From Actinomycetota bacterium (GTDB lineage Bacteria > Actinomycetota > Acidimicrobiia > Acidimicrobiales > Ilumatobacteraceae): a stretch of DNA of 58,308 bases. This document shows positions 1 to 58,308 of the stretch, in pieces. A program made the translations under genes and the position numbers. The stretch spans positions 1 to 58,308 of the forward strand of contig SYAZ01000034.1 of assembly GCA_005788815.1 (NCBI GenBank), given 5' to 3'. Numbering within the stretch: the first letter of the stretch is position 1; each line of letters starts with the position of its first letter. The notes beneath the pieces are model-generated. The model made no database searches. It saw only the letters and a program-made list of their open reading frames with translations, and was not told the origin of the DNA.

Positions 1-312
1 CAGCAGAGTATTCGCGACCTTGCGCGGTCTGCAGGCGTTTCAAATCCGTATCTGTCTCAAATTGAACGAGGCATCCGGCGGCCATCTGCCGACATCTTGC
101 AGCAGATTGCACGTGCCCTAGAAATCTCAGCTGAGACTTTGTATGTGAGGGCTGGAATTTTGGATGGGACGCCACCCGAGACAAGCAGCGTTCCTGAAGC
201 CATCAACAATGATGAGCGCCTCTCTGCCGAGCAGAAGCAGAGCTTGCTGTCGGTCTATCGCTCATTTGTGGGTAGCCAGGAAACAACTGCCCCTGTCGCT
301 GACCCTCAGTAG
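1..312 (+). CDS. XRE-family HTH transcriptional regulator (5' end cut off)
   Basis: The reading frame is open from the first base, so the gene starts outside the window. The visible part starts inside a lambda-repressor-type helix-turn-helix: residues resembling IRDLARSAGVS are followed by the recognition-helix pattern NPYLSQIERG and by PSADILQQIARAL, the usual XRE fold. A 45-residue acidic tail without a recognisable domain follows (AEQKQSLLSVYRSF). It ends 36 bp before mshA on the same strand. Mycobacteria also have an XRE regulator upstream of mshA, so this placement looks like conserved synteny, although the regulated genes cannot be told from the sequence. DNA binding is well supported; target and ligand are unknown. 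Confidence 0.85.
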   Translation, partial: QQSIRDLARSAGVSNPYLSQIERGIRRPSADILQQIARALEISAETLYVRAGILDGTPPETSSVPEAINNDERLSAEQKQSLLSVYRSFVGSQETTAPVADPQ

Positions 313-348
313 GGGAATCAGAACACCTCTAGATAGGTTGATTATCTC

Positions 349-1560
349 ATGCGTCGTGTAGCAGTTCTCTCTCTTCACACATCTCCACTGGCTCAGCCAG
401 GTATTGGCGACGGTGGCGGAATGAATGTCTACGTGCGCGAACTTGTATCGGCACTTGCTCATGCTGGAGTGGATTGCACTACGTATACGCGTGCATGGCG
501 CGATGACTTGCCAACAGAAATCAATGTCGAGCCAAATCACAAGGTGGTGCATATTCCTGCCGGCGCAGTGGACATGCCCAAAGGTGATCTGCTTTCTGTA
601 GTTCCTGAGTTCACAGACGGAGTTCTTCGCCACATCAATGCCAACGGCGGCACCGATGTCATTCATGCCAATTACTGGCTCAGTGGTTTAAGTGGCCACA
701 CACTGAAGCACGAACTCGACGTTCCTCTTGTCAGCACATTTCACACGTTTGCGCGAGTGAAGGCACTGGGCGGTGACCCTGAATCTGAATTGCGCGAACA
801 AGCCGAAACAGATGTCATTGGTTGTTCCGATGTGATCTGTGTGAGTTGCACCGAGGAAGAGCGCCAGTTCATTGAGTTGTACGGCAACCCTCCTGGTACT
901 ACTGAAATTGTTGCACCCGGCGTGGAGCATGCCTTTTTTGCACCAGGCGATAAGCGTGGCGCACGCAAAGCTCTTGAGTTAGGTGACGGACCAGTGTTGT
1001 TGTTCGTCGGGCGTATTCAGCCGTTAAAAGGTGCCGATGTTGCGGTGCGATCACTTGCTGAACTGAACAGACCAGACGCAACACTTCTTATCGTCGGTGG
1101 CGCCAGCGGCATAGAGGGCGAAACCGAGATTGCCCATGTGCATGCGTTGATGCAAGAACTCAAAGTAGAAAATCAAGTTCGTTTCGTTGCGCCTCAAGCA
1201 CACCATATTTTGTCTACGTACTATCGCGCGGCAGACGTTGTACTAGTGCCAAGTCGCAGTGAGAGTTTTGGTCTTGTTGCATTAGAGGCCGCAGCGTGCG
1301 GAACACCTGTTGTGGCAAATGCAGTGGGTGGTTTGCTCACCATTGTCGAGCATGGACGAACTGGGTTCTTAGTCCCAGATCGTCAACCTGAAATTTTTGC
1401 TCGCCATATCGCAAATATCTTGGACGACCCTGCATTGTCTGTGCGCATGTCGCACGATGCTGCAGAACGCGCAAAGGGCTATACATGGAGTTTTGCTGCT
1501 GCTCGACTACGGCGCGCATACACAGACATCACTTCTCGTGATCGTGTGGTGTGCGAGTAA
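349..1560 (+). CDS. mshA: D-inositol-3-phosphate glycosyltransferase (mycothiol biosynthesis)
   Basis: A 403-residue GT4-family glycosyltransferase. In the mycothiol pathway MshA transfers N-acetylglucosamine from UDP-GlcNAc to 1L-myo-inositol 1-phosphate, the first committed step. The N-terminal segment HTSPLAQPGIGDGGGMNVYV (about residues 10-29) is the MshA signature; it distinguishes this protein from generic GT4 enzymes. The C-terminal nucleotide-sugar domain has FVGRIQPLKG (about 218-227) and the E-x7-E type motif SRSESFGLVALEAAACGTPV (about 302-321). Start: ATG at 349, 36 bp after the upstream regulator. The YbjN-like gene follows 4 bp after the stop, the same order as in mycobacteria. 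Mycothiol is restricted to Actinobacteria, so this gene is also taxonomic evidence. Confidence 0.93.
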   Translation: MRRVAVLSLHTSPLAQPGIGDGGGMNVYVRELVSALAHAGVDCTTYTRAWRDDLPTEINVEPNHKVVHIPAGAVDMPKGDLLSVVPEFTDGVLRHINANGGTDVIHANYWLSGLSGHTLKHELDVPLVSTFHTFARVKALGGDPESELREQAETDVIGCSDVICVSCTEEERQFIELYGNPPGTTEIVAPGVEHAFFAPGDKRGARKALELGDGPVLLFVGRIQPLKGADVAVRSLAELNRPDATLLIVGGASGIEGETEIAHVHALMQELKVENQVRFVAPQAHHILSTYYRAADVVLVPSRSESFGLVALEAAACGTPVVANAVGGLLTIVEHGRTGFLVPDRQPEIFARHIANILDDPALSVRMSHDAAERAKGYTWSFAAARLRRAYTDITSRDRVVCE

Positions 1561-1564
1561 ATTC

Positions 1565-2026
1565 ATGAGTGAATTATTCAGCAACTCCGATGTAGCCGTT
1601 TTCGAACGACGAATTACTGAATGGCTTTTTGCTATGAAAGAACGCAACGAAGCGATCGTTGCTGTGGACATAGACCAAGAAAACAGCCATCGTTGGTATG
1701 TGCGATTGCGTGGCGAAGAAAAAGAGTTCACAACTGTGTGGCTCACATTGGGTCAACGCACTCTGCGATACGAAACGTACGTTATGCCTGCGCCCGAAGA
1801 GAACGCAGAAGCTTTGTATGAGCATGTCTTGCGCAGAAATGAATCCTTAGTTGGTGCTCATTTTTCTATCGGCGTTGAAGATGCAATCTTCTTGCGTGGT
1901 GAGTTGCCTTTACGTTTGGTTGATGAACCAGAACTCGACCGCGTGGTAGGAACGTTGTACGCCACTGTGGAACGCGTGTTTCCTGCGATTATTCGCATTG
2001 GCTTTGCCAGCAAGTTCGCTGACTAA
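1565..2026 (+). CDS. YbjN-domain protein
   Basis: A 153-residue protein of the YbjN fold, related to type III secretion chaperones. The frame is open further upstream into mshA, but ATG 1565, 4 bp after the mshA stop, gives the expected compact length. Visible family features are the strand pattern WYVRLRGEEKEFTTVWLTLGQRTLRYETYVMPAPEENAEALYEHVLRRN and the later GVEDAIFLRGELPL. In mycobacteria a homologue also follows mshA directly. The molecular function is not established; a chaperone-like or regulatory role is inferred only from the fold. No signal peptide or membrane segment is visible. Confidence 0.8.
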   Translation: MSELFSNSDVAVFERRITEWLFAMKERNEAIVAVDIDQENSHRWYVRLRGEEKEFTTVWLTLGQRTLRYETYVMPAPEENAEALYEHVLRRNESLVGAHFSIGVEDAIFLRGELPLRLVDEPELDRVVGTLYATVERVFPAIIRIGFASKFAD

Positions 2027-2031
2027 ATCTG

Positions 2032-2101
2032 CCCCAGCAAGCATTTCGCCTCCACATTCACAGTGCTGGGGACGGAAAGGTCGGGGAAGTCAGTTCCGTC
2101 C
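2032..2101 (+). other. Two adjacent inverted repeats upstream of proC
   Basis: CCCCAGCA (2032-2039) pairs with TGCTGGGG (2064-2071) across a 24-nt loop. GGACGGAA (2070-2077) pairs with TTCCGTCC (2094-2101) across 16 nt. The two stems share two bases, so they could compete. No U-run follows, so this is not a classical intrinsic terminator; it lies 29 nt before the proC start and could be a leader structure or a U-less terminator for the mshA unit. No known riboswitch consensus was recognised. Confidence 0.45.
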
Positions 2102-2129
2102 TCGGCGTCCACCCCATTAGTCTCGTTGC

Positions 2130-2933
2130 ATGACTTCACACACCTCACGACTTGTCGTTATCGGCGGCGGCAACATGGGTTCTGCCCTGGTGGGTGGGCT
2201 TGTGCAGAGTGGGTGGGATCCTTCCACCATCACGGTTGTAGAGATTGATGTCGCCAAATGCGCACAGTTGGAAAAAGATCTTGGTGTGCGCACGAGCAAC
2301 GTTGTAGTTGCTGGCGATGGCGCACTCATCGCTGTGAAACCAGGCGATGTTGTGGGTGTATGTGCGCAAGTTGCTGCAACCGGAACACCGCGAGTGTTGT
2401 CTATCGCTGCTGGTATTTCCGTGGCCACATTGCAACAGGCCGTGGGGAACACAGTTGTTGCGGTGCGCGCAATGCCGAACACGCCCGCATTGGTAAAAGA
2501 AGGTGTCACCGCTATCTGTGGAAGCAGTGCATGTACTGAAGAAGATTACGTATGGGCCGAATCGTTGCTGTCTGCTGTCGGACTAGTGGTGCGTGTTCCT
2601 GAATCGCAGATGGATGTGGTCACCGCAGTTGCTGGTTCTGGTCCTGCATATATTTTCCTCATGGCTGAAGCTCTGTTGGCCTCTGCGATCGCAGAGGGGT
2701 TACCTCACGATGTCGCTGAGGTCATGGTGCGTCAGTTGTTTCGTGGATCGGGAATCTTGTTGGCCGACTCGCCCGATAGCCCAGCTACCTTGCGTGAAAA
2801 GGTGACCTCACCAAATGGAACGACGGCTGCCGGATTGGCTGTTTTTGAAGAGTCGAAACTTCGTGAAATCGTGCACAACGTGGTGAAAGCAGCCGCTGCA
2901 CGTAGCGCTGAGATGGGCAAAAAGAGGCATTAA
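2130..2933 (+). CDS. proC: Pyrroline-5-carboxylate reductase
   Basis: 267 residues, the usual ProC length (about 270). It catalyses the last step of proline synthesis, NAD(P)H-dependent reduction of 1-pyrroline-5-carboxylate. The Rossmann motif VVIGGGNMGSALVGGL lies at residues 8-23. RAMPNTPALVKEGVTAI and VTAVAGSGPAYIFLMAEAL are the conserved ProC substrate and dimer motifs, and SPNGTTAAGL near the C-terminus is the family signature. The start at ATG 2130 leaves a 103-nt leader containing two inverted repeats. The gene order mshA, YbjN-like, proC, then hem genes resembles a compressed version of the mycobacterial region. Confidence 0.95.
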   Translation: MTSHTSRLVVIGGGNMGSALVGGLVQSGWDPSTITVVEIDVAKCAQLEKDLGVRTSNVVVAGDGALIAVKPGDVVGVCAQVAATGTPRVLSIAAGISVATLQQAVGNTVVAVRAMPNTPALVKEGVTAICGSSACTEEDYVWAESLLSAVGLVVRVPESQMDVVTAVAGSGPAYIFLMAEALLASAIAEGLPHDVAEVMVRQLFRGSGILLADSPDSPATLREKVTSPNGTTAAGLAVFEESKLREIVHNVVKAAAARSAEMGKKRH

Positions 2934-2982
2934 AAATTCCTTCGGTGGTTTTCACTTTTTGTGGCCATGGGGAGTATGTTTA

Positions 2983-3085
2983 GTGACACAGGTCACCGAT
3001 GGTGGGAAACCAGCATCGGGAGTCGCGCTCAGCAATGAGCTGCGCCGAGAGGGCTGGTGCCGTCGGGGGGTTGGCACCAGCCCTC
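2983..3085 (+). ncRNA. Structured 5' leader of the SAM hydrolase gene (unidentified RNA)
   Basis: Four consecutive hairpins can be drawn by eye. GTGAC 2983-2987 pairs with GTCAC 2992-2996. CCGATG 2996-3001 pairs with CATCGG 3014-3019, continues after a G-G mismatch with TGG/CCA, and is closed by a GAAA loop (3006-3009). GCTCA 3027-3031 pairs with TGAGC 3036-3040, closed by a GCAA loop. A 13-bp perfect stem GAGGGCTGGTGCC 3049-3061 pairs with 3073-3085. Two of the loops are GNRA tetraloops, typical of folded RNAs. The start codon of the next gene is 68 nt downstream. It does not show the conserved core of SAM-I/IV, cobalamin, TPP, glycine, c-di-AMP or c-di-GMP riboswitches as I remember them. 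A cis-regulatory RNA or an sRNA with a terminator is the inference. Confidence 0.55.
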
Positions 3086-3152
3086 CCGTATGTCTGGGCT
3101 CATGTTGCAGTGCGTGAATCTCAAATCTGTTCTTACTCAATAAGGTGAAGTT

Positions 3153-4010
3153 ATGCATTCGCACGTATCTCTACTCACTGACTACGGATTACACGATGAG
3201 TTTGTTGGCGTCATGAAGTGCGTGATTACAGATCTTGCTCCGCATGCGCGCATTACAGACATCACTCACGGCATTCCTGCATTCGATGTTCGCGCCGGTT
3301 CACTTGCGCTTGCTCGCGCCATTCAGTATGTGCCGCCTGGAATTGTGATTGCAGTTGTTGACCCAGGTGTTGGTTCAAATAGACGCGCAATTGCTATTGA
3401 AGTTGCTGGCGGTCGAGGTGTTCTCATTGGCCCTGATAACGGACTTCTTGCATCGGCAGCCGCAATGGCTGGCGGCGCAGAACGAGTGTTTGAACTTTCA
3501 AATGAAGATCTGCACATTGAGGCGCCTGGTACAACGTTTGCTGGTCGCGATATTTTTGCACCGGTGGCAGCGCACTTATGCAATGGCGGCGCAATCGAAG
3601 ACGTAGGACTAGAAATTGATTCAGCAACCGTGATGCCAGGACTTGTTCCGATTCCCACAGTCGAAAAACATGATTCATATGGCGATGGATTGCGTTGTGA
3701 AGTCACGTGGGTCGATGTCTACGGAAATTGTCAACTCAATGTTGGGCCAGATGAAATCGCTCAATTTGGAACCACTGTTCGACTTGTCATGGGCGACGAT
3801 GTTCGTAGTGCACGCGTTACTTCCCATTTTGCTGAGATTGATGGTGGCGCCATAGGGGCCGTTGTCGACTCATACGGCATGGTGGCCTTGGCTGTCGATC
3901 GTGGGTCTGCCGCTGAAACCTTGCGACTCAGCGCAGGAGATGCCGTATTGGTCTTTACGGGCTCTGGCGACGGTCAGACATCTGCCGTCAGTATCCGCTC
4001 AGCGAAGTAG
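3153..4010 (+). CDS. S-adenosyl-L-methionine hydrolase (adenosine-forming), DUF62 family
   Basis: A 285-residue protein of the SAM hydroxide adenosyltransferase family (COG1912), which converts SAM and water to adenosine and methionine. Family marks: LLTDYGLHDEFVGVMK at residues 7-22, DITHGIPAFDVRAGS at 36-50, AVVDPGVGSNRR at 67-78 carrying the catalytic Asp70 and an Arg, IGPDNGLL, and GRDIFAPVAAHL. The C-terminal beta domain contains VDVYGNCQLNV. Start ATG 3153 is preceded by AAGGTGAAG (3143-3150). The gene stands behind a structured leader, unlike most genes in the window, which suggests specific control. Its physiological role in bacteria is poorly understood. Confidence 0.88.
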   Translation: MHSHVSLLTDYGLHDEFVGVMKCVITDLAPHARITDITHGIPAFDVRAGSLALARAIQYVPPGIVIAVVDPGVGSNRRAIAIEVAGGRGVLIGPDNGLLASAAAMAGGAERVFELSNEDLHIEAPGTTFAGRDIFAPVAAHLCNGGAIEDVGLEIDSATVMPGLVPIPTVEKHDSYGDGLRCEVTWVDVYGNCQLNVGPDEIAQFGTTVRLVMGDDVRSARVTSHFAEIDGGAIGAVVDSYGMVALAVDRGSAAETLRLSAGDAVLVFTGSGDGQTSAVSIRSAK

Positions 4011-4020
4011 TGTCTGAACT

Positions 4021-4107
4021 GTGCGACCAGCGACAACCTTGACAATTGCTTTGCTTATCGGAGTCATCATGGCTGCTGGCATTGTCAACTTACTGTTTAT
4101 GAAATAG
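4021..4107 (+). CDS. Possible 28-residue single-pass membrane peptide
   Basis: A GTG-started frame (MRPATTLTIALLIGVIMAAG...) encodes a positively charged start, about 20 hydrophobic residues and a C-terminal MK, then TAG. It fits exactly between the SAM hydrolase stop (4010) and the acyl-CoA synthetase start (4118), the only space there. The layout (short basic N-terminus, one TM helix) is that of small membrane proteins that Acidimicrobiia-type genomes often leave unannotated. No strong Shine-Dalgarno sequence precedes GTG 4021. Function unknown; it could be a chance frame, and only conservation in relatives would settle it. Confidence 0.45.
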   Translation: MRPATTLTIALLIGVIMAAGIVNLLFMK

Positions 4108-4117
4108 GGCGTCTTTC

Positions 4118-5605
4118 ATGAATCTTTCACTCATTATCGACGGACACCCTGATGATGCACCAGCGCTTATTTCCCGCGGGCGAGTCACTGCATACGGTGC
4201 ATTGCGTCAGCAAGTGGCCAGCATGCGCGGTGCCCTTACTCGCGATGGGGTGGGCAAAGGCGATGTCGTTGCGTTGCTATGTGGAAACAGCCGATACTTC
4301 GTGGTGTCGTACCTTGCCGCTATTGGTATTGGTGCAATTGTTTCTCCATTGAATCCCACGAGTCCCGCTCCGGAAATTGAGAGCGAACTCAATGTTGTGA
4401 AACCAACTGTTGCTGTTGTTGAACCATCTGCTGTTGCTGCATGGCTTCAAATTCCGTCTGACACTCGCAATGCCGTGCGAATAGTGATTGCGACGGAAGG
4501 GCACGATATTGCTGGCGCGAGAACAATTAATGATTACTTACAGGGCGATACAGCACCAATAGTTGACGTAGAAGCAACGCATCCGGCTGTATATATGTTT
4601 ACGAGCGGTACGGCAGGCTCACCCAAGGCTGCTGTTCTCACTCATAATAATTTGCTCACGAATATTCACCAGGCAAATGTTGCTGAGCACCTCGTCGCCG
4701 ACGATGTCACATTCGGCATACTGCCGTTGTTTCATATCTTTGGTCTCAATGTAGTTTTGGGAACCACGCTTGCTTCTGGTGGTTCAGTTGTTCTGGTGCA
4801 ACGTTTTGATCCTGTTGCAACAATGGAAACAATTAATGATCGTGGCGTCACTGTTATGCCTGGTTCTCCAAACATGTGGATGGCGCTTGCACAAATGGAG
4901 CATGCAACACCATACGGATTCGCTGGCGTGCGGCTTGCACTTTCTGGCGCAGCTAAGTTGCCCGAGCAAATCAGCCATTCCATGAGTGCGCGTTTTGGCC
5001 TGCAAATTCAAGAGGGTTACGGACTCACCGAGGCTGCACCTGTAGTGACTACCTCAATTGGTATGACCTGGACCCCTGGTTCCATCGGTCGACCAGTTCC
5101 TGGAATTGAGTTACGAATCGTTGACGAAAATGGGGGAGACGTCCTACTCGGCGATAGCGGCGAGATATGGATTCGTGGCGAAAACATCTTTGCTGGGTAT
5201 CTCAATGATCCTGAAGCAACTGCGCGAGTTCTCACTCCGGACGGCTGGCTGCGTACCGGTGACATTGCAATTGTCGATGAAGATGGCCACTTGTACATGG
5301 TGGATCGTATAAAAGATCTCATCATTGTTTCTGGATTCAACGTGTTCCCTGCAGAAGTCGAAAGCGTGCTTTCTGCGCATCCTGATGTTGCAGAAGTAAC
5401 CGTTGTTGGCACACCGCACCCACACACTGGTGAAGCAGTTCGTGCATACATTGTGGCGCGCAATGGTGTGCATCTTGATGAAGATGCAATCATCGATTAC
5501 TGCCGAACAAAACTGGCTCGATACAAATGTCCGTCGAAGATTTTGTTTGTTGAAACTCTTCCACGCAATATCAGCGGGAAAGTACAACGCTTCGCTTTGA
5601 AGTAG
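4118..5605 (+). CDS. AMP-dependent acyl-CoA synthetase / ligase
   Basis: 495 residues of the ANL superfamily: carboxylate + ATP + CoA gives acyl-CoA + AMP + PPi in two half reactions. The P-loop-like motif MFTSGTAGSPKAAVLTH (about 155-171), the A5 motif EGYGLTEAAP, the A7/A8 hinge WLRTGDIAIVDEDGHLYMVDR with DLIIVSGFNVFPAEVE, and the C-terminal PRNISGKVQR with the catalytic lysine are all present. The length and GFNVFPAEVE resemble medium/long-chain fatty-acid or aromatic acyl-CoA ligases rather than acetyl-CoA synthetase. Substrate is not assignable from sequence alone. The 3' end overlaps the convergent membrane-protein gene by 35 bp. Confidence 0.85.
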   Translation: MNLSLIIDGHPDDAPALISRGRVTAYGALRQQVASMRGALTRDGVGKGDVVALLCGNSRYFVVSYLAAIGIGAIVSPLNPTSPAPEIESELNVVKPTVAVVEPSAVAAWLQIPSDTRNAVRIVIATEGHDIAGARTINDYLQGDTAPIVDVEATHPAVYMFTSGTAGSPKAAVLTHNNLLTNIHQANVAEHLVADDVTFGILPLFHIFGLNVVLGTTLASGGSVVLVQRFDPVATMETINDRGVTVMPGSPNMWMALAQMEHATPYGFAGVRLALSGAAKLPEQISHSMSARFGLQIQEGYGLTEAAPVVTTSIGMTWTPGSIGRPVPGIELRIVDENGGDVLLGDSGEIWIRGENIFAGYLNDPEATARVLTPDGWLRTGDIAIVDEDGHLYMVDRIKDLIIVSGFNVFPAEVESVLSAHPDVAEVTVVGTPHPHTGEAVRAYIVARNGVHLDEDAIIDYCRTKLARYKCPSKILFVETLPRNISGKVQRFALK

Positions 5606-6320
5606 TTGCACGCGTGGCGTTACTTGCCACGAGGAAACCAATAAACAAAATGCTGATGCCTACCAAGAGGGTGATGGCAAACGCGGTGTCTGCACCAAGA
5701 CGCCCAGAGAATGTGCCACTTGCAGACAATGTTGCTGCGCCGAGCGCAATGAAGATGTTGCCGAGAGCCAACATGCGTGGAGAAGAAACGTTGCGCGTGG
5801 CAGTGGCGGTGAGCGCAGGGTTTGCCCCACGCAGCACGCGATAGGCGGACCACAGCGCGCCAACAAAAATGATGGTGGCGGGAATAGCAGAACCCACAGC
5901 AGCCAAGACGCGGGGAAGCGGGTCAAACACGTCGCTGCCTTTCGGCAACTCATTCGGAGAGATGATGCTGTTCATGGGCGCAATAAGAATGACGCCGGCT
6001 GAGAACCCGCTGAAGACAAGCAAGATGCGGGTGGTAACTCGACCCGCTCGCGGCCCCGCCAACAGAAAAATGGTGCCAAGGGCAAGCCACGGAACATTGA
6101 CGACGGCACCGAGCAAGAAAAAGACACGAAAAGACATTTCGCTCCACCCTCGTGCCTCGCCCCACCATAGGGAAAAGGAAGCCATGGCAAACAGGGCCAT
6201 GGCAATTGTCCATGCCAATTCATGGGGGCGATGGCGCCTCAGCCAGCGATCCCAGGTGCTGAGACCAAAGGCGACAGCGATAAGGGCAGAGGCGGCAGCA
6301 AGAGCCGTGTTCAAGGTCAC
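5571..6320 (-). CDS. Multi-pass membrane protein of unknown function
   Basis: About 249 residues with roughly seven hydrophobic helices: ALAAASALIAVAF, ELAWTIAMALFAMASFSLWW, VFFLLGAVVNVPWLALGTIFLLAG, TTRILLVFSGFSAGVILIAP, VLAAVGSAIPATIIFVGALW, MLALGNIFIALGAATLSASG and AFAITLLVGISILFIGFLVAS. The frame is open to 6491, but that would run past the rex start. GTG at 6320 gives a protein starting just before the first helix and leaves a 69-bp divergent promoter region with rex. No catalytic motif is recognised. It converges on the acyl-CoA synthetase with a 35-bp overlap. The N-terminus is uncertain; another GTG exists at 6368. Confidence 0.6.
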   Translation of the reverse strand: MTLNTALAAASALIAVAFGLSTWDRWLRRHRPHELAWTIAMALFAMASFSLWWGEARGWSEMSFRVFFLLGAVVNVPWLALGTIFLLAGPRAGRVTTRILLVFSGFSAGVILIAPMNSIISPNELPKGSDVFDPLPRVLAAVGSAIPATIIFVGALWSAYRVLRGANPALTATATRNVSSPRMLALGNIFIALGAATLSASGTFSGRLGADTAFAITLLVGISILFIGFLVASNATRATTSKRSVVLSR

Positions 6321-6351
6321 GGTATGAAAGGCTAGGGGCAGCCCAACGGAG

Positions 6352-6371
6352 TTCGTGAAACGGTGCACGAA
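6352..6371. promoter_or_regulatory. Palindrome between the membrane-protein gene and rex (candidate operator)
   Basis: TTCGTG (6352-6357) and CACGAA (6366-6371) form a perfect 6-bp inverted repeat with an 8-bp spacer, ending 18 bp before the rex ATG and inside the divergent intergenic region. The Rex consensus is a 20-bp palindrome TTGTGAA-N6-TTCACAA; this site has the same total length and contains TTCGTGAA, but the half-sites do not align well. Autoregulation by Rex is therefore only a suggestion. Confidence 0.4.
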
Positions 6372-6389
6372 GCAATAGCGTGGGGTTGC

Positions 6390-7079
6390 ATGTCGGACTC
6401 CCCCCGCCGCCGAATTCCAGAAGCCGCCCTCGGGCGTCTGCCTATCTATTTGCGCATCCTCGTCGACCTCGGCACCGAGAATGTTGCGCAAGTGTCAAGC
6501 GAGCAACTCGCAGAACTAGCAGCTGTCAATGCAGCCAAGGTGAGAAAGGATTTGTCGTATCTCGGCACCTACGGCACCCGCGGCGTTGGCTATGAAGTGC
6601 AGTTCTTGATGTACCAAATTCAACGTGAACTTGGGTTGAACCAGTCATGGCCAATCGTGATTGTCGGAGCAGGCAACTTGGGTCAAGCACTCGCTAATTT
6701 TTCTGGCATCGCAGAACGTGGTTTTCACATTGTCGGAGTCGTGGATAAAGACGAATCAAAGATCGGAACTGTCGTTGGTGGCGTTCGCGTCAAGCACGTC
6801 GACGAATTAGCAAGCATTGTCCAGTCAAAAGCTGTGAACATTGGCATCATCGCCACCCCCGCACAACACGCTCAAGAAGCAGCCGATGCCCTGGTGCGCG
6901 CTGGGGTGGGGTCCATCATGAACTTTGCTCCTACAGTGTTGGCTGTGCCACGTGGAGTCAATGTTCGAAAAGTTGATCTGGCACTTGAACTCCAGATCTT
7001 GAGTTACTACGAACAAACCCGCAACAACGGTTTACGAGCTGTTCCCACGGGTGAGCACTCAGATTCGGTTAGCGCGTAA
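6390..7079 (+). CDS. rex: Redox-sensing transcriptional repressor Rex
   Basis: 229 residues from ATG 6390 (a GTG at 6363 adds nine non-conserved residues). Rex binds DNA when NADH/NAD+ is low and releases it when NADH binds, controlling respiratory genes. The N-terminal winged helix has IPEAALGRLPIYLRIL and the recognition region NAAKVRKDLSYLGTYGTRGVGY. The Rossmann domain has IVIVGAGNLGQALANF (about 90-105), then GVVDKDESKIG. The C-terminal swapped helix LELQILSYYEQ is present. hemA follows 5 bp later, so Rex is the first gene of the heme operon, the arrangement known in Streptomyces (rex-hemACD). It is a plausible regulator of the cytochrome and complex I genes downstream. Confidence 0.95.
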   Translation: MSDSPRRRIPEAALGRLPIYLRILVDLGTENVAQVSSEQLAELAAVNAAKVRKDLSYLGTYGTRGVGYEVQFLMYQIQRELGLNQSWPIVIVGAGNLGQALANFSGIAERGFHIVGVVDKDESKIGTVVGGVRVKHVDELASIVQSKAVNIGIIATPAQHAQEAADALVRAGVGSIMNFAPTVLAVPRGVNVRKVDLALELQILSYYEQTRNNGLRAVPTGEHSDSVSA

Positions 7080-7084
7080 CCATC

Positions 7085-8344
7085 ATGTCCATCGTTGTCA
7101 TCGGCCTCAACCATCGAACTACTCCAGTAGATCTTTTGGGCAAGGTAATGATTGCTGATGCTGCACTTCCAAAAGCGTTGCACGCACTATCAGTGCGCGA
7201 CGACATTCGTGAAGCAGTCATTGTTTCTACATGTAATCGAACAGAGATTTACGCAATCGCCGAAAGGTTCCACGGGGCATATACAGACATTCGTGATTTC
7301 ATTTGTGAAACGAGCGGCGTGTCACCTGAAGAAATATCTGCGCATCTCTACAGCCAGCATGACGACGACGCCATTGTGCATTTGTTTGAAGTTGCAGCAG
7401 GCCTTGATTCTGCCGTGCTTGGTGAGACTGAAGTATTAGGCCAAGTGCGCCACGCGTGGGATGTTGCAATGAACGAAGGTTCATCGCGTAGTGCACTCAA
7501 CTTGTTATTCCGTTACGCCCTGGAAGTAGGAAAGCGCGCACGCACTGAAACTGGAATTAGCAAGTCAACTGCATCTGTTTCGCATGCAGCAGTGGAAATG
7601 GCTGAAGAGATTCTTGGTTCTTTGGTCGGCAAGAGCGTTCTTGTTGTTGGTGCTGGTGAAATGGGTGAAGGTGTTGCAACCGCTTTGTCTCGTGCAGGTG
7701 TTGCAACAATGACTGTTGTAAACCGCACCGAGTCACGTGGGGAAGCGCTGGCCGAAAAGGTAGGAGCGCGTGTGTGCTCTTTTGATTCATTAGAAACTGA
7801 ACTCGCGAGTGCCGACGTTGTCTTGGCGTGCACAGGCGCAGGAAATTGCATCATCGATTTTGATTTGGTCTCGCGCACTCGCACAGATGAAAATCGTCCG
7901 GTACTGATTGTGGACATTGCTTTACCGCGAGATGTAGAGCCAACAGTTGCAACTATTGAGAATGTCACGTTGCGTGACCTTGATGATCTCAGTCAATGGG
8001 CACAACGCGGCATCGAACAGCGTGCATCTGAAATAGATCAGGTGCGCAGCATTATTTCTGATGAAGTGGAACGCTTCACTCTTGATCAGGCACAACGCCA
8101 AGCAGCCCCACTCGTTGCTCAATTGCGAGAAGTAGTTGAGTCAGTGCGTGTCGCTGAGATAGAGCGTTTCACTGGCCGGCTTACAGACCTCACCCCAGAA
8201 CAGCGTGAGGTGGTTGAATCAATCACTCGCGGCATTGTCAATAAAATGCTTCATACACCGTCTGTCCGCCTGCGAGAAGCAGCCGGAACCCCACAGGGAG
8301 AGCGTTTGTCAGCTGCGGTGCGAGATTTGTTTAATCTCGACTGA
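7085..8344 (+). CDS. hemA: Glutamyl-tRNA reductase
   Basis: 419 residues. It reduces glutamyl-tRNA(Glu) with NADPH to glutamate-1-semialdehyde, the entry step of the C5 heme pathway. The N-terminal catalytic domain begins IGLNHRTTPVDLL and holds the nucleophile Cys50 in VSTCNRTEIY. GLDSAVLGETEVLGQVRHAW is the conserved substrate-domain segment. The NADPH domain has VLVVGAGEMGEGVATAL (about 183-199) and VVNRTESRGEALA. The C-terminal dimerisation helix lies beyond about 320. It starts 5 bp after rex and is 8 bp ahead of hemC, so it is co-transcribed. HemL, its metabolic partner, lies at the end of the same run. Confidence 0.97.
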   Translation: MSIVVIGLNHRTTPVDLLGKVMIADAALPKALHALSVRDDIREAVIVSTCNRTEIYAIAERFHGAYTDIRDFICETSGVSPEEISAHLYSQHDDDAIVHLFEVAAGLDSAVLGETEVLGQVRHAWDVAMNEGSSRSALNLLFRYALEVGKRARTETGISKSTASVSHAAVEMAEEILGSLVGKSVLVVGAGEMGEGVATALSRAGVATMTVVNRTESRGEALAEKVGARVCSFDSLETELASADVVLACTGAGNCIIDFDLVSRTRTDENRPVLIVDIALPRDVEPTVATIENVTLRDLDDLSQWAQRGIEQRASEIDQVRSIISDEVERFTLDQAQRQAAPLVAQLREVVESVRVAEIERFTGRLTDLTPEQREVVESITRGIVNKMLHTPSVRLREAAGTPQGERLSAAVRDLFNLD

Positions 8345-8352
8345 ATACATCT

Positions 8353-9237
8353 ATGACACAACTTCGGATTGCGACTCGCTCGAGTGCTCAGGCACGAACT
8401 CAAGCAGAGAATATCGGCGCACTCATTGAGCGCATGTCCCCGGGTGTTTCTGTTAAATATGTGTTTGTCGATACGCACGGAGATGTAAACCAAACCACTC
8501 CACTTCACCAAATGGGTGGACAGGGCGTGTTCGTAAAAGAAGTGCAACGTGCTGTTGTCGATGGAGCTGCCGATATTGCTGTGCATTCTGCAAAAGATTT
8601 GCCATCACAAACTGCGGACGGTTTGGTGATTGCCGCAGTGGGGGAACGTCGTACACCAAACGATGCACTTATTGGTAGATCATTAGACGATCTTGCCACG
8701 GGCGCAACTGTTGCGACTGGCTCGGTGCGACGCCGTGCTCAATTGATGCGTATGCGTCCCGATTTAAAATTTGTTGACCTTCGTGGAAATATTCAGACTC
8801 GATTGTCAAAGATTCCAGATGGTGGAGCCATTGTGATGGCCGTTGCTGCACTTGAGATTTTGGGCATGACTGAGCACATTGCACAGATGCTCGACATTGA
8901 TGTTGCTGTGCCGATGGTTGGTCAAGGTTCGGTGGCCGTCGAAGCGCGATCAGATGACAAGACAACATGTGAAATTTTGTCTGCGATAGATCATCTGGCG
9001 AGTCGATATGCCGTGGAAACCGAACGTGCATTCCTTGCTGAACTCGGCGCCGGCTGTTCATTGCCAGTGGGTGCGCATCTCACAAAAGATGGTATGTTCC
9101 ACGCGTTCATGGCAACCGATGATTGTTCTGATTCAGTACAACTAGTTGGTTCAATTGGTGACACAGACGACAATCTTGCTGTTGGCATTGCAGCAGCGCA
9201 CGAATGTCGCACTCGCTTGGCAGAAGTTACAGAGTAA
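8353..9237 (+). CDS. hemC: Porphobilinogen deaminase (hydroxymethylbilane synthase)
   Basis: 294 residues. It polymerises four porphobilinogens to hydroxymethylbilane on a dipyrromethane cofactor. LRIATRSSAQARTQA at the N-terminus, GVFVKEVQRAVVDGAADIAVHSAKDLP (58-84), TGSVRRRAQL (122-131) with the substrate-binding arginines, and RGNIQTRLSK are all conserved. Cys235 in LGAGCSLPVG is the cofactor attachment residue. The stop codon TAA (9235-9237) is followed directly by the hemD ATG at 9238 with no spacer, indicating translational coupling. Confidence 0.97.
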   Translation: MTQLRIATRSSAQARTQAENIGALIERMSPGVSVKYVFVDTHGDVNQTTPLHQMGGQGVFVKEVQRAVVDGAADIAVHSAKDLPSQTADGLVIAAVGERRTPNDALIGRSLDDLATGATVATGSVRRRAQLMRMRPDLKFVDLRGNIQTRLSKIPDGGAIVMAVAALEILGMTEHIAQMLDIDVAVPMVGQGSVAVEARSDDKTTCEILSAIDHLASRYAVETERAFLAELGAGCSLPVGAHLTKDGMFHAFMATDDCSDSVQLVGSIGDTDDNLAVGIAAAHECRTRLAEVTE

Positions 9238-9975
9238 ATGTCTACTTCGCTTGAAGGCAGATCTGTAGTCATCACTCGTTCGATTGCGCAGAACGAATCA
9301 TTACGCCGACTGCTAGAAGCTCGTGGCGCGCGAGTTGTTGAAGTACCACTCATTGCTGTTGTTGAACCAGACGATGAAGGTCGCGAACGCGATGAAGTGC
9401 TTCAGCGGTTTGAAGATTTTGATTGGATTGTCGTGACATCACCAAATGGTGCAGATCGTGTGGCGCCCTTTCTTTCTGCCGCACATGCAGCAGGCGATGC
9501 ACAGCGTTTTCCTCTGTTAGCCGCCGTAGGTGAAGCCACTGCGCGTTCGGTGGGTACACCGGTCGCATTGTGTGCTGAACCCGCCAGAAGCGATGTCTTG
9601 GCACAGCAGTTTCCTGAAGGCAGTGGAACAGTTCTTGTCGTGCAGGGAAATTTGGCTGACAGTCAATTGAGTGATGACATTGAAGCAAAAGGCTGGACAG
9701 TGACACGCGTTGTTGCATATCGCACAGTTCATCTGCGCCCAACAAAAGAGATGATGCTGCCAGCACTTTCGGCTGATGTTTTGTTACTTGCATCAGGCAG
9801 TGCAGCAAACGCATGGTTCGACGCATTTGGTGCCACAACTCCGCCGTATGTGGTAGCAATGGGCCCAAGTACAGCCAAAGTTGCTGTCAATCTGGGTCTT
9901 GAAGTATCTGCAATAGCGTCGGAACAGACTCTGGACTCGCTCATCGAGACTGCTGAACGGGTGATTAGCCAATAA
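9238..9975 (+). CDS. hemD: Uroporphyrinogen-III synthase
   Basis: 245 residues. It closes hydroxymethylbilane with inversion of ring D to give uroporphyrinogen III. HemD is poorly conserved, but the start GRSVVITRS, VVEVPLIAVVEP, FDWIVVTSPNGADRV, AAVGEATARSVG, and the second-domain pattern SGSAANAWFDAF and YVVAMGPSTAKVAVNLGLEV are typical of the two-lobed fold. It abuts hemC without a gap and precedes hemB by 10 bp. In some actinobacteria hemD is fused to a uroporphyrinogen methyltransferase (hemD/cysG); here it is a stand-alone domain. Confidence 0.93.
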   Translation: MSTSLEGRSVVITRSIAQNESLRRLLEARGARVVEVPLIAVVEPDDEGRERDEVLQRFEDFDWIVVTSPNGADRVAPFLSAAHAAGDAQRFPLLAAVGEATARSVGTPVALCAEPARSDVLAQQFPEGSGTVLVVQGNLADSQLSDDIEAKGWTVTRVVAYRTVHLRPTKEMMLPALSADVLLLASGSAANAWFDAFGATTPPYVVAMGPSTAKVAVNLGLEVSAIASEQTLDSLIETAERVISQ

Positions 9976-9985
9976 CCTGAAGACG

Positions 9986-10966
9986 ATGTTTCCCGTATCG
10001 CGCCCCCGACGACTTCGTACCACTGGTGCAATGCGTGAACTAGTGGCCGAGACCAGGTTGCATGTGTCAGATCTTGTAGCGCCACTCTTTGTACGCGAAG
10101 GAATCTCGTCTCCACAACCGATTGTTTCATTGCCAGGCGTGATGCAGCACACCGTCGCATCACTTGTTCAAGAAGTACAAGAGTTGCGTGACCTCGGAGT
10201 GAAGGCAATCATTTTGTTCGGAGTTCCTGCATCCAAAGACGACATCGGGTCTGGTGCGTTTGATGCAAACGGCATTGCTCAAGTTGCGCTTCGAGCCCTA
10301 CGCAACGCAGTGGGTGACGATGTAGTGCTTATGGCAGATTTATGCGTTGATGAATACACCTCACATGGGCATTGCGGAATTGTCGGAGCTGATGGTGAAG
10401 TTGACAACGATGCAACTCTCGAGATTTATTGCAAGGCTGCAGTTGCCCAGGCTCAGGCAGGTGCGCACGTTGTAGCACCGAGCGGCATGATGGATGGCCA
10501 AGTGGGCGCAATTCGTTCCGCGCTCGATGATGCCGGATTCGAACATGTTGCGATCATGGCGTACTCAGCAAAGTATGCCTCTGCGCTCTACGGGCCATTT
10601 CGTGATGCAGTCGATGTTCAGATTGTGGGCGGCGGCCATCGCAAGGGGTACCAACAAGATTGGCGCAATGCGCGTGAGTCCATGCGGGAAGTATTTGAAG
10701 ATATTGAACAAGGTGCAGACATCGTGATGGTGAAACCTGCACTTGCATATCTTGATGTCATTGGTCAGGTCCGTGCATCAGTCGATCATCCTGTTGCTGC
10801 GTATCACGTCAGTGGTGAGTACTCCATGATTAAAGCAGCTGCTGAAAAAGGTTGGATTGATCATGACGCGGTTGCAATGGAACATCTCACTGCAATCAAA
10901 CGCGCAGGCGCCGACATCATTTTGACATATCTCACGCGTTGGTTCGCTGAGAACGCAACAAAGTAG
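9986..10966 (+). CDS. hemB: Delta-aminolevulinic acid dehydratase (porphobilinogen synthase)
   Basis: 326 residues. It condenses two 5-aminolevulinates to porphobilinogen. The catalytic Schiff-base lysines are Lys196 in AYSAKYASALYGPFR and Lys250 in VMVKPALAYLD. The metal site reads Cys120-x-Asp122-x7-Cys130 in DLCVDEYTSHGHCG. The central zinc cysteine of the C-x-C-x7-C type is therefore Asp, as I remember for mycobacterial and Streptomyces enzymes, so the metal requirement may differ from the classical Zn enzyme. PSGMMDGQVGAIR (165-177) is the conserved substrate loop. Start ATG 9986 is 10 bp after hemD. Confidence 0.96.
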   Translation: MFPVSRPRRLRTTGAMRELVAETRLHVSDLVAPLFVREGISSPQPIVSLPGVMQHTVASLVQEVQELRDLGVKAIILFGVPASKDDIGSGAFDANGIAQVALRALRNAVGDDVVLMADLCVDEYTSHGHCGIVGADGEVDNDATLEIYCKAAVAQAQAGAHVVAPSGMMDGQVGAIRSALDDAGFEHVAIMAYSAKYASALYGPFRDAVDVQIVGGGHRKGYQQDWRNARESMREVFEDIEQGADIVMVKPALAYLDVIGQVRASVDHPVAAYHVSGEYSMIKAAAEKGWIDHDAVAMEHLTAIKRAGADIILTYLTRWFAENATK

Positions 10967-10973
10967 GTCTTTT

Positions 10974-12326
10974 GTGACTAATGCAATTCCATTGTGTGAT
11001 GCGACTGCATGTGTGCAGGCTGGTTGCACAGCGACAGTGTGTCGTGGCCTAGGTATTCCTTCGAACCAATTAGTTTTTGAACGTTCTGCGCGCGCAATCC
11101 CAGGTGGTGTCAATTCATCTATTCGTGCTTTCAAAGCAGTGGGCGGAACGCCGTACATCGTGTCTTGGGCAAACGGTGCTTATGTCTACGACGTAGAGGG
11201 CAATGAACTCATTGACCTTGTGCAGAGTTACGGAGCCATCATTCTTGGGCATGCGCATCCAAAAGTGACAGAGGCAATCAGGTCTGCAGCTGGTGACGGT
11301 ACGTCATATGGCGCGCCCACTCCGCGAGAAATGAAATTAGCCGAAGCAATTGCTGAGCGTGTTCCGTCGTGTGAACGTGTTCGCTTTATGAACAGCGGAA
11401 CCGAAGCCACAAGTACAGCAGTACGACTTGCCCGTGGTGCAACTGGTCGCAAACGCATTGTCACTTTTCATGGCAACTTTCATGGCGCTACAGATGCCCT
11501 GTTAGCAGCAGGTGGAAGTGGAATTGCAACATTGGGACTTCCAGGCACGGCAGGAGTGCCCGAAGAAGCCGTTGCAAATACTTGGGTACTGCCATACAAC
11601 GTTGTTCCAACGCTTGACGAAGATGTAGCCGCAGTGTTTGTTGAACCTGTTGCCGCAAACATGGGTCTTGTTGCGCCAGTGCCTGGGTTTCTTGAAGGAC
11701 TTCGTGCCGAATGTGACCGCGTTGGTGCGTTACTTGTGTTCGACGAAGTAATCACCGGATTCCGTTTAGGAACAGGTGGAGCACAAGGTAAGTACGACAT
11801 TCGTCCTGATCTCACATGCTTTGGAAAAGTGATTGGCGGTGGCTTACCTATTGGTGCAGTGGGTGGACGCAAAGACATCATGGAAAATCTCACCCCATTG
11901 GGTTCGGTGTTTCACGCTGGAACATTGGCTGGCAATCCTTTAGCAACTGCAGCGGGTCTTGCTGCACTCAATGAACTCACAGACGATGTATATATGGAAT
12001 TGTCGGCACGTACACGGCATGTTGCTTCCATGTTGCGCGATGCCTGTGCATCAGCGGGTATCGACGCAATCTTTCCTGTGGTGGGAACGCTTGCAGGTAT
12101 GTATTTTGGAAATGCACTCGGCGGCAAAACGCCAACTAACTTTCAAGAAGCCTGTACAACAAGCGAAGAAACGTACGCCAAGGTATTCCACGCACTTCTA
12201 TCTGCTGGCGTTGCACTTGCACCAGGTGCCTACGAATCTTTGTTTGTTGGTCTCGCCCATACAGACGAAGTTGTGACACAACTTGCAGAGCGTGTTGCTG
12301 TGGGTTTACAGGGGATTAACCGTTGA
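10974..12326 (+). CDS. hemL: Glutamate-1-semialdehyde 2,1-aminomutase
   Basis: A fold-type I PLP enzyme converting glutamate-1-semialdehyde to 5-aminolevulinate, the partner of HemA. The body starts at SNQLVFERSARAIPGGVNSS, then RFMNSGTEATSTAVRLAR, VTFHGNFHGATDALL, LLVFDEVITGFRLG and the PLP lysine in CFGKVIGGGLPIGAVGG (Lys285 counting from GTG 10974). That start has an AGGT motif upstream and gives about 28 residues before the family's usual N-terminus, with four cysteines spaced exactly five residues apart (8, 13, 18, 23). An alternative GTG at 11037 would remove most of this. The 3' end overlaps the next gene's TTG start. Confidence 0.94.
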   Translation: MTNAIPLCDATACVQAGCTATVCRGLGIPSNQLVFERSARAIPGGVNSSIRAFKAVGGTPYIVSWANGAYVYDVEGNELIDLVQSYGAIILGHAHPKVTEAIRSAAGDGTSYGAPTPREMKLAEAIAERVPSCERVRFMNSGTEATSTAVRLARGATGRKRIVTFHGNFHGATDALLAAGGSGIATLGLPGTAGVPEEAVANTWVLPYNVVPTLDEDVAAVFVEPVAANMGLVAPVPGFLEGLRAECDRVGALLVFDEVITGFRLGTGGAQGKYDIRPDLTCFGKVIGGGLPIGAVGGRKDIMENLTPLGSVFHAGTLAGNPLATAAGLAALNELTDDVYMELSARTRHVASMLRDACASAGIDAIFPVVGTLAGMYFGNALGGKTPTNFQEACTTSEETYAKVFHALLSAGVALAPGAYESLFVGLAHTDEVVTQLAERVAVGLQGINR

Positions 12327-12928
12327 GTAGACGCATCCTTTTCGCCTCTCTTGCAATCTTGCTTGTGGGTGTTGTTCTGGTGTCACAGCGTGGGGGAACA
12401 AAGGTCGTAACACCCACTGCGGTGCTGCACAAAGTAGATCTGATTGCAAGTGTGGACGGCATCAATCTTGACGCTGCATGGTCACAAGATGGAAAAGTTA
12501 CTTCTGGTGGTGCTGCCAGATTGTCGCTAGATGATTTGCGTACATTGACAATTCTTGAAGGAACAATGACTGCTGAATTCGGCGATGTTCAACCGTGTAC
12601 CGATTTCGTCACTCCGAATGCGTGCGTGTTGTTTGCAGACATGTTGGGCGAAGCAGTGGTGTGGTTTGCCCTTGTCTCGGCAGACACAGCGACGCCTCGA
12701 GAATTTGTGACACTGCCTGGATTAATCGATATGCAAAACAACGGCAACGAAGGCATTCTTCGTAATGGTTGGATAGTAAACCTTGCTTCGCCTGTGAAAC
12801 GTAACTGCGAGAAAGAAGACGGAGACACGTCGTCATTGCGTGATTTCATAACGCGATTCCCAGATACAAAAAGTTCTGCAGTAGTAAATCTTCTGACGGA
12901 CAACGTTGTGTCCGTGAAGTGTTTGTAA
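12323..12928 (+). CDS. Membrane-anchored extracytoplasmic protein of unknown function
   Basis: 201 residues. It starts at TTG 12323, overlapping the hemL TGA by 3 bp. The N-terminus MSRRILFASLAILLVGVVLVSQRGG is an uncleaved anchor or signal peptide (basic start, 17 hydrophobic residues, no clear AxA site). The rest is polar, with four cysteines (in QPCTDF, NACVLF, KRNCEKE and VKCL at the very end) that could form two disulfides outside the cell. No domain was recognised. Its coupling to hemL and its convergence with a cytochrome c gene hint at a role in cytochrome maturation or the cell envelope, but that is only positional. Confidence 0.7.
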   Translation: MSRRILFASLAILLVGVVLVSQRGGTKVVTPTAVLHKVDLIASVDGINLDAAWSQDGKVTSGGAARLSLDDLRTLTILEGTMTAEFGDVQPCTDFVTPNACVLFADMLGEAVVWFALVSADTATPREFVTLPGLIDMQNNGNEGILRNGWIVNLASPVKRNCEKEDGDTSSLRDFITRFPDTKSSAVVNLLTDNVVSVKCL

Positions 12929-12935
12929 CTAAGAG

Positions 12936-13751
12936 TTATTTACCGATTGAAGCGCGGGGCTCTGTGCCAACTGCGCCAGGCTTTGCGGCAAGCATGGCGA
13001 AGTCTTTTTCAATGGTGTCAAAACTTGTGGAGCCTGCTTCGAGGCCTAAGAAAATTTCTGATTCTGGTGAACACCAGGCCTCATACTCTTCTGCCCACTC
13101 TTCACTCTTCGGATCTGCACCGCTTTTTTCATACCGTGTGTAACACACAACAGAAAGTATTTCTGCTTCGGTGAGAGCACCGCCCGCTTTCTCACCTTGC
13201 ATCGGCATGGGGTTTCCGTTGTATGAGAGTGTTGCGTGCGCGCCACCTTCACGGTTTGGGTCGCCGTATGTCTTGATGTCAGCAGCTGCGTATTTCTGGC
13301 TTCCGCTGTAAACGAAGTTCAACATGTCTTCAATATGAGGGAAAGTTTTCAACACCTCACCCTGATACAAAACTCGTCCGGCTCCACCAGCGCCGTCGGC
13401 ACCGTGACAACCTGCGCATGATCCGTAGACAGTTGCACCGATAGATATCGGGCCGGCAAGAACTTTCTCTGCTGGCTTCAATGCAATGAGATACAACGCA
13501 GCCCATGCAGGCAACATTGCAAGACCTGCCATTGCCCAAAATGGAATCTTCTTACGTGACTTGGCTGCCACAACATATGGAGGATCAGGAACAACCGGTT
13601 TTGGTGCAGGTGCTTCTGTTGCTTTCGCAGGTGTGGCAGGGGTTGCGACTGCTGGGGTCGACGATGGGGCGCTATCACCAGAGGCATCGCTAGGCGCTTC
13701 TGCGCGACGTGCCTTGGAGCGATTCAGAAGGTGCTCGGGAATCTCGGTCAC
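12936..13751 (-). CDS. Membrane-anchored monoheme cytochrome c with N-terminal IPEHLL tag
   Basis: 271 residues from GTG 13751. It has a cytoplasmic-like tag MTEIPEHLLNRSKARRAE (1-18), a Pro/Ala-rich linker (20-60), one TM helix (about 70-91), then a class I cytochrome c domain with heme motif C112-A-G-C115-H116. The candidate axial ligand is Met182 or Met184 in NGNPMPMQG. The domain resembles small electron carriers between the bc complex and the terminal oxidase. Three more cysteines lie after about 200, in VVCYTRYEK and EAWCSPE among others. It is divergent from the bc operon 378 bp away. The tag is nearly identical to the start of the cytochrome b C-terminal subunit, pointing to a shared partner or assembly route. 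Confidence 0.87.
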   Translation of the reverse strand: MTEIPEHLLNRSKARRAEAPSDASGDSAPSSTPAVATPATPAKATEAPAPKPVVPDPPYVVAAKSRKKIPFWAMAGLAMLPAWAALYLIALKPAEKVLAGPISIGATVYGSCAGCHGADGAGGAGRVLYQGEVLKTFPHIEDMLNFVYSGSQKYAAADIKTYGDPNREGGAHATLSYNGNPMPMQGEKAGGALTEAEILSVVCYTRYEKSGADPKSEEWAEEYEAWCSPESEIFLGLEAGSTSFDTIEKDFAMLAAKPGAVGTEPRASIGK

Positions 13752-14129
13752 TGCTCTTTACCTCTCGGGGAGACCATGGAAGATCTCGTCATGGAGCGGA
13801 AGTGCTCTCTGATTCGAGGTCTTGCCTCCACGATAGACAAACAAAGGTGTTCGAGAGGAATCATTGGCATCAGTTTGCTCGTGACTCATGTCGTGGGCGA
13901 CGGGAGAATGCCTTGTGCGATTGTGCATTTAGAGCTCAAAAGTACGACCTTGCGGAAGCTGTGAAGCGCACAAAAGCACAACCTCTGATTGGTCTCGACG
14001 ATTCTGATGCGACAGATGTCGCCCCTTCGGAAATGGGTAAAGAGGGTGGTGAGGTGACTAGTCTTTCTAGTACTTAGGCACCTGCCCCAGACCAAAACAG
14101 TCACCAGGACCGGAGAAGAAGAAAAGCCC
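13752..14129. other. 378-bp divergent region without a confident gene
   Basis: This lies between the GTG of the minus-strand cytochrome c and the ATG of the plus-strand respiratory run, and must contain both promoters. A plus-strand frame ending at 14077 (tail KAQPLIGLDDSDATDVAPSEMGKEGGE) has protein-like composition in its last 50 codons, but no start with a convincing ribosome site and a poor-looking upstream part. A small inverted repeat ACTAG-TCTTT-CTAGT lies at 14057-14071. I see no Rex-type palindrome and no clear -35/-10 pair. Confidence 0.4.
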
Positions 14130-14606
14130 ATGATCGCGATCGACATACTCAGATGGCCAGGAGTCAACCAAGCTTTTCTCTTTTCCTTTGTCATGACCAC
14201 CGCCATGGCACTCGTTGTCATTCCCATCGGAAAGCGCCGCCCAATGGGCAGGCCTGCAACATGGGGTGAAGCCATGATCGGATCTGTCTACACGTTCTTT
14301 GTGATGTTCTTGGCGTTTGGAGTTGTTCCTCACCAATTCATCGACCATGCCGACAAAGAACTTGGATGGCGTAAAGACAAATTGTTGATGGGGCCCTTCG
14401 ACATTTTGAACGCAAAGGCGAATGGTGGAAACTTTCCATTTACCCTTAGTTACGAAGCAGTGCGTGACATCCTTGTTGTGGTGATACACGTGTACTTCAT
14501 CGGACTCATGATTTACATGTTTGTTTGGTGGCAAAAGCGCGGGGAAAAAGTCGTCAAAGAAATCGAAACGTCTTCGTACGGTCGTCCATTGGTACGAAAG
14601 AGTTAA
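14130..14606 (+). CDS. Three-helix membrane protein at the head of the bc-complex run
   Basis: 158 residues with three probable TM helices: about 10-30 (NQAFLFSFVMTTAMALVVIPIG), about 48-68 (MIGSVYTFFVMFLAFGVVPHQ) and about 113-137 (ILVVVIHVYFIGLMIYMFVWW). Histidines in VVPHQFIDH and VIHVYF sit at or near helix ends and could ligate heme, but no family motif supports this. It begins the plus-strand run and is followed 6 bp later by a ferredoxin and then by the cytochrome b genes. A structural subunit or a membrane docking protein for the ferredoxin is the inference from position. Confidence 0.75.
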   Translation: MIAIDILRWPGVNQAFLFSFVMTTAMALVVIPIGKRRPMGRPATWGEAMIGSVYTFFVMFLAFGVVPHQFIDHADKELGWRKDKLLMGPFDILNAKANGGNFPFTLSYEAVRDILVVVIHVYFIGLMIYMFVWWQKRGEKVVKEIETSSYGRPLVRKS

Positions 14607-14612
14607 GAAATC

Positions 14613-15026
14613 ATGGCTCGCACAGACGCAAACCCACCAATGCCAGAATGGTCCACCGAGTATCAGCTCGTTGAAGTTGATGCCGACTATTTGGGCAAGG
14701 CTGTTAAGCCAAAGCAGTTCATCCACATTGATCAAAGTGAATGCATCATGTGTGAAGGCTGCGTCGATATCTGCCCATGGAAATGCATCCATATGGTGAC
14801 TCCCGATGCTGTTGCAGAAGCAACCGATACAGAGATGCCCGGATCAGACCCATCCGACAATGTTCTTTTCATCATCGACGACGACGTGTGTACACGCTGT
14901 GCATTGTGCGTCGATCGCTGTCCTACTGGCGTCATCATTTTGGGCAAAGTCGGTGCACCCGATCCAGAAGGTGACAGTCATACCCGTACAAACAATCATG
15001 GCTACGGCTATGGAATGCGCCTCTGA
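14613..15026 (+). CDS. 2x[4Fe-4S] ferredoxin-type protein in the bc-complex operon
   Basis: 137 residues. Cluster motif 1 is Cys44-x2-Cys47-x2-Cys50-x3-Cys54-Pro with an extra Cys58; motif 2 is Cys93-x2-Cys96-x2-Cys99-x3-Cys103-Pro. The 34-residue spacer between them is long for a small bacterial ferredoxin and is acidic, giving a NuoI-like or polyferredoxin-like layout without membrane helices. The C-terminal tail is Gly/Tyr/His-rich. It sits 6 bp after the membrane protein and 12 bp before the cytochrome b gene. It is a possible electron entry protein for the quinone pool or for the EFG-less complex I. Soluble, cytoplasmic location is inferred from the absence of a signal peptide. Confidence 0.88.
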   Translation: MARTDANPPMPEWSTEYQLVEVDADYLGKAVKPKQFIHIDQSECIMCEGCVDICPWKCIHMVTPDAVAEATDTEMPGSDPSDNVLFIIDDDVCTRCALCVDRCPTGVIILGKVGAPDPEGDSHTRTNNHGYGYGMRL

Positions 15027-15038
15027 GGTAAACAAATC

Positions 15039-15821
15039 ATGGCAAAAGTATTAGATAACCCTCGTCCAACTCTGAAAGAGCGGGCAGCCAAAGCAGGTGG
15101 CCAAGTCCAAGGCAGCCAAGTATGGAACTCCATCTTTCGACCTGGTTCAATTTTCCGTAAGGGATACACCGATAGCCCACGTAACCGTTCATACGTGATC
15201 ATGAACTCGGTGCTCTATCACTTGCACCCAGTGAAGGTGAAGCGCCACGCAGTCAAGGTCAGTTACACACTGTGTCTTGGCGGTTTGAGTTTCTTCTTGT
15301 TCATTTTGCTTACCGTTACCGGAATTTTCTTGATGTTCTTCTACCGACCAACGGGTGCAAACGCCTGGCAAGACATTCAGACATTGCAGACATCAGTGAC
15401 TTTTGGTTTGCTTATTCGCAACATGCATCGTTGGGGTGCACACCTGATGGTGTTGTCAGTGTTCTTGCACATGGCGCGCGTGTTTTACCACGGTGCGTAT
15501 AAAGCCCCTCGCGAATTCAACTGGGTGATTGGTGTCGTTCTTTTGACTCTTACTTTGTTGTTGTCCTTCACCGGTTACTTGTTGCCGTGGGACCAGTTAG
15601 CCCTCTGGGCGGTCACGGTGGGTACCAACATGATGGGCTACACGCCAGTGTTTGGTTCGCAAGTTCGTTTCGTTCTACTTGGCGGCGTCGAAATTGGTTC
15701 GGAAACCTTGTTGCGTTGGTACGTGCTTCACGTGCTCATGCTTCCTTTCGTCATCGTTATCTTTATGGCAATTCACTTCTGGCGCGTCCGCAAAGACGGC
15801 GGAATCTCTGGACCTTTGTAA
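15039..15821 (+). CDS. Cytochrome b, N-terminal (b6-type) subunit of the bc complex
   Basis: 260 residues with four core TM helices, the two-heme part of a split cytochrome b. Heme ligands: His130 and His144 in HRWGAHLMVLSVFLH (13 residues between) and His231 and His246 in HVLMLPFVIVIFMAIH (14 residues between). The 14-residue spacing and the C-terminal RKDGGISGPL are b6-type rather than mitochondrial bc1-type. A 55-residue N-terminal extension precedes the amphipathic start helix region. Quinol would be oxidised at the outer face and reduced at the inner face. The subunit IV-like gene follows 15 bp later. The usual actinobacterial QcrB is a single long chain, so this split form is different. 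Confidence 0.92.
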   Translation: MAKVLDNPRPTLKERAAKAGGQVQGSQVWNSIFRPGSIFRKGYTDSPRNRSYVIMNSVLYHLHPVKVKRHAVKVSYTLCLGGLSFFLFILLTVTGIFLMFFYRPTGANAWQDIQTLQTSVTFGLLIRNMHRWGAHLMVLSVFLHMARVFYHGAYKAPREFNWVIGVVLLTLTLLLSFTGYLLPWDQLALWAVTVGTNMMGYTPVFGSQVRFVLLGGVEIGSETLLRWYVLHVLMLPFVIVIFMAIHFWRVRKDGGISGPL

Positions 15822-15836
15822 GCGAGGGAGCACACA

Positions 15837-16571
15837 ATGACTGAAATTCCTGAACACCTACTAAAGCGAGCACAAGCAGCTCGTGAAAAGGCCGCGGCCG
15901 AATCCGACGCACCTGCCGAGGCAAGTGCCGGTGGCTCACGCATTCCTGATCATCTTTTGGAGAGAAGCAAAGCAGCACGCGCAGGTGGCGAAGGTGCAGT
16001 AGCAGTTGCCGAAAAAGCAGCAGCAGTGGTCGCAAGTGCACCTGCTGGTTCAGTACCTGTAGGTGCTGGTCCTGGGGGTCACACGCAAAGACTTCTTACC
16101 GTTGTGAAGTCTGGTTCTATTCAAGAAACTAAGGCTGCACCTGTCGACAAAGTGCACACGTGGCCTCACCTGTTGGCTGTTGAATTTGTTGCCGCTCTCG
16201 CGTGCACAGCATTCTTGTTCGTGTTCTCATGGGTCGTAAACGCACCGTTGCTACACGCAGCAGACTTCAACAAAACACCGAACCCATCAAAAGCACCTTG
16301 GTACTTCTTGGGCCTCCAGGAACTTCTCACAATGTTCCACCCAATGATTGCTGGTGTGACCTTGCCTGGCATGGGTCTTGTCGCACTGATTTTGGCACCA
16401 TACGTTGACCGCAACACTTCTAACAAACCAGAAGATCGAAAGTGGATGACATCCATGATGACGCTCTTCCTCATGTTCTGGGCAGTGTTGGTCATCATTG
16501 GTTCCTTCTTCCGCGGGCCAGGATTCAACTTCGTCTTCCCGTGGCGAGATGGCATTTTCTTCGAGTTGTGA
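15837..16571 (+). CDS. Cytochrome b C-terminal subunit (subunit IV-like) with duplicated IPxHLL tag
   Basis: 244 residues. The last 130 residues are the subunit IV part: three TM helices (about 112-132, 170-188, 209-230) and the Qo-site segment PNPSKAPWYFLGLQELL, where APWY stands in for PEWY as in other menaquinol-type complexes. The first 105 residues are an added cytoplasmic extension holding two copies of a short motif, EIPEHLLKRAQAAREK at 3-18 and RIPDHLLERSKAARAG at 35-50, joined by Ala-rich spacers. The first copy matches the start of the divergent cytochrome c gene. It closes the Qo pocket with the b6-type subunit upstream. Confidence 0.9.
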   Translation: MTEIPEHLLKRAQAAREKAAAESDAPAEASAGGSRIPDHLLERSKAARAGGEGAVAVAEKAAAVVASAPAGSVPVGAGPGGHTQRLLTVVKSGSIQETKAAPVDKVHTWPHLLAVEFVAALACTAFLFVFSWVVNAPLLHAADFNKTPNPSKAPWYFLGLQELLTMFHPMIAGVTLPGMGLVALILAPYVDRNTSNKPEDRKWMTSMMTLFLMFWAVLVIIGSFFRGPGFNFVFPWRDGIFFEL

Positions 16572-16634
16572 TTTCACTTCTCACTAACAATTAATTATTC
16601 GACGTAAAGACAAAGGAACAAGGAACGTAAAGGC

Positions 16635-17474
16635 ATGAGTACCGGAATCGTCATAACGATCGTCGTGATCGCAGCAGTTGTCTTTGGTGCAATTGTTGTG
16701 TTGACGACCGCTCGTAGCTCCGAAGTTCGTGGTGCCGGCGCGTTGTCGCGCGAGACACGTTCACGTGATCGCAAAGCAACAATCTCTGGCAGCGCACCGA
16801 CTGGGCGTGAAGTAGAGGCAGCTTCACGATCAACAGACGTTGCGATAGCAGCACCTGTTGCTGTTGAACCATTTGTTGCACCAGATGAAGAAGCACTTGG
16901 TGTTTCTCGCCGCATGTTCTTTAACCGTTCAGCCGTCACGCTCATGGCAGCAAGCCTTGGTGCATTCGGCGCATCTGTTGTGGCGTTCTTGTGGAAGGGC
17001 GCCGAAGGTGGATTCGGATCAAAAATCAGCGTCGGAAAATTGACTGATGTTGTTTCTGGTATTCGAGCCAACAAAGGTTTCTTGTATTTGTCAGAAGCAC
17101 GCTCATGGGTCACCGAGTATCCAAAAGATGCGTTGGGTAAAGGCAGCGCTATCTACGGTGGTCAGTCCTCTGTCTTTGCAGGAATGCAATCGGGAGTGGT
17201 TGCCCTGTATCAGAAGTGCCCACACCTTGGTTGCCGTGTTCCGGAATGCAAGAGTTCTCAATGGTTTGAATGCCCATGTCATGGTTCGCAGTTCAACCGC
17301 GTAGGAGAAAAGAAGGGCGGACCTGCACCTCGCGGAATGGATCGCTTCGGAGTTTCTGTTGCAAACGGTGTTCTCACCATTGACACTGCTGCAGTGTTTG
17401 CAGGTCCAGCAATTGGAATCAACACCACTGGTCAAGAAGCTGAAGGCCCTAACTGCGTTGGAGGCGGTCACTAA
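16635..17474 (+). CDS. Rieske [2Fe-2S] iron-sulfur subunit of the bc complex
   Basis: 279 residues. Box I is C195-P-H197-L-G-C200 and box II is C213-P-C215-H216-G-S. Ligands are Cys195, His197, Cys213 and His216, with the Cys200-Cys215 disulfide expected from the family. One extra Cys205 lies between the boxes. TM helix 1 is at 4-25. A 65-residue polar linker follows, then SRRMFFNRS (91-99), a twin-arginine-like motif, and a second hydrophobic helix (100-120). This resembles actinobacterial QcrA, where the last helix is exported by the Tat route. It accepts the first electron from quinol and passes it to cytochrome c. The next gene begins 2 bp later. Confidence 0.93.
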   Translation: MSTGIVITIVVIAAVVFGAIVVLTTARSSEVRGAGALSRETRSRDRKATISGSAPTGREVEAASRSTDVAIAAPVAVEPFVAPDEEALGVSRRMFFNRSAVTLMAASLGAFGASVVAFLWKGAEGGFGSKISVGKLTDVVSGIRANKGFLYLSEARSWVTEYPKDALGKGSAIYGGQSSVFAGMQSGVVALYQKCPHLGCRVPECKSSQWFECPCHGSQFNRVGEKKGGPAPRGMDRFGVSVANGVLTIDTAAVFAGPAIGINTTGQEAEGPNCVGGGH

Positions 17475-17476
17475 TC

Positions 17477-18541
17477 ATGTTTGCATCAACAAGCACTTCC
17501 ATTGCATGGCTCATCCTGCTGGTCTCCGTGGCCGGTTGGATTGTGTATGCATTCTTCAACATGCGTGGTTCACGCGCAGAGATTGGCTCCGAGCAAAAGT
17601 TGGCCGCCAACCGCAAGGAATACTACGACGACGAAGCTCTTGAAGGACCTCGTCTTGAACGAGTTCAAGTCTTGGGACTGTTGTTTCTTGTCATCATCAC
17701 TGTTGCGTTGCCCCTGTATTGGGTAATGGAGCCAAGTCGCCAGGCAGGCGCAACGTTTGGTTTTGAAAAGCGTTTCACTAATTGGGGCGCAGAGTTATTC
17801 ACATCAACAGCCGACGGTGGTTATAACTGTTCTGGCTGTCACGGCGGCATGAAAGCGACTGGCGGCGTAGCCCCGTATGCGGTGACAGACCCAAAGACGG
17901 GCGAAGTGAAGTCAGTCGCTTGGAAAGCACCAGCACTGACGACAGTGCTGTATCGCTACACGGAAGATGAAGTGCGTTTCATTCTCAACTACGGGCGGCC
18001 TTTCTCGCCAATGTCTGCGTGGGGAACTGTCGGTGGTGGTCCATTGACTGATCAATCGGTGCAAACGTTGATTGATTACATGAAGTCCATTCAGATTCCT
18101 CAAGAGAATTGCGAAACGACTCGCAGTGCGTACAACCCAACGTGTCTCGATGGCACTCTGCCTGTTGAAAACAACAAGGAAATAATTGCTGAAGCGCAAC
18201 GTCAAGTCGATAGTGGTAAGTACGGATCTCTTGGGGAAGCCTTATTCAATCTCGACCTCGGTTCAGGTGCGTATTCATGTGCGCGTTGTCATACAAAGGG
18301 ATGGTCTATTGACGATCCTCAAGTAACTGGCGGTGGTGCCCTTGGACCAAACCTCACTGGTGGTTCATCCGTTCGTCAGTTCCCGATCCAGGCAGACATG
18401 ATCGCTTTTCTCCAAAGTGGTTCTGAACTTGGTAAGCGTTATGGCGAACAAGGCCAAGGAAGTGGTCGTATGCCTGCCTTTGGTCAGGTGTACACAAATG
18501 ACCAACTCAAATTAATCGTTGAATACGTTCGGAGCCTCTGA
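17477..18541 (+). CDS. Membrane-bound diheme cytochrome c of the bc complex
   Basis: 354 residues. Two N-terminal TM helices (about 7-27 and 64-84) enclose a 35-residue loop. Two extracytoplasmic class I cytochrome c domains follow, with heme motifs C118-S-G-C121-H122 and C268-A-R-C271-H272. Likely axial methionines are Met179 (SPMSAW) and Met332 (GRMPAFG). Two further cysteines (212, 223) could form a disulfide between the domains. A diheme cytochrome c next to the Rieske and b genes corresponds functionally to actinobacterial QcrC. It overlaps the next gene by one base (18541). Confidence 0.9.
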   Translation: MFASTSTSIAWLILLVSVAGWIVYAFFNMRGSRAEIGSEQKLAANRKEYYDDEALEGPRLERVQVLGLLFLVIITVALPLYWVMEPSRQAGATFGFEKRFTNWGAELFTSTADGGYNCSGCHGGMKATGGVAPYAVTDPKTGEVKSVAWKAPALTTVLYRYTEDEVRFILNYGRPFSPMSAWGTVGGGPLTDQSVQTLIDYMKSIQIPQENCETTRSAYNPTCLDGTLPVENNKEIIAEAQRQVDSGKYGSLGEALFNLDLGSGAYSCARCHTKGWSIDDPQVTGGGALGPNLTGGSSVRQFPIQADMIAFLQSGSELGKRYGEQGQGSGRMPAFGQVYTNDQLKLIVEYVRSL

Positions 18542-19347
18542 TGTTGTCAGTGTTACTTTCAGTCGGTTGGGAACCAGAGATTCGCGGGTGGACCACTGTC
18601 ATCATCAGTGTGGTGGTGCTCATGGGCTCCACCTATCTCTTGCTTGGTACCAATGTCGGCGCCCGTCTCGGTTTCCTCATCGCTATCACTGCTCTTTCTG
18701 GCTGGATGATGTCAATGGGAATCATCTGGGCGATCTACGGAATTGGTTTAACTGGGCCAGCACCAACATGGAAACCGAGCGAACCGGTAACCATTGTGCG
18801 CGATGGTGCATTGCTAGATCGAACCGAAGTGGTCGACGCTCCAATTGACATCGCAGGTCTTGATGCAACCAAAGCTGCAGCTGTTGTCTCAAAAACATTG
18901 GTAGATGAAGGTTGGAGGATTCTTGAAGAGTCTGACCCATCTCGTGGTCAAGCAGTTGCTTCAGCAGATGAGATTATTCAAATCGAAGCTGAAGAATTCG
19001 CTGCTGGCGAATATGTTGCAGTGAGTGTGTATGACAAGGGTGGCGAGCGGTATCCGAAGATTGGTGAATCGATTGACTTCCTCGCATTTAGGCACGATCC
19101 GCGTTATTCGATTGTCGAGATTGCACCATTACTTGAACAACGTGTCGAACCGGGTCGTGCACCAGCACGTGCACAAATAGACACCACAAAACCACACCGC
19201 TATGTCGTCATGATTCGTGACCTAGGTGCAAAGCGTCAACCCGCTTTCCTTATTGGACTCGGCTCTGGCATTATCTTCTTCTTGCTGTGCTGGCTTCTCC
19301 ATCGCCGTGAAGCACTGTTGCGCAAAAACCTTGCACTAAAGGCCTAG
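18541..19347 (+). CDS. Membrane protein of unknown function between the bc and nuo genes
   Basis: 268 residues. Two N-terminal TM helices (about 17-37 and 43-66), a soluble domain of about 170 residues, and a C-terminal TM helix (about 240-262, LIGLGSGIIFFLLCWLL) ending in a basic tail. The soluble part contains a mixed alpha/beta pattern (AAAVVSKTLVDEGWRILEESD, YVAVSVYDKGGERYPKIG, RYVVMIRDLGAKRQPAF) and no cysteine clusters. The start ATG 18541 overlaps the cytochrome c stop, and nuoA follows 4 bp after its stop, so it links the two complexes in one unit. An accessory bc subunit or supercomplex factor is a positional guess. Confidence 0.75.
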   Translation: MLSVLLSVGWEPEIRGWTTVIISVVVLMGSTYLLLGTNVGARLGFLIAITALSGWMMSMGIIWAIYGIGLTGPAPTWKPSEPVTIVRDGALLDRTEVVDAPIDIAGLDATKAAAVVSKTLVDEGWRILEESDPSRGQAVASADEIIQIEAEEFAAGEYVAVSVYDKGGERYPKIGESIDFLAFRHDPRYSIVEIAPLLEQRVEPGRAPARAQIDTTKPHRYVVMIRDLGAKRQPAFLIGLGSGIIFFLLCWLLHRREALLRKNLALKA

Positions 19348-19351
19348 TGCG

Positions 19352-19801
19352 ATGAGTCAGTACCTTCCCATTTTGGCGTTAACGGTGCTGGCGGTTCTTT
19401 TCGCATTAATTAGCCTCATTGCCTCTCGGTTGTTGGCACCAAACCGTCCCAGTTCAGCAAAAGAAGCACCATACGAATGCGGCATCGTTCCAAGCCGTGA
19501 ACCACCAGAACGTTTTCCTGTGAGTTTCTATGTCATTGCAATGCTGTTCATCATGTTCGACATTGAAATCATTTTTGCTTATCCATATGCAGTCGACCGT
19601 GAATTCCTTGGCTCTTTCGCATTCTTCGAGATGCTGGCATTTAGCGCGGTCTTCTTTGTCGCTTTTGTGTACATGGTTGCGCGCGGTGCTCTTGAATGGG
19701 GCCCCATCATGCGTTCTGCAAAACTTGATCCTCAATCGAGTACTGGTGTGCAGGCTAGCGGAACTGTGCGTGTTGTTGGTCGTGAAGGCCGAGCCGCCTG
19801 A
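19352..19801 (+). CDS. nuoA: NADH-quinone oxidoreductase subunit A (operon 1)
   Basis: 149 residues, three TM helices (about 5-25, 60-80, 91-111). The conserved loop between helices 1 and 2 has YECG with Cys43, equivalent to the ND3 loop cysteine near the quinone site. [13 protein letters not shown] is the second signature. A 30-residue C-terminal tail follows the last helix. It is the first gene of the 14-gene operon, 4 bp after the upstream membrane-protein gene, and it overlaps nuoB by one base. Compare the operon 2 copy, which has Ser at the cysteine position. Confidence 0.95.
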
Positions 19802-20382
19802 TGGGATTAGTTCAGAACGTTCTTGACGATGGACTAGGTGGCATCGAGCACAACTTTGTCACTGCGCGCATCGAAGACTTAGTCAAGTGGGCACGTTCAC
19901 GTTCTAGCTGGGGCGCTTCGTTCGGTCTTGCTTGTTGCGCAATTGAAATGATGGGAACCGGTGCCTCGCACTACGACTTGTCTCGTTTCGGAATGGAAGT
20001 GTTTCGTGCATCTCCTCGCCAGGCAGACATCATGATTGTCGCTGGGCGCGTTAGCCAAAAAATGGCTCCTGTGTTGCGCCAGGTGTACGACCAAATGATG
20101 GAACCCAAGTGGGTCATCTCTATGGGTGTTTGTGCATCAAGTGGAGGCATGTTCAACAACTACGCAATTGTGCAAGGTGTCGATCAGATCGTGCCCGTCG
20201 ATGTTTATGCACCAGGTTGCCCTCCAACACCAGAGACATTGATTCATGCCATCGAGACATTGCATGAATTGATTGAAGATGGCGAAATCATGCGTCGTCG
20301 TGCATCAAATAATGGTGGCGCAGGAATTCAACTCACTGAAAGCGCAATCGCTGCTGCTCCTGTCACGCTTGGAACGAAGTAA
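19801..20382 (+). CDS. nuoB: NADH-quinone oxidoreductase subunit B (operon 1)
   Basis: 193 residues. It carries the N2 [4Fe-4S] cluster, the last in the chain to quinone. The tandem cysteines are in [10 protein letters not shown], the third in [11 protein letters not shown] and the fourth in [24 protein letters not shown] and the [18 protein letters not shown] stretch are conserved. It is peripheral and cytoplasmic, at the membrane junction next to NuoD. It overlaps the nuoA stop by one base, and nuoC follows 2 bp later. The C-terminus carries about 20 extra residues rich in Ala and Asn. Confidence 0.97.
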
Positions 20383-20384
20383 CC

Positions 20385-20888
20385 ATGAGTGACGTGGTTG
20401 AAACAGTAGATAATGCTGTAGAGACTCAGCATGGTTGTCCAGTTCTTGATTCGCTTGGACAACGAGTTTTGCTTGCTACCCGTGAGAATTACATTTCAGT
20501 AGTCAAAGCACTTGTTGATGAGGGATACACCATGTGTATTGATCTCACTGGTGTTGACTATCTCAATTTGCCCAATCGCACGGTTGGCCATGGTGTCGCA
20601 CCAGAGCGTTTTGAAGTAGTAGCCAATTTCCTGTCACTCACATTGCGTCAACGCATTCGTGTACGCGTGCAGATTCCAGAGAACGATGCCACGTTGCCTT
20701 CTTTGTTTGACTTGCACCCTGGTACTGAAGCGCATGAACGCGAAACATACGACATGTTCGGAATTTCATTTGACGGCCACCCAGACATGACTCGCATCTT
20801 GATGCCAGAAGATTGGGATGGTCACCCTCTTCGTAAGGATTACGACCAAGGTTCTATTCCGGTTCAATTCAAAGGTTCACACTCATGA
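20385..20888 (+). CDS. nuoC: NADH-quinone oxidoreductase subunit C (operon 1)
   Basis: 167 residues, the 30-kDa subunit of the hydrophilic arm. The family signature is HPGTEAHERETYDMFGISFDGHPDMTRILMP, followed by DGHPLRKDY. It is a stand-alone gene, not fused to nuoD as in enterobacteria. The start ATG 20385 is 2 bp after nuoB, and the stop overlaps nuoD by 4 bp (ATGA). It contributes no cofactor and acts as scaffold for NuoD and NuoI. Confidence 0.95.
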   Translation: MSDVVETVDNAVETQHGCPVLDSLGQRVLLATRENYISVVKALVDEGYTMCIDLTGVDYLNLPNRTVGHGVAPERFEVVANFLSLTLRQRIRVRVQIPENDATLPSLFDLHPGTEAHERETYDMFGISFDGHPDMTRILMPEDWDGHPLRKDYDQGSIPVQFKGSHS

Positions 20889-22213
20889 CCATTGTTTCAG
20901 CCGGAACAGACGAGGGCGGTCAAGAACTTCTCTCGCGTAGCGAACTCACTGCAAAGGAATTGTTGCGTGAAGTGGGTTCTGTGTTGCGTCTTAGCGAGAC
21001 CGAAGCAGCCGCGTTGGCTTCAGTTGCGGACGAGGCTCCAGAAGATCAAACAATGATCATCAACATGGGACCACAACACCCAAGTACACACGGTGTCTTG
21101 CGACTCATGTTGGAACTTCAGGGTGAAACTGTTCTGCGTTGCAAGCCGATTATCGGTTACCTGCACACAGGGATGGAAAAGACCGGCGAAGCGCTTTCCT
21201 ATATGCAGGGCGGAACGAACGTAACGCGCATGGATTACTTGTCGCCGTTGAATAACGAACTTGTTTTCTCGATGGCCGTTGAAAAACTCCTTGGCATCGA
21301 TGGCGATATCCCGGAACGTGCAACGTGGATGCGCATGTTGCTGAGCGAACTAAACCGAATGAGCAGCCACCTTTTGTTCCTTGCCACAAACGGCATGGAC
21401 ATCGGCGCAGTATCCATGATGTTGTACGGATGGCGTGAACGCGAAGATGTCCTTCGCTTTTTCCAGAAGGTCACCGGACTTCGCATGAACCACAACTTCA
21501 TCCGCCCTGGTGGTTTGGCTGCAGACTTGCCTGCCGGCTGGCGTGACGATGTTTTGGAAATTCTTGAGAACTTGCCGTCGCGTCTCGAGGAATACGACAT
21601 CTTGATGTCTGGTCAGCCAATTTGGCGCGAGCGTTTGCAGGGCGTAGGTGTTATCACTGCGCAGGAAGCAATTGCACTCGGAGTCACCGGACCAATCCTT
21701 CGTTCGACCGGAGTTCCATGGGATCTTCGCCGTGACATGCCGTACCTTCACTATGACCAACTCGAATTTGATGTGGTTGTCGGGGAGTACGGCGATGCAT
21801 ACGACCGCTATTCGATTCGTTTCAATGAGATCCGTGAGTCAATGCGCATCGTGTATCAAATCCTCGATCGCATGCCATCTGGCGATTACCGAATCCAAGA
21901 CAAAAAAGTTACGCCACCACCACGTGCGCGAATTGATGAGTCCATGGAAGCACTGATTCACCACTTCAAAATCTTTACTGAAGGTTTTAAAGTTCCTGAA
22001 GGCGAAGTGTACGTGAGCATTGAAAGCCCACGTGGAGAAATTGGTTGCTACATCGTGAGTGATGGTTCTTCACATCCGTATCGCATGCACGTTCGTGCAC
22101 CATCGTTTGTCAACATTCAAGCTATGCCTCACATGATGCGTGGTGGGCTCGTCGCCGACGCAGTTGCTGTGATTTCCTCTGTTGACCCTGTTCTGGGAGA
22201 GGTTGATCGCTGA
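20885..22213 (+). CDS. nuoD: NADH-quinone oxidoreductase subunit D (operon 1)
   Basis: 442 residues, the 49-kDa quinone-site subunit. The quinone-loop motif is GPQHPSTHG (62-70) with the conserved His. GYLHTGMEK (91-99) has Thr95 where the mitochondrial subunit has the arginine dimethylated by NDUFAF7. RMDYLSPLNNE (115-125) keeps the quinone-head-group tyrosine at Tyr118. The C-terminal end GEVDR is typical. The N-terminus is about 55 residues longer than the minimal protein. It overlaps nuoC by 4 bp and nuoE by one base. Confidence 0.96.
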   Translation: MTIVSAGTDEGGQELLSRSELTAKELLREVGSVLRLSETEAAALASVADEAPEDQTMIINMGPQHPSTHGVLRLMLELQGETVLRCKPIIGYLHTGMEKTGEALSYMQGGTNVTRMDYLSPLNNELVFSMAVEKLLGIDGDIPERATWMRMLLSELNRMSSHLLFLATNGMDIGAVSMMLYGWREREDVLRFFQKVTGLRMNHNFIRPGGLAADLPAGWRDDVLEILENLPSRLEEYDILMSGQPIWRERLQGVGVITAQEAIALGVTGPILRSTGVPWDLRRDMPYLHYDQLEFDVVVGEYGDAYDRYSIRFNEIRESMRIVYQILDRMPSGDYRIQDKKVTPPPRARIDESMEALIHHFKIFTEGFKVPEGEVYVSIESPRGEIGCYIVSDGSSHPYRMHVRAPSFVNIQAMPHMMRGGLVADAVAVISSVDPVLGEVDR

Positions 22214-22827
22214 TGGCTCGACTTTCTGAAGACAACATTCGTCTTGCACGTGAAATCATTGGTCGGTATCCAAAGCCGCGCTCCGCAACAATGCCGTTGT
22301 TGCATCTTGCACAAGAACAAGATGGCTACATCACCAACGAGGCAATGTCGCACATTGGTGAACTTGTTGGGGCCACATCGGCCGAGGTGTACGGAACCGC
22401 TTCGTTCTACGAAATGTTCAAGTTTGAGCCCGTCGGTAAGTTCCTTATCAATATTTGCGGAACAATGTCGTGTGCACTTCTTGGTGCTGAAGAACTCATG
22501 CATCATGCCGAAGGCCGTCTTGGTATCAAGATGGGTTCCACCACAGCCGATGGCAAATTCACACTTGAGCGAGCCGAATGCCAAGCAGCTTGTACTGAAG
22601 CTCCGTGCTTGCAAGTCAACTATCGCTATCGCTATCGCGTAACACCGCAAGAACTCGATGCTCTGATCGATGATTTGTCTTCTGGCGCTCTTGATAGTGA
22701 AATTCCAGCGCACGGCACAGTTGCAAAAGTACGGCAATCAATTCCTGCCGATCGCGGCGTAGGTGCAGTCAACCCAGATGATGTCACTGAAGGCCCTGCA
22801 TGGCTTGACGGAAAGGCTGCACTATGA
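22213..22827 (+). CDS. nuoE: NADH-quinone oxidoreductase subunit E (operon 1)
   Basis: 204 residues, the 24-kDa thioredoxin-like [2Fe-2S] subunit holding cluster N1a. Ligand pairs are in NICGTMSCALLGA (C-x4-C) and ECQAACTEAPC (C-x3-C). The helical N-terminus ARLSEDNIRLAREIIGRYP and HIGELVGATSAEVYGTASFYEMF are the family start. The C-terminal 45 residues are a Pro/Asp-rich tail beyond the fold. With NuoF and NuoG it forms the NADH-oxidising module that operon 2 lacks. It overlaps nuoF by 4 bp. Confidence 0.95.
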   Translation: MARLSEDNIRLAREIIGRYPKPRSATMPLLHLAQEQDGYITNEAMSHIGELVGATSAEVYGTASFYEMFKFEPVGKFLINICGTMSCALLGAEELMHHAEGRLGIKMGSTTADGKFTLERAECQAACTEAPCLQVNYRYRYRVTPQELDALIDDLSSGALDSEIPAHGTVAKVRQSIPADRGVGAVNPDDVTEGPAWLDGKAAL

Positions 22828-24221
22828 GCGGTGGTACTTGGAGGCACGCACCTGGTTTTTACGAAGGCGATCGTCCACGCATTGTGACTTCGCGATTCGA
22901 ATATGAAGATTCATTCACGCTTGAGCGTTACTTAGCAACAGATGGTTACAAAGGCTTGCGCACTGCGCTTGGTCGCCCAGCAACCGACGTTCACGATGAA
23001 GTGAAGAATGCAACAGTTTTAGGTCGCGGTGGCGCAGGTTTCCCAGCAGGAAACAAGTGGGGTCTTACTCCTCAAGGTGTATGGCCCCGGTACTTGGTTG
23101 TCAACGGTGACGAGAGTGAACCAGGAACATACAAGGACCGCTTGCTCATGGAGCGCGATCCGCATCAATTGATCGAAGGTTGCCTCATTGCTTCGTATGC
23201 CGCTGGCTTGTCGCAGTGCTTCCTCTATATTCGTGGCGAAATGGCGCTTGCTCAAGAGCGGGTCGCTGCTGCACTCAACGAGGCATATGCAGCGGGTTAT
23301 GTAGGTAAGAACATTCTTGGTTCCAAGTTCTCGCTCGACATCGTGCTTCATTGGGGAGCTGGTGCTTATGTAGTCGGAGAAGAAACCGCACTCATCGAGT
23401 CTCTTGAAGGCAATCGTGGAATGCCGCGTTTAAAGCCTCCATATTTCCCCGCTGCAATGGGTTTATATGGTCAACCAACAATCGTGAACAACGTAGAGAC
23501 TCTGGCGAACTTGCCGTGGCTGCTACAAAATGGCGCTCCTGCGTACACAGCAATTGGCACTGCAACATCACCTGGTACCCGCATGGTGGCTGTTTCTGGG
23601 CACGTGAACCGTCCCGGCGTTTTCGAAATCATTAATGGAACCACAACATTTCGTGACCTTCTCTATGGCGATGAGTTCTGTCAGGGAATCCGCAATGGAA
23701 ATGATCTGAAGGCGTTTGTCCCCGGTGGTGGTTCTGCGCCGTGGTTTACACCAGATCAACTTGATCTTCCGTTCGAAGCAAGCCAAGTGGGGCCAGCAGG
23801 TTCCATGTTGGGTTCAGGCGCCATCATGGTGATGGACAGCACCACAGACATCCCTCGTGCTGCACTCACGCTCACTCGTTTTTACGCACATGAATCATGC
23901 GGCAAGTGCACACCATGTCGCGAAGGCGGCACATGGCTTGAACGCATTTTGTCTCGTGTTGTAGACGGCAAGGGAACAGATGCAGACCTTGACCAACTGT
24001 TCGAAGTAGGAGAGTCCATCTGCCCAGGTGCATTCCCACACGCCTCGAATGAAAAACTTGGTCTAGCAGCAGTTCCGTTTCCTTATCGCATGAACACGAT
24101 TTGTTTCGTTGGCCCATCTGCATATGCACCAGTGCACTCAGCGCTCACGTTGTTCCGAAGCGAATTTGAAGCACGCGTCACGAAGCGCAAACTCATTTCA
24201 GTAACGGCGGTCGGACAATGA
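22824..24221 (+). CDS. nuoF: NADH-quinone oxidoreductase subunit F (operon 1)
   Basis: 465 residues, the 51-kDa NADH- and FMN-binding subunit with cluster N3. The glycine-rich NADH loop is GRGGAGFPAGNKW (about 68-80). FMN motifs are VNGDESEPGTYKDR and GAGAYVVGEETALIESLEGNRG. Cluster N3 ligands lie in ESCGKCTPCREGG and SICPGAF. Hydride from NADH enters the complex here. It overlaps nuoE and nuoG by 4 bp each. No copy exists in operon 2. Confidence 0.97.
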   Translation: MSGGTWRHAPGFYEGDRPRIVTSRFEYEDSFTLERYLATDGYKGLRTALGRPATDVHDEVKNATVLGRGGAGFPAGNKWGLTPQGVWPRYLVVNGDESEPGTYKDRLLMERDPHQLIEGCLIASYAAGLSQCFLYIRGEMALAQERVAAALNEAYAAGYVGKNILGSKFSLDIVLHWGAGAYVVGEETALIESLEGNRGMPRLKPPYFPAAMGLYGQPTIVNNVETLANLPWLLQNGAPAYTAIGTATSPGTRMVAVSGHVNRPGVFEIINGTTTFRDLLYGDEFCQGIRNGNDLKAFVPGGGSAPWFTPDQLDLPFEASQVGPAGSMLGSGAIMVMDSTTDIPRAALTLTRFYAHESCGKCTPCREGGTWLERILSRVVDGKGTDADLDQLFEVGESICPGAFPHASNEKLGLAAVPFPYRMNTICFVGPSAYAPVHSALTLFRSEFEARVTKRKLISVTAVGQ

Positions 24222-26587
24222 CAACTATTGATACGAATACAACCGACGCTGAGAATACGCCGCCAGTAGATCCAAACGCAGTGTCCATCACCATCAACGG
24301 GCGCACAGTTGCCGCGCGTAAAGGTGAACTGATTATTGCTGCAGCTGACCGAGTAGACGAGTACATTCCACGTTTCTGCTACCACCCACGAATGAGTTCA
24401 GTGGGAATGTGTCGTCAATGTCTGGTTGAAGTCGAAGGACCACGTGGTCCGATGATGGTTGTTAGCTGCATGACGCCAGTAGCCGATGGCCAAATTGTGC
24501 GCACCGATACGCCACAAGTGAAACGCGCTCATGAGGGAATGATTGAGCTTCTCCTTGCGAATCATCCATTGGATTGCCCAGTGTGTGACAAGGGTGGCGA
24601 ATGCCCATTGCAAGACCAAGCATTCAGTCATGGTGCTGGCGAAAGTCGCTTTGTTGAAGAAAAGCGCCACTACGAAAAGCCCATACCGATTAGTGATCTC
24701 GTACTGCTCGATCGTGAGCGTTGCATCTTGTGCGACCGCTGCACCCGTTTTGCGGACGAAGTTGCTGGCGACCCTCTCATTAGTTTCACGCAACGCGGCA
24801 ATAACACGCAGGTGATGACATTCCCCGACGAACCGTTCGCATCGTATTTCTCTGGAAACACAGTTCAGATTTGTCCGGTTGGAGCATTGACCGCCACGCC
24901 GTATCGATTCAAGGCGCGCCCATGGGACTTAGAACAGCGCGAAAGCACATGCACATCATGTTCAGTAGGTTGCCGCACCGTTGTGCAATCAAGTCGTGAC
25001 GAATTGTTGCGTTTCCAAGGAGTAGATAGTGACCCAGTGAACTGGGGTTGGCTATGTGACCGTGGACGATTCAATTTCCAATCCACCAACTCCGAAGATC
25101 GTCTTGTAACACCACAAGTAAAATCCGGCGATTCATTTACTACGGTCACTTGGTCTGAAGCGTTAGACACTGTTGCTCGTACTATGCGACATGCTCGACC
25201 TGGGTCAGTTGCCTTGATTGGCGGCGCTCGTGGAACTAATGAAGATGCATTCATGTGGGCAAAGGTTGCTGATGCACTTGGCGTCACCATGCGTGATGCT
25301 CAATTAGACGACGGATTGCCTTCGTCTATCTATGCATATGCACAAGCAACAATCGACTCAACGTGTGCTGGTGGCACCGTCATTGTTATCGCGCCAGATC
25401 TTAAGGAAGAACTACCAGTACTTTTCCTTCGTCTTCGTGATGCCGCAGAGAAAAAGCGTGTGCGCATTATCGAAGTGTCTTCACACCAAACAGGTTTAAC
25501 GAAGTATGCATGGCGTTCCGTGCAAGCAGAGCCAGGCACATCTGCCAATGCACTTGTTGCACTGCTCAGCGAAAGTGCTGTTGCTGCTCAAATTCACAGT
25601 GGAGCTGTCACCATTGTTGCGGGTCGCGGAAACCTTGCAGAGTCGGCCAATCATGTCATGGCTGCAGTTGATGCAGCCATGAACGCAGTGCCAAGTGCAA
25701 CGGTGCTCCCTGCTCTGCGTCGCGGCAACGTGCGTGGTGCATTGTCGGTGGGTCTTGCCCCATCAGAAGGCAACGACACGGCGGCTATTTTGGAAGCTGC
25801 AGCAAACGGCAAAGTTGATTGCCTCGTTCTTCTTGGCGCAGACCCATTGAGCGACGTCGCAGACGGAGACCTTGCGCGGCGTGGAATTGCGGGTGCGAAA
25901 TTTGTGGTTGCAGTCGACACATTCTTGTCTCCAAGTGCTGCACACGCCGACATTGTGTTGCCTGCTGCTGCGTATGGTGAAAAAGACGGCACAACAATGA
26001 ACCTTGAAGGTCGTGTAACAAATGTGGTGCAGAAAATCACCCCACGTGGCACATCTCGTGCTGACTGGATGATTGCTGCAGAACTGCTCAGTGTGCTGGG
26101 TCATGATTCATCGGTTTCTACATTGGCCGATGTTCAACGCGATATGGCACAGGCGATTCCTGGTTTTGGCGCTACAACAACTGCAGTTGCAGTAAAGCGT
26201 GACGGTGTAGTGATATCTGTTCCAGTTGCTGCGCGTTCCAACGTGGTCACTAGCGCACCACCACGCAACTCGTATGAGTTCCGCCTCAATGTGAGTCGCA
26301 AGTTGTACGACCGAGCAATCAGTACTCTCACCAGCCCTGCTTTAGAGAACCTTGCTCCAGGTGCGCAAGTTTTGGTGAACCCACTTGATCTCGACCGAGT
26401 GGGGGCCCCAGAAGGTGGAAACGTTCGTGTTTCTAACAACAACAGTTCGTTGGTATTGCCAGTGCATTCGTCACCATCAGTTCCACGCGGAGTCGCACTT
26501 GTTCCTTTCAATCAACCAGGCGCTGATATTCGTGAACTGATTCGTCGATCAGACTCAGTCGTTGACGTTCGGATTGAGTCAATATGA
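24218..26587 (+). CDS. nuoG: NADH-quinone oxidoreductase subunit G (operon 1)
   Basis: 789 residues. N-terminal [2Fe-2S] domain: RFCYHP, GMCRQCLVEVEG and VVSCMTP. Next come the DCPVCDKGGECPLQD and ERCILCDRCTRF cluster motifs, then a [4Fe-4S] motif Cys-x2-Cys-x3-Cys-x27-Cys starting at CTSCSVGC, which is the extra N7 cluster of NuoG from E. coli and Thermus rather than the mitochondrial form. The C-terminal two thirds is a molybdopterin-oxidoreductase-like domain (LIGGARGTNEDAF, VLLGADPLSD, DIVLPAAAYGEKDGTTMNLEGR) expected to have no Mo cofactor. It overlaps its neighbours by 4 bp each side. Confidence 0.96.
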   Translation: MTTIDTNTTDAENTPPVDPNAVSITINGRTVAARKGELIIAAADRVDEYIPRFCYHPRMSSVGMCRQCLVEVEGPRGPMMVVSCMTPVADGQIVRTDTPQVKRAHEGMIELLLANHPLDCPVCDKGGECPLQDQAFSHGAGESRFVEEKRHYEKPIPISDLVLLDRERCILCDRCTRFADEVAGDPLISFTQRGNNTQVMTFPDEPFASYFSGNTVQICPVGALTATPYRFKARPWDLEQRESTCTSCSVGCRTVVQSSRDELLRFQGVDSDPVNWGWLCDRGRFNFQSTNSEDRLVTPQVKSGDSFTTVTWSEALDTVARTMRHARPGSVALIGGARGTNEDAFMWAKVADALGVTMRDAQLDDGLPSSIYAYAQATIDSTCAGGTVIVIAPDLKEELPVLFLRLRDAAEKKRVRIIEVSSHQTGLTKYAWRSVQAEPGTSANALVALLSESAVAAQIHSGAVTIVAGRGNLAESANHVMAAVDAAMNAVPSATVLPALRRGNVRGALSVGLAPSEGNDTAAILEAAANGKVDCLVLLGADPLSDVADGDLARRGIAGAKFVVAVDTFLSPSAAHADIVLPAAAYGEKDGTTMNLEGRVTNVVQKITPRGTSRADWMIAAELLSVLGHDSSVSTLADVQRDMAQAIPGFGATTTAVAVKRDGVVISVPVAARSNVVTSAPPRNSYEFRLNVSRKLYDRAISTLTSPALENLAPGAQVLVNPLDLDRVGAPEGGNVRVSNNNSSLVLPVHSSPSVPRGVALVPFNQPGADIRELIRRSDSVVDVRIESI

Positions 26588-27813
26588 TTTCTGCGATTCT
26601 CTCAGTCGATCCACTGCTTGATGGCAAATTGTTGTGGACGCCACTAATCATTGTTCTGGTCAAGGTTCTTATTGTCTTCGTGGTGGGCTTAGTTGCCACC
26701 ATGCTTATGGTGTGGTTTGAGCGAAAAGTTATTGCGGGTATGCAAAACCGCGTTGGGCCAAACAAAGCCGGTCCGTGGGGCATATTGCAAACACTTGCCG
26801 ACGGCATCAAGTTGTTCTTTAAAGAAGATTTGTTGCCAGAGCGCTCAGACAAGTTCGTTTTCAAACTTGCTCCGTATCTCACCTTGGTACCAGCGTTCTT
26901 AGCGTTTGCAATTATTCCATTGGGTGGCGATTTCCGTGACGGCAAGGGTGGCATGGTCACCATGTTTGGCCATCAAACTCGTTTGCAGTTAGCAGACCCA
27001 CCAGTTGGCGTGCTATTCGCGTTAGCAATTTCATCTATCGCTGTGTACGGAATCATGTTGGCTGGTTGGGCAAGTGGTTCGAAGTATCCATTGCTCGGAT
27101 CCGTTCGAGCATCTGCCCAAATGGTGTCGTATGAAGCTGCTCTCGGACTTTCACTTGGTGCGGTTATTTTGGTTTCAGGCACGTTGTCTACTGCTGGAAT
27201 TGTGGACTTGCAATCGTCTGTTGGCCGTTGGAACATTGTCGCTACTGGCTTTGTCCCGTTCTTCATCTTCCTCATTGCCGCAACCGCTGAATTGAATCGT
27301 CCGCCGTTCGACCTCGTTGAAGCAGAACAAGAACTAGTCGGTGGTTTCAACACCGAGTATTCCTCCATTCGTTTTGCTCTCTTTTTCCTTGCAGAGTTCA
27401 TGAACACAATCACCATGTCGGCATTGATTGTTACCTTGTTCTTCGGTGGGCCTCAACCAATCTCAATTGGAGATACCACTCTTGATATTCCTCTTCTTCC
27501 AAACGCGTTGGAAGGAACTGTGTGGTTGTTGCTGAAAGTTCTTGTCTTCCTCTATATCTACGTGTGGTTCCGCGCCACTTTGCCGCGATTCCGTTACGAC
27601 CAACTCATGGACCTCGGGTGGAAGATTTTGATTCCTGCATCACTTGGTTGGTTTATGTTGCTAGCTGCTCAGCGCGTAGGTCGAGACGCTGGTTGGGATC
27701 AGATAGTGGTCACTTTGGTATCTGCTTTAGTTCTGATTGGTGGCTACGCATTGCTACAACGTGCCCAAAAAGTGAGCAGAAGCAATCGTGAGAAGGATGG
27801 AGCGAGTTTCTAA
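26584..27813 (+). CDS. nuoH: NADH-quinone oxidoreductase subunit H (operon 1)
   Basis: 409 residues, eight TM helices; forms the quinone tunnel at the foot of the membrane arm with NuoA, B and D. Signature sequences are [23 protein letters not shown] (about 44-66) and [20 protein letters not shown], which contains the acidic residues lining the E-channel. The C-terminal helix is followed by a basic tail of about 20 residues. It overlaps nuoG by 4 bp and nuoI by one base. The operon 2 copy is 352 residues, lacking much of the tail. Confidence 0.96.
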
Positions 27814-28466
27814 TGGGTTACTTCGGTGGATTCCTCGTCACTATGCGTCAGCATGGTGCACGTAACAAAGTCACAACTGAATATTCGGGTGGGCGTGTTT
27901 TCCGTCGCAAGAATCGCGACGAGCATGATGCGAAGATTGAAAAGCCCGAGCGCATGCACGGTCGTCATGTTCTTAATCGTTATGAAGACGGTATGGAAAA
28001 GTGCATCGGCTGTGAGTTGTGTGCCGGTGTTTGTCCTGCCAAGTGCATTTATGTGCGCGGTGCCGACAATGATCCCGACAACCCAACGTCTCCTGGCGAG
28101 CGTTTTGGGTTTGTTTACGAAATCAATTACTTGCGCTGCATTCATTGTGATTTGTGCGTTGAGGCATGTCCTACTGAAGCAATCACTGAAACCAAACTGT
28201 TTGAGTTCTCGTTTACCAATCGGAAAGACGCCATCTACACAAAAGATGAATTACTTGTTGACAGTACGGGTCAGCCGCAACATCTTCCGTGGGAGGACTG
28301 GCGTCCTGGAGAAGATGAGCACACGTCTGGGTGGATGAGGGCGACTGCTCCGTCGGGCGATGCTTCATTTGAAGGAGTTGTTGCGTGGAGTGGTGAACTC
28401 GGCCATGGCGTGCGCGCGCCAGAACCACCACAAAGCGATAGCGACGAATCAGAATCGGGGCACTAA
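27813..28466 (+). CDS. nuoI: NADH-quinone oxidoreductase subunit I (operon 1)
   Basis: 217 residues, the 23-kDa subunit with clusters N6a and N6b. The two ferredoxin motifs are [15 protein letters not shown] and [15 protein letters not shown]. The amphipathic N-terminal region lies on the membrane. The C-terminal 70 residues after the second motif are acidic and Ser/Pro-rich, longer than in E. coli. It overlaps nuoH and nuoJ by one base each. Electrons pass from NuoG to here and on to NuoB. Confidence 0.95.
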
Positions 28467-29005
28467 TGGAACTTGTGGTTTTTGTTCTTGCCGCAGCGAT
28501 GGTTTTGGGCGGCGCACTCGGAGTTGTCACGAGAGCTAACCCGGTTCATGCCGCTATGAGTCTTGTGCTCACGTTGTTTGGAATAGCAGTCATGTTTGTC
28601 TCTCACAATGCGCATTTCTTGGCCGCAGTTCAGGTCATTGTCTATGCCGGAGCCATTGTTGTGCTGTTTCTCTTCGTCATTATGCTTCTTGGAGTCGATG
28701 AGTCTGAAGATCTTTCTATTGAGCCTATTTCTAAACAACGGCCTCTCGCATTCATATTGGGTGGCGGACTCATGTGCATCATCATCGCTGCAGTAGTAAC
28801 AGGGCGTAAGAATTTCGCTTCAGGCGGTGGTGCGTTAGAGAGCGCAACTCTTGAGTCACCAGATTCAAACATCCGCCTCCTTGCTCGTTCTATCTTCAGT
28901 ACAAATGTCTTTGCCTTTGAAATTACCTCTGTACTTCTTTTGGTTGCGGTAGTTGGCACGGTTGTAATGGCTCGCAGAATAAAATCACTAGGAACTGGGA
29001 AGTGA
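28466..29005 (+). CDS. nuoJ: NADH-quinone oxidoreductase subunit J (operon 1)
   Basis: 179 residues, five TM helices. The typical start is [33 protein letters not shown], and [23 protein letters not shown] is the third helix, with the pi-bulge region Tyr/Gly seen in ND6. The loop before the fourth helix is charged ([13 protein letters not shown]). It is part of the proton-translocating membrane arm next to NuoH. It overlaps nuoI by one base and nuoK by 4 bp. Confidence 0.93.
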
Positions 29006-29328
29006 TCGCGATGTTGTCTGCAATCGAACCCACAACATCTTGGTATCTCATCTTGTCTGCAGTTCTCTTTGGTATCGGAACTGTCGGAGTTCTTGTACGA
29101 CGTAACCCTTTAGTTATGTTCATGTGTATCGAACTGATGCTGAACGCGGTCAACCTTTCTTTCGTTGCCCTTGCGACACAATTGTCAAACATCAATGGTC
29201 AAGTAGCTGTCTTCTTCGTGATGGTAGTTGCCGCAGCCGAAGTAGTTGTGGGTCTGGGCATCATTGTCTCCATCATGCGTCGTCGCACCAATGCAACCGC
29301 AGATGATCTCTCGGGATTGAGGGGTTAG
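29002..29328 (+). CDS. nuoK: NADH-quinone oxidoreductase subunit K (operon 1)
   Basis: 108 residues from GTG 29002, overlapping the nuoJ stop by 4 bp; ATG 29011 would shorten it by three residues. Three TM helices. The conserved [24 protein letters not shown] carries the membrane glutamate in helix 2, and [17 protein letters not shown] carries the one in helix 3. These glutamates lie on the hydrophilic axis for proton transfer. nuoL follows 6 bp after the stop. Confidence 0.94.
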
Positions 29329-29334
29329 GCCGTC

Positions 29335-31245
29335 ATGTTGGATCTCGTTTGGCTCGTACCTGCACTTCCACTTGCTGGATTTTTACTGATTGTCTTGTTT
29401 GGTAGAAAACTTGGCGAGCCTGGCGCAGGAATTCTCGCCACCGTCATGACTGCAGCATCATTTGTTGTTGTTGTGGGTATTTACTTCGACTTATTGTCAC
29501 GAACTGCCGAGGAGCGACACCACGTAGTTACTCTGTTTTCTTGGTTGCCAGTTGGTGCATTACAGGTAGATCTTGCTCTGCTCGCCGACCCTCTCAGCAT
29601 CACAATGGCGCTTTTCATTACCGGAATCGGCTCCATGATTCATCTGTACGCCATTGGGTATATGCACGGTGATCCCAAGTTTCCGAAGTTCTTCATGTAT
29701 CTCAACCTGTTCGTCTTCTCAATGTTGATGCTTGTTCTCGGCGAAAACTTATTGGTGACGTTCCTCGGATGGGAAGGAGTCGGCGCGTGCTCGTACTTCC
29801 TTATTTCTTTCTGGCACACTCGCGACTCTGCTGCGACCGCTGGCAAGAAGGCCTTCGTCACGAACCGTGTTGGTGACTGGGGAATGTTGGTCGCCATGTT
29901 CCTTGCGTTCTCTGCGGTCGGAACATTGTCGTATGCCGGTATTAATCACGCAGCAGAAACTGGCGGCATTGCTGCAGTCACCGCTACCGGTATTGCTCTC
30001 ATGTTGTTTGTTGGTGCTTGCGGAAAAAGTGCGCAGTTGCCGCTGTACTTGTGGTTGCCTGATGCCATGGAAGGCCCCACTCCAGTATCGGCTCTCATCC
30101 ATGCGGCCACAATGGTGACGTCTGGCGTGTTTCTTCTCACGCGTATGGCGCCAGTGCTTCATGCGTCGTACCCATGGGCTGGCGATGTCATCGCCACTGT
30201 GGGTGCGCTTACTGCACTTTTTGCAGCGACCATTGCTGTTGCGCAAACAGACATCAAGAAAGTGCTTGCGTATTCCACCGTCTCACAACTTGGTTTCATG
30301 TTTTTGGCAATTGGTTCCGAGGCGTACGTGGCTGCCATCTTCCACATGGTGACGCATGCGTTCTTTAAAGCATTACTTTTCCTTGGTTCTGGCTCAGTCA
30401 TTCATGGAATGCACCATGAACAGGACATGCGTCGTATGGGTGCCCTGCGCAAGGTGATGCCAATCACTGGGTTCACTTTCATCATCGGCTGGTTAGCAAT
30501 TGCTGGTGTTCCACCATTCGCTGGCTTTTGGTCAAAGGACGAGATCTTGTTGTACGCATTTGCAAACAACAGGTTGTTGTGGTTCATCGGTGTTGTCTCT
30601 GCATTGCTCACTGCGTATTACATGACGCGTCAAGTCATCATGGTGTTCTTTGGTCAAGCGCGTTGGAATGATCATGCTGAAGAAAATGGCGCACATGGGG
30701 ATCACAGTCCACATGAAAGTCCGTGGACAATGGTGACTCCATTGGTTGTATTGGCTGGACTATCGATAGTCGGTGGTGCGATGCAGTTGCCTTTCTCAAA
30801 AGGAACCAAATTCTTAGAGCATTGGTTAGAACCTGTGGTACATCATTCCGAACGCAATATTTCCGGAACATGGGCTTACCAGAACAAGTGGCTGTTGTTG
30901 GCACTTGCCATTGCTATTGCGATTACTGGAATTGCTACGTCTATCGCGGTGTACTCCAAAGGAAAATTCAAAGTCATTGAGCCTGCGATCCTTGCTGATG
31001 CATGGCGATATGACTCGGCTGTTTCTTCACTGATTGGTGGGCCCGGATACAAATCATTCGATGCTGTGGCGTCATTTGATGCCGTGGTAGTCGACGGAGT
31101 GGTGAACGGAGCCGGTACCGAGGTGCGTCGCATATCTGGAGTATTGAGCAAGTTACAAACGGGCTTTATTCGCTCGTATGCAGCAATCGTTGCCTTCGGT
31201 GCAATTGCTGTCCTTGCTTGGTTCCTCGTGAGAGGAGTTCTCTAA
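29335..31245 (+). CDS. nuoL: NADH-quinone oxidoreductase subunit L (operon 1)
   Basis: 636 residues, the distal antiporter-like subunit with the long lateral helix at its C-terminus. Conserved motifs: FLGWEGVGACSYFLISFW with the key Glu, GACGKSAQLPLYLWLPDAMEGPTPVSALIHAATMVTSGV with the functional Lys, and TDIKKVLAYSTVSQLGFM. A short acidic/His segment (NDHAEENGAHGDHSPHE) lies in one loop, a mild version of the one in the operon 2 copy. It overlaps nuoM by one base. Confidence 0.96.
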   Translation: MLDLVWLVPALPLAGFLLIVLFGRKLGEPGAGILATVMTAASFVVVVGIYFDLLSRTAEERHHVVTLFSWLPVGALQVDLALLADPLSITMALFITGIGSMIHLYAIGYMHGDPKFPKFFMYLNLFVFSMLMLVLGENLLVTFLGWEGVGACSYFLISFWHTRDSAATAGKKAFVTNRVGDWGMLVAMFLAFSAVGTLSYAGINHAAETGGIAAVTATGIALMLFVGACGKSAQLPLYLWLPDAMEGPTPVSALIHAATMVTSGVFLLTRMAPVLHASYPWAGDVIATVGALTALFAATIAVAQTDIKKVLAYSTVSQLGFMFLAIGSEAYVAAIFHMVTHAFFKALLFLGSGSVIHGMHHEQDMRRMGALRKVMPITGFTFIIGWLAIAGVPPFAGFWSKDEILLYAFANNRLLWFIGVVSALLTAYYMTRQVIMVFFGQARWNDHAEENGAHGDHSPHESPWTMVTPLVVLAGLSIVGGAMQLPFSKGTKFLEHWLEPVVHHSERNISGTWAYQNKWLLLALAIAIAITGIATSIAVYSKGKFKVIEPAILADAWRYDSAVSSLIGGPGYKSFDAVASFDAVVVDGVVNGAGTEVRRISGVLSKLQTGFIRSYAAIVAFGAIAVLAWFLVRGVL

Positions 31246-32846
31246 TGTCGTTCGTTTCTCTTGCTGCAGCTACTGCAGGTGCTGTACATTCAGCGTCGTT
31301 TCCTATTCTCTCGGCACTTGTGTTGTTGCCAATCATTGGCGCAGTCCTCGTGGTGCTCACAAGCAATCGCAGACCTGAATATGTGAAGTTGATTGCGACT
31401 TTATTCAGCGTTGGCGTCGCAGGAATGTCTATTTGGCTGTTGGCTTCGTTCAAAACTAGCGACGGTGGATTTCAGTTTCAGTCGAAACACGAATGGATTT
31501 CGTCGTGGGGAATCTCGTGGCACCTTGGTGTCGACGGCATCTCGCTTTTCCTAGTAGTGCTAACAGGCATTTTGTTCCCACTTGTCATAGTGGGCATTGA
31601 CCCTCACCATGATCACAAGCGATATTTGGCTTGGTTGCTAGTGCTAGAAGCTGGCGTGATGGGCAGTTTCCTCAGCCTTGACCTTTTCTTGTTCTTCATC
31701 TTTTTTGAGATTGTTCTCGTGCCGATGTACTTCTTGATTGGTGGATGGGGATACGACAAGCGTGTTTACGCCGCTACAAAGTTCTTCTTGTACACCATGC
31801 TTGGCTCAGCATTCATGTTGATTGGTATTCTCGCAACAGCCTTGCTGGCGCGACAGGACATTGGGTACCTCACATTCGATGTGGTCACCATTGCAGAGCG
31901 TGCCAGTTTTTCCACAAACACTGCGCGTTGGTTGTTTGTCTCGTTTGCCATTGCTTTTGCCGTGAAGGTTCCAATTTTCCCGTTGCATACATGGCTGCCA
32001 GATGCTCACACTCAAGCGCCTACTGGTGGCTCAGTTATTCTCGCTGGCGTTCTTCTAAAAATGGGAACTTACGGTTTCTTACGCTTCGGCTTGTATCTAT
32101 TCCCATCAGCGGCACTGTGGGCTAAGCCAGTCTTTCTGACATTGGCAACAATCGGAATCATTTATGGTGCCATCGCTGCCACGATGCAGAAAGATCTCAA
32201 GCGCTTAGTTGCGTATTCCTCTGTAGCGCACCTCGGGTTCATTGTCCTCGGCATATTTGCTGTCACGTCCCAGTCGCTCACAGGCAGTGTCATGCAGATG
32301 GTGAACCATGGACTTTCCACTGGTGCACTGTTCTTGCTTGTCGGCATGATCTACGAGCGTCGCCACACACGAGTGATTGCTGAACTAAAGGGCATACAAG
32401 CAGTGGCACCGATCTTTGCTGCGGCGTTCATGGTCGTGATGTTGTCGTCTGTTGGAGTGCCAGGACTCAATGGCTTTGTTGGGGAGTTCCTCATTCTCAT
32501 TGGTTCTTTTGAGACAGCTCGTTGGTGGACGGTAGTTGCAGCAACTGGCGTCATCCTCGCTGCGCTGTACTTGTTGTGGGCGTACCAACGTGTATTCCAT
32601 GGGGAACCAGACGAAGCGAACTCATCTTTTGCAGAAATGAATCTGCGTGAGGGTTCAATAATTCTTGTCTTCATCAGTCTGATTGTGTTTACTGGTTTGT
32701 ATCCAAAGCCAATGCTTGAACGCATCGAGCCCAGTGTTGACAAACTCATCGAACACGTCGTAGAACATTCTGATTATCAGCCTCCAACTGCACCCGCAGG
32801 TCACTCCAATAAGCCCGCTGAGTCAACCCATACAGGAGGCGAGTGA
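31245..32846 (+). CDS. nuoM: NADH-quinone oxidoreductase subunit M (operon 1)
   Basis: 533 residues from ATG 31245, which overlaps the nuoL TAA by one base and follows AGAGGAG (31231-31237). The frame opens at 31218, but that start has no ribosome site. Antiporter-like proton channel: FFIFFEIVLVPMYFLIGGWG, KVPIFPLHTWLPDAHTQAPTGGSVILAGVLLKMGTYG, and KDLKRLVAYSSVAHLGFI. The C-terminus has a Pro/His/Thr-rich tail. It ends in an overlap with nuoN behind a strong AGGAGG. Confidence 0.96.
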   Translation: MSFVSLAAATAGAVHSASFPILSALVLLPIIGAVLVVLTSNRRPEYVKLIATLFSVGVAGMSIWLLASFKTSDGGFQFQSKHEWISSWGISWHLGVDGISLFLVVLTGILFPLVIVGIDPHHDHKRYLAWLLVLEAGVMGSFLSLDLFLFFIFFEIVLVPMYFLIGGWGYDKRVYAATKFFLYTMLGSAFMLIGILATALLARQDIGYLTFDVVTIAERASFSTNTARWLFVSFAIAFAVKVPIFPLHTWLPDAHTQAPTGGSVILAGVLLKMGTYGFLRFGLYLFPSAALWAKPVFLTLATIGIIYGAIAATMQKDLKRLVAYSSVAHLGFIVLGIFAVTSQSLTGSVMQMVNHGLSTGALFLLVGMIYERRHTRVIAELKGIQAVAPIFAAAFMVVMLSSVGVPGLNGFVGEFLILIGSFETARWWTVVAATGVILAALYLLWAYQRVFHGEPDEANSSFAEMNLREGSIILVFISLIVFTGLYPKPMLERIEPSVDKLIEHVVEHSDYQPPTAPAGHSNKPAESTHTGGE

Positions 32847-34360
32847 TGTTGCTTGCAAATGGACTTGTTGGTCCTTCAATCCCGTGGACCGACATTGTGC
32901 CCCTCCTCATCTTGTTGGGTGGCGCATGCTTTTTACTTTTAGTGGGTTCCCTTGTCACCACGTGGCCACGGCATGGTTATGCCTGGTTTACCGGTGCAAC
33001 TGCAGCTGCAGCCTTAGTAGCGAACTGTGTGGAGTGGAACAACTTACAAAAAGAAGTTGGCCGCTCAATCATCGCTGACGCCATATTTGTTGACCGCTTC
33101 TCTGTCCTTGGAAGTATCACTGTTCTGGGCGCGGTTATTTTCACTTCAATTCTGATGAGTGCGTACATGCAGAGATCCGACGAAGACGGACCAGAACTGT
33201 ACGCATTGTTCCTTACCGCGGCCTTTGGTGCAATTGTGATGTTGTCTGCCAACGACCTCATTGTCTTGTTCCTTGGACTTGAAATTCTCAGTCTTTCGTT
33301 GTACTTACTTGCTGCAAGTAATCGCCGCCGTGAACAGAGTCAAGAAGCAGGAATTAAGTATTTCGTCCTTGGTGGTTTTGCATCAGCCTTCTTCTTGTAC
33401 GGCATTGCACTCGTCTATGGAAGTACGGGAAGTACACAGCTGTATGTCAATACGTCAACACCGCAAGGAATTGCCCAAGCGCTCGGTTCTCAGGTAGCAG
33501 TCAGTGGCAATGAGTCGCTGTTGCTGATTGGCATTGGCCTACTCATGATTGGACTGGCTTTCAAAGTATCTGCTGCTCCATTCCACGTCTGGGCTCCAGA
33601 TGTGTATGAAGGCGCACCCACTCCGGTGACGGCCTTTATGGCGTCTGTAGGAAAGGTTGCAGCGTTTGCTGCACTTCTCAGAGTCCTTCTTGTTGGCTTA
33701 CCTCAGCGTGTAGACGACTGGCGACCAGTGGTATTCGCTCTTGCAATCGCAACGGTCTTCATTGGTTCAATCATGGCCGTAGTGCAAACAAATGTGAAGC
33801 GAATGCTGGCGTACTCGTCGGTGAGCCATGCAGGTTTCATTCTTGTGGGTGTCGAGGCGGCGGCGCATATGCGTGGTGACGGTCTTGCGTCATCAATGAA
33901 CTATCTGGCCATTTACACAGTTCTTGTCATGGGTTCATTTGCAATTGTCCTTGCAATGTCTGGACAACAAGATGCTGACACGGCCCTGACAGACTTTCGA
34001 GGTTTAGCAAAGCGTCGCCCTGCACTTGCTTTGGCTTTTAGTATTTTGCTTTTTGCTCAGGCGGGTGTGCCTTTTACCTCTGGCTTTGTCGCGAAGTTTG
34101 GCATTATGAAATCCGCAGTAGATGTGGGTTCGTATGCACTTGCAGTTGCAACCATGGTTGCAGCAGTTATCGGCGCATTTTTGTACCTGCGAATTGTTGT
34201 GAGCATGTGGTTGGAAGAGCCAGATACTTCAGAGCCACTCAATGTCGCAAAGCCAGTGGCAATCGTCATTGTGTTGTCGGTTGCTTTCACGTTGATTGTT
34301 GGAATGTTCCCAGACTTGTTACTAGATGCGACACGTCTCGTACGTTTTGCACCTCGCTAG
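32846..34360 (+). CDS. nuoN: NADH-quinone oxidoreductase subunit N (operon 1)
   Basis: 504 residues from ATG 32846; AGGAGG at 32834-32839 with 6-nt spacing favours it over GTG 32843. About 14 TM helices. LFLGLEILSLSLYLLAASNRR, GIGLLMIGLAFKVSAAPFHVWAPDVYEGAPTPVTAFMASVGK and VKRMLAYSSVSHAGFI are the antiporter-family motifs. It is the last gene of the 14-gene set. Its TAG (34358-34360) abuts the stop codon of the convergent hydrolase gene with no space, and no terminator hairpin was seen there. Confidence 0.95.
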   Translation: MLLANGLVGPSIPWTDIVPLLILLGGACFLLLVGSLVTTWPRHGYAWFTGATAAAALVANCVEWNNLQKEVGRSIIADAIFVDRFSVLGSITVLGAVIFTSILMSAYMQRSDEDGPELYALFLTAAFGAIVMLSANDLIVLFLGLEILSLSLYLLAASNRRREQSQEAGIKYFVLGGFASAFFLYGIALVYGSTGSTQLYVNTSTPQGIAQALGSQVAVSGNESLLLIGIGLLMIGLAFKVSAAPFHVWAPDVYEGAPTPVTAFMASVGKVAAFAALLRVLLVGLPQRVDDWRPVVFALAIATVFIGSIMAVVQTNVKRMLAYSSVSHAGFILVGVEAAAHMRGDGLASSMNYLAIYTVLVMGSFAIVLAMSGQQDADTALTDFRGLAKRRPALALAFSILLFAQAGVPFTSGFVAKFGIMKSAVDVGSYALAVATMVAAVIGAFLYLRIVVSMWLEEPDTSEPLNVAKPVAIVIVLSVAFTLIVGMFPDLLLDATRLVRFAPR

Positions 34361-35050
34361 TTAACGAACGTGCTGTATCAGTGCGTTGAATAATCCTTGT
34401 TGGGTTGCATCATTAGCAGCAGTATCTTCAGGATGCCATTGCACTCCGATCACCCAGTGATTGGAGTTGTGTTGCACAGCTTCAATGGTGCCGTCTTGGT
34501 GGGTACCGACAACGGTGAGGTCGCTCGCTAACTTCTCGATGGCCTGATGATGAAACGAATGAATAAATGGTTCGTGTGTGCCCATGGCGAGTGCAACGAG
34601 TGAACCAGGAACCATTTGTACTGAGTGCATTGTGTCTCGATGATTGTCGGATGTATCCAAATGCTGAATAAGTGTTCCACCAAGTGCAACATTCAAAATC
34701 TGTTGACCTCTGCAGATAGCAAGGAGGGGGAGGTCTAGGTGAAGTGCTGCACGAACGGCAGCGATTTCAAAAGCATCAATGAAGTCGTTCACCCCACGAA
34801 GTTCTGCATTCTCTGTGTGCCCGTAGCAAGAGGGGTTCACGTCTCCACCACCTGGCATCACAATGCCATCACATCTTTCGATGGTTGCTGCGATCACATC
34901 AGGATCATTTGAAGGTGGAATTACAATTGGCAATCCACCTGCGCGATGAATTGCATCTGCGTACATTCGTCCAGACGAAATTGCTTTACCCCGAACGTTG
35001 TTTGCTTCTGAAGCACGACGCCCAGGGACGCCGATCAACGGCATGGTCAT
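34361..35050 (-). CDS. Peptidase C26 / gamma-glutamyl hydrolase-like class I amidotransferase
   Basis: 229 residues of the PuuD/gamma-glutamyl-GABA hydrolase family. The start PLIGVPGRR, GIVMPGGGDVNPSCYG, the nucleophile in LAICRGQQILNVALGGTLIQHL, SFHHQAIEKL, and GVQWHPED with the catalytic His are all present. Substrate could be gamma-glutamyl-GABA or another gamma-glutamyl amine. Its ATG overlaps the ilvA stop by 4 bp, so it is second in a two-gene minus-strand operon. No polyamine genes are nearby to support a PuuD role. Confidence 0.85.
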   Translation of the reverse strand: MTMPLIGVPGRRASEANNVRGKAISSGRMYADAIHRAGGLPIVIPPSNDPDVIAATIERCDGIVMPGGGDVNPSCYGHTENAELRGVNDFIDAFEIAAVRAALHLDLPLLAICRGQQILNVALGGTLIQHLDTSDNHRDTMHSVQMVPGSLVALAMGTHEPFIHSFHHQAIEKLASDLTVVGTHQDGTIEAVQHNSNHWVIGVQWHPEDTAANDATQQGLFNALIQHVR

Positions 35051-36258
35051 CCGTTATCGACTTCTTCTGCTTCGTATCCTGCGGCTTGTACCGCAGCGAG
35101 CACATCTTTTGCGTGATCACGACCACGCACTTCCAGCACGGCCTGTACTCCAGTTTCGCGTACATGCAAGTTAACGCCTTCGCGCACGTGCTCTACTTCG
35201 ATGAGGTTGGCACCTGATTGTGCAAACAAATTAAGGAGTCCTGCCAAACCGCCAGGACGATCAGAGATGCGAACAAAGATGATGAGTCGTCGTCCTGCCT
35301 GTGTTTCATTGCGGCGAATTAGCCCGGGTAAAACTCCCAAGTCCACATTGCCACCAGACAACACAACACATGTTGTGCCGCTGCGTGCAGGTTTCACTTG
35401 TCCACTCATTAGTGCTGAAACACCAACCGCGCCGCCACCTTCGACGTACAACTTGCTGCGTTCCATTAGGAGAACCATGGCATCGGCCACAAGGTCTTCT
35501 TCCACCACAATTATTTCGTCCACGTATTTTTCGATAATGGGTCGAGTGAATTCGCCCGGCATTTTTACTGCAATACCATCTGCCAGCGTGATGATTGGAC
35601 CGTCGGGTGGTGGATTACCCGCGTATGGTGCGCACGCACGTACTTGCACACCAATGATTTGAGTTTTTGGGTTGATACGTTTCAGTGCAAGTGCAACGCC
35701 ACCTGTTAAACCACCACCGCCAAGTGGAACGAGAACCATTGCAAGATCCGAAATGTCTTCAGCAAGCTCAAGACCAAGTGTGGCTTGTCCTGCGACAACA
35801 ATTGGATCATCGTATGGGTGGCAGAAATTCATACCGGTGAGTTCTGCACGTGATTGAGCAAGTGCGACAGCATCACTTAGGGTGTCACCACCTTCAGTGA
35901 GCGTGGCGCCATACGAACGAACTGATTCCATTTTTGAAAGTGATGCACCAGCAGGAACAAAAATTTCGCACGGCACACCAAAGTGACGCGCGGCAAACGC
36001 GATGGCTTGCGCATGGTTACCTGCGCTACCTGCGACGACACCCGACTGCGCCGCATCACCTAACGACATGAGCTTGTTCATCGCACCACGAATCTTGAAT
36101 GACCCCGTCCGCTGCAAATTTTCAGCCTTCAATACGACATTGCCACCGAAGCGCTCAGACAAAGTGAGTGATTCTGTAATGGGGGTGCGCTTCACAACAC
36201 CTGCACCAGCCAGTCGCGCGGCCAAAATGGTGGCCGAATCAATGGGTGGAGAAGTCAT
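35047..36258 (-). CDS. ilvA: Threonine dehydratase (threonine ammonia-lyase) with ACT-like domain
   Basis: 403 residues from ATG 36258; the frame stays open to 36462 but the upstream part is non-conserved and overlaps the divergent gene. A PLP fold-type II enzyme converting threonine to 2-oxobutanoate and ammonia for isoleucine synthesis. PLP lysine in RTGSFKIRGAMNK, phosphate loop LVPLGGGGLTGGVAL, and SAGNHAQAIAFAA are visible. The C-terminal 75 residues (FVRISDRPGGLAGLLNLFAQSGANLIEVEH) form one ACT-like domain, the short form found in TdcB/IlvA1-type enzymes. Its start lies only 21 bp from the divergent amidotransferase ATG. Confidence 0.92.
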   Translation of the reverse strand: MTSPPIDSATILAARLAGAGVVKRTPITESLTLSERFGGNVVLKAENLQRTGSFKIRGAMNKLMSLGDAAQSGVVAGSAGNHAQAIAFAARHFGVPCEIFVPAGASLSKMESVRSYGATLTEGGDTLSDAVALAQSRAELTGMNFCHPYDDPIVVAGQATLGLELAEDISDLAMVLVPLGGGGLTGGVALALKRINPKTQIIGVQVRACAPYAGNPPPDGPIITLADGIAVKMPGEFTRPIIEKYVDEIIVVEEDLVADAMVLLMERSKLYVEGGGAVGVSALMSGQVKPARSGTTCVVLSGGNVDLGVLPGLIRRNETQAGRRLIIFVRISDRPGGLAGLLNLFAQSGANLIEVEHVREGVNLHVRETGVQAVLEVRGRDHAKDVLAAVQAAGYEAEEVDNG

Positions 36259-36279
36259 GCAGGCTCTACCGTAGTGGGC

Positions 36280-36996
36280 ATGCGTGCAGCACTTGTTGCG
36301 AATAGAGAAGATGTCGACCCCGGCCTTGTCGGGCGAGCATTGCATCGACACGGATATTCGTTCACCGAATTCTTGCGAGAAGATTACGAGGACTGGCCAG
36401 ATGTGGCAGATTTCGATCTGGTTCTCGCATTGGGTTCCAACTGGAGCACTTATTGGGATCATGTGGCCGGCCCGGTGCGTGCCGAACAGGAACTGCTTCG
36501 TGAGGCCATGCGGCGAGACATCCCTGTGCTGGGAATCTGCTTTGGTGCCCAGCAGGTTGCAGCGGTCCTAGGGGGAGAAATCACAAAAGCACAATCTCCT
36601 GAAATCGGGTGGTGCCAAGTGTTTGCCACGTCTGAGGCCGGGCTCACGGCCCCGTCGGCGCTGACCTCTGGCGCCTGGATGCAGTGGCATTACGACCGAT
36701 TCTCCGTCCCCTCAGGGGCAACCGTTTTGGCAGATTCACCCGTAGGCCCACAGGCCATGGTGGTGGGGCGCACATTGGCGGTTCAGTTTCACCCCGAGGC
36801 TACGGAGACCATTGTTTCTCAGTGGTCAAGCGGCGCGGGTTCCGAGGAATTGGAGGCGGCTGGTATCTCGAAAGTTGCATTGATCTCAGAGACGAGGTCC
36901 GAGGTGAGCGGGGCTGAGATTCGCTGCAATGAATTAGTGGATTGGTTCATCTCACACATTGCACAAAGGCACATGGGACAGCCCTCTCAGCCCTAG
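36280..36996 (+). CDS. Class I glutamine amidotransferase (GMP-synthase-like domain protein)
   Basis: 238 residues from ATG 36280 (GTG 36274 is an alternative). Type 1 GATase fold: DFDLVLALGSNWSTYWDH, the nucleophile Cys in VLGICFGAQQVAAVLGG, and FHPEATETI with the His/Glu of the triad. There is no synthetase domain, so it may serve a separate partner or hydrolyse a small gamma-glutamyl substrate. Only 21 bp separates its start from that of ilvA. It stands just upstream of the second nuo operon (42 bp to nuoA). Confidence 0.82.
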   Translation: MRAALVANREDVDPGLVGRALHRHGYSFTEFLREDYEDWPDVADFDLVLALGSNWSTYWDHVAGPVRAEQELLREAMRRDIPVLGICFGAQQVAAVLGGEITKAQSPEIGWCQVFATSEAGLTAPSALTSGAWMQWHYDRFSVPSGATVLADSPVGPQAMVVGRTLAVQFHPEATETIVSQWSSGAGSEELEAAGISKVALISETRSEVSGAEIRCNELVDWFISHIAQRHMGQPSQP

Positions 36997-37038
36997 AAGT
37001 TGGGGGCATTGTGAGCGCCCGTAGTAGTTTTGGAAGTG

Positions 37039-37404
37039 ATGTCCCCGTTCCTACGGTCTTATCTCACTGTTGTGTGGTTTGGCCTCGCCGCCTTTTTGAT
37101 TGCTGGTTTGCTCCTTGGTGTCTCTGCACTTATTCGCCCGAACAAGCCCAATCCAGAAAAGTTGCTCACCTATGAAAGTGGTGTGGACCCAGTGGGTGAC
37201 GGTTGGTCTCAGAGTCAGATTCGTTACTACGTGTTTGCTCTCCTTTTTGTGATTTTTGATGTTGAAGCAGTATTTATTTTTCCGTGGGCAACTCAGTTGG
37301 AGCGGTACGCAGGTTTTGGTCTCGTTGAGATGGGCGTCTTTGTTGGCATCCTCTTGCTTGGCCTTGTCTATGCGTGGCGCAAAGGCGTCTTGCGCTGGGT
37401 TTAG
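37039..37404 (+). CDS. nuoA: NADH-quinone oxidoreductase subunit A (operon 2)
   Basis: 121 residues from ATG 37039; the frame also has TTG 37030 and GTG 37036 just upstream. Three TM helices. The loop reads [11 protein letters not shown] (45-55) with Ser47 where operon 1 has Cys43. [24 protein letters not shown] is close to cyanobacterial/plastid NdhC as I remember it. No C-terminal tail, unlike the operon 1 copy. It is the first gene of the 11-gene operon; nuoB follows 19 bp later. Confidence 0.94.
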
Positions 37405-37423
37405 GGACAAGGATTTTTCTCGT

Positions 37424-37978
37424 ATGGGTCTCGTAGATCGTGGTCGACTCGGCAAGCCACTCACTCAATTGTTCAACCTTGGTCGGTCGTACAGCTTGTG
37501 GGTGTACCAGTGGGGCTTGGCATGTTGTGCAATTGAAATGGGTGCAGCATTCGGCTCTCCGCGTTATGACGTGATGAGACTCGGCGTTATTCCATTACCG
37601 GCATCCCCTCGTCAAGCAGACCTTGTAGTTATTTCAGGAACAGTCACAGACAAGATGGCTCCTGCAATTAAGCGCTTGTATGAACAAATGCCTGAACCGA
37701 AGTATGTGATTTCAATGGGAAGTTGCGCAAACTGCGGCGGACCATATTGGGACAGTTACTCCGTTACTAAAGGTATCGATCAAATCATCCCTGTTGATGT
37801 GTACGTCCCTGGTTGTCCTCCTCGTCCAGAAGCCTTGTTAGAAGGAATTGTTTTGTTGCAGCAACGCATCAAGAACGAAGACATGGGTGCGCGTTGGCGT
37901 GGTGAAGGATTTGTTCCGATGAATATTGATGGCGAGTCAGCAGAGAGGGGAGGTGTTCCCGTTGTCGTCAACAACTGA
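37424..37978 (+). CDS. nuoB: NADH-quinone oxidoreductase subunit B (operon 2)
   Basis: 184 residues from ATG 37424, the first Met matching the family N-terminus (the frame opens earlier inside nuoA). N2 cluster ligands are all present: [26 protein letters not shown] and VPGCPPRPE. An additional cysteine in SCANCGG sits three residues after the third ligand, as in archaeal and NdhK-like proteins. [18 protein letters not shown] is conserved. Thus the cluster that reduces quinone is intact although NuoEFG are absent from the operon. Confidence 0.95.
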
Positions 37979-38615
37979 TTCCACAACTGATGCACCTCGT
38001 GACGAGATTCGTGATTCAGAAATTGCACGTGTTATCGCTGCACTAGATGGCGCTGTCCTTGATTCACTTGTCAAAGCAAATGATGACATGTGGATTCGTG
38101 TTTCTCCAGATGCATGGGTCACCACCGGAAACACATTGAAGTCACTCGGATATTCGTACTTCTGTTTTCTCTCAGCAATCGACTGGATGCCTTCTCCGTT
38201 TGGCAAGGGCGAAGACGATCCCACTGCTCCTCCTAAGGAACGAGAGACCGCTGTCAAGCAGGGGTACGCAGGTGGTTCCACACGTTTCCAAGTACTTGCT
38301 CGTGTCATGCAGCCGTTTTCAAGCCTTGGTATCAACATCAAGGTTGATGTCGACGAGACAGCGATGGCAATTGATTCATGGTGTGGTGTGTTTGCAGGTG
38401 CAAATTGGCACGAACGCGAAACACATGAAATGTTTGGTATCGGTTTTCACGGACATCCTGACCTGCGCAACATGTACCTCCCTACAGATTTTGAAGGTCA
38501 CCCAATGCGCAAAGATTTCCCATTACTTGCGCGCATAGTGAAGCCATGGCCGGGAATTGTTGACGTCGAACCACTTCCAGGTGACGACGATGAAGAGGAA
38601 GGTGCAGCATCATGA
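37962..38615 (+). CDS. nuoC: NADH-quinone oxidoreductase subunit C (operon 2)
   Basis: 217 residues from TTG 37962, chosen because AGGGGAGG (37946-37953) ends 8 nt before it; GTG 37953 lies inside that ribosome site. Conserved block: [29 protein letters not shown] and [11 protein letters not shown]. About 40 residues longer than the operon 1 copy, with an added loop ([20 protein letters not shown]) in the middle and an acidic C-terminus ([14 protein letters not shown]). It overlaps nuoB by 17 bp and nuoD by 4 bp. Confidence 0.92.
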
Positions 38616-39784
38616 GTTTGCTTGGAGATCGTCAGCAATTGGCCTACATTGCGTCGCAAGCCGCAGATGCACGTGTCAACGTCGAACTTGAAACCGAGGG
38701 TATGACCCTCAACATCGGGCCGCAGCACCCTGCTACTCACGGAACTCTTCGCATCATTGCTCGACTTGATGGTGAACAAGTTATTTGGGCAGAGCCATCT
38801 GCTGGGTACATGCATCGGGGTTATGAAAAGCTCACCGAAGTTCGGACCTACCCACAAGTTACTTCATTGGTGAACCGCATCGACTGGTTGGGTTCTTTCG
38901 CAAACGAAGTGCCATTTATTTTGGCCGCAGAAAAGTTGATGGGCGTAGAGGCTCCATCACGTGCTCAGCACATTCGTACCATTCTTTTTGAATTGTCTCG
39001 TATCGCAAACGTTTCATTGTTCCTTGGTGACCTTGGTGTGCAGTTAGGCGCAATTACTCCAGTGTTCTTTGCTTTCCGTGATCGTGAATATGTATTGAAC
39101 CTCATTGAGGGAGCCACTGGTGGACGCTTCCATCCGAACTTTGACCGCATTGGCGGACTAAAAGAAGACTTGCCAGCAGGTTTCATTGACGAAACTCGCA
39201 ACGTTATGAAGAAGTTGCGAACATTCTGCGACCAGATCGAAGACTTGTTGTTTGGCAATGAAATCTTCCAGTCACGTACGCGTGGCATTGGTGTGATTCC
39301 AAAAGATGTTGCATTGCAATACGGCATGTCAGGTGCCAATTTGCGTGCAAGTGGTGTTGATTGGGATCTCCGTCGTGACCAAAGCCTTCCTATGGCATGG
39401 GACAAAGCAGATTGGAAAGTCATTACGCATCCCGATGGTGACTCGTTTGCACGTTGCTGGGTTCGCTTGCAAGAAGTGCGCGAATCAACTCGCATCGTTG
39501 ATCAACTGCTCGACACCATTCCAGCCGGACCTGTCATGGCAAAGGTTCCCAAAATCATCAAGGTGCCTGAAGGTGAAGCGTGGGTCTCAACTGAAAATCC
39601 ACTCGGTGAGATGGGCTACTACGTTGTGTCACAAGGCGACATGGGTCCATTCCGTGTGAAGATTCGTAGTGCGTCGTTCAACAACATTTCTATTGTGCCG
39701 TGGCTGCTGAAGGGTGTCTATGTCCCAGACATCATCACCATCTTGGCATCGTTGTATTTCATTCTCGGAGACATCGATCGTTGA
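38612..39784 (+). CDS. nuoD: NADH-quinone oxidoreductase subunit D (operon 2) with altered quinone site
   Basis: 390 residues. The quinone-loop histidine is kept in GPQHPATHG (36-44). GYMHRGYEK (65-73) has Arg69 at the position dimethylated by NDUFAF7 in mitochondria. RIDWLGSFANE (89-99) has Trp92 where the quinone-head-group tyrosine normally is (Tyr118 in the operon 1 copy). The rest, including GGRFHPNFDRIGGLKEDLPAG and the ending LGDIDR, is canonical. It lacks the 25-residue N-terminal extension of the operon 1 protein. nuoH overlaps its stop by one base. Confidence 0.95.
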   Translation: MSLLGDRQQLAYIASQAADARVNVELETEGMTLNIGPQHPATHGTLRIIARLDGEQVIWAEPSAGYMHRGYEKLTEVRTYPQVTSLVNRIDWLGSFANEVPFILAAEKLMGVEAPSRAQHIRTILFELSRIANVSLFLGDLGVQLGAITPVFFAFRDREYVLNLIEGATGGRFHPNFDRIGGLKEDLPAGFIDETRNVMKKLRTFCDQIEDLLFGNEIFQSRTRGIGVIPKDVALQYGMSGANLRASGVDWDLRRDQSLPMAWDKADWKVITHPDGDSFARCWVRLQEVRESTRIVDQLLDTIPAGPVMAKVPKIIKVPEGEAWVSTENPLGEMGYYVVSQGDMGPFRVKIRSASFNNISIVPWLLKGVYVPDIITILASLYFILGDIDR

Positions 39785-40842
39785 TGAATGCTGTCGTGCT
39801 GTCCACTGACCTTGCTTACTGGGCACAGTCGTTGCTACGCGTCCTTGGTGGACTTGTGGCAGTTCTGTTGCCAGCGGGAACCATTGTGTACCTCTTTTTG
39901 TTCAAGATGATGTCGTTTATGCAGTCTCGTCTTGGCCCAATGGAAGCTGGTCCATACGGCTCGATGCAATTGTTTGCTGAAGTAGGAAAATGGCTGCAAA
40001 AAGAAGACATCTACCCAGCGCGAGCAGATAAGTTCCTTTTCAAGATTGCCCCAATCATTGTGTTGTCCAGCACCTTCTTATTGGTAGCAGTAGTGCCGTT
40101 CGGACCAGATGCATGGTTTACCAATTTTGAAGCGGGCGTCTTTTACATGCTCGCCGTTTCGTCAATTTCAGTTTTGGGCATTTTGATTGCTGGTTGGTCA
40201 AGTGCGAACAAGTACTCACTACTTGGTGGTCTACGTGCTGCTGGTCAATTGATTGCTTATGAACTCCCTATGGTTCTTGCAGTTGTTGGTGTTGTTATTC
40301 AGGCCGGAACTATGAACATGCAAGGCATTGTGGTCGCACAAAATGCGGGGTCTATTTTTGGGTGGGATGGCCTTGGCAACCCATACATATTCACGCAATT
40401 TGTCGGATTTGTGATTTTCATGATTGCGGTGCAAGCAGAACTCACGCAAGCACCTTTCGACATGCCAATCGCTGAATCTGAACTCGTGTCTGGTTACATG
40501 ACCGAGTACTCGGGCTTCCGTTTCCTCATTTTCTTCATTAGTGAATTCGCAACTGCTGGTGTGTTCTCCATGATTGCATCGGTTCTCTTCCTCGGTGGAT
40601 GGGCTGTTCCGTTCTCTTGGTTCGGTTGGACCAACTTGGATGACATTGATAATTGGATGAATGTGGCCGGACCACTCATCTTGTTCACCAAGATGATCGT
40701 GTTGTCTTTCATCATCATGTGGGTGCGATTCTCTTACCCACGTTTTCGTGAAGACCAACTGCAGCGCTTTGCATGGAAAGTTCTGATTCCAGTTTCACTT
40801 GTCAACATCATGCTGACGGCAATTTTCAAGGTGGCATTCTGA
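39784..40842 (+). CDS. nuoH: NADH-quinone oxidoreductase subunit H (operon 2)
   Basis: 352 residues from ATG 39784, which overlaps the nuoD stop by one base; earlier in-frame starts fall inside nuoD. Eight TM helices. The amphipathic segment has [34 protein letters not shown], diverged from the [11 protein letters not shown] form of operon 1. [23 protein letters not shown] carries the E-channel acids. A short loop ([15 protein letters not shown]) faces the same side as in other NuoH. It overlaps nuoI by one base. Confidence 0.94.
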
Positions 40843-41339
40843 TGGCTAAGCCCAAAGTTCCAGGTTTATTGAAGGGCCTTGGCGTTACCTTCGGTACGTT
40901 GATGCGCACCGCAACTGAAGGTTCAAACACCATTCAGTACCCGCATGAAAAAGAGACACCTCCCATTCGTGCGCGCGGTGTTATCGCATTGCACGAAGGT
41001 AACTGCACGTCGTGCATGCTGTGTGCTCGCTCATGTCCCGACTGGTGCATTTACATCGAAGGTCACAAAGAGTTGGCGCCACCACGTCGCGCTGGTGGCT
41101 CTCCTCGTAAGGTCAACAAACTCGACCGATTTGATATTGACTACGCGCTCTGCATGTATTGCGGGATCTGCGTAGAGGTGTGTCCATTCGATGCACTCTT
41201 CTGGAGCCCAGAATACGAATACTCAGAGCCTCGCATCGCAGATCTTCTGCACGACAAATCAAAACTGGGCGAGTGGATGGAAACTGTTCCAGAAGCCCCA
41301 GAACTTGAAGCCGGAGCGGACAAGAAGGGTAAGAAGTAA
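40842..41339 (+). CDS. nuoI: NADH-quinone oxidoreductase subunit I (operon 2)
   Basis: 165 residues from ATG 40842 overlapping the nuoH stop. Ferredoxin motifs: [15 protein letters not shown] and [15 protein letters not shown], so both N6 clusters are retained. [27 protein letters not shown] is the usual N-terminal region. It ends with a Lys/Glu-rich tail (AGADKKGKK). Without NuoG in this operon, it would be the exposed entry point for an alternative electron donor. It overlaps nuoJ by one base. Confidence 0.94.
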
Positions 41340-41851
41340 TGATTGCTGCTGACCTTCTTGTCGCGCAAAATATTGGCTTTACGATTATCGCCGCAATCAT
41401 GGTGATTGGTGCATTACGTGTTGTCACAACTTCGAACGTTGTGCATGCAGCCCTTTGGCTAGTAGTTGTACTTGCTGGTGCGGCCGCTCAATACGTACTT
41501 CTTGCCGCCGAATTCGTGGCAATCACTCAGGTTCTTGTGTACATCGGAGCTGTCATGGTGTTGTTCCTTTTCGGAACAATGTTGACTCGTGCACGTATTG
41601 GTGCTGAGACAGATCTGAACAATAAGAACTGGTTCATGGGTGTGCCAGTCGCAGTGCTGCTCTTTGCAACTCTTGTTATTGCGCTCAATGATGGTTTCGG
41701 CGATCAGCGTTTGCCATCAGATTCTCCTGTTGTTTCTACTCAACAGTTGTCTGACCAGATTTTTGGGCCCTACTTATTGCCGTTCTGGGCACTGTCGTTT
41801 GTTCTCCTTGCCGCTGTTATTGGGGCCATTGTGCTTTCAAGGAGGGACTAA
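41339..41851 (+). CDS. nuoJ: NADH-quinone oxidoreductase subunit J (operon 2)
   Basis: 170 residues, five TM helices. IIAAIMVIGALRVVTTSNVVHAALWLVVVLAGAAAQYVLLAAEF is the ND6-like start, and ITQVLVYIGAVMVLFLFGTML is helix 3. After a polar loop (RARIGAETDLNNKNW) two further helices follow, ending in LSRRD. It overlaps nuoI by one base, and nuoK starts 3 bp after its stop behind AAGGAGGG. Confidence 0.93.
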   Translation: MIAADLLVAQNIGFTIIAAIMVIGALRVVTTSNVVHAALWLVVVLAGAAAQYVLLAAEFVAITQVLVYIGAVMVLFLFGTMLTRARIGAETDLNNKNWFMGVPVAVLLFATLVIALNDGFGDQRLPSDSPVVSTQQLSDQIFGPYLLPFWALSFVLLAAVIGAIVLSRRD

Positions 41852-41854
41852 ATC

Positions 41855-42154
41855 ATGTTGGTGAATCAGTTCCTTATGCTGGGTGCAGTTTTATTCTGTA
41901 TCGGCGTCTACGGGGTTATTGTTCGCAAGAACGCCGTCATGGTCTTGATGTCTATTGAATTGATTTTGAATTCAGTGAATATCAACTTATTGGCTTTCTC
42001 TTTGCGTAACGGTTCCGTCGATGGCCACACGTTCGCTCTGTATGTCATTGCAGTTGCTGCGGCCGAAGTCGGAGTCGGACTTGCAATGGTTCTCCTTATG
42101 TATCGCAACCGTCGCTCCATCGGACTTGACGAACTCTCAGAGATGAAGGGCTGA
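41855..42154 (+). CDS. nuoK: NADH-quinone oxidoreductase subunit K (operon 2)
   Basis: 99 residues, three TM helices, standard length. VRKNAVMVLMSIELILNSVNINLLAFS contains the helix 2 glutamate, and IAVAAAEVGVGLAMVLLMYRNR contains the helix 3 glutamate. The Shine-Dalgarno AAGGAGGG lies at the end of nuoJ. nuoL begins 4 bp after the stop. Both proton-path glutamates are conserved, so the membrane arm looks functional. Confidence 0.94.
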   Translation: MLVNQFLMLGAVLFCIGVYGVIVRKNAVMVLMSIELILNSVNINLLAFSLRNGSVDGHTFALYVIAVAAAEVGVGLAMVLLMYRNRRSIGLDELSEMKG

Positions 42155-42158
42155 TCAG

Positions 42159-44492
42159 ATGTTGGCAGCAGCGACCGAAATGACAGAGACAGTGTTGTCG
42201 TCTGGTTGGTTCCTAGAGAACGCATGGCTTATCCCCATCATCCCCGCAATCTCATTTGCACTCATCATCTTTTTTGGTAAGCGCATGCCGAAAAAAGGCA
42301 GCGAGTTCGGTGTTGCTTCCATGTTGGGAGCCCTTGTTCTTTCAGCAGGCGCGGCATACCAGTGGATTCAGCGAGTCAATGGTGCTGAAGAAGGCGCCTA
42401 CATCGCACCCATTATCAAGACATGGACATGGTGGCAAAACGATGGTGTCTCACTCGGTATTGGTCAACATGTTGATGGTCTAACAGTCACCATTCTTATT
42501 GTCGTTGCCTTTATCTCTTCACTTGTGCAGATTTACTCGCTCGAATACCTTCGTGGTGACCGTCGATACACACATTTCTTTGCGTCTCTCACGTTGTTCT
42601 CTGCGGGAATGCTCAACATGGTCGTGGCCGAGAACATGATTCAACTCATCCTTGGTTGGGAAATCATGGGTCTGTGCTCGTTCATGTTGATTGGGCATTG
42701 GTGGGAAGAAGGCGCAAATAGCCGCGCTGCCCTCAAGGCATTCTTTACTACGCGTACTGGCGACATTGGTCTGTTGACCGGTACTGCTGTCTTGTACTTC
42801 GCTGCGAACGAGTGGACAACAAAGACACTCGGTGTTTCTGGATTCTCGATTCGTGGTTTGTCATCGTGGGCGCTTTCGGGTGACCCAAGCTCTGCGGCAA
42901 TCACCGTTGGTGCTGTGGCTTTATTCATTGCTGCAATCGGCAAGAGTGGCCAGTTCCCACTTCACACCTGGTTGCCAGACGCAATGGCTGGTCCTACACC
43001 TGTTAGTTCTTTGCTGCACTCAAGCACCATGGTTGTTGCCGGCGTGTTCCTTGTTGCTCGCGTATATCCAGTGTTCTTCGAAGGCCTCAACATTCTCGGT
43101 TCAGGCGCCAACTTCATTGTGATCATCGGTGGCATCACCATTGTGATTGCTGCTCTTCTCGCATTCGTCCAAACAGACATCAAGAAGGTGTTGGCGTATT
43201 CAACTGTGAGCCAGTTGGGATACATGATGATGGGACTTGGTGCTGGAGCTTGGTTGCCAGCTGTCTTCCACATCTTTACGCACGCGTTCTTTAAGGCTTG
43301 TTTGTTCTTGGGCGCCGGCTCTATTAGCCACAGCTCTTCGCATCACTCGTTTGAAATGAAGAAAGACATGGGCGGACTGCGCAAGTTCATGCCAATTACT
43401 TTCACCACTTGGATCATTTCAACACTGGCTTTGTGCGGCGTCTTCCCATTCTCTGGTTTCTTCTCTAAAGACGAAATCATCGACAACGTGGGTTACTCCG
43501 GATACAACGTGTTCATGATTGTGGGTCTAGCGGGTGCATTCCTCACAGCTGCCTACATGACGCGTGCGACGTACCTCACCTTCTTTGGTTCGCCGCGTGG
43601 CGCATCTGCTGGCGAGCATCATGAAGAAGAAGGTCATGGTGCACATGCAAGTCATGACGATGATGCTCACGACTCTCATGACACTCACGGTCACGATGCA
43701 CATGCATCACATGGTCCACACGAATCTGGTTGGCTCATTACTGCGCCTCTCATCATCTTGGCCACCCTTGCGTTGAGTTCTGGTTTCTTGAACGCAGTTC
43801 CATTTGGTCATGGCTGGGAGAACTTGAAGAAGTGGGTAGAACCAAGTGCTGAAGTCATCAACCCCACAGGTGTTGCTTATGTCGTCGGCGGCGCAGGTGA
43901 AGCACGAGTTACTGCCATTGAAGCTGGCTATGAAAAGTCTGATTGCGGAACCAAGACTCCTGTAGATGGCGTGTGTGTTGCGCCGCAACTTAAACATGCG
44001 CCATTCAAATGGTCGAAGGCTGCTTTGTCCACGTTCATCGTTTTTGCAGGCATGTTGTCTAGTTGGTTCGTGTGTGTTCAGTTGTATGGACGTAAGAACA
44101 AAAAACTTGTTGGTCTCACTGAGCGCAACAAGGCATTGGGTGCGGGGTACAAGTTCCTGTTGAACAAGTACTACCTAGACGCCTTGTACGAAAACGTGAT
44201 CGTACGTGCCATCGCGCATCCAATTGCGCGCGGTGCGTATTGGATCAACCAAAACATTCTCGACGGCATCGTCAATGGCGCAGGTACCAGCGCCAAGACC
44301 GTTGCTGGTTGGGTGTATCGCAATGTCGATCAGAAACTGGTCGACGGTGCAGTGAATAGTTCGGGCAACGCAGCGCAAGCAGCGGGCGGCTCCCTACAAC
44401 CTGTTCAGTCCGGAAAAGTCAATATGTATGGAGCGTTGTTGTTCGGCTCAGCCGCCATCGGCGCTCTCATACTCGTCATCATTAATACCTGA
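42159..44492 (+). CDS. nuoL: NADH-quinone oxidoreductase subunit L (operon 2), enlarged, His-rich
   Basis: 777 residues, about 140 longer than the operon 1 copy. Core motifs: ILGWEIMGLCSFMLIGHWWEE, GKSGQFPLHTWLPDAMAGPTPVSSLLHSSTMVVAGV with the channel Lys, and TDIKKVLAYSTVSQLGYM. Insertion 1 (about residues 483-522) has 12 histidines among Asp/Glu/Ala. Insertion 2 (about 565-612) includes Cys596 and Cys606 in a hydrophilic loop that could form a disulfide. The C-terminal region has the anchor helix after a lateral-helix region (NQNILDGIVNGAGTSAK). nuoM follows 14 bp later. Confidence 0.94.
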   Translation: MLAAATEMTETVLSSGWFLENAWLIPIIPAISFALIIFFGKRMPKKGSEFGVASMLGALVLSAGAAYQWIQRVNGAEEGAYIAPIIKTWTWWQNDGVSLGIGQHVDGLTVTILIVVAFISSLVQIYSLEYLRGDRRYTHFFASLTLFSAGMLNMVVAENMIQLILGWEIMGLCSFMLIGHWWEEGANSRAALKAFFTTRTGDIGLLTGTAVLYFAANEWTTKTLGVSGFSIRGLSSWALSGDPSSAAITVGAVALFIAAIGKSGQFPLHTWLPDAMAGPTPVSSLLHSSTMVVAGVFLVARVYPVFFEGLNILGSGANFIVIIGGITIVIAALLAFVQTDIKKVLAYSTVSQLGYMMMGLGAGAWLPAVFHIFTHAFFKACLFLGAGSISHSSSHHSFEMKKDMGGLRKFMPITFTTWIISTLALCGVFPFSGFFSKDEIIDNVGYSGYNVFMIVGLAGAFLTAAYMTRATYLTFFGSPRGASAGEHHEEEGHGAHASHDDDAHDSHDTHGHDAHASHGPHESGWLITAPLIILATLALSSGFLNAVPFGHGWENLKKWVEPSAEVINPTGVAYVVGGAGEARVTAIEAGYEKSDCGTKTPVDGVCVAPQLKHAPFKWSKAALSTFIVFAGMLSSWFVCVQLYGRKNKKLVGLTERNKALGAGYKFLLNKYYLDALYENVIVRAIAHPIARGAYWINQNILDGIVNGAGTSAKTVAGWVYRNVDQKLVDGAVNSSGNAAQAAGGSLQPVQSGKVNMYGALLFGSAAIGALILVIINT

Positions 44493-44506
44493 GGGAGCAC
44501 ATAGGC

Positions 44507-46042
44507 ATGCTTAGCGAACACAACTGGGTGCTATCAGTCGGCACATTCTTGCCACTGGTAGGAGTCATCATCATGCTTTTTCTGCCGAAGGCAGACGAAG
44601 CATTAACTAAGGCAGTAGGCATCATCACAGCAGCGGCAACGCTTGCTGTCGGTGTCTTCACCTTGATTCAGTTTGACTACGACCGCGCTGGAGAGATGCA
44701 GTTCGTGGCCGACCACGAATGGATCTCTGTCATCAAGTCGTCGTACTTCATTGGATTAGACGGAATCAGCCTTCCTTTGTATTTCCTCTCAATGGTCATC
44801 ACTTTGTTGGTCATGATTTACAGCTGGAACCATGTTCCTTCACCAGGTAATCCAAAGGCATTCTTCATCTTGATGTTGATATTGCAAACGGGTATGGCCG
44901 GAACATTCATCTCTCGTGACCTCATCTTGTTCTTCGTGTTCTTTGAACTTGTTCTGTTGCCGATGTATTTCATGATTGGTGTTTGGGGTGGCGAAAATCG
45001 CCAGTACGCATCACTCAAGTTCTTCTTGTACACCATGTTTGGCTCTGCACTTATGTTGGTGGCTTTCCTCGCATTGTTCTTCAAGACTGGTGCAGAGAGT
45101 TTCTCTATTCCGTATCTCATCGAGAATGGGTTAAACATTTCTCGTACAACCCAGATCTGGATCTTCGGCGGCATGTTTGTTGGCTTCGCAGTCAAAGTGC
45201 CAATGTTCCCGTTCCACACGTGGTTGCCTGATGCGCATACGCAAGCACCAACCCAAGGTTCAGTCATCCTGGCTGCAATCTTGTTGAAGTTGGGTACCTA
45301 CGGTTTTGTACGAATCGCAATTCCGATTCTTCCGGAAGCAGCAAAAGCATGGGCGCCCTACATCGGTGCTCTTGCAGTGATTGGCATCATCTATGGTGCG
45401 CTTGGCTGTCTCGCCCAAACAGATATGAAGCGTTTGATTGCGTTCTCATCAGTTGCTCACATGGGTTACGTCATGTTGGGTATCTCAACATTGACATCGT
45501 TCGGTATGAACGCAGCGATGTTTGGAATGGTTGCTCACGGTTTGATTACCGGCATGTTGTTCTTTGTTGCAGGTTCCGTGAAAGAGCGTTACCACACTCT
45601 TGAAATCAAGCGTCTCTCCGGCATGTTGTTACAAGTGCCAAAACTTGGCTGGATCATGGGCTTTTGTGCGATGGCTTCTCTTGGTCTTCCAGGCCTTGCA
45701 GGTTTCTGGGGTGAATTCCCCGCGATTCTCTCTGCATATCAACCAGCCGACGGGTTGCCGGTGGAGGTTTTCCGCGCATACATGGTGATTGCTGCAATCG
45801 GAACTGTGTTTGCAGCTGGTTATCTGTTGTGGATGTTCCAGCGCACAGCGTTTGGTGAGCCAACTGCAGAGTTCTCACCAGGTCATGGTCACGACGAAGA
45901 CATTCATGATGTCAACAAGTTTGAGTGGGTGGCATGGTCACCTTTGCTGATTGCCATCGTGGTCTTTGGTGTGTACCCACAACTGATGTTCAAAGTTCTC
46001 GACCCAGCTGTGGGCGTCACATTGAAGGCTTTCGGAGGCTGA
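44507..46042 (+). CDS. nuoM: NADH-quinone oxidoreductase subunit M (operon 2)
   Basis: 511 residues. FFVFFELVLLPMYFMIGVWGG with the channel Glu, VKVPMFPFHTWLPDAHTQAPTQGSVILAAILLKLGTYG, and TDMKRLIAFSSVAHMGYVMLG are the antiporter motifs. A small His/Asp loop (GHGHDEDIHDVN) near the C-terminus echoes the His-rich insertion of NuoL2. The stop is followed 3 bp later by the nuoN GTG, and GGAGG inside the last codons of nuoM supplies its ribosome site. Confidence 0.95.
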   Translation: MLSEHNWVLSVGTFLPLVGVIIMLFLPKADEALTKAVGIITAAATLAVGVFTLIQFDYDRAGEMQFVADHEWISVIKSSYFIGLDGISLPLYFLSMVITLLVMIYSWNHVPSPGNPKAFFILMLILQTGMAGTFISRDLILFFVFFELVLLPMYFMIGVWGGENRQYASLKFFLYTMFGSALMLVAFLALFFKTGAESFSIPYLIENGLNISRTTQIWIFGGMFVGFAVKVPMFPFHTWLPDAHTQAPTQGSVILAAILLKLGTYGFVRIAIPILPEAAKAWAPYIGALAVIGIIYGALGCLAQTDMKRLIAFSSVAHMGYVMLGISTLTSFGMNAAMFGMVAHGLITGMLFFVAGSVKERYHTLEIKRLSGMLLQVPKLGWIMGFCAMASLGLPGLAGFWGEFPAILSAYQPADGLPVEVFRAYMVIAAIGTVFAAGYLLWMFQRTAFGEPTAEFSPGHGHDEDIHDVNKFEWVAWSPLLIAIVVFGVYPQLMFKVLDPAVGVTLKAFGG

Positions 46043-46045
46043 CCC

Positions 46046-47554
46046 GTGCTGAGCACTATTGCTGATGCTGCGTGGTCGGCGCCTGTTATCGACTACCACG
46101 CGCTTGCACCCGAGATTGTTCTCGGGGGTGGCATTGTGCTGCTCCTGTTGTTGGATCTCTTTATTGCAGATGCGAAGAAGTGGGTCCTTACTCCCGTTGC
46201 AAGTTTCACCCTCCTTGCTGCTTTCATTCCAGTACTGACACTGTCGCTGAGTGATGGAGGAGTCCGTTCTCTGTTTGATGGCCGCTATGTAGTTGACGAT
46301 TTCAGTCTTGTACTGAAGGGTTTATTCCTGCTTGCTGGTTATGTGGTGGTGCTGTTGTCTGCAGATCACATTCGTGAGGGCGACTACTACCAAGGCGAGT
46401 ATTGGTTCCTCGTCTTATCGAGCCTTCTAGGAATGGTCATGATGGCGTCTAGCCGCGACCTCATTTCTATTTTCGTCTCGCTCGAGTTCTTGTCAATCCC
46501 GGCGTACATGTTGGCCGCCTGGCGTAAGCGTGACAGTAAAAGCAATGAAGCAGGAATCAAGTACTACTTACTCGGTGTGTTTGCCTCCGCAATCATGTTG
46601 TACGGCATGTCACTTCTTTACGGCATCACTAACTCCACAAAGCTTGTAGACATCGGCGCATACCTCGGTTCAGACATGTCTGCGATTCGCGCAGTTGCGG
46701 TTCTGTTCGTAGTGATTGGTTTTGCATTCAAGATTTCAGCAGTTCCGTTCCATACGTGGGCTCCCGACACTTATCAAGGTGCTCCAACTCCTGTCACTGC
46801 GTTCTTGTCTGTTGCATCGAAGACCGCTGGTTTCGTTGCTCTTGTCACTGTTGTGTACGTCGGATTCCCCGGTTCCAGCGAAGTGTGGCAGCCAGTGTTC
46901 TGGATCCTCTCTGCGCTCACGATGACCGTCGGAAACGTGATGGCTCTGAAGCAAACAAACATCGTTCGTATGTTGGCTTATTCATCAATCGCTCAAGGTG
47001 GCTTCATCCTCATGCCGCTTGCTGCTGCAGGTGAACAAGGTGTTGCAGAGTCCGCTCTGCGCGCTGTAGTCACCTACTTGCTGGTGTATGCAGCAACCAA
47101 CTTGGGAGTCTTTGCAGTCATCATGGCGGTGTCTCGCAAAACACGCAGCGGCGAGATTTCTTCGTACGGTGGTTTGTTCTCATACGCACCAGGCCTTGCA
47201 ACACTGATGACATTGTTTATGGCGTCACTCGCAGGTATTCCACCACTTGGTGGTTGGTTCGGTAAGTTTGCAGCCTTCCAGTCACTTGTCTCTGCACAAA
47301 ACAATTGGGCGTACGCATTGGCCATTATTGGCGGTGTGAACTCTGTTGTGGCATTCGGGTATTACGGAAGCATCTTGCGTGAAATGTGGATGCGCCCCGT
47401 GCCTGACGGCGATTCGTCTCCCGTTCCAATTCAGTCATCGCTCATTGTTGCTTTAGCAATCACCGGTTCTGCAACATTGTTGCTCGGTGTCTTGCCAGGA
47501 ATTGTTATTCACTTCGGTGATCTTGCCGGTCTCGCCGGTGCCTTCGGCGGCTGA
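46046..47554 (+). CDS. nuoN: NADH-quinone oxidoreductase subunit N (operon 2)
   Basis: 502 residues from GTG 46046, 7 nt after GGAGG (46034-46038). About 14 TM helices. FVSLEFLSIPAYMLAAWRKRD, GFAFKISAVPFHTWAPDTYQGAPTPVTAFLSVASK and NIVRMLAYSSIAQGGFIL are conserved. It closes the 11-gene operon. Its 3' end overlaps the MidA-type methyltransferase gene by about 17 bp, so the two are translated from one message. Confidence 0.95.
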   Translation: MLSTIADAAWSAPVIDYHALAPEIVLGGGIVLLLLLDLFIADAKKWVLTPVASFTLLAAFIPVLTLSLSDGGVRSLFDGRYVVDDFSLVLKGLFLLAGYVVVLLSADHIREGDYYQGEYWFLVLSSLLGMVMMASSRDLISIFVSLEFLSIPAYMLAAWRKRDSKSNEAGIKYYLLGVFASAIMLYGMSLLYGITNSTKLVDIGAYLGSDMSAIRAVAVLFVVIGFAFKISAVPFHTWAPDTYQGAPTPVTAFLSVASKTAGFVALVTVVYVGFPGSSEVWQPVFWILSALTMTVGNVMALKQTNIVRMLAYSSIAQGGFILMPLAAAGEQGVAESALRAVVTYLLVYAATNLGVFAVIMAVSRKTRSGEISSYGGLFSYAPGLATLMTLFMASLAGIPPLGGWFGKFAAFQSLVSAQNNWAYALAIIGGVNSVVAFGYYGSILREMWMRPVPDGDSSPVPIQSSLIVALAITGSATLLLGVLPGIVIHFGDLAGLAGAFGG

Positions 47555-48581
47555 TTCCATACGCGCTGCTATCGCAGCGTCTCAAGGAAGTATTCCGTTC
47601 GCGCAGTTCATGGAGAACGCGCTGTACGGTCCTGATGGTTTCTATTCCACTACAGGTCGCGCGGGTAGACGTGGCGATTTCATTACGTCTCCAGAAGTGG
47701 GGCCATTGTTTGGCTATGTCCTGTCGCAAGCAATTGATGCCGTGTGGAGGCGTTTAGGTGAGCCCAGTGGTTTTCAAATAGTAGAAGTGGGTGCTGGGCC
47801 AGGAACCCTCGCGCGTTCAATTATCGCAGCCAGTCCACAGTGCTTAGTGAACGGCAGGTACGTAGCTGTTGAAGTGAGCGAAGAACAACGAACGTTGCAT
47901 CCAGACGGGGTGACATCTACTGGTGTCATGCCCAGCAAGATTGAACATGGTGTCATCATCGCGAATGAATTGCTCGACAATCTGCCATTTGATTTATGGG
48001 TGTATGACGATGGCTGGAGAAATGCTCATGTCATACAACAAGGCGATGGTTTCGCAGAGTTATTGATAACCCAAGATGTTCCAGCCTGTTTACCTTCACG
48101 CGTTCCACACGGCTCGCGTGCACCAGTACACATAAAGGCGACCGAATGGTTGTCCAATGCTCTAGGCATACTGTCCTCGGGAAGTGTGCTCGTTATCGAT
48201 TACTGCACTCCACTAACTGCTGAAGTCGCTTCTATGCCGTGGCGTGAATGGTTGCGCACCTACGCGGGTCATGAACGTGGGGCACACTATTTGCGCAACC
48301 CTGGTGAACAAGACATCACAACACAGGTGTGTATCGACCAGCTTGCTGCGGTGCGAGAGCCAGATGCAGTGCGAACGCAATCGCAGTTCTTGCAGTTGTG
48401 GGGAATTGATGAACTGGTGGAAGAGGGGAAACAGGTGTGGACAGAAAATGCTGCGCGGCCCACATTGGCAGCAATCAAGATGAGAAGCAGAGTTACTGAG
48501 GCAGAGGCACTGCTCGATACGACTGGCCTCGGCAATTTCATGGTTCTCGAATGGTCTCTTGCCTCCACCAATGGCAAGTAG
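47538..48581 (+). CDS. SAM-dependent methyltransferase, MidA/NDUFAF7 family
   Basis: About 347 residues from GTG 47538; GTG 47517 and 47487 are alternatives further inside nuoN. Family marks: IPFAQFMENALYGPDGFYSTTGRAGRRGDFITSPEVGPLFG, with TSPEVGPLFG as the MidA signature, the SAM-binding loop VEVGAGPGTLARSI, YVAVEVSEEQR, and IIANELLDNLPFDLWV. In mitochondria NDUFAF7 dimethylates an arginine of NDUFS2 (=NuoD) and is needed for complex I assembly. The overlap with nuoN of operon 2 makes that role very plausible here. The substrate has not been shown for the bacterial proteins. Confidence 0.88.
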   Translation: MPSAADSIRAAIAASQGSIPFAQFMENALYGPDGFYSTTGRAGRRGDFITSPEVGPLFGYVLSQAIDAVWRRLGEPSGFQIVEVGAGPGTLARSIIAASPQCLVNGRYVAVEVSEEQRTLHPDGVTSTGVMPSKIEHGVIIANELLDNLPFDLWVYDDGWRNAHVIQQGDGFAELLITQDVPACLPSRVPHGSRAPVHIKATEWLSNALGILSSGSVLVIDYCTPLTAEVASMPWREWLRTYAGHERGAHYLRNPGEQDITTQVCIDQLAAVREPDAVRTQSQFLQLWGIDELVEEGKQVWTENAARPTLAAIKMRSRVTEAEALLDTTGLGNFMVLEWSLASTNGK

Positions 48582-48590
48582 GTTGCAGGT

Positions 48591-49523
48591 GTGATTGTTG
48601 TAGAGAATCTCACCAAGTCGTATGGGTCTAAGAAGGCAGTTGACTCGCTTTCGTTCTCGGTGGCGCCTGGTCGGGTCACTGGTTTCCTTGGGCCAAATGG
48701 ATCTGGCAAAAGCACCACCATGCGATGCATGTTGGGCCTCGATCGCCCTGACACAGGGCATGTTTTGTTCGACGGCAAGGCGTACACAGAGTTTGAACGC
48801 CCACTCACTCATGTGGGTTCTCTGCTCGACGCCGGAGATGCCCACAAGGGAAGAACAGCGCGTAATCATCTGCGCTGGATTGCATTAACGCATGGCATTT
48901 CAGTGCAGCGAGTAGATCAAGTTCTTCAGATGGTCGGTATGACCGAAGCAGCTAATACACGAGTCGGCAAGTTTTCTTTGGGAATGCGTCAACGTCTTGG
49001 TCTTGCTGCCGCATTACTTGGCGATCCACAAGTTGTCATTCTGGATGAACCTGCGAATGGTCTTGACCCCGAAGGAATTCGATGGACAAGAGAAGTGATG
49101 CGACATCTTGCAGATGAGGGTCGGTCTGTTCTCGTTAGTAGTCATCAGTTAGTTGAGTTGTCTCTTGTTGCCGATGACTTAGTGGTCATTGGTCAGGGCT
49201 CTCTCATTTCTTCTGGACCAATAAGTCAGTTCATGACACAACATGCAAAAACATGGGTACGAGTTGTGTCTCCAAGTATTGATGCTCTTGCGGAACTTGT
49301 CCGACTTGCAGGCGGAACGATTGAGAAAACTCCAGAGGGAGTTGATTTTCACGGCATCAGTGCTGCAACTATTGGTGAAATTGCCGCAAAGAATAATCTT
49401 GTGCTGCATGAACTTTCGCCCCAAATCGGTTCACTGGAGCAGGCATTTCTTGATGCGACAGATGCTTCGGTGGAATACAGAGGCGAATCCGCCACCTCAA
49501 CATGGGCGGCTCCGCAGCAATGA
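48591..49523 (+). CDS. ABC transporter ATP-binding protein
   Basis: 310 residues from GTG 48591. Walker A FLGPNGSGKSTTMR, signature FSLGMRQRLGLAAALLGDP, Walker B VVILDEPANGLDPEG, and the switch His in VLVSSHQLVE. The N-terminal 220 residues are the ATPase; the C-terminal 90 residues are a regulatory extension as in bacitracin/antibiotic-type exporters (CcmA/NatA group). The stop overlaps the permease ATG (ATGA at 49520-49523). Substrate unknown; the absence of a binding protein suggests export. Confidence 0.92.
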   Translation: MIVVENLTKSYGSKKAVDSLSFSVAPGRVTGFLGPNGSGKSTTMRCMLGLDRPDTGHVLFDGKAYTEFERPLTHVGSLLDAGDAHKGRTARNHLRWIALTHGISVQRVDQVLQMVGMTEAANTRVGKFSLGMRQRLGLAAALLGDPQVVILDEPANGLDPEGIRWTREVMRHLADEGRSVLVSSHQLVELSLVADDLVVIGQGSLISSGPISQFMTQHAKTWVRVVSPSIDALAELVRLAGGTIEKTPEGVDFHGISAATIGEIAAKNNLVLHELSPQIGSLEQAFLDATDASVEYRGESATSTWAAPQQ

Positions 49524-50266
49524 TTGGTGTCCTTCGTTCTGAATTATTCAAGTTGCGCACTACACGTGCAACAAAAGTTATTGTTGTGTGCTCAGTTGTA
49601 CTGCCAGCCATCATTTTTACTCTTACTTCGATGCTTGCATTCGGCAATGGGGAAGTAGGTGATTCTCTGGTTTCCATGGTGGGTAACTTTGCCCCACTCA
49701 CAGGCCTCTTGTTGGGTGTTGTCGGCGTGTTGTGTTCGACGCAAGAGTATTCACAGGGAACAATTCGAATCACTCTCGTTGCAACTCCAAATCGGCTCAC
49801 AGTTTTGATTGCAAAACTACTGACAACAGTAGTGGTCTCTACGGTCTCCTCTGTCTTGATGTTGTTGCTCTGTTTACTGCCGTCTCAGTTAATTCTGTCA
49901 TCGCGAAACATCGACTTCGTCACCATTGATACTGATGTGCGTATCTTGTTTTCGGCAGTGATCCTCAGCGTTTTCCTCTCAATACTTGGGTTGTCGCTTG
50001 GTTTGGTGTTCAAGAGTTCACCCGGTGCTATCTCTGCGTTGCTCTTGTGGCCCACCATTCTTGAAGGAATGGTGTTCGGTCTTTTGTCGGTGGCATTCGA
50101 TCGCAACATGATGAAGTTTGCTCCGGTGCAAGGTAACGGTTTCAGGCTCATTGCTCAATACACAGACGAAAGCAATTCGTGGGCAGTTTCGTTAGCGGTT
50201 TTCAGTGCTTTTGTAGCAGTGTTTGCGGTACTGGGTGCGGTCTTCTTCTCGCGCCGTGACGCTTAA
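49520..50266 (+). CDS. ABC-2 type transporter permease
   Basis: 248 residues from ATG 49520. Six TM helices: about 22-42, 56-80, 102-125, 142-168, 172-190 and 222-245. The start IGVLRSELFKLRTTRATKVIVV is typical of the ABC-2 permeases paired with NatA-like ATPases. The third segment EYSQGTIRITLVATPNR is the conserved coupling region. It forms a two-gene exporter with the preceding ATPase. The substrate cannot be predicted. It ends 20 bp before the truncated TetR gene on the other strand. Confidence 0.9.
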   Translation: MIGVLRSELFKLRTTRATKVIVVCSVVLPAIIFTLTSMLAFGNGEVGDSLVSMVGNFAPLTGLLLGVVGVLCSTQEYSQGTIRITLVATPNRLTVLIAKLLTTVVVSTVSSVLMLLLCLLPSQLILSSRNIDFVTIDTDVRILFSAVILSVFLSILGLSLGLVFKSSPGAISALLLWPTILEGMVFGLLSVAFDRNMMKFAPVQGNGFRLIAQYTDESNSWAVSLAVFSAFVAVFAVLGAVFFSRRDA

Positions 50267-50286
50267 CGCACCGCAGAGAGGGGCGA

Positions 50287-50529
50287 CTAGATGGTGTGTT
50301 CAGTCATACGAGTATTTTCACATTGTTCGACACTCTCTTCGTAAATATCTCCAAGAGCTCGTGCAAGGAAACCATTTCGGTCCTCAAATCTTCGATCAAT
50401 CTGGGTGATAGAACAGTGCGCCCTTGCTGCCACTTCAGCTACGCGAAGACCAAGAACGCCGTGTTTTTCTATCTCGGTACGCGCGCTTTCTAGAATGAGA
50501 TTTTCAATTTCGGTAACCTTAGAACTCAT
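50287..50529 (-). CDS. TetR-type DNA-binding domain protein lacking the ligand domain
   Basis: 80 residues from ATG 50529. The segment ILESARTEIEKHGVLGLRVAEVAARAHCSITQIDRRFEDRNGFLARAL is the TetR N-terminal helix-turn-helix. The protein stops about 15 residues later, whereas TetR regulators have about 120 more residues for ligand binding and dimerisation. Only 20 bp separate its stop from the exporter permease, so no hidden frameshifted remainder exists. It could be a degraded gene or a minimal repressor. It is divergent from the flavin monooxygenase, with a palindrome between them. Confidence 0.7.
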   Translation of the reverse strand: MSSKVTEIENLILESARTEIEKHGVLGLRVAEVAARAHCSITQIDRRFEDRNGFLARALGDIYEESVEQCENTRMTEHTI

Positions 50530-50559
50530 CTTCGCCACTTCCAAACTTTATGTCCGTAA

Positions 50560-50576
50560 AACTTTTCCGTAAAGTT
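50560..50576. promoter_or_regulatory. Palindrome in the tetR-like/monooxygenase divergent region (candidate operator)
   Basis: AACTTT (50560-50565) and AAAGTT (50571-50576) flank TCCGT as a perfect 6-bp inverted repeat. CCGTAAAACTT and CCGTAAAGTT form a near direct repeat over the same stretch, and AAACTTTA occurs again at 50543-50550. The stretch is AT-rich compared with its surroundings. It lies 31 bp upstream of the TetR-like ATG and 78 bp upstream of the monooxygenase ATG, the usual place for a TetR operator. Confidence 0.5.
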
Positions 50577-50653
50577 GTTACCGAAAGTATCAGTGGTTCT
50601 TGACCATGCGCTGGAGTTGTATAGTTGGTGTGTCACATGAGGGTGGAAAGCAT

Positions 50654-51799
50654 ATGACGCGAATAAGTTCGGCAATTAAGCACGATGAATCCGATGGGCT
50701 GACGCCCCTTGAGCGGGCAGCCAAGAACAAGATGATTCTTGGCCTTTTTATTCCTTTGCAAAATGGTGCGTGGACTCCATCCACATACCCACGAGGAACT
50801 GACTGGACATTTGAATACAACGCCGAATGTACCATCCGGGCTGAGGAACTCGGTTTTGACCTTGTATTCGGTCTTGCTCAGTGGTTGGGCAAGGGCGGAT
50901 TGGGCGGCGACATGAAATTTCGTGAGACCACGCAAGATCCGTTGTTAGTAACAGCTGGGCTGGCGGCCTTAACTAAAAACATCATTTTGATTTCAACCGT
51001 GCATGTTCTATACGGCTGGCACCCACTACATCTAGCAAAGTATGCAGCGACTCTTGATCACATGTCCGATGGTCGCTGGGGAATCAATATGGTTACTGGT
51101 ATTAAAAAAGAAGATTTTGCGATGTTTGGCCTAGAGCATGTGGAACATGATTTGCGTTACGAGATGGCTGATGAATTCGTCGGCATTATGAAGCAACTGT
51201 GGCAATCCGATGAGAACCTTGACATCGAAGGCCAATTTTACAAAATGAAGAAGGGATTCGTATCGCCAAAACCTCGCTACGGGCGCCCCGTCATTGTGAA
51301 TGCCAGTTCGTCGGGACCTGGTTTTGATTTTGCAGCGGAGCACTCGGATCTTCTGTTCATCACACGCCCAGTAGGAAAAGACGTGTATGGCCTTTTGAAG
51401 GAACACAATGGGAACATCAAGTCTCGTGCGGCAGAGCAAGGGAAGTCGGTTAAGACAATTATTAACCCACACATCATCTGTGCTGATACCGAAAAAGAAG
51501 CGTTTGCACGCCGGCAGGCATTCATTGATCATGCCGACCCTGTAGCACTTAAAAATTTCTTTTCTCTTATTACTGGTGGTGACACGGTTTCATGGAAGGG
51601 TGCCGTAATGGATGACCTGGCGGTGGGTGGCAACATGCAAATTGTTGGTACCCCAGAGCAAGTGGTTGAGAAGATGATGCGATTACATGATGCTGGCATT
51701 GATGGCATCCAAGTCAATTTTTATGATTACCTACCCGACCTTGAGTATTTTGGTGAAAGGGTTCTGCCTCTCATGAAGGAAGCTGGTCTGCGTAACTGA
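50654..51799 (+). CDS. LLM-class flavin-dependent monooxygenase (RutA/SsuD-like)
   Basis: 381 residues from ATG 50654 with GGTGGAAAG 3 nt upstream; earlier starts lack support. A luciferase-like (beta/alpha)8 barrel. LGLFIPLQNGAW at the start, AAKYAATLDHMSDGRWGINMVTG (the conserved SGGR/G-N-x-V-T-G region), ADEFVGIMKQLWQ, and the C-terminal GERVLPLMKEA. Closest in pattern to RutA, SsuD and DmoA-type two-component enzymes that use reduced flavin. The coupled rhodanese gene (1-bp overlap) points to an organosulfur substrate. No flavin reductase lies in the window. The nucleotide composition appears more AT-rich than the nuo genes. Confidence 0.82.
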   Translation: MTRISSAIKHDESDGLTPLERAAKNKMILGLFIPLQNGAWTPSTYPRGTDWTFEYNAECTIRAEELGFDLVFGLAQWLGKGGLGGDMKFRETTQDPLLVTAGLAALTKNIILISTVHVLYGWHPLHLAKYAATLDHMSDGRWGINMVTGIKKEDFAMFGLEHVEHDLRYEMADEFVGIMKQLWQSDENLDIEGQFYKMKKGFVSPKPRYGRPVIVNASSSGPGFDFAAEHSDLLFITRPVGKDVYGLLKEHNGNIKSRAAEQGKSVKTIINPHIICADTEKEAFARRQAFIDHADPVALKNFFSLITGGDTVSWKGAVMDDLAVGGNMQIVGTPEQVVEKMMRLHDAGIDGIQVNFYDYLPDLEYFGERVLPLMKEAGLRN

Positions 51800-53397
51800 T
51801 GAATCACAAAAAAGTTTCTCCGAACCAATTGTGGGAATGGCTGCATGATGGCGGAGAAATTTGTATTGCTGATGTTCGAGACGGAGGTCCCTACTCCCGA
51901 TCCCACCTTCTCGCAGCGGTCAGTATTCCACTGGCACAATGTGAGGTTCTTGCTCCCACATTGATTCCACGTCGCAGCACCAGGATTGTTCTCTGTGATG
52001 AGAACGAATTGATGGCGGAAAAGATGGCTGACATTCTGGTTCCTAATGGGTACGAGGATGTGTCAATCCTTGCGGGCGGAATCAACTCGTGGCAATCTCA
52101 GGGTTTCCAGTTATTTTCCGGCAGTGGGATAATTTCAAAAGCATTCGGTGAGTTGGTGGAATCTGAACTTGACACTCCACGAATTGATGCTGAGGTTCTT
52201 AATCAATGGCATACCACGGGTAAGCGATTTTATTCATTTGATGCGAGACCGCTAGCCGAATACCGAACAATAAGTCTGCCGCAAGCAACAGATTGCCCTG
52301 GTGCTGAATTGGTGTTGCGGATCCCAGCTTTGTTGGCTGATGATGAGACTCCAATAGTCATCAATTGTGCCGGACGGACGCGCTCTATTATCGGTGCACA
52401 AAGTTTGCGAAATGCGGGAGTAAAGAATCCAGTCTTTGCGTTAAAGAATGGAACAATGGGTTGGCAGTTAGCCAAATTCTCAACTTTGCACGGGCAGTCA
52501 AATATTGCTCCACAGCCTGAGGTTGAAGGAATCGCAATGGCGAGATCTCATGCACTCCACGTTAGAGATAAGTATCAAGTTCGAGTTATCTCTTTGGATC
52601 AATTGCGAACGTTTCAGGAAGATGTATCAAGGACCATATATTTGTTTGATGTACGTCAGGGTGATGCGTACGAATCTGGTCATTTGCCTGGAAGTACTCA
52701 TGCCCCCGGGGGACAACTCGTACAAGCCACAGATTCTTTTGCTGCGGTCAGAAATGCTCTGATTGTTCTTGTAGATGATTACTTAGTCCAATCAGTGATG
52801 ACCGCACACTGGTTACAACAAATGGGATGGGATGTTTGTGTCCTAGAAGGTGCAAGTGAACACTTCACTGAGAAAGAGCACGATTCCTCTTCAAGGCTGA
52901 ATATTGCTGATTCAAAGCAAAAGAAAGTGACAGCCTCAGAATTAGAGATTTTACTCAACGACAAAAAGTGTTCCGTCATTGATGTCGGCGAGAGCTATTG
53001 GTATCGGGAAGGACGCATCCCTAATTCCTATTATTCAATGCGAACAAAATTAAACCACGCTCTCATGAGATTTCGATACGACGAGACTCTTGTCTTTTGC
53101 TGTGGAGACGGTAAGTTTTCGGCTTATGCAGCAGCCGATGCGAAACGTATGGGTTTCATCAATGTCTCATACTTAGACGGAGGTCGCACAGCGTGGAGGC
53201 GGTCTGGCTTTCCAGTGGAAAGAATCGGAGAAGACACCGATGATCTGGTGTTAAGCGAAACTGATGATATGTGGTATCCGCCATGGGCACGCAAAGAGGG
53301 TGTTGATGAAGCAATCATGCAGTACCTCACTTGGGAAACTGGATTACTCGAACCAGTCAGTAAAGAGACGTATTTAAAATTCAGTGTGAAGAAATAA
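51799..53397 (+). CDS. Four-domain rhodanese protein
   Basis: 532 residues with four rhodanese-like domains, about 8-106, 128-230, 262-352 and 378-475. Active-loop residues: Cys66 (LCDENE), Cys190 (NCAGRTRS, the classical CxGxxR pattern), Val325-Asp326 in domain 3 (no cysteine, inactive), and Cys434/Cys435 (CCGDGKFS). A 57-residue tail (DDMWYPPWARKEG) follows. The protein probably transfers or channels sulfane sulfur; domains 1 and 3 may be structural. It overlaps the monooxygenase gene by one base, so the two act together, perhaps desulfurisation followed by sulfur transfer. Its 3' end overlaps the EamA gene by 17 bp convergently. Confidence 0.85.
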   Translation: MNHKKVSPNQLWEWLHDGGEICIADVRDGGPYSRSHLLAAVSIPLAQCEVLAPTLIPRRSTRIVLCDENELMAEKMADILVPNGYEDVSILAGGINSWQSQGFQLFSGSGIISKAFGELVESELDTPRIDAEVLNQWHTTGKRFYSFDARPLAEYRTISLPQATDCPGAELVLRIPALLADDETPIVINCAGRTRSIIGAQSLRNAGVKNPVFALKNGTMGWQLAKFSTLHGQSNIAPQPEVEGIAMARSHALHVRDKYQVRVISLDQLRTFQEDVSRTIYLFDVRQGDAYESGHLPGSTHAPGGQLVQATDSFAAVRNALIVLVDDYLVQSVMTAHWLQQMGWDVCVLEGASEHFTEKEHDSSSRLNIADSKQKKVTASELEILLNDKKCSVIDVGESYWYREGRIPNSYYSMRTKLNHALMRFRYDETLVFCCGDGKFSAYAAADAKRMGFINVSYLDGGRTAWRRSGFPVERIGEDTDDLVLSETDDMWYPPWARKEGVDEAIMQYLTWETGLLEPVSKETYLKFSVKK

Positions 53398-54331
53398 CTT
53401 TGTCAGGACGGCTTGTTAGCCAGGCCCCAATGAGCACGATGCTCATACCAAGTACTGCAAGAGCAGTTACTTTTTCATCACGAAATAGCAGACCAAGAAT
53501 TGTTGCTACGACGGGTGTAAAGAATACGCCAATAACGCCACGTACTGCACCGGCACGCACCATCAGCATTCCGTACATCACGTAAGCAAAACCAGTTCCA
53601 AATGCGCCAAGCACTGCAAGTGCAAAGAAGGCCGCCCAGGAAAACGTGCTATCAAAGAATGCTGGTATGCCGAGTGGCAGAGAAAACAACAGAGCAAAAA
53701 GTTCTTGCCATAATAAAACGGGAAGCGTTCCGTACTTCACCTGCATTTCACGAGACATGATGCTGGTGAATGCGTAACAACAAGTAGCGGCCAAAAGAAA
53801 CAGCACTCCGTGCAAAGTTGCACCTTTGTCATCGCCAACACTGCCGAAGGAGATGAGTGCAATCCCAACGAACCCAATGAGCACAGCGGTGATGCGACGC
53901 GCCGATGGCATGTTGCGCGTGAGGATGGCCGCGGCAACAACGGTGGTGATGGGGATAGAGCCATTGATCATGCCGGTGACGGATGACGACACTGTCTGTT
54001 CTGCAAGTGGATACAGATAGAACGGAATCGTCATTGCAACAAGCCCAAGCATTGCAACGCGTGGCATATCTTTACGATCGATTCGCTTCCGTGCAGCGGG
54101 GAAGCAGGCGAGTGCCAGAGCTCCGAAACCAAGTCGGGCAATAGGGACTACTCCTGTCGCAACGTGGTCGATGGCAATAGCGATGAAAAGAAAGGATGCT
54201 CCCCAGGTGATTGCCACTGCCGTTGTCATGCCCCACTCGACTGGCCCAAATTGTTGGGAGGTATCGCGGCCAAGGTTCGACGGTGTCACCCGTTCAGTCT
54301 TACCGCCCGCCCTAGGGAGTAGCGAGTTCAT
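53381..54331 (-). CDS. EamA/DMT-family transporter
   Basis: 316 residues from ATG 54331 (GTG 54355 adds eight residues). Ten TM helices in two EamA repeats: MTTAVAITWGASFLFIAIA is the first helix, SVTGMINGSIPITTVVAAAIL and VRGVIGVFFTPVVATILGLLF are matching repeat helices. A 30-residue polar N-terminus precedes helix 1. DMT proteins export amino acids, metabolites or purines; the substrate is not predictable. Its start and that of acs are only 37 bp apart. It converges on the rhodanese gene with a 17-bp overlap. Confidence 0.87.
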   Translation of the reverse strand: MNSLLPRAGGKTERVTPSNLGRDTSQQFGPVEWGMTTAVAITWGASFLFIAIAIDHVATGVVPIARLGFGALALACFPAARKRIDRKDMPRVAMLGLVAMTIPFYLYPLAEQTVSSSVTGMINGSIPITTVVAAAILTRNMPSARRITAVLIGFVGIALISFGSVGDDKGATLHGVLFLLAATCCYAFTSIMSREMQVKYGTLPVLLWQELFALLFSLPLGIPAFFDSTFSWAAFFALAVLGAFGTGFAYVMYGMLMVRAGAVRGVIGVFFTPVVATILGLLFRDEKVTALAVLGMSIVLIGAWLTSRPDKVISSH

Positions 54332-54368
54332 TTCACTAGTCTCATAGACAGTCACCAGGGGGTTTCAG

Positions 54369-56327
54369 ATGGCCGATTCAGATAACCACGACACAATTGA
54401 TGCATTGCAATGGGAACAAAGAAAGTTTCCACCATCTGATGCGTTCAAGAAGAACACGTTGGTGGCGGGAACTCATTTGTATGAAGAGGCAGATCGTGAT
54501 TACGAAGCCTTTTGGGCACGACAAGCATCTGAACTAGTGGAATGGTCACAGCCGTGGGACACCATCTGCGAATGGAATCTGCCGTTTAGCAAATGGTTTG
54601 TGGGCGGCAAAACTAATGTGTCGTACAACTGCCTCGACCGTCACGTCCTTGCTGGTAAAGGTGACAAGGTCGCGTTTCATTTTGAAGGTGAACCCGGTGA
54701 TACGCGCACGGTGACGTATGCGCAGTTACTTGATGAAGTACAAAAGTTTGCAAATGTGTTGAAAGGACTCGGTGTTGCCAAAGGTGACCGAGTCAATATC
54801 TATCTTCCGATGATTCCAGAGGCCGCAGTTGCCATGTTGGCATGTGCACGAATCGGTGCGGCTCACTCGGTTGTCTTCGGTGGTTTCTCCTCGCAAGCAC
54901 TTGCAGACCGAATTAATGATGCTGAAGCAAAAGTTCTGATTACTGCCGATGGTGGTTATCGCCGTGGTGAAGTGTTTGCGCTGAAGCCACAGGCTGATGA
55001 AGCAGTGGAGAACGCAAAGAGCATCACCGCAGTTGTTGTGGTGAAGCGTGGTGGCAATACAGTAGAAATGCAAGCTGGGCGCGATCACTGGTATCACGAA
55101 TTGATGGCAACAGCCGATGCGGTGTGCCCGGCAGAACCAATGGATTCTGAGCAGTTGTTATTCTTGTTGTACACATCAGGCACAACGGGCAAGCCAAAGG
55201 GAATCATGCACACCACGGGTGGCTACCTCACACATGTCACCTATACGCACAAGTACGTTTTCGACCTCAATCCCGAAAAAGATATTTTCTGGTGCACGGC
55301 TGATGTTGGCTGGATCACTGGTCATAGTTACATCGTGTACGGACCATTAAGTAACGGCGCAACACAAGTGATGTACGAAGGTGTTCCCAACTACCCGGCG
55401 AATGATCGCATGTGGGAAATCATCGAGAAGTACAAAGTCACAATTTTCTATACGGCGCCAACTGCAATTCGAACATTTATGAAGTGGGGTGTGGAAGAAC
55501 CAGCAAAACATGACCTTTCATCTCTAAGACTGTTGGGCAGCGTAGGTGAACCCATTAACCCAGAAGCGTGGATGTGGTATCACGAAAACATTGGGCGTGG
55601 AAATTGCCCAATTGTTGACACGTGGTGGCAAACAGAGACAGGTGGAATCATGATTTCACCGTTGCCTGGTGCAACAACCACAAAGCCTGGTTCTGCAACG
55701 TTCCCGTTGCCCGGCATTGGCGCTGAACTTCTTGATGACGAAGGAAAGATAGTGACTCATGGTGGCGGTTATCTCACGCTTACTCATCCATGGCCGGGAA
55801 TGTTGCGCGGCATTTGGAAAGACCCAGAGCGTTACAAAGATGCGTATTGGGCGCGCTTTGAAGGTCGGTACTTTGCTGGCGACGGAGCCAAGTTAGATGA
55901 CGATGGGTATCTCTGGTTGCTCGGCCGTGTTGATGATGTGATGAATGTGTCGGGTCACCGAATTTCTACAACCGAAGTGGAAAGCGCATTGGTGTCACAC
56001 CCGAGCGTTGCTGAAGCTGCAGTTGTTGGCGCAAACGATGCCACTACTGGCCAAGCAATCATTGCGTATGTCACCTTGGTAGGGGGTATGGAAGTTGATG
56101 AGCAAGTGTTGCGCAATCATGTCGCCAATGAAATTGGTGCAATTGCCAAGCCAAAGACCATCTATTTCACACCAGATCTACCAAAGACACGTAGCGGGAA
56201 AATTATGCGTCGCTTGTTGCGCGATGTTGCTGAAGGCCGCAATCTTGGGGACACCACAACTCTTGCTGATGCGAACGTAGTGAACGAACTACAGAAACGC
56301 GCTGCCGAAGCCCCAAGCGAAGACTAA
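54369..56327 (+). CDS. acs: Acetyl-CoA synthetase
   Basis: 652 residues, the usual Acs length. Acetate + ATP + CoA gives acetyl-CoA. The N-terminal ACAS domain ([34 protein letters not shown]), [18 protein letters not shown], the acetyl-binding [44 protein letters not shown], and the C-terminal [13 protein letters not shown] with the lysine that is acetylated in other Acs enzymes. The TAA stop (56325-56327) directly abuts the stop of the convergent small gene. Confidence 0.96.
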
Positions 56328-56582
56328 TTAACGCGCGAGTGCAACAATCAGTGCTGCAACTTGTGAAGCGAATAATCCAGCCATCCATTTATTTTGGGTT
56401 GCCATAGTTGTAGCGATTTTTGTTGTTAGTCGTTCTTCAAGAAACCGAATGTCTGTTTTAGTTGCAACTTCAGACCATCCGCTCGGCGGCAAATGTTCGA
56501 CCAATGTATTTGCTGTGGTCACGCCCAACTTCTTCCGTAGTACCGAATGCATCTCGTATCGCTGCGATTTTGTTATTGCCAT
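56328..56582 (-). CDS. Small coiled-coil membrane protein (CCDC90/DUF1640-like)
   Basis: 84 residues: MAITKSQRYEMHSVLRKKLGVTTANTLVEHLPPSGWSEVATK, then a coiled coil with an LEERL heptad, and a C-terminal TM helix (MAGLFASQVAALIVALA). This layout (helical head, PPSGWSEVATKxD, coiled coil, TM tail) is common in small actinobacterial proteins related to DUF1640. Function unknown. The AGGGAG ribosome site of this gene (minus strand) can pair into a stem CCCTAG/CTAGGG (56593-56598 with 56607-56612), which may limit translation. Confidence 0.7.
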   Translation of the reverse strand: MAITKSQRYEMHSVLRKKLGVTTANTLVEHLPPSGWSEVATKTDIRFLEERLTTKIATTMATQNKWMAGLFASQVAALIVALAR

Positions 56583-56632
56583 TTTATGTACTCCCTAGTT
56601 TTATGTCTAGGGGACATGTGTGCGTGGGCTAG

Positions 56633-57121
56633 TTAGTCGCGGAAGTTTTCAAACTGAAGTGGAATGCCAAGGTCTTCACCTTTAAGCAAAGCCATGACGC
56701 CTTGTAGGTCGTCTCGTTTTTTACTGGTGACTCGAACTTGCTCGCCTTGTGTTTGGCTAGACACTCCCTTGCCACCTTTTTCTTTGATGAGCTTGTTGAT
56801 CTCGCGAGCCTTGTCGGAAGAGATTCCAACTTTCACCGTGACCAATTGACGAACCGTGTCTCCACTTGCTTGTTCAAACTTGCCCCACTCGATGCCTTTG
56901 AGTGACATGCCGCGCTTCACGAATTTTTCCTCTAGCAAGACGCGCACTGCACGGGCCTTTTCTTCAGAAATGGTCTTGATGGTGATGATGAGGTCGTTTT
57001 GTTCGATGGAGGAGTCCGTGCCCTTGAAGTCAAAGCGCTGGCTCATTTCGCGCTGGGCCTGGTCGATGGCGTTACGGAGCTCTTGGCGGTCAATATCGGA
57101 AACAATGTCAAACGATGGCAT
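56633..57121 (-). CDS. YajQ-family nucleotide-binding protein
   Basis: 162 residues from ATG 57121; the longer open frame runs into the tRNA-Tyr gene and is not coding. Start SFDIVSDIDRQELRNAIDQAQREMSQRFDFKGT, then the second half LKGIEWGKFEQASGDTVRQLVTVKVGISSDKAREINKLIKEKG and the end VRVTSKKRDDLQGVMALLKGEDLGIPLQFENFRD are all classical YajQ. Some members bind c-di-GMP and act with transcription factors. A small hairpin GGGTAG-loop-CTACCC (57123-57138) sits just upstream of the start, shared with the tRNA-Tyr promoter region. Confidence 0.95.
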   Translation of the reverse strand: MPSFDIVSDIDRQELRNAIDQAQREMSQRFDFKGTDSSIEQNDLIITIKTISEEKARAVRVLLEEKFVKRGMSLKGIEWGKFEQASGDTVRQLVTVKVGISSDKAREINKLIKEKGGKGVSSQTQGEQVRVTSKKRDDLQGVMALLKGEDLGIPLQFENFRD

Positions 57122-57165
57122 GGGGTAGAAGGCTACCCACCCGATAACCTTGGCAATTCCAATAG

Positions 57166-57248
<83 letters not shown>

Positions 57249-57250
<2 letters not shown>

Positions 57251-57283
57251 CGGAGAAATCCGTGAACTGAACGGCGAAAGCCG
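57249..57283 (+). other. Two GAAA-tetraloop hairpins directly after tRNA-Tyr
   Basis: CACGGA (57249-57254) pairs with TCCGTG (57259-57264) around GAAA, starting inside the encoded CCA. CGGC (57272-57275) pairs with GCCG (57280-57283) around a second GAAA. The first stem overlaps the tRNA 3' end, so it can form only in the precursor or compete with tRNA folding. It may be a processing signal or part of a small RNA ending at the next hairpin. Confidence 0.5.
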
Positions 57284-57299
57284 ATACAGCCCAACCCGT

Positions 57300-57334
57300 A
57301 TTCGACCTCGCTGGATTTTCCAGCGGGGTCGAAT
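57300..57334. terminator. Long hairpin, probable bidirectional terminator
   Basis: ATTCGACC(T)CGCTGG (57300-57314) pairs with CCAGCG(G)GGTCGAAT (57320-57334), 15 pairs including one T-G wobble, loop ATTTT. It lies between tRNA-Tyr (plus) and the convergent GNAT gene (minus), the right place to stop both transcripts. No U-run follows on either side, as is common in Actinobacteria. Confidence 0.7.
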
Positions 57335-57345
57335 GCTGTGGAGGA

Positions 57346-57849
57346 CTATCTCTCAGTAAGAAGGCACTGCATCAGCGCCACATCAAGCCATTTATTGAAT
57401 TTGCGACCAATTTGCCGCTCAATTCCCACTAATTGGAAGCCCAAAGCCTCATGTAGGGCAATGGAACCCTCGGAAAGAGTGGTAATTCGGGCCATCACAG
57501 CATGAAAACCACCGTTTTCGGCTGCCTCGAGCAAGTGGGAGAGCATGGCCTGGCCAATTCCCTGGCGGCCAAGATCTCGGCGCACATAGACAGAATCTTC
57601 CACCGAGGTGCGGTACGCGGCCCTTTCCTTATATGGCGAAAGGGCTCCAAAGCCCACGACCTCGCCATCCAGCTCGGCCACATAGACACAAAATGCTCCG
57701 GTTCGGGCCCGCTGCCATTCCAACTGATCATCAAGGGAACGAGGCACGAGGTCAAAAGTGGCCGTCTCGTGTTCTACCTCGTAGTTATAGATAGACCGGA
57801 TGGCCTCGGCGTCGCGCTCTTCGGCATGGCGAATAGAAATCTGTCCCAC
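57346..57849 (-). CDS. GNAT-family N-acetyltransferase (Pat/phosphinothricin acetyltransferase-like)
   Basis: 167 residues. The start ISIRHAEERDAEAIRSIYNYEVEHETATFDLVPRS is the phosphinothricin/methionine-sulfoximine acetyltransferase pattern. The acetyl-CoA loop is RRDLGRQGIGQAML (about 90-103), preceded by VVGFGALSPYKERAAYRTSVEDSVYV. GFHAVMARITTLSEGSIALHEALGFQLVG is the C-terminal part. Members acetylate amines such as methionine sulfoximine; resistance is only one possible role. Convergent with tRNA-Tyr, separated by the long hairpin. Confidence 0.88.
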   Translation of the reverse strand: MGQISIRHAEERDAEAIRSIYNYEVEHETATFDLVPRSLDDQLEWQRARTGAFCVYVAELDGEVVGFGALSPYKERAAYRTSVEDSVYVRRDLGRQGIGQAMLSHLLEAAENGGFHAVMARITTLSEGSIALHEALGFQLVGIERQIGRKFNKWLDVALMQCLLTER

Positions 57850-57931
57850 AGACCTAAGAACCTAGTGCCGTTCGACCTCTTGCACCGATAACCTTTTTAC
57901 TCCGGCTCGTGGGGGCTTTCTCCATGCGCAC

Positions 57932-58004
57932 GCCCTCTTAGCTCAGTCGGTAGAGCGTTTCCATGGTAAGGAAAAGGTCGTCGGTTCGATTCCGACAGAG
58001 GGCT
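57932..58004 (+). tRNA. tRNA-Thr (anticodon GGT)
   Basis: Acceptor GCCCTCT 57932-57938 pairs with AGAGGGC 57997-58003, discriminator T. Anticodon stem TTTCC/GGAAA with loop ATGGTAA, anticodon GGT. T-arm GTCGG-TTCGATT-CCGAC. CCA is not encoded. A hairpin CCATCT (58008-58013)/AGATGG (58022-58027) follows in the spacer to tRNA-Met, probably part of precursor processing. Confidence 0.95.
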
Positions 58005-58047
58005 CCGCCATCTGGCTTGCTAGATGGTTGAACGACTATTACGCCAA

Positions 58048-58121
58048 GGCGGCGTAGCTCAGTTGGTCAGAGCATCCGGCTCATAATCGGAAGGTCATCA
58101 GTTCGATCCTGATCGCCGCTA
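58048..58121 (+). tRNA. tRNA-Met (anticodon CAT)
   Basis: Acceptor GGCGGCG 58048-58054 pairs with CGCCGCT 58114-58120, first pair G-T, discriminator A. Anticodon stem TCCGG/TCGGA with loop CTCATAA, anticodon CAT at 58082-58084. T-arm ATCAG-TTCGATC-CTGAT. The paired 1-72 position and the lack of the GGG/CCC initiator stem mean elongator Met; a lysidine-modified Ile-CAT cannot be wholly excluded. No CCA is encoded. It lies 45 bp before tuf. Confidence 0.92.
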
Positions 58122-58166
58122 CGAAAACATAAATACAACAGATAACAAAACTGCAAGGAGCAGACA

Positions 58167-58308
58167 GTGAGCAAAGCAAAGTTTGAGCGTAATAAGCCAC
58201 ACGTGAATATTGGAACTATGGGTCACATTGACCATGGTAAGACCACGTTGACGGCTGCTATTTCGCGTACGTTGGCTGATCGTGGGTTGGCTGAGTTCCA
58301 AGCGTTCG
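58167..58308 (+). CDS. tuf: Elongation factor Tu (3' end cut off)
   Basis: The first 47 codons from GTG 58167, behind AAGGAG (58155-58160). [28 protein letters not shown] contains the G1 P-loop GHIDHGKT (GxxxxGKT). EF-Tu carries aminoacyl-tRNA to the ribosome as the GTP form. The sequence runs off the window at 58308. The start is GTG, and Met replaces the more common Ile in the VNIGTIGH segment. It is linked to tRNA-Thr and tRNA-Met upstream and is likely co-transcribed with them. Confidence 0.97.

Follow-up and report, generated by a model that had tools for sequence, protein, structure and literature searches.

The distribution of two genes, nuoD2 and midA, suggests that their products work as a pair in a freshwater actinobacterium and numerous relatives. 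Our preferred reading, to which we give a probability of roughly 0.77, is that MidA modifies NuoD2, most likely by dimethylating Arg69 before NuoB2 joins, and that NuoD1 is spared in the same organism. The partnership is observed in a residue pattern, an exchange of residues between NuoB and NuoD, co-occurrence, linkage, a relocated gene pair and conserved MidA motifs; the substrate of MidA, the methylation, its timing and its effect on assembly we infer by analogy with other systems.

Two complex I operons and one methyltransferase gene

The window, by which we mean the whole 58,308-nucleotide stretch analysed, carries two complex I operons with the following features.

19801..20382, + strand: nuoB1, 47.6% identical to NuoB2 over 145 aa
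19969-19971, + strand: His codon of NuoB1 in ASHYD, read from the sequence
20047-20049, + strand: Arg83 codon of NuoB1, partner of NuoD1 Thr95, read from the sequence
20885..22213, + strand: nuoD1 of the 14-subunit operon, PF00346, 388 bits; Thr95 codon ACA at 21167-21169
37030..37404, + strand: nuoA2, read by eye, with blastp matches in relatives
37424..37978, + strand: nuoB2 from a putative start, PF01058, scored on a longer ORF from 37256
37562-37564, + strand: Arg codon of NuoB2 in SPRYD, read from the sequence
37640-37642, + strand: Thr codon of NuoB2, partner of NuoD2 Arg69, read from the sequence
37926..38615, + strand: nuoC2, PF00329, 102 bits
38612..39784, + strand: nuoD2, 49-kDa-type subunit of the EFG-less complex I, PF00346, 264.9 bits, and translation
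38816..38818, + strand: Arg69 codon CGG of NuoD2, counterpart of human NDUFS2 Arg85 through the HRGxEK motif
39700..40842, + strand: nuoH2, ORF as listed with a provisional start, PF00146, 338 bits
40773..47554, + strand: nuoI2-J2-K2-L2-M2-N2 block, from NCBIfam and ORFs
40773-41339, 41339-41851 and 41855-42154, + strand: nuoI2, nuoJ2 and nuoK2, NCBIfam
42159-44492, 44507-46042 and 46046-47554, + strand: nuoL2, nuoM2 and nuoN2, NCBIfam
47538..48581, + strand: midA, NDUFAF7-like methyltransferase, PF02636, 94 bits (ORF from 47487)

Operon 2 has the composition of the EFG-less 11-subunit complex I, with A, B, C, D and H to N present (B, C, D and H by Pfam, I to N by NCBIfam, A by eye and blastp) and E, F and G absent; its genes abut, leaving no space for nuoE, nuoF or nuoG at 37030-47554. 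As the earlier note had read them, NuoD2 has Arg69 in GYMHRGYEK and NuoD1 has Thr95 in GYLHTGMEK, both codons being confirmed in the sequence, and midA overlaps nuoN2: a start at GTG 47538 gives 17 bp shared with nuoN2, which ends at 47554. In a comparison of 30 of the 40 loci with both genes, one of them from the window's own genome, a GTG at the same offset was shared by 22 of the 29 others and lacking in 6 (1 incomplete). In the window's own assembly (1.53 Mb, 112 contigs) PF02636 matches one place and PF00346 the two NuoDs only, all within the window, and the 68% completeness of this assembly leaves room for further midA or nuoD copies.

The 347 aa MidA protein, read from GTG 47538, belongs to the PF02636 family, scoring 94 bits against a curated cut-off of 23.3, and matches the solved structures PDB 4f3n (1.6e-17), 1zkd (2.2e-16) and 5ztz (1.4e-11), the last a Dictyostelium NDUFAF7 homologue whose match covers MidA residues 32-115 only. 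It has VEVGAGPGTL at residue 82 and NELLDNLP at residue 143, which we take to be the SAM-binding glycine motif and the NE-D motif. The E and D of the latter are invariant in the rows that cover them, over 85 of 97, and the NuoD partner of MidA retains the target arginine in the form of NuoD2 Arg69. The family extends beyond proteobacteria, since PF02636 matched in 3 of 14 control genomes (Caulobacter, Synechococcus and Haloferax). The genomes G169, G159, G120 and G089 of families f59/f56 have 6, 3, 2 and 2 PF02636 matches, some of them fragments, which suggests MidA paralogues untied to nuo.

GYMHRGYEK is present in all of the best 80 NuoD2 relatives (87-99% identity), and midA in 34 of the 34 relatives with at least 8.9 kb of sequence after nuoD2; the pattern seen in the window is therefore more than chance. 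All 80 relatives are MAGs, whose titles often read Ilumatobacteraceae, Acidimicrobiaceae or simply Actinomycetota. Seven loci (L010, L018, L022, L032, L035, L045 and L061), with NuoD2 91-96% identical, come from MAGs titled Bifidobacterium breve, and these titles look wrong.

In known structures the equivalent of Arg69 sits next to cluster N2, where NuoD meets NuoB. On the NuoB side of this interface the residue is Arg83 in NuoB1 (AGRVSQKM) and Thr in NuoB2 (SGTVTDKM). Mammalian NDUFS2 Arg85 is symmetrically dimethylated, the mark also occurs in Pichia and Paracoccus, and Thermus has Thr (PMC3750175); the Thermus Thr is compensated by Arg83 of Nqo6, the NuoB equivalent, and the equivalent Arg of E. 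coli is reported to be without dimethylation (PMC8042128). Operon 1 has the Thermus-type pair, NuoD1 Thr95 with NuoB1 Arg83, and the swap thus makes operon 1 Thermus-like and operon 2 mitochondrion-like. The NDUFS2/Nqo4-NDUFS7/Nqo6 switch described in PMC8042128 is identical to the swap that parts the operons here but, unlike there, both states occur within one genome. Among 105 loci with both nuoD and nuoB, 74 pair NuoD-Arg with NuoB-Thr, 28 (including one gene, G196, counted twice) pair NuoD-Thr with NuoB-Arg, none is discordant and 3 are unread. In a FastTree phylogeny of 150 NuoDs, Thr forms a single clade with one change from Arg to Thr, and because Arg is the state outside that clade it is probably ancestral. 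NuoB2 also has an Arg in SPRYD where NuoB1 has a His in ASHYD; this Arg, compared by eye, presumably corresponds to the Arg that is hydroxylated in mammalian PSST/NDUFS7, and a second mitochondrial modification site would also divide the operons.

Co-occurrence and linkage of midA with Arg-type NuoD

The earlier note had proposed that Arg or Thr at this position be tabulated against midA across actinobacterial genomes. The table covered 396 Actinomycetota genomes, chosen with a completeness filter of 90 and including that of the window, and gave the correlation, in one direction: 108 of 156 Arg-type genomes have midA, as against 3 of 101 Thr-only genomes (corrected counts; Fisher p 8e-30, which ignores shared ancestry). 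PF02636 matched 110/396 genomes, a combined Arg/Thr DNA pattern 287/396 and an Arg pattern, which also admits two Ser codons, 180/396; the Thr class holds what subtraction of the Arg matches left (Thr or Pro codons), mostly not read residue by residue, one to three genomes each of f62, f43 and f27 being read as proteins. The 108 pattern-negative genomes were left out, and a 109th, G171, was counted, its NuoD having been found by protein search. Also excluded were 29 genomes of f42 and f55, in which the Arg matches were hydrogenase-like in the two examined (30-32% identity), and G043 and G344, which have no NuoD match; G243 was reassigned to Thr-only. Some calls did not survive correction. Six f30 genomes called Thr-only by DNA pattern read HRAAEK, the apparent exceptions G036 and G171 read HRAFEK and HRSVEK, and G260, taken as midA-less, proved to carry a MidA that scores 216 bits with the MidA HMM although PF02636 had passed over it.

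Within the window's order midA is present in 29 of 30 Arg-type genomes and in 0 of 16 Thr-only genomes, 12 of the latter being f4. In the sole Arg-type miss, G139, nuoD2 ends a 4.8 kb contig, and G302, of the same order, had no pattern match and no midA found and stands outside the count. The remainder of the window's class has midA in 13 of 13. The rule is one-way: midA implies an Arg-type NuoD, with three exceptions (G089, G196 and G244), and Arg does not imply midA. Because midA was not found in 48 of the 156 Arg-type genomes, Arg alone does not call for MidA, and the idea that Arg is in itself a methylation mark was rejected.

Twenty-five of these 48 belong to the HRGFEK clade (f32, f33, f47, f54, f61 and f76), which has an Arg-type operon, and 24 of the 25 also carry a Thr-type NuoD. 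One member, G040, has a single, unlinked midA. That the clade is mostly midA-less indicates that an Arg-type second complex can work without MidA. Its NuoB reads AHGPRQ or AHAPRQ, where midA-bearing NuoD2-type operons have PASPRQ or close variants, and at the HRGFEK loci among L115-L153 NuoD and NuoB show a paired change near cluster N2. Among 122 Arg-type rows, Phe two residues past Arg occurs in 28 without midA and just once alongside midA, in G040. Three of 9 independent pairs differ in Phe, all in the expected direction (sign test p 0.25). A prediction from Phe, set beforehand, came out as expected in six new HRGFEK genomes, all without midA, and missed G403 (HRGMEK, 88% complete), which is also without midA. 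Phe after Arg may substitute for MidA in this clade, a weak lead drawn from sequence comparison.

Physical linkage follows a lineage pattern. Where both genes are present, midA lies within 25 kb of nuoD in 72 of 108 genomes, about 1.8 being expected at 3 Mb. In the window's class the genes are linked in 37 of 43 (median 9.5 kb), a count that includes an f34 genome, G135, through an acidimicrobial-looking contig; in f41, f68, f53, f50 and f77 together in 26 of 26 (0.4-8.6 kb); in f30 in 7 of 8; and in f29 in 2 of 2. The G135 locus (L157, G135:C498), with an 81% identical NuoD2, operon and midA in the unrelated f34, looks like binning contamination. No midA was seen within 25 kb of nuoD in f24 (0/11), f48 (0/7), f59/f56 (0/5) or f25, f39, f43, f33 and f66 taken together (0/6); in all unlinked cases but G159, where they are 26.6 kb apart, the genes are on different contigs. 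In f48, f39, f25 and G029, midA accompanies other Arg-type NuoDs, beyond the EFG-less operon. In G244 (f61), which has midA and in which no Arg-type NuoD was found, midA adjoins a Thr-type nuoB2, with no other nuo matches at that locus (L282, G244:C21:955000-974900).

The relocated nuoD2-midA pair

At 27 Arg-type nuoD2 loci (10 in f41, 2 in f68, 3 in f53, 1 in f50, 1 in f77, 8 in f30 and 2 in f29) no nuoB match was seen. Nothing but nuoD2 and midA gave a true match in the 13 of these with genes listed or in four longer stretches; some stretches are short, the midA of G103 is on another contig, and NuoH2 HMM matches on out-of-frame ORFs over nuoD2 and a NuoG1 HMM match at nuoI were discounted as artefacts. 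The two genes can be very close: those of G319 overlap by 4 bp, nuoD2 beginning at 8851 and midA running to 8854, and Pfam matches among their neighbours point to a histidine kinase and an ABC transporter. In Nonomuraea gerenzanensis (NZ_LT559118) positions 465769-466680 match MidA and a 76% identical NuoD2, GYMHRGAEK, lies at 471037-472179, with no other nuo matches in 12.9 kb save a NuoH artefact. The record NZ_LT559118.1 (L345), 11.85 Mb and deposited as a plasmid, looks like a chromosome. In f30 the midA-nuoD2 pair of G059 (L136) lies beside selA and selB.

The remaining genes of the second operon are found elsewhere in these genomes. A nuoB2 (67-72% identity) was present in 12 of 12 searched, and the second operons of 11 (G059, G319, G023, G060, G311, G092, G082, G327, G021, G260 and G007, drawn from f41, f68, f53, f50, f77, f30 and f29) all lack nuoD by the NuoD HMM and nuoE, F and G by blastp. 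Ten of the 11 have H2 to M2, and also N2 except in G059, where the contig ends; the other, G060, has A, B, C and I only by blastp. A2 was undetected in G311 and G327 and C2 in G021, and in a short stretch from G006 (L313) C2 is followed directly by H2. The pair and nuoB2 share a contig, 126-414 kb apart, in G319, G023, G060, G311 and G327, and lie on different contigs in the other six. With nuoD absent from the second operons and present 0.4-8 kb from midA elsewhere, midA goes with nuoD and not with the remaining nuo2 genes. Of the new evidence gathered here we regard this rearrangement as the strongest.

Genomes of f41 and f68 measure 6-11 Mb and those of f53, f50 and f77 3-4 Mb; we read the former as Streptomyces-like, the latter joining them by trees alone. 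In the NuoD tree two orphan clades (f30 and the f41 group) share with the HRGFEK clade a fork whose order is not settled, and a third lies in f29, a family whose member G036 has no midA and still carries nuoD within the operon. The main groups of the MidA tree (the window's class, f24 with f59/f56, f30 and the f41 set) match those of NuoD2, in FastTree phylogenies with local support in which the deep order is partly resolved and f29 is placed differently. The MidA of G244 is nearest the f41 set and that of G040 nearest f30.

MidA as a probable modifier of NuoD2

The earlier note had proposed that MidA is dedicated to the EFG-less complex I and would not act on the 14-subunit enzyme. In favour of a dedicated role, midA tracks Arg-type NuoD, went undetected in 98 of 101 Thr-only genomes and, in several families, sits beside nuoD2 outside the operon; on the other hand Arg is no methylation mark, and MidA extends beyond the EFG-less operon. 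The NuoB/NuoD swap, the co-occurrence and the relocated pair lead us to favour MidA as a NuoD2-specific modifier. MidA would take NuoD2, the quinone-site subunit, ahead of assembly and would dimethylate Arg69, a chemistry that we transfer from the enzymes of human and Dictyostelium, which act on the equivalent subunit (PMC3829151, PMC9006661). The modified Arg69 would then allow or tune the fit of NuoD2 to NuoB2 at cluster N2. On NuoD1 MidA would be inactive, the residue being Thr and NuoB1 Arg83 supplying the guanidinium.

All of the genetic evidence bears on the partnership and none on the chemistry, so that MidA might also serve as a NuoD2-dedicated chaperone or assembly factor for which methylation of Arg69 is dispensable. 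The residue after Arg varies while midA is kept (HRAAEK in the six f30 genomes, HRSLEK in G042 and G226), but MidA retains its SAM-binding motif and the invariant E and D, and a methyltransferase-deficient mutant of Dictyostelium is reported not to rescue (PMC9006661), and we consider this improbable. The unlinked midA of f24, f48 and f59/f56, and the additional PF02636 matches of f59/f56, would fit a midA that merely hitchhikes in the operon while serving another protein or RNA. That differing arrangements keep midA by nuoD2 alone, apart from other nuo2 genes, and that midA is absent from 16 of 16 Thr-only genomes of the window's order make such hitchhiking highly improbable. Least of all do we expect MidA to modify the two NuoD paralogues alike, at some position apart from Arg69/Thr95; G196, G089 and G244, with midA and only Thr-type NuoD found, would suit it, but nearly all Thr-only genomes (98/101) have no midA found.

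If MidA does modify NuoD2 at Arg69, the dimethylation might be a sorting mark, which would license NuoD2 for NuoB2 (Thr) and not for NuoB1 (Arg). The nuoD2-midA pair would then survive as a cassette acting in trans, with the Phe and the changed NuoB loop of the HRGFEK clade replacing the mark. We regard this extension as unlikely, though less so than the alternatives above.

Shahul Hameed et al. 2018, as papers citing them have it, reportedly proposed that bacterial (proteobacterial) MidA modifies NuoD; our case differs in lying in Actinomycetota, in being paralogue-specific and in the relocated nuoD2-midA pair. With human NDUFAF7 and Dictyostelium MidA, which act on NDUFS2 Arg85, it shares a PF02636-type methyltransferase, an HR-x-x-EK site and a subunit by cluster N2. 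It differs in that each cell has two NuoD paralogues, one of which keeps the Arg, in that the modification is predicted, and in that the unit of the Arg-type paralogue contains or adjoins the methyltransferase gene. It departs from the EFG-less 11-subunit complex I in that nuoD, in several lineages, is no longer part of the operon and adjoins midA. MidA and its role have been proposed to be conserved in alpha-proteobacteria (PMC9006661), and a 2025 paper gives the function of prokaryotic MidA as inferred in silico only (PMC12455994). Our literature search, which left most subscription papers outside, returned nothing on actinobacterial paralogue specificity or a nuoD2-midA pair and no methylation data for any actinobacterial NuoD; as far as these searches show, the paralogue specificity and the relocated pair are new.

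A methylatable and an unmethylatable NuoD in one cell form a built-in internal control, and in the two-gene, Streptomyces-like arrangement midA could be deleted without touching the remaining operon. A sorting mark, if true, would mean that two complex I enzymes are kept from mixing and that a two-gene cassette supplies a core subunit in trans. One bacterium, Paracoccus, is reported to bear the dimethyl mark (PMC3750175), and NDUFAF7-like function is usually given an alpha-proteobacterial origin (PMC9006661); MidA as a modifier of NuoD2 would place such a function in a phylum far from the alpha-proteobacteria.
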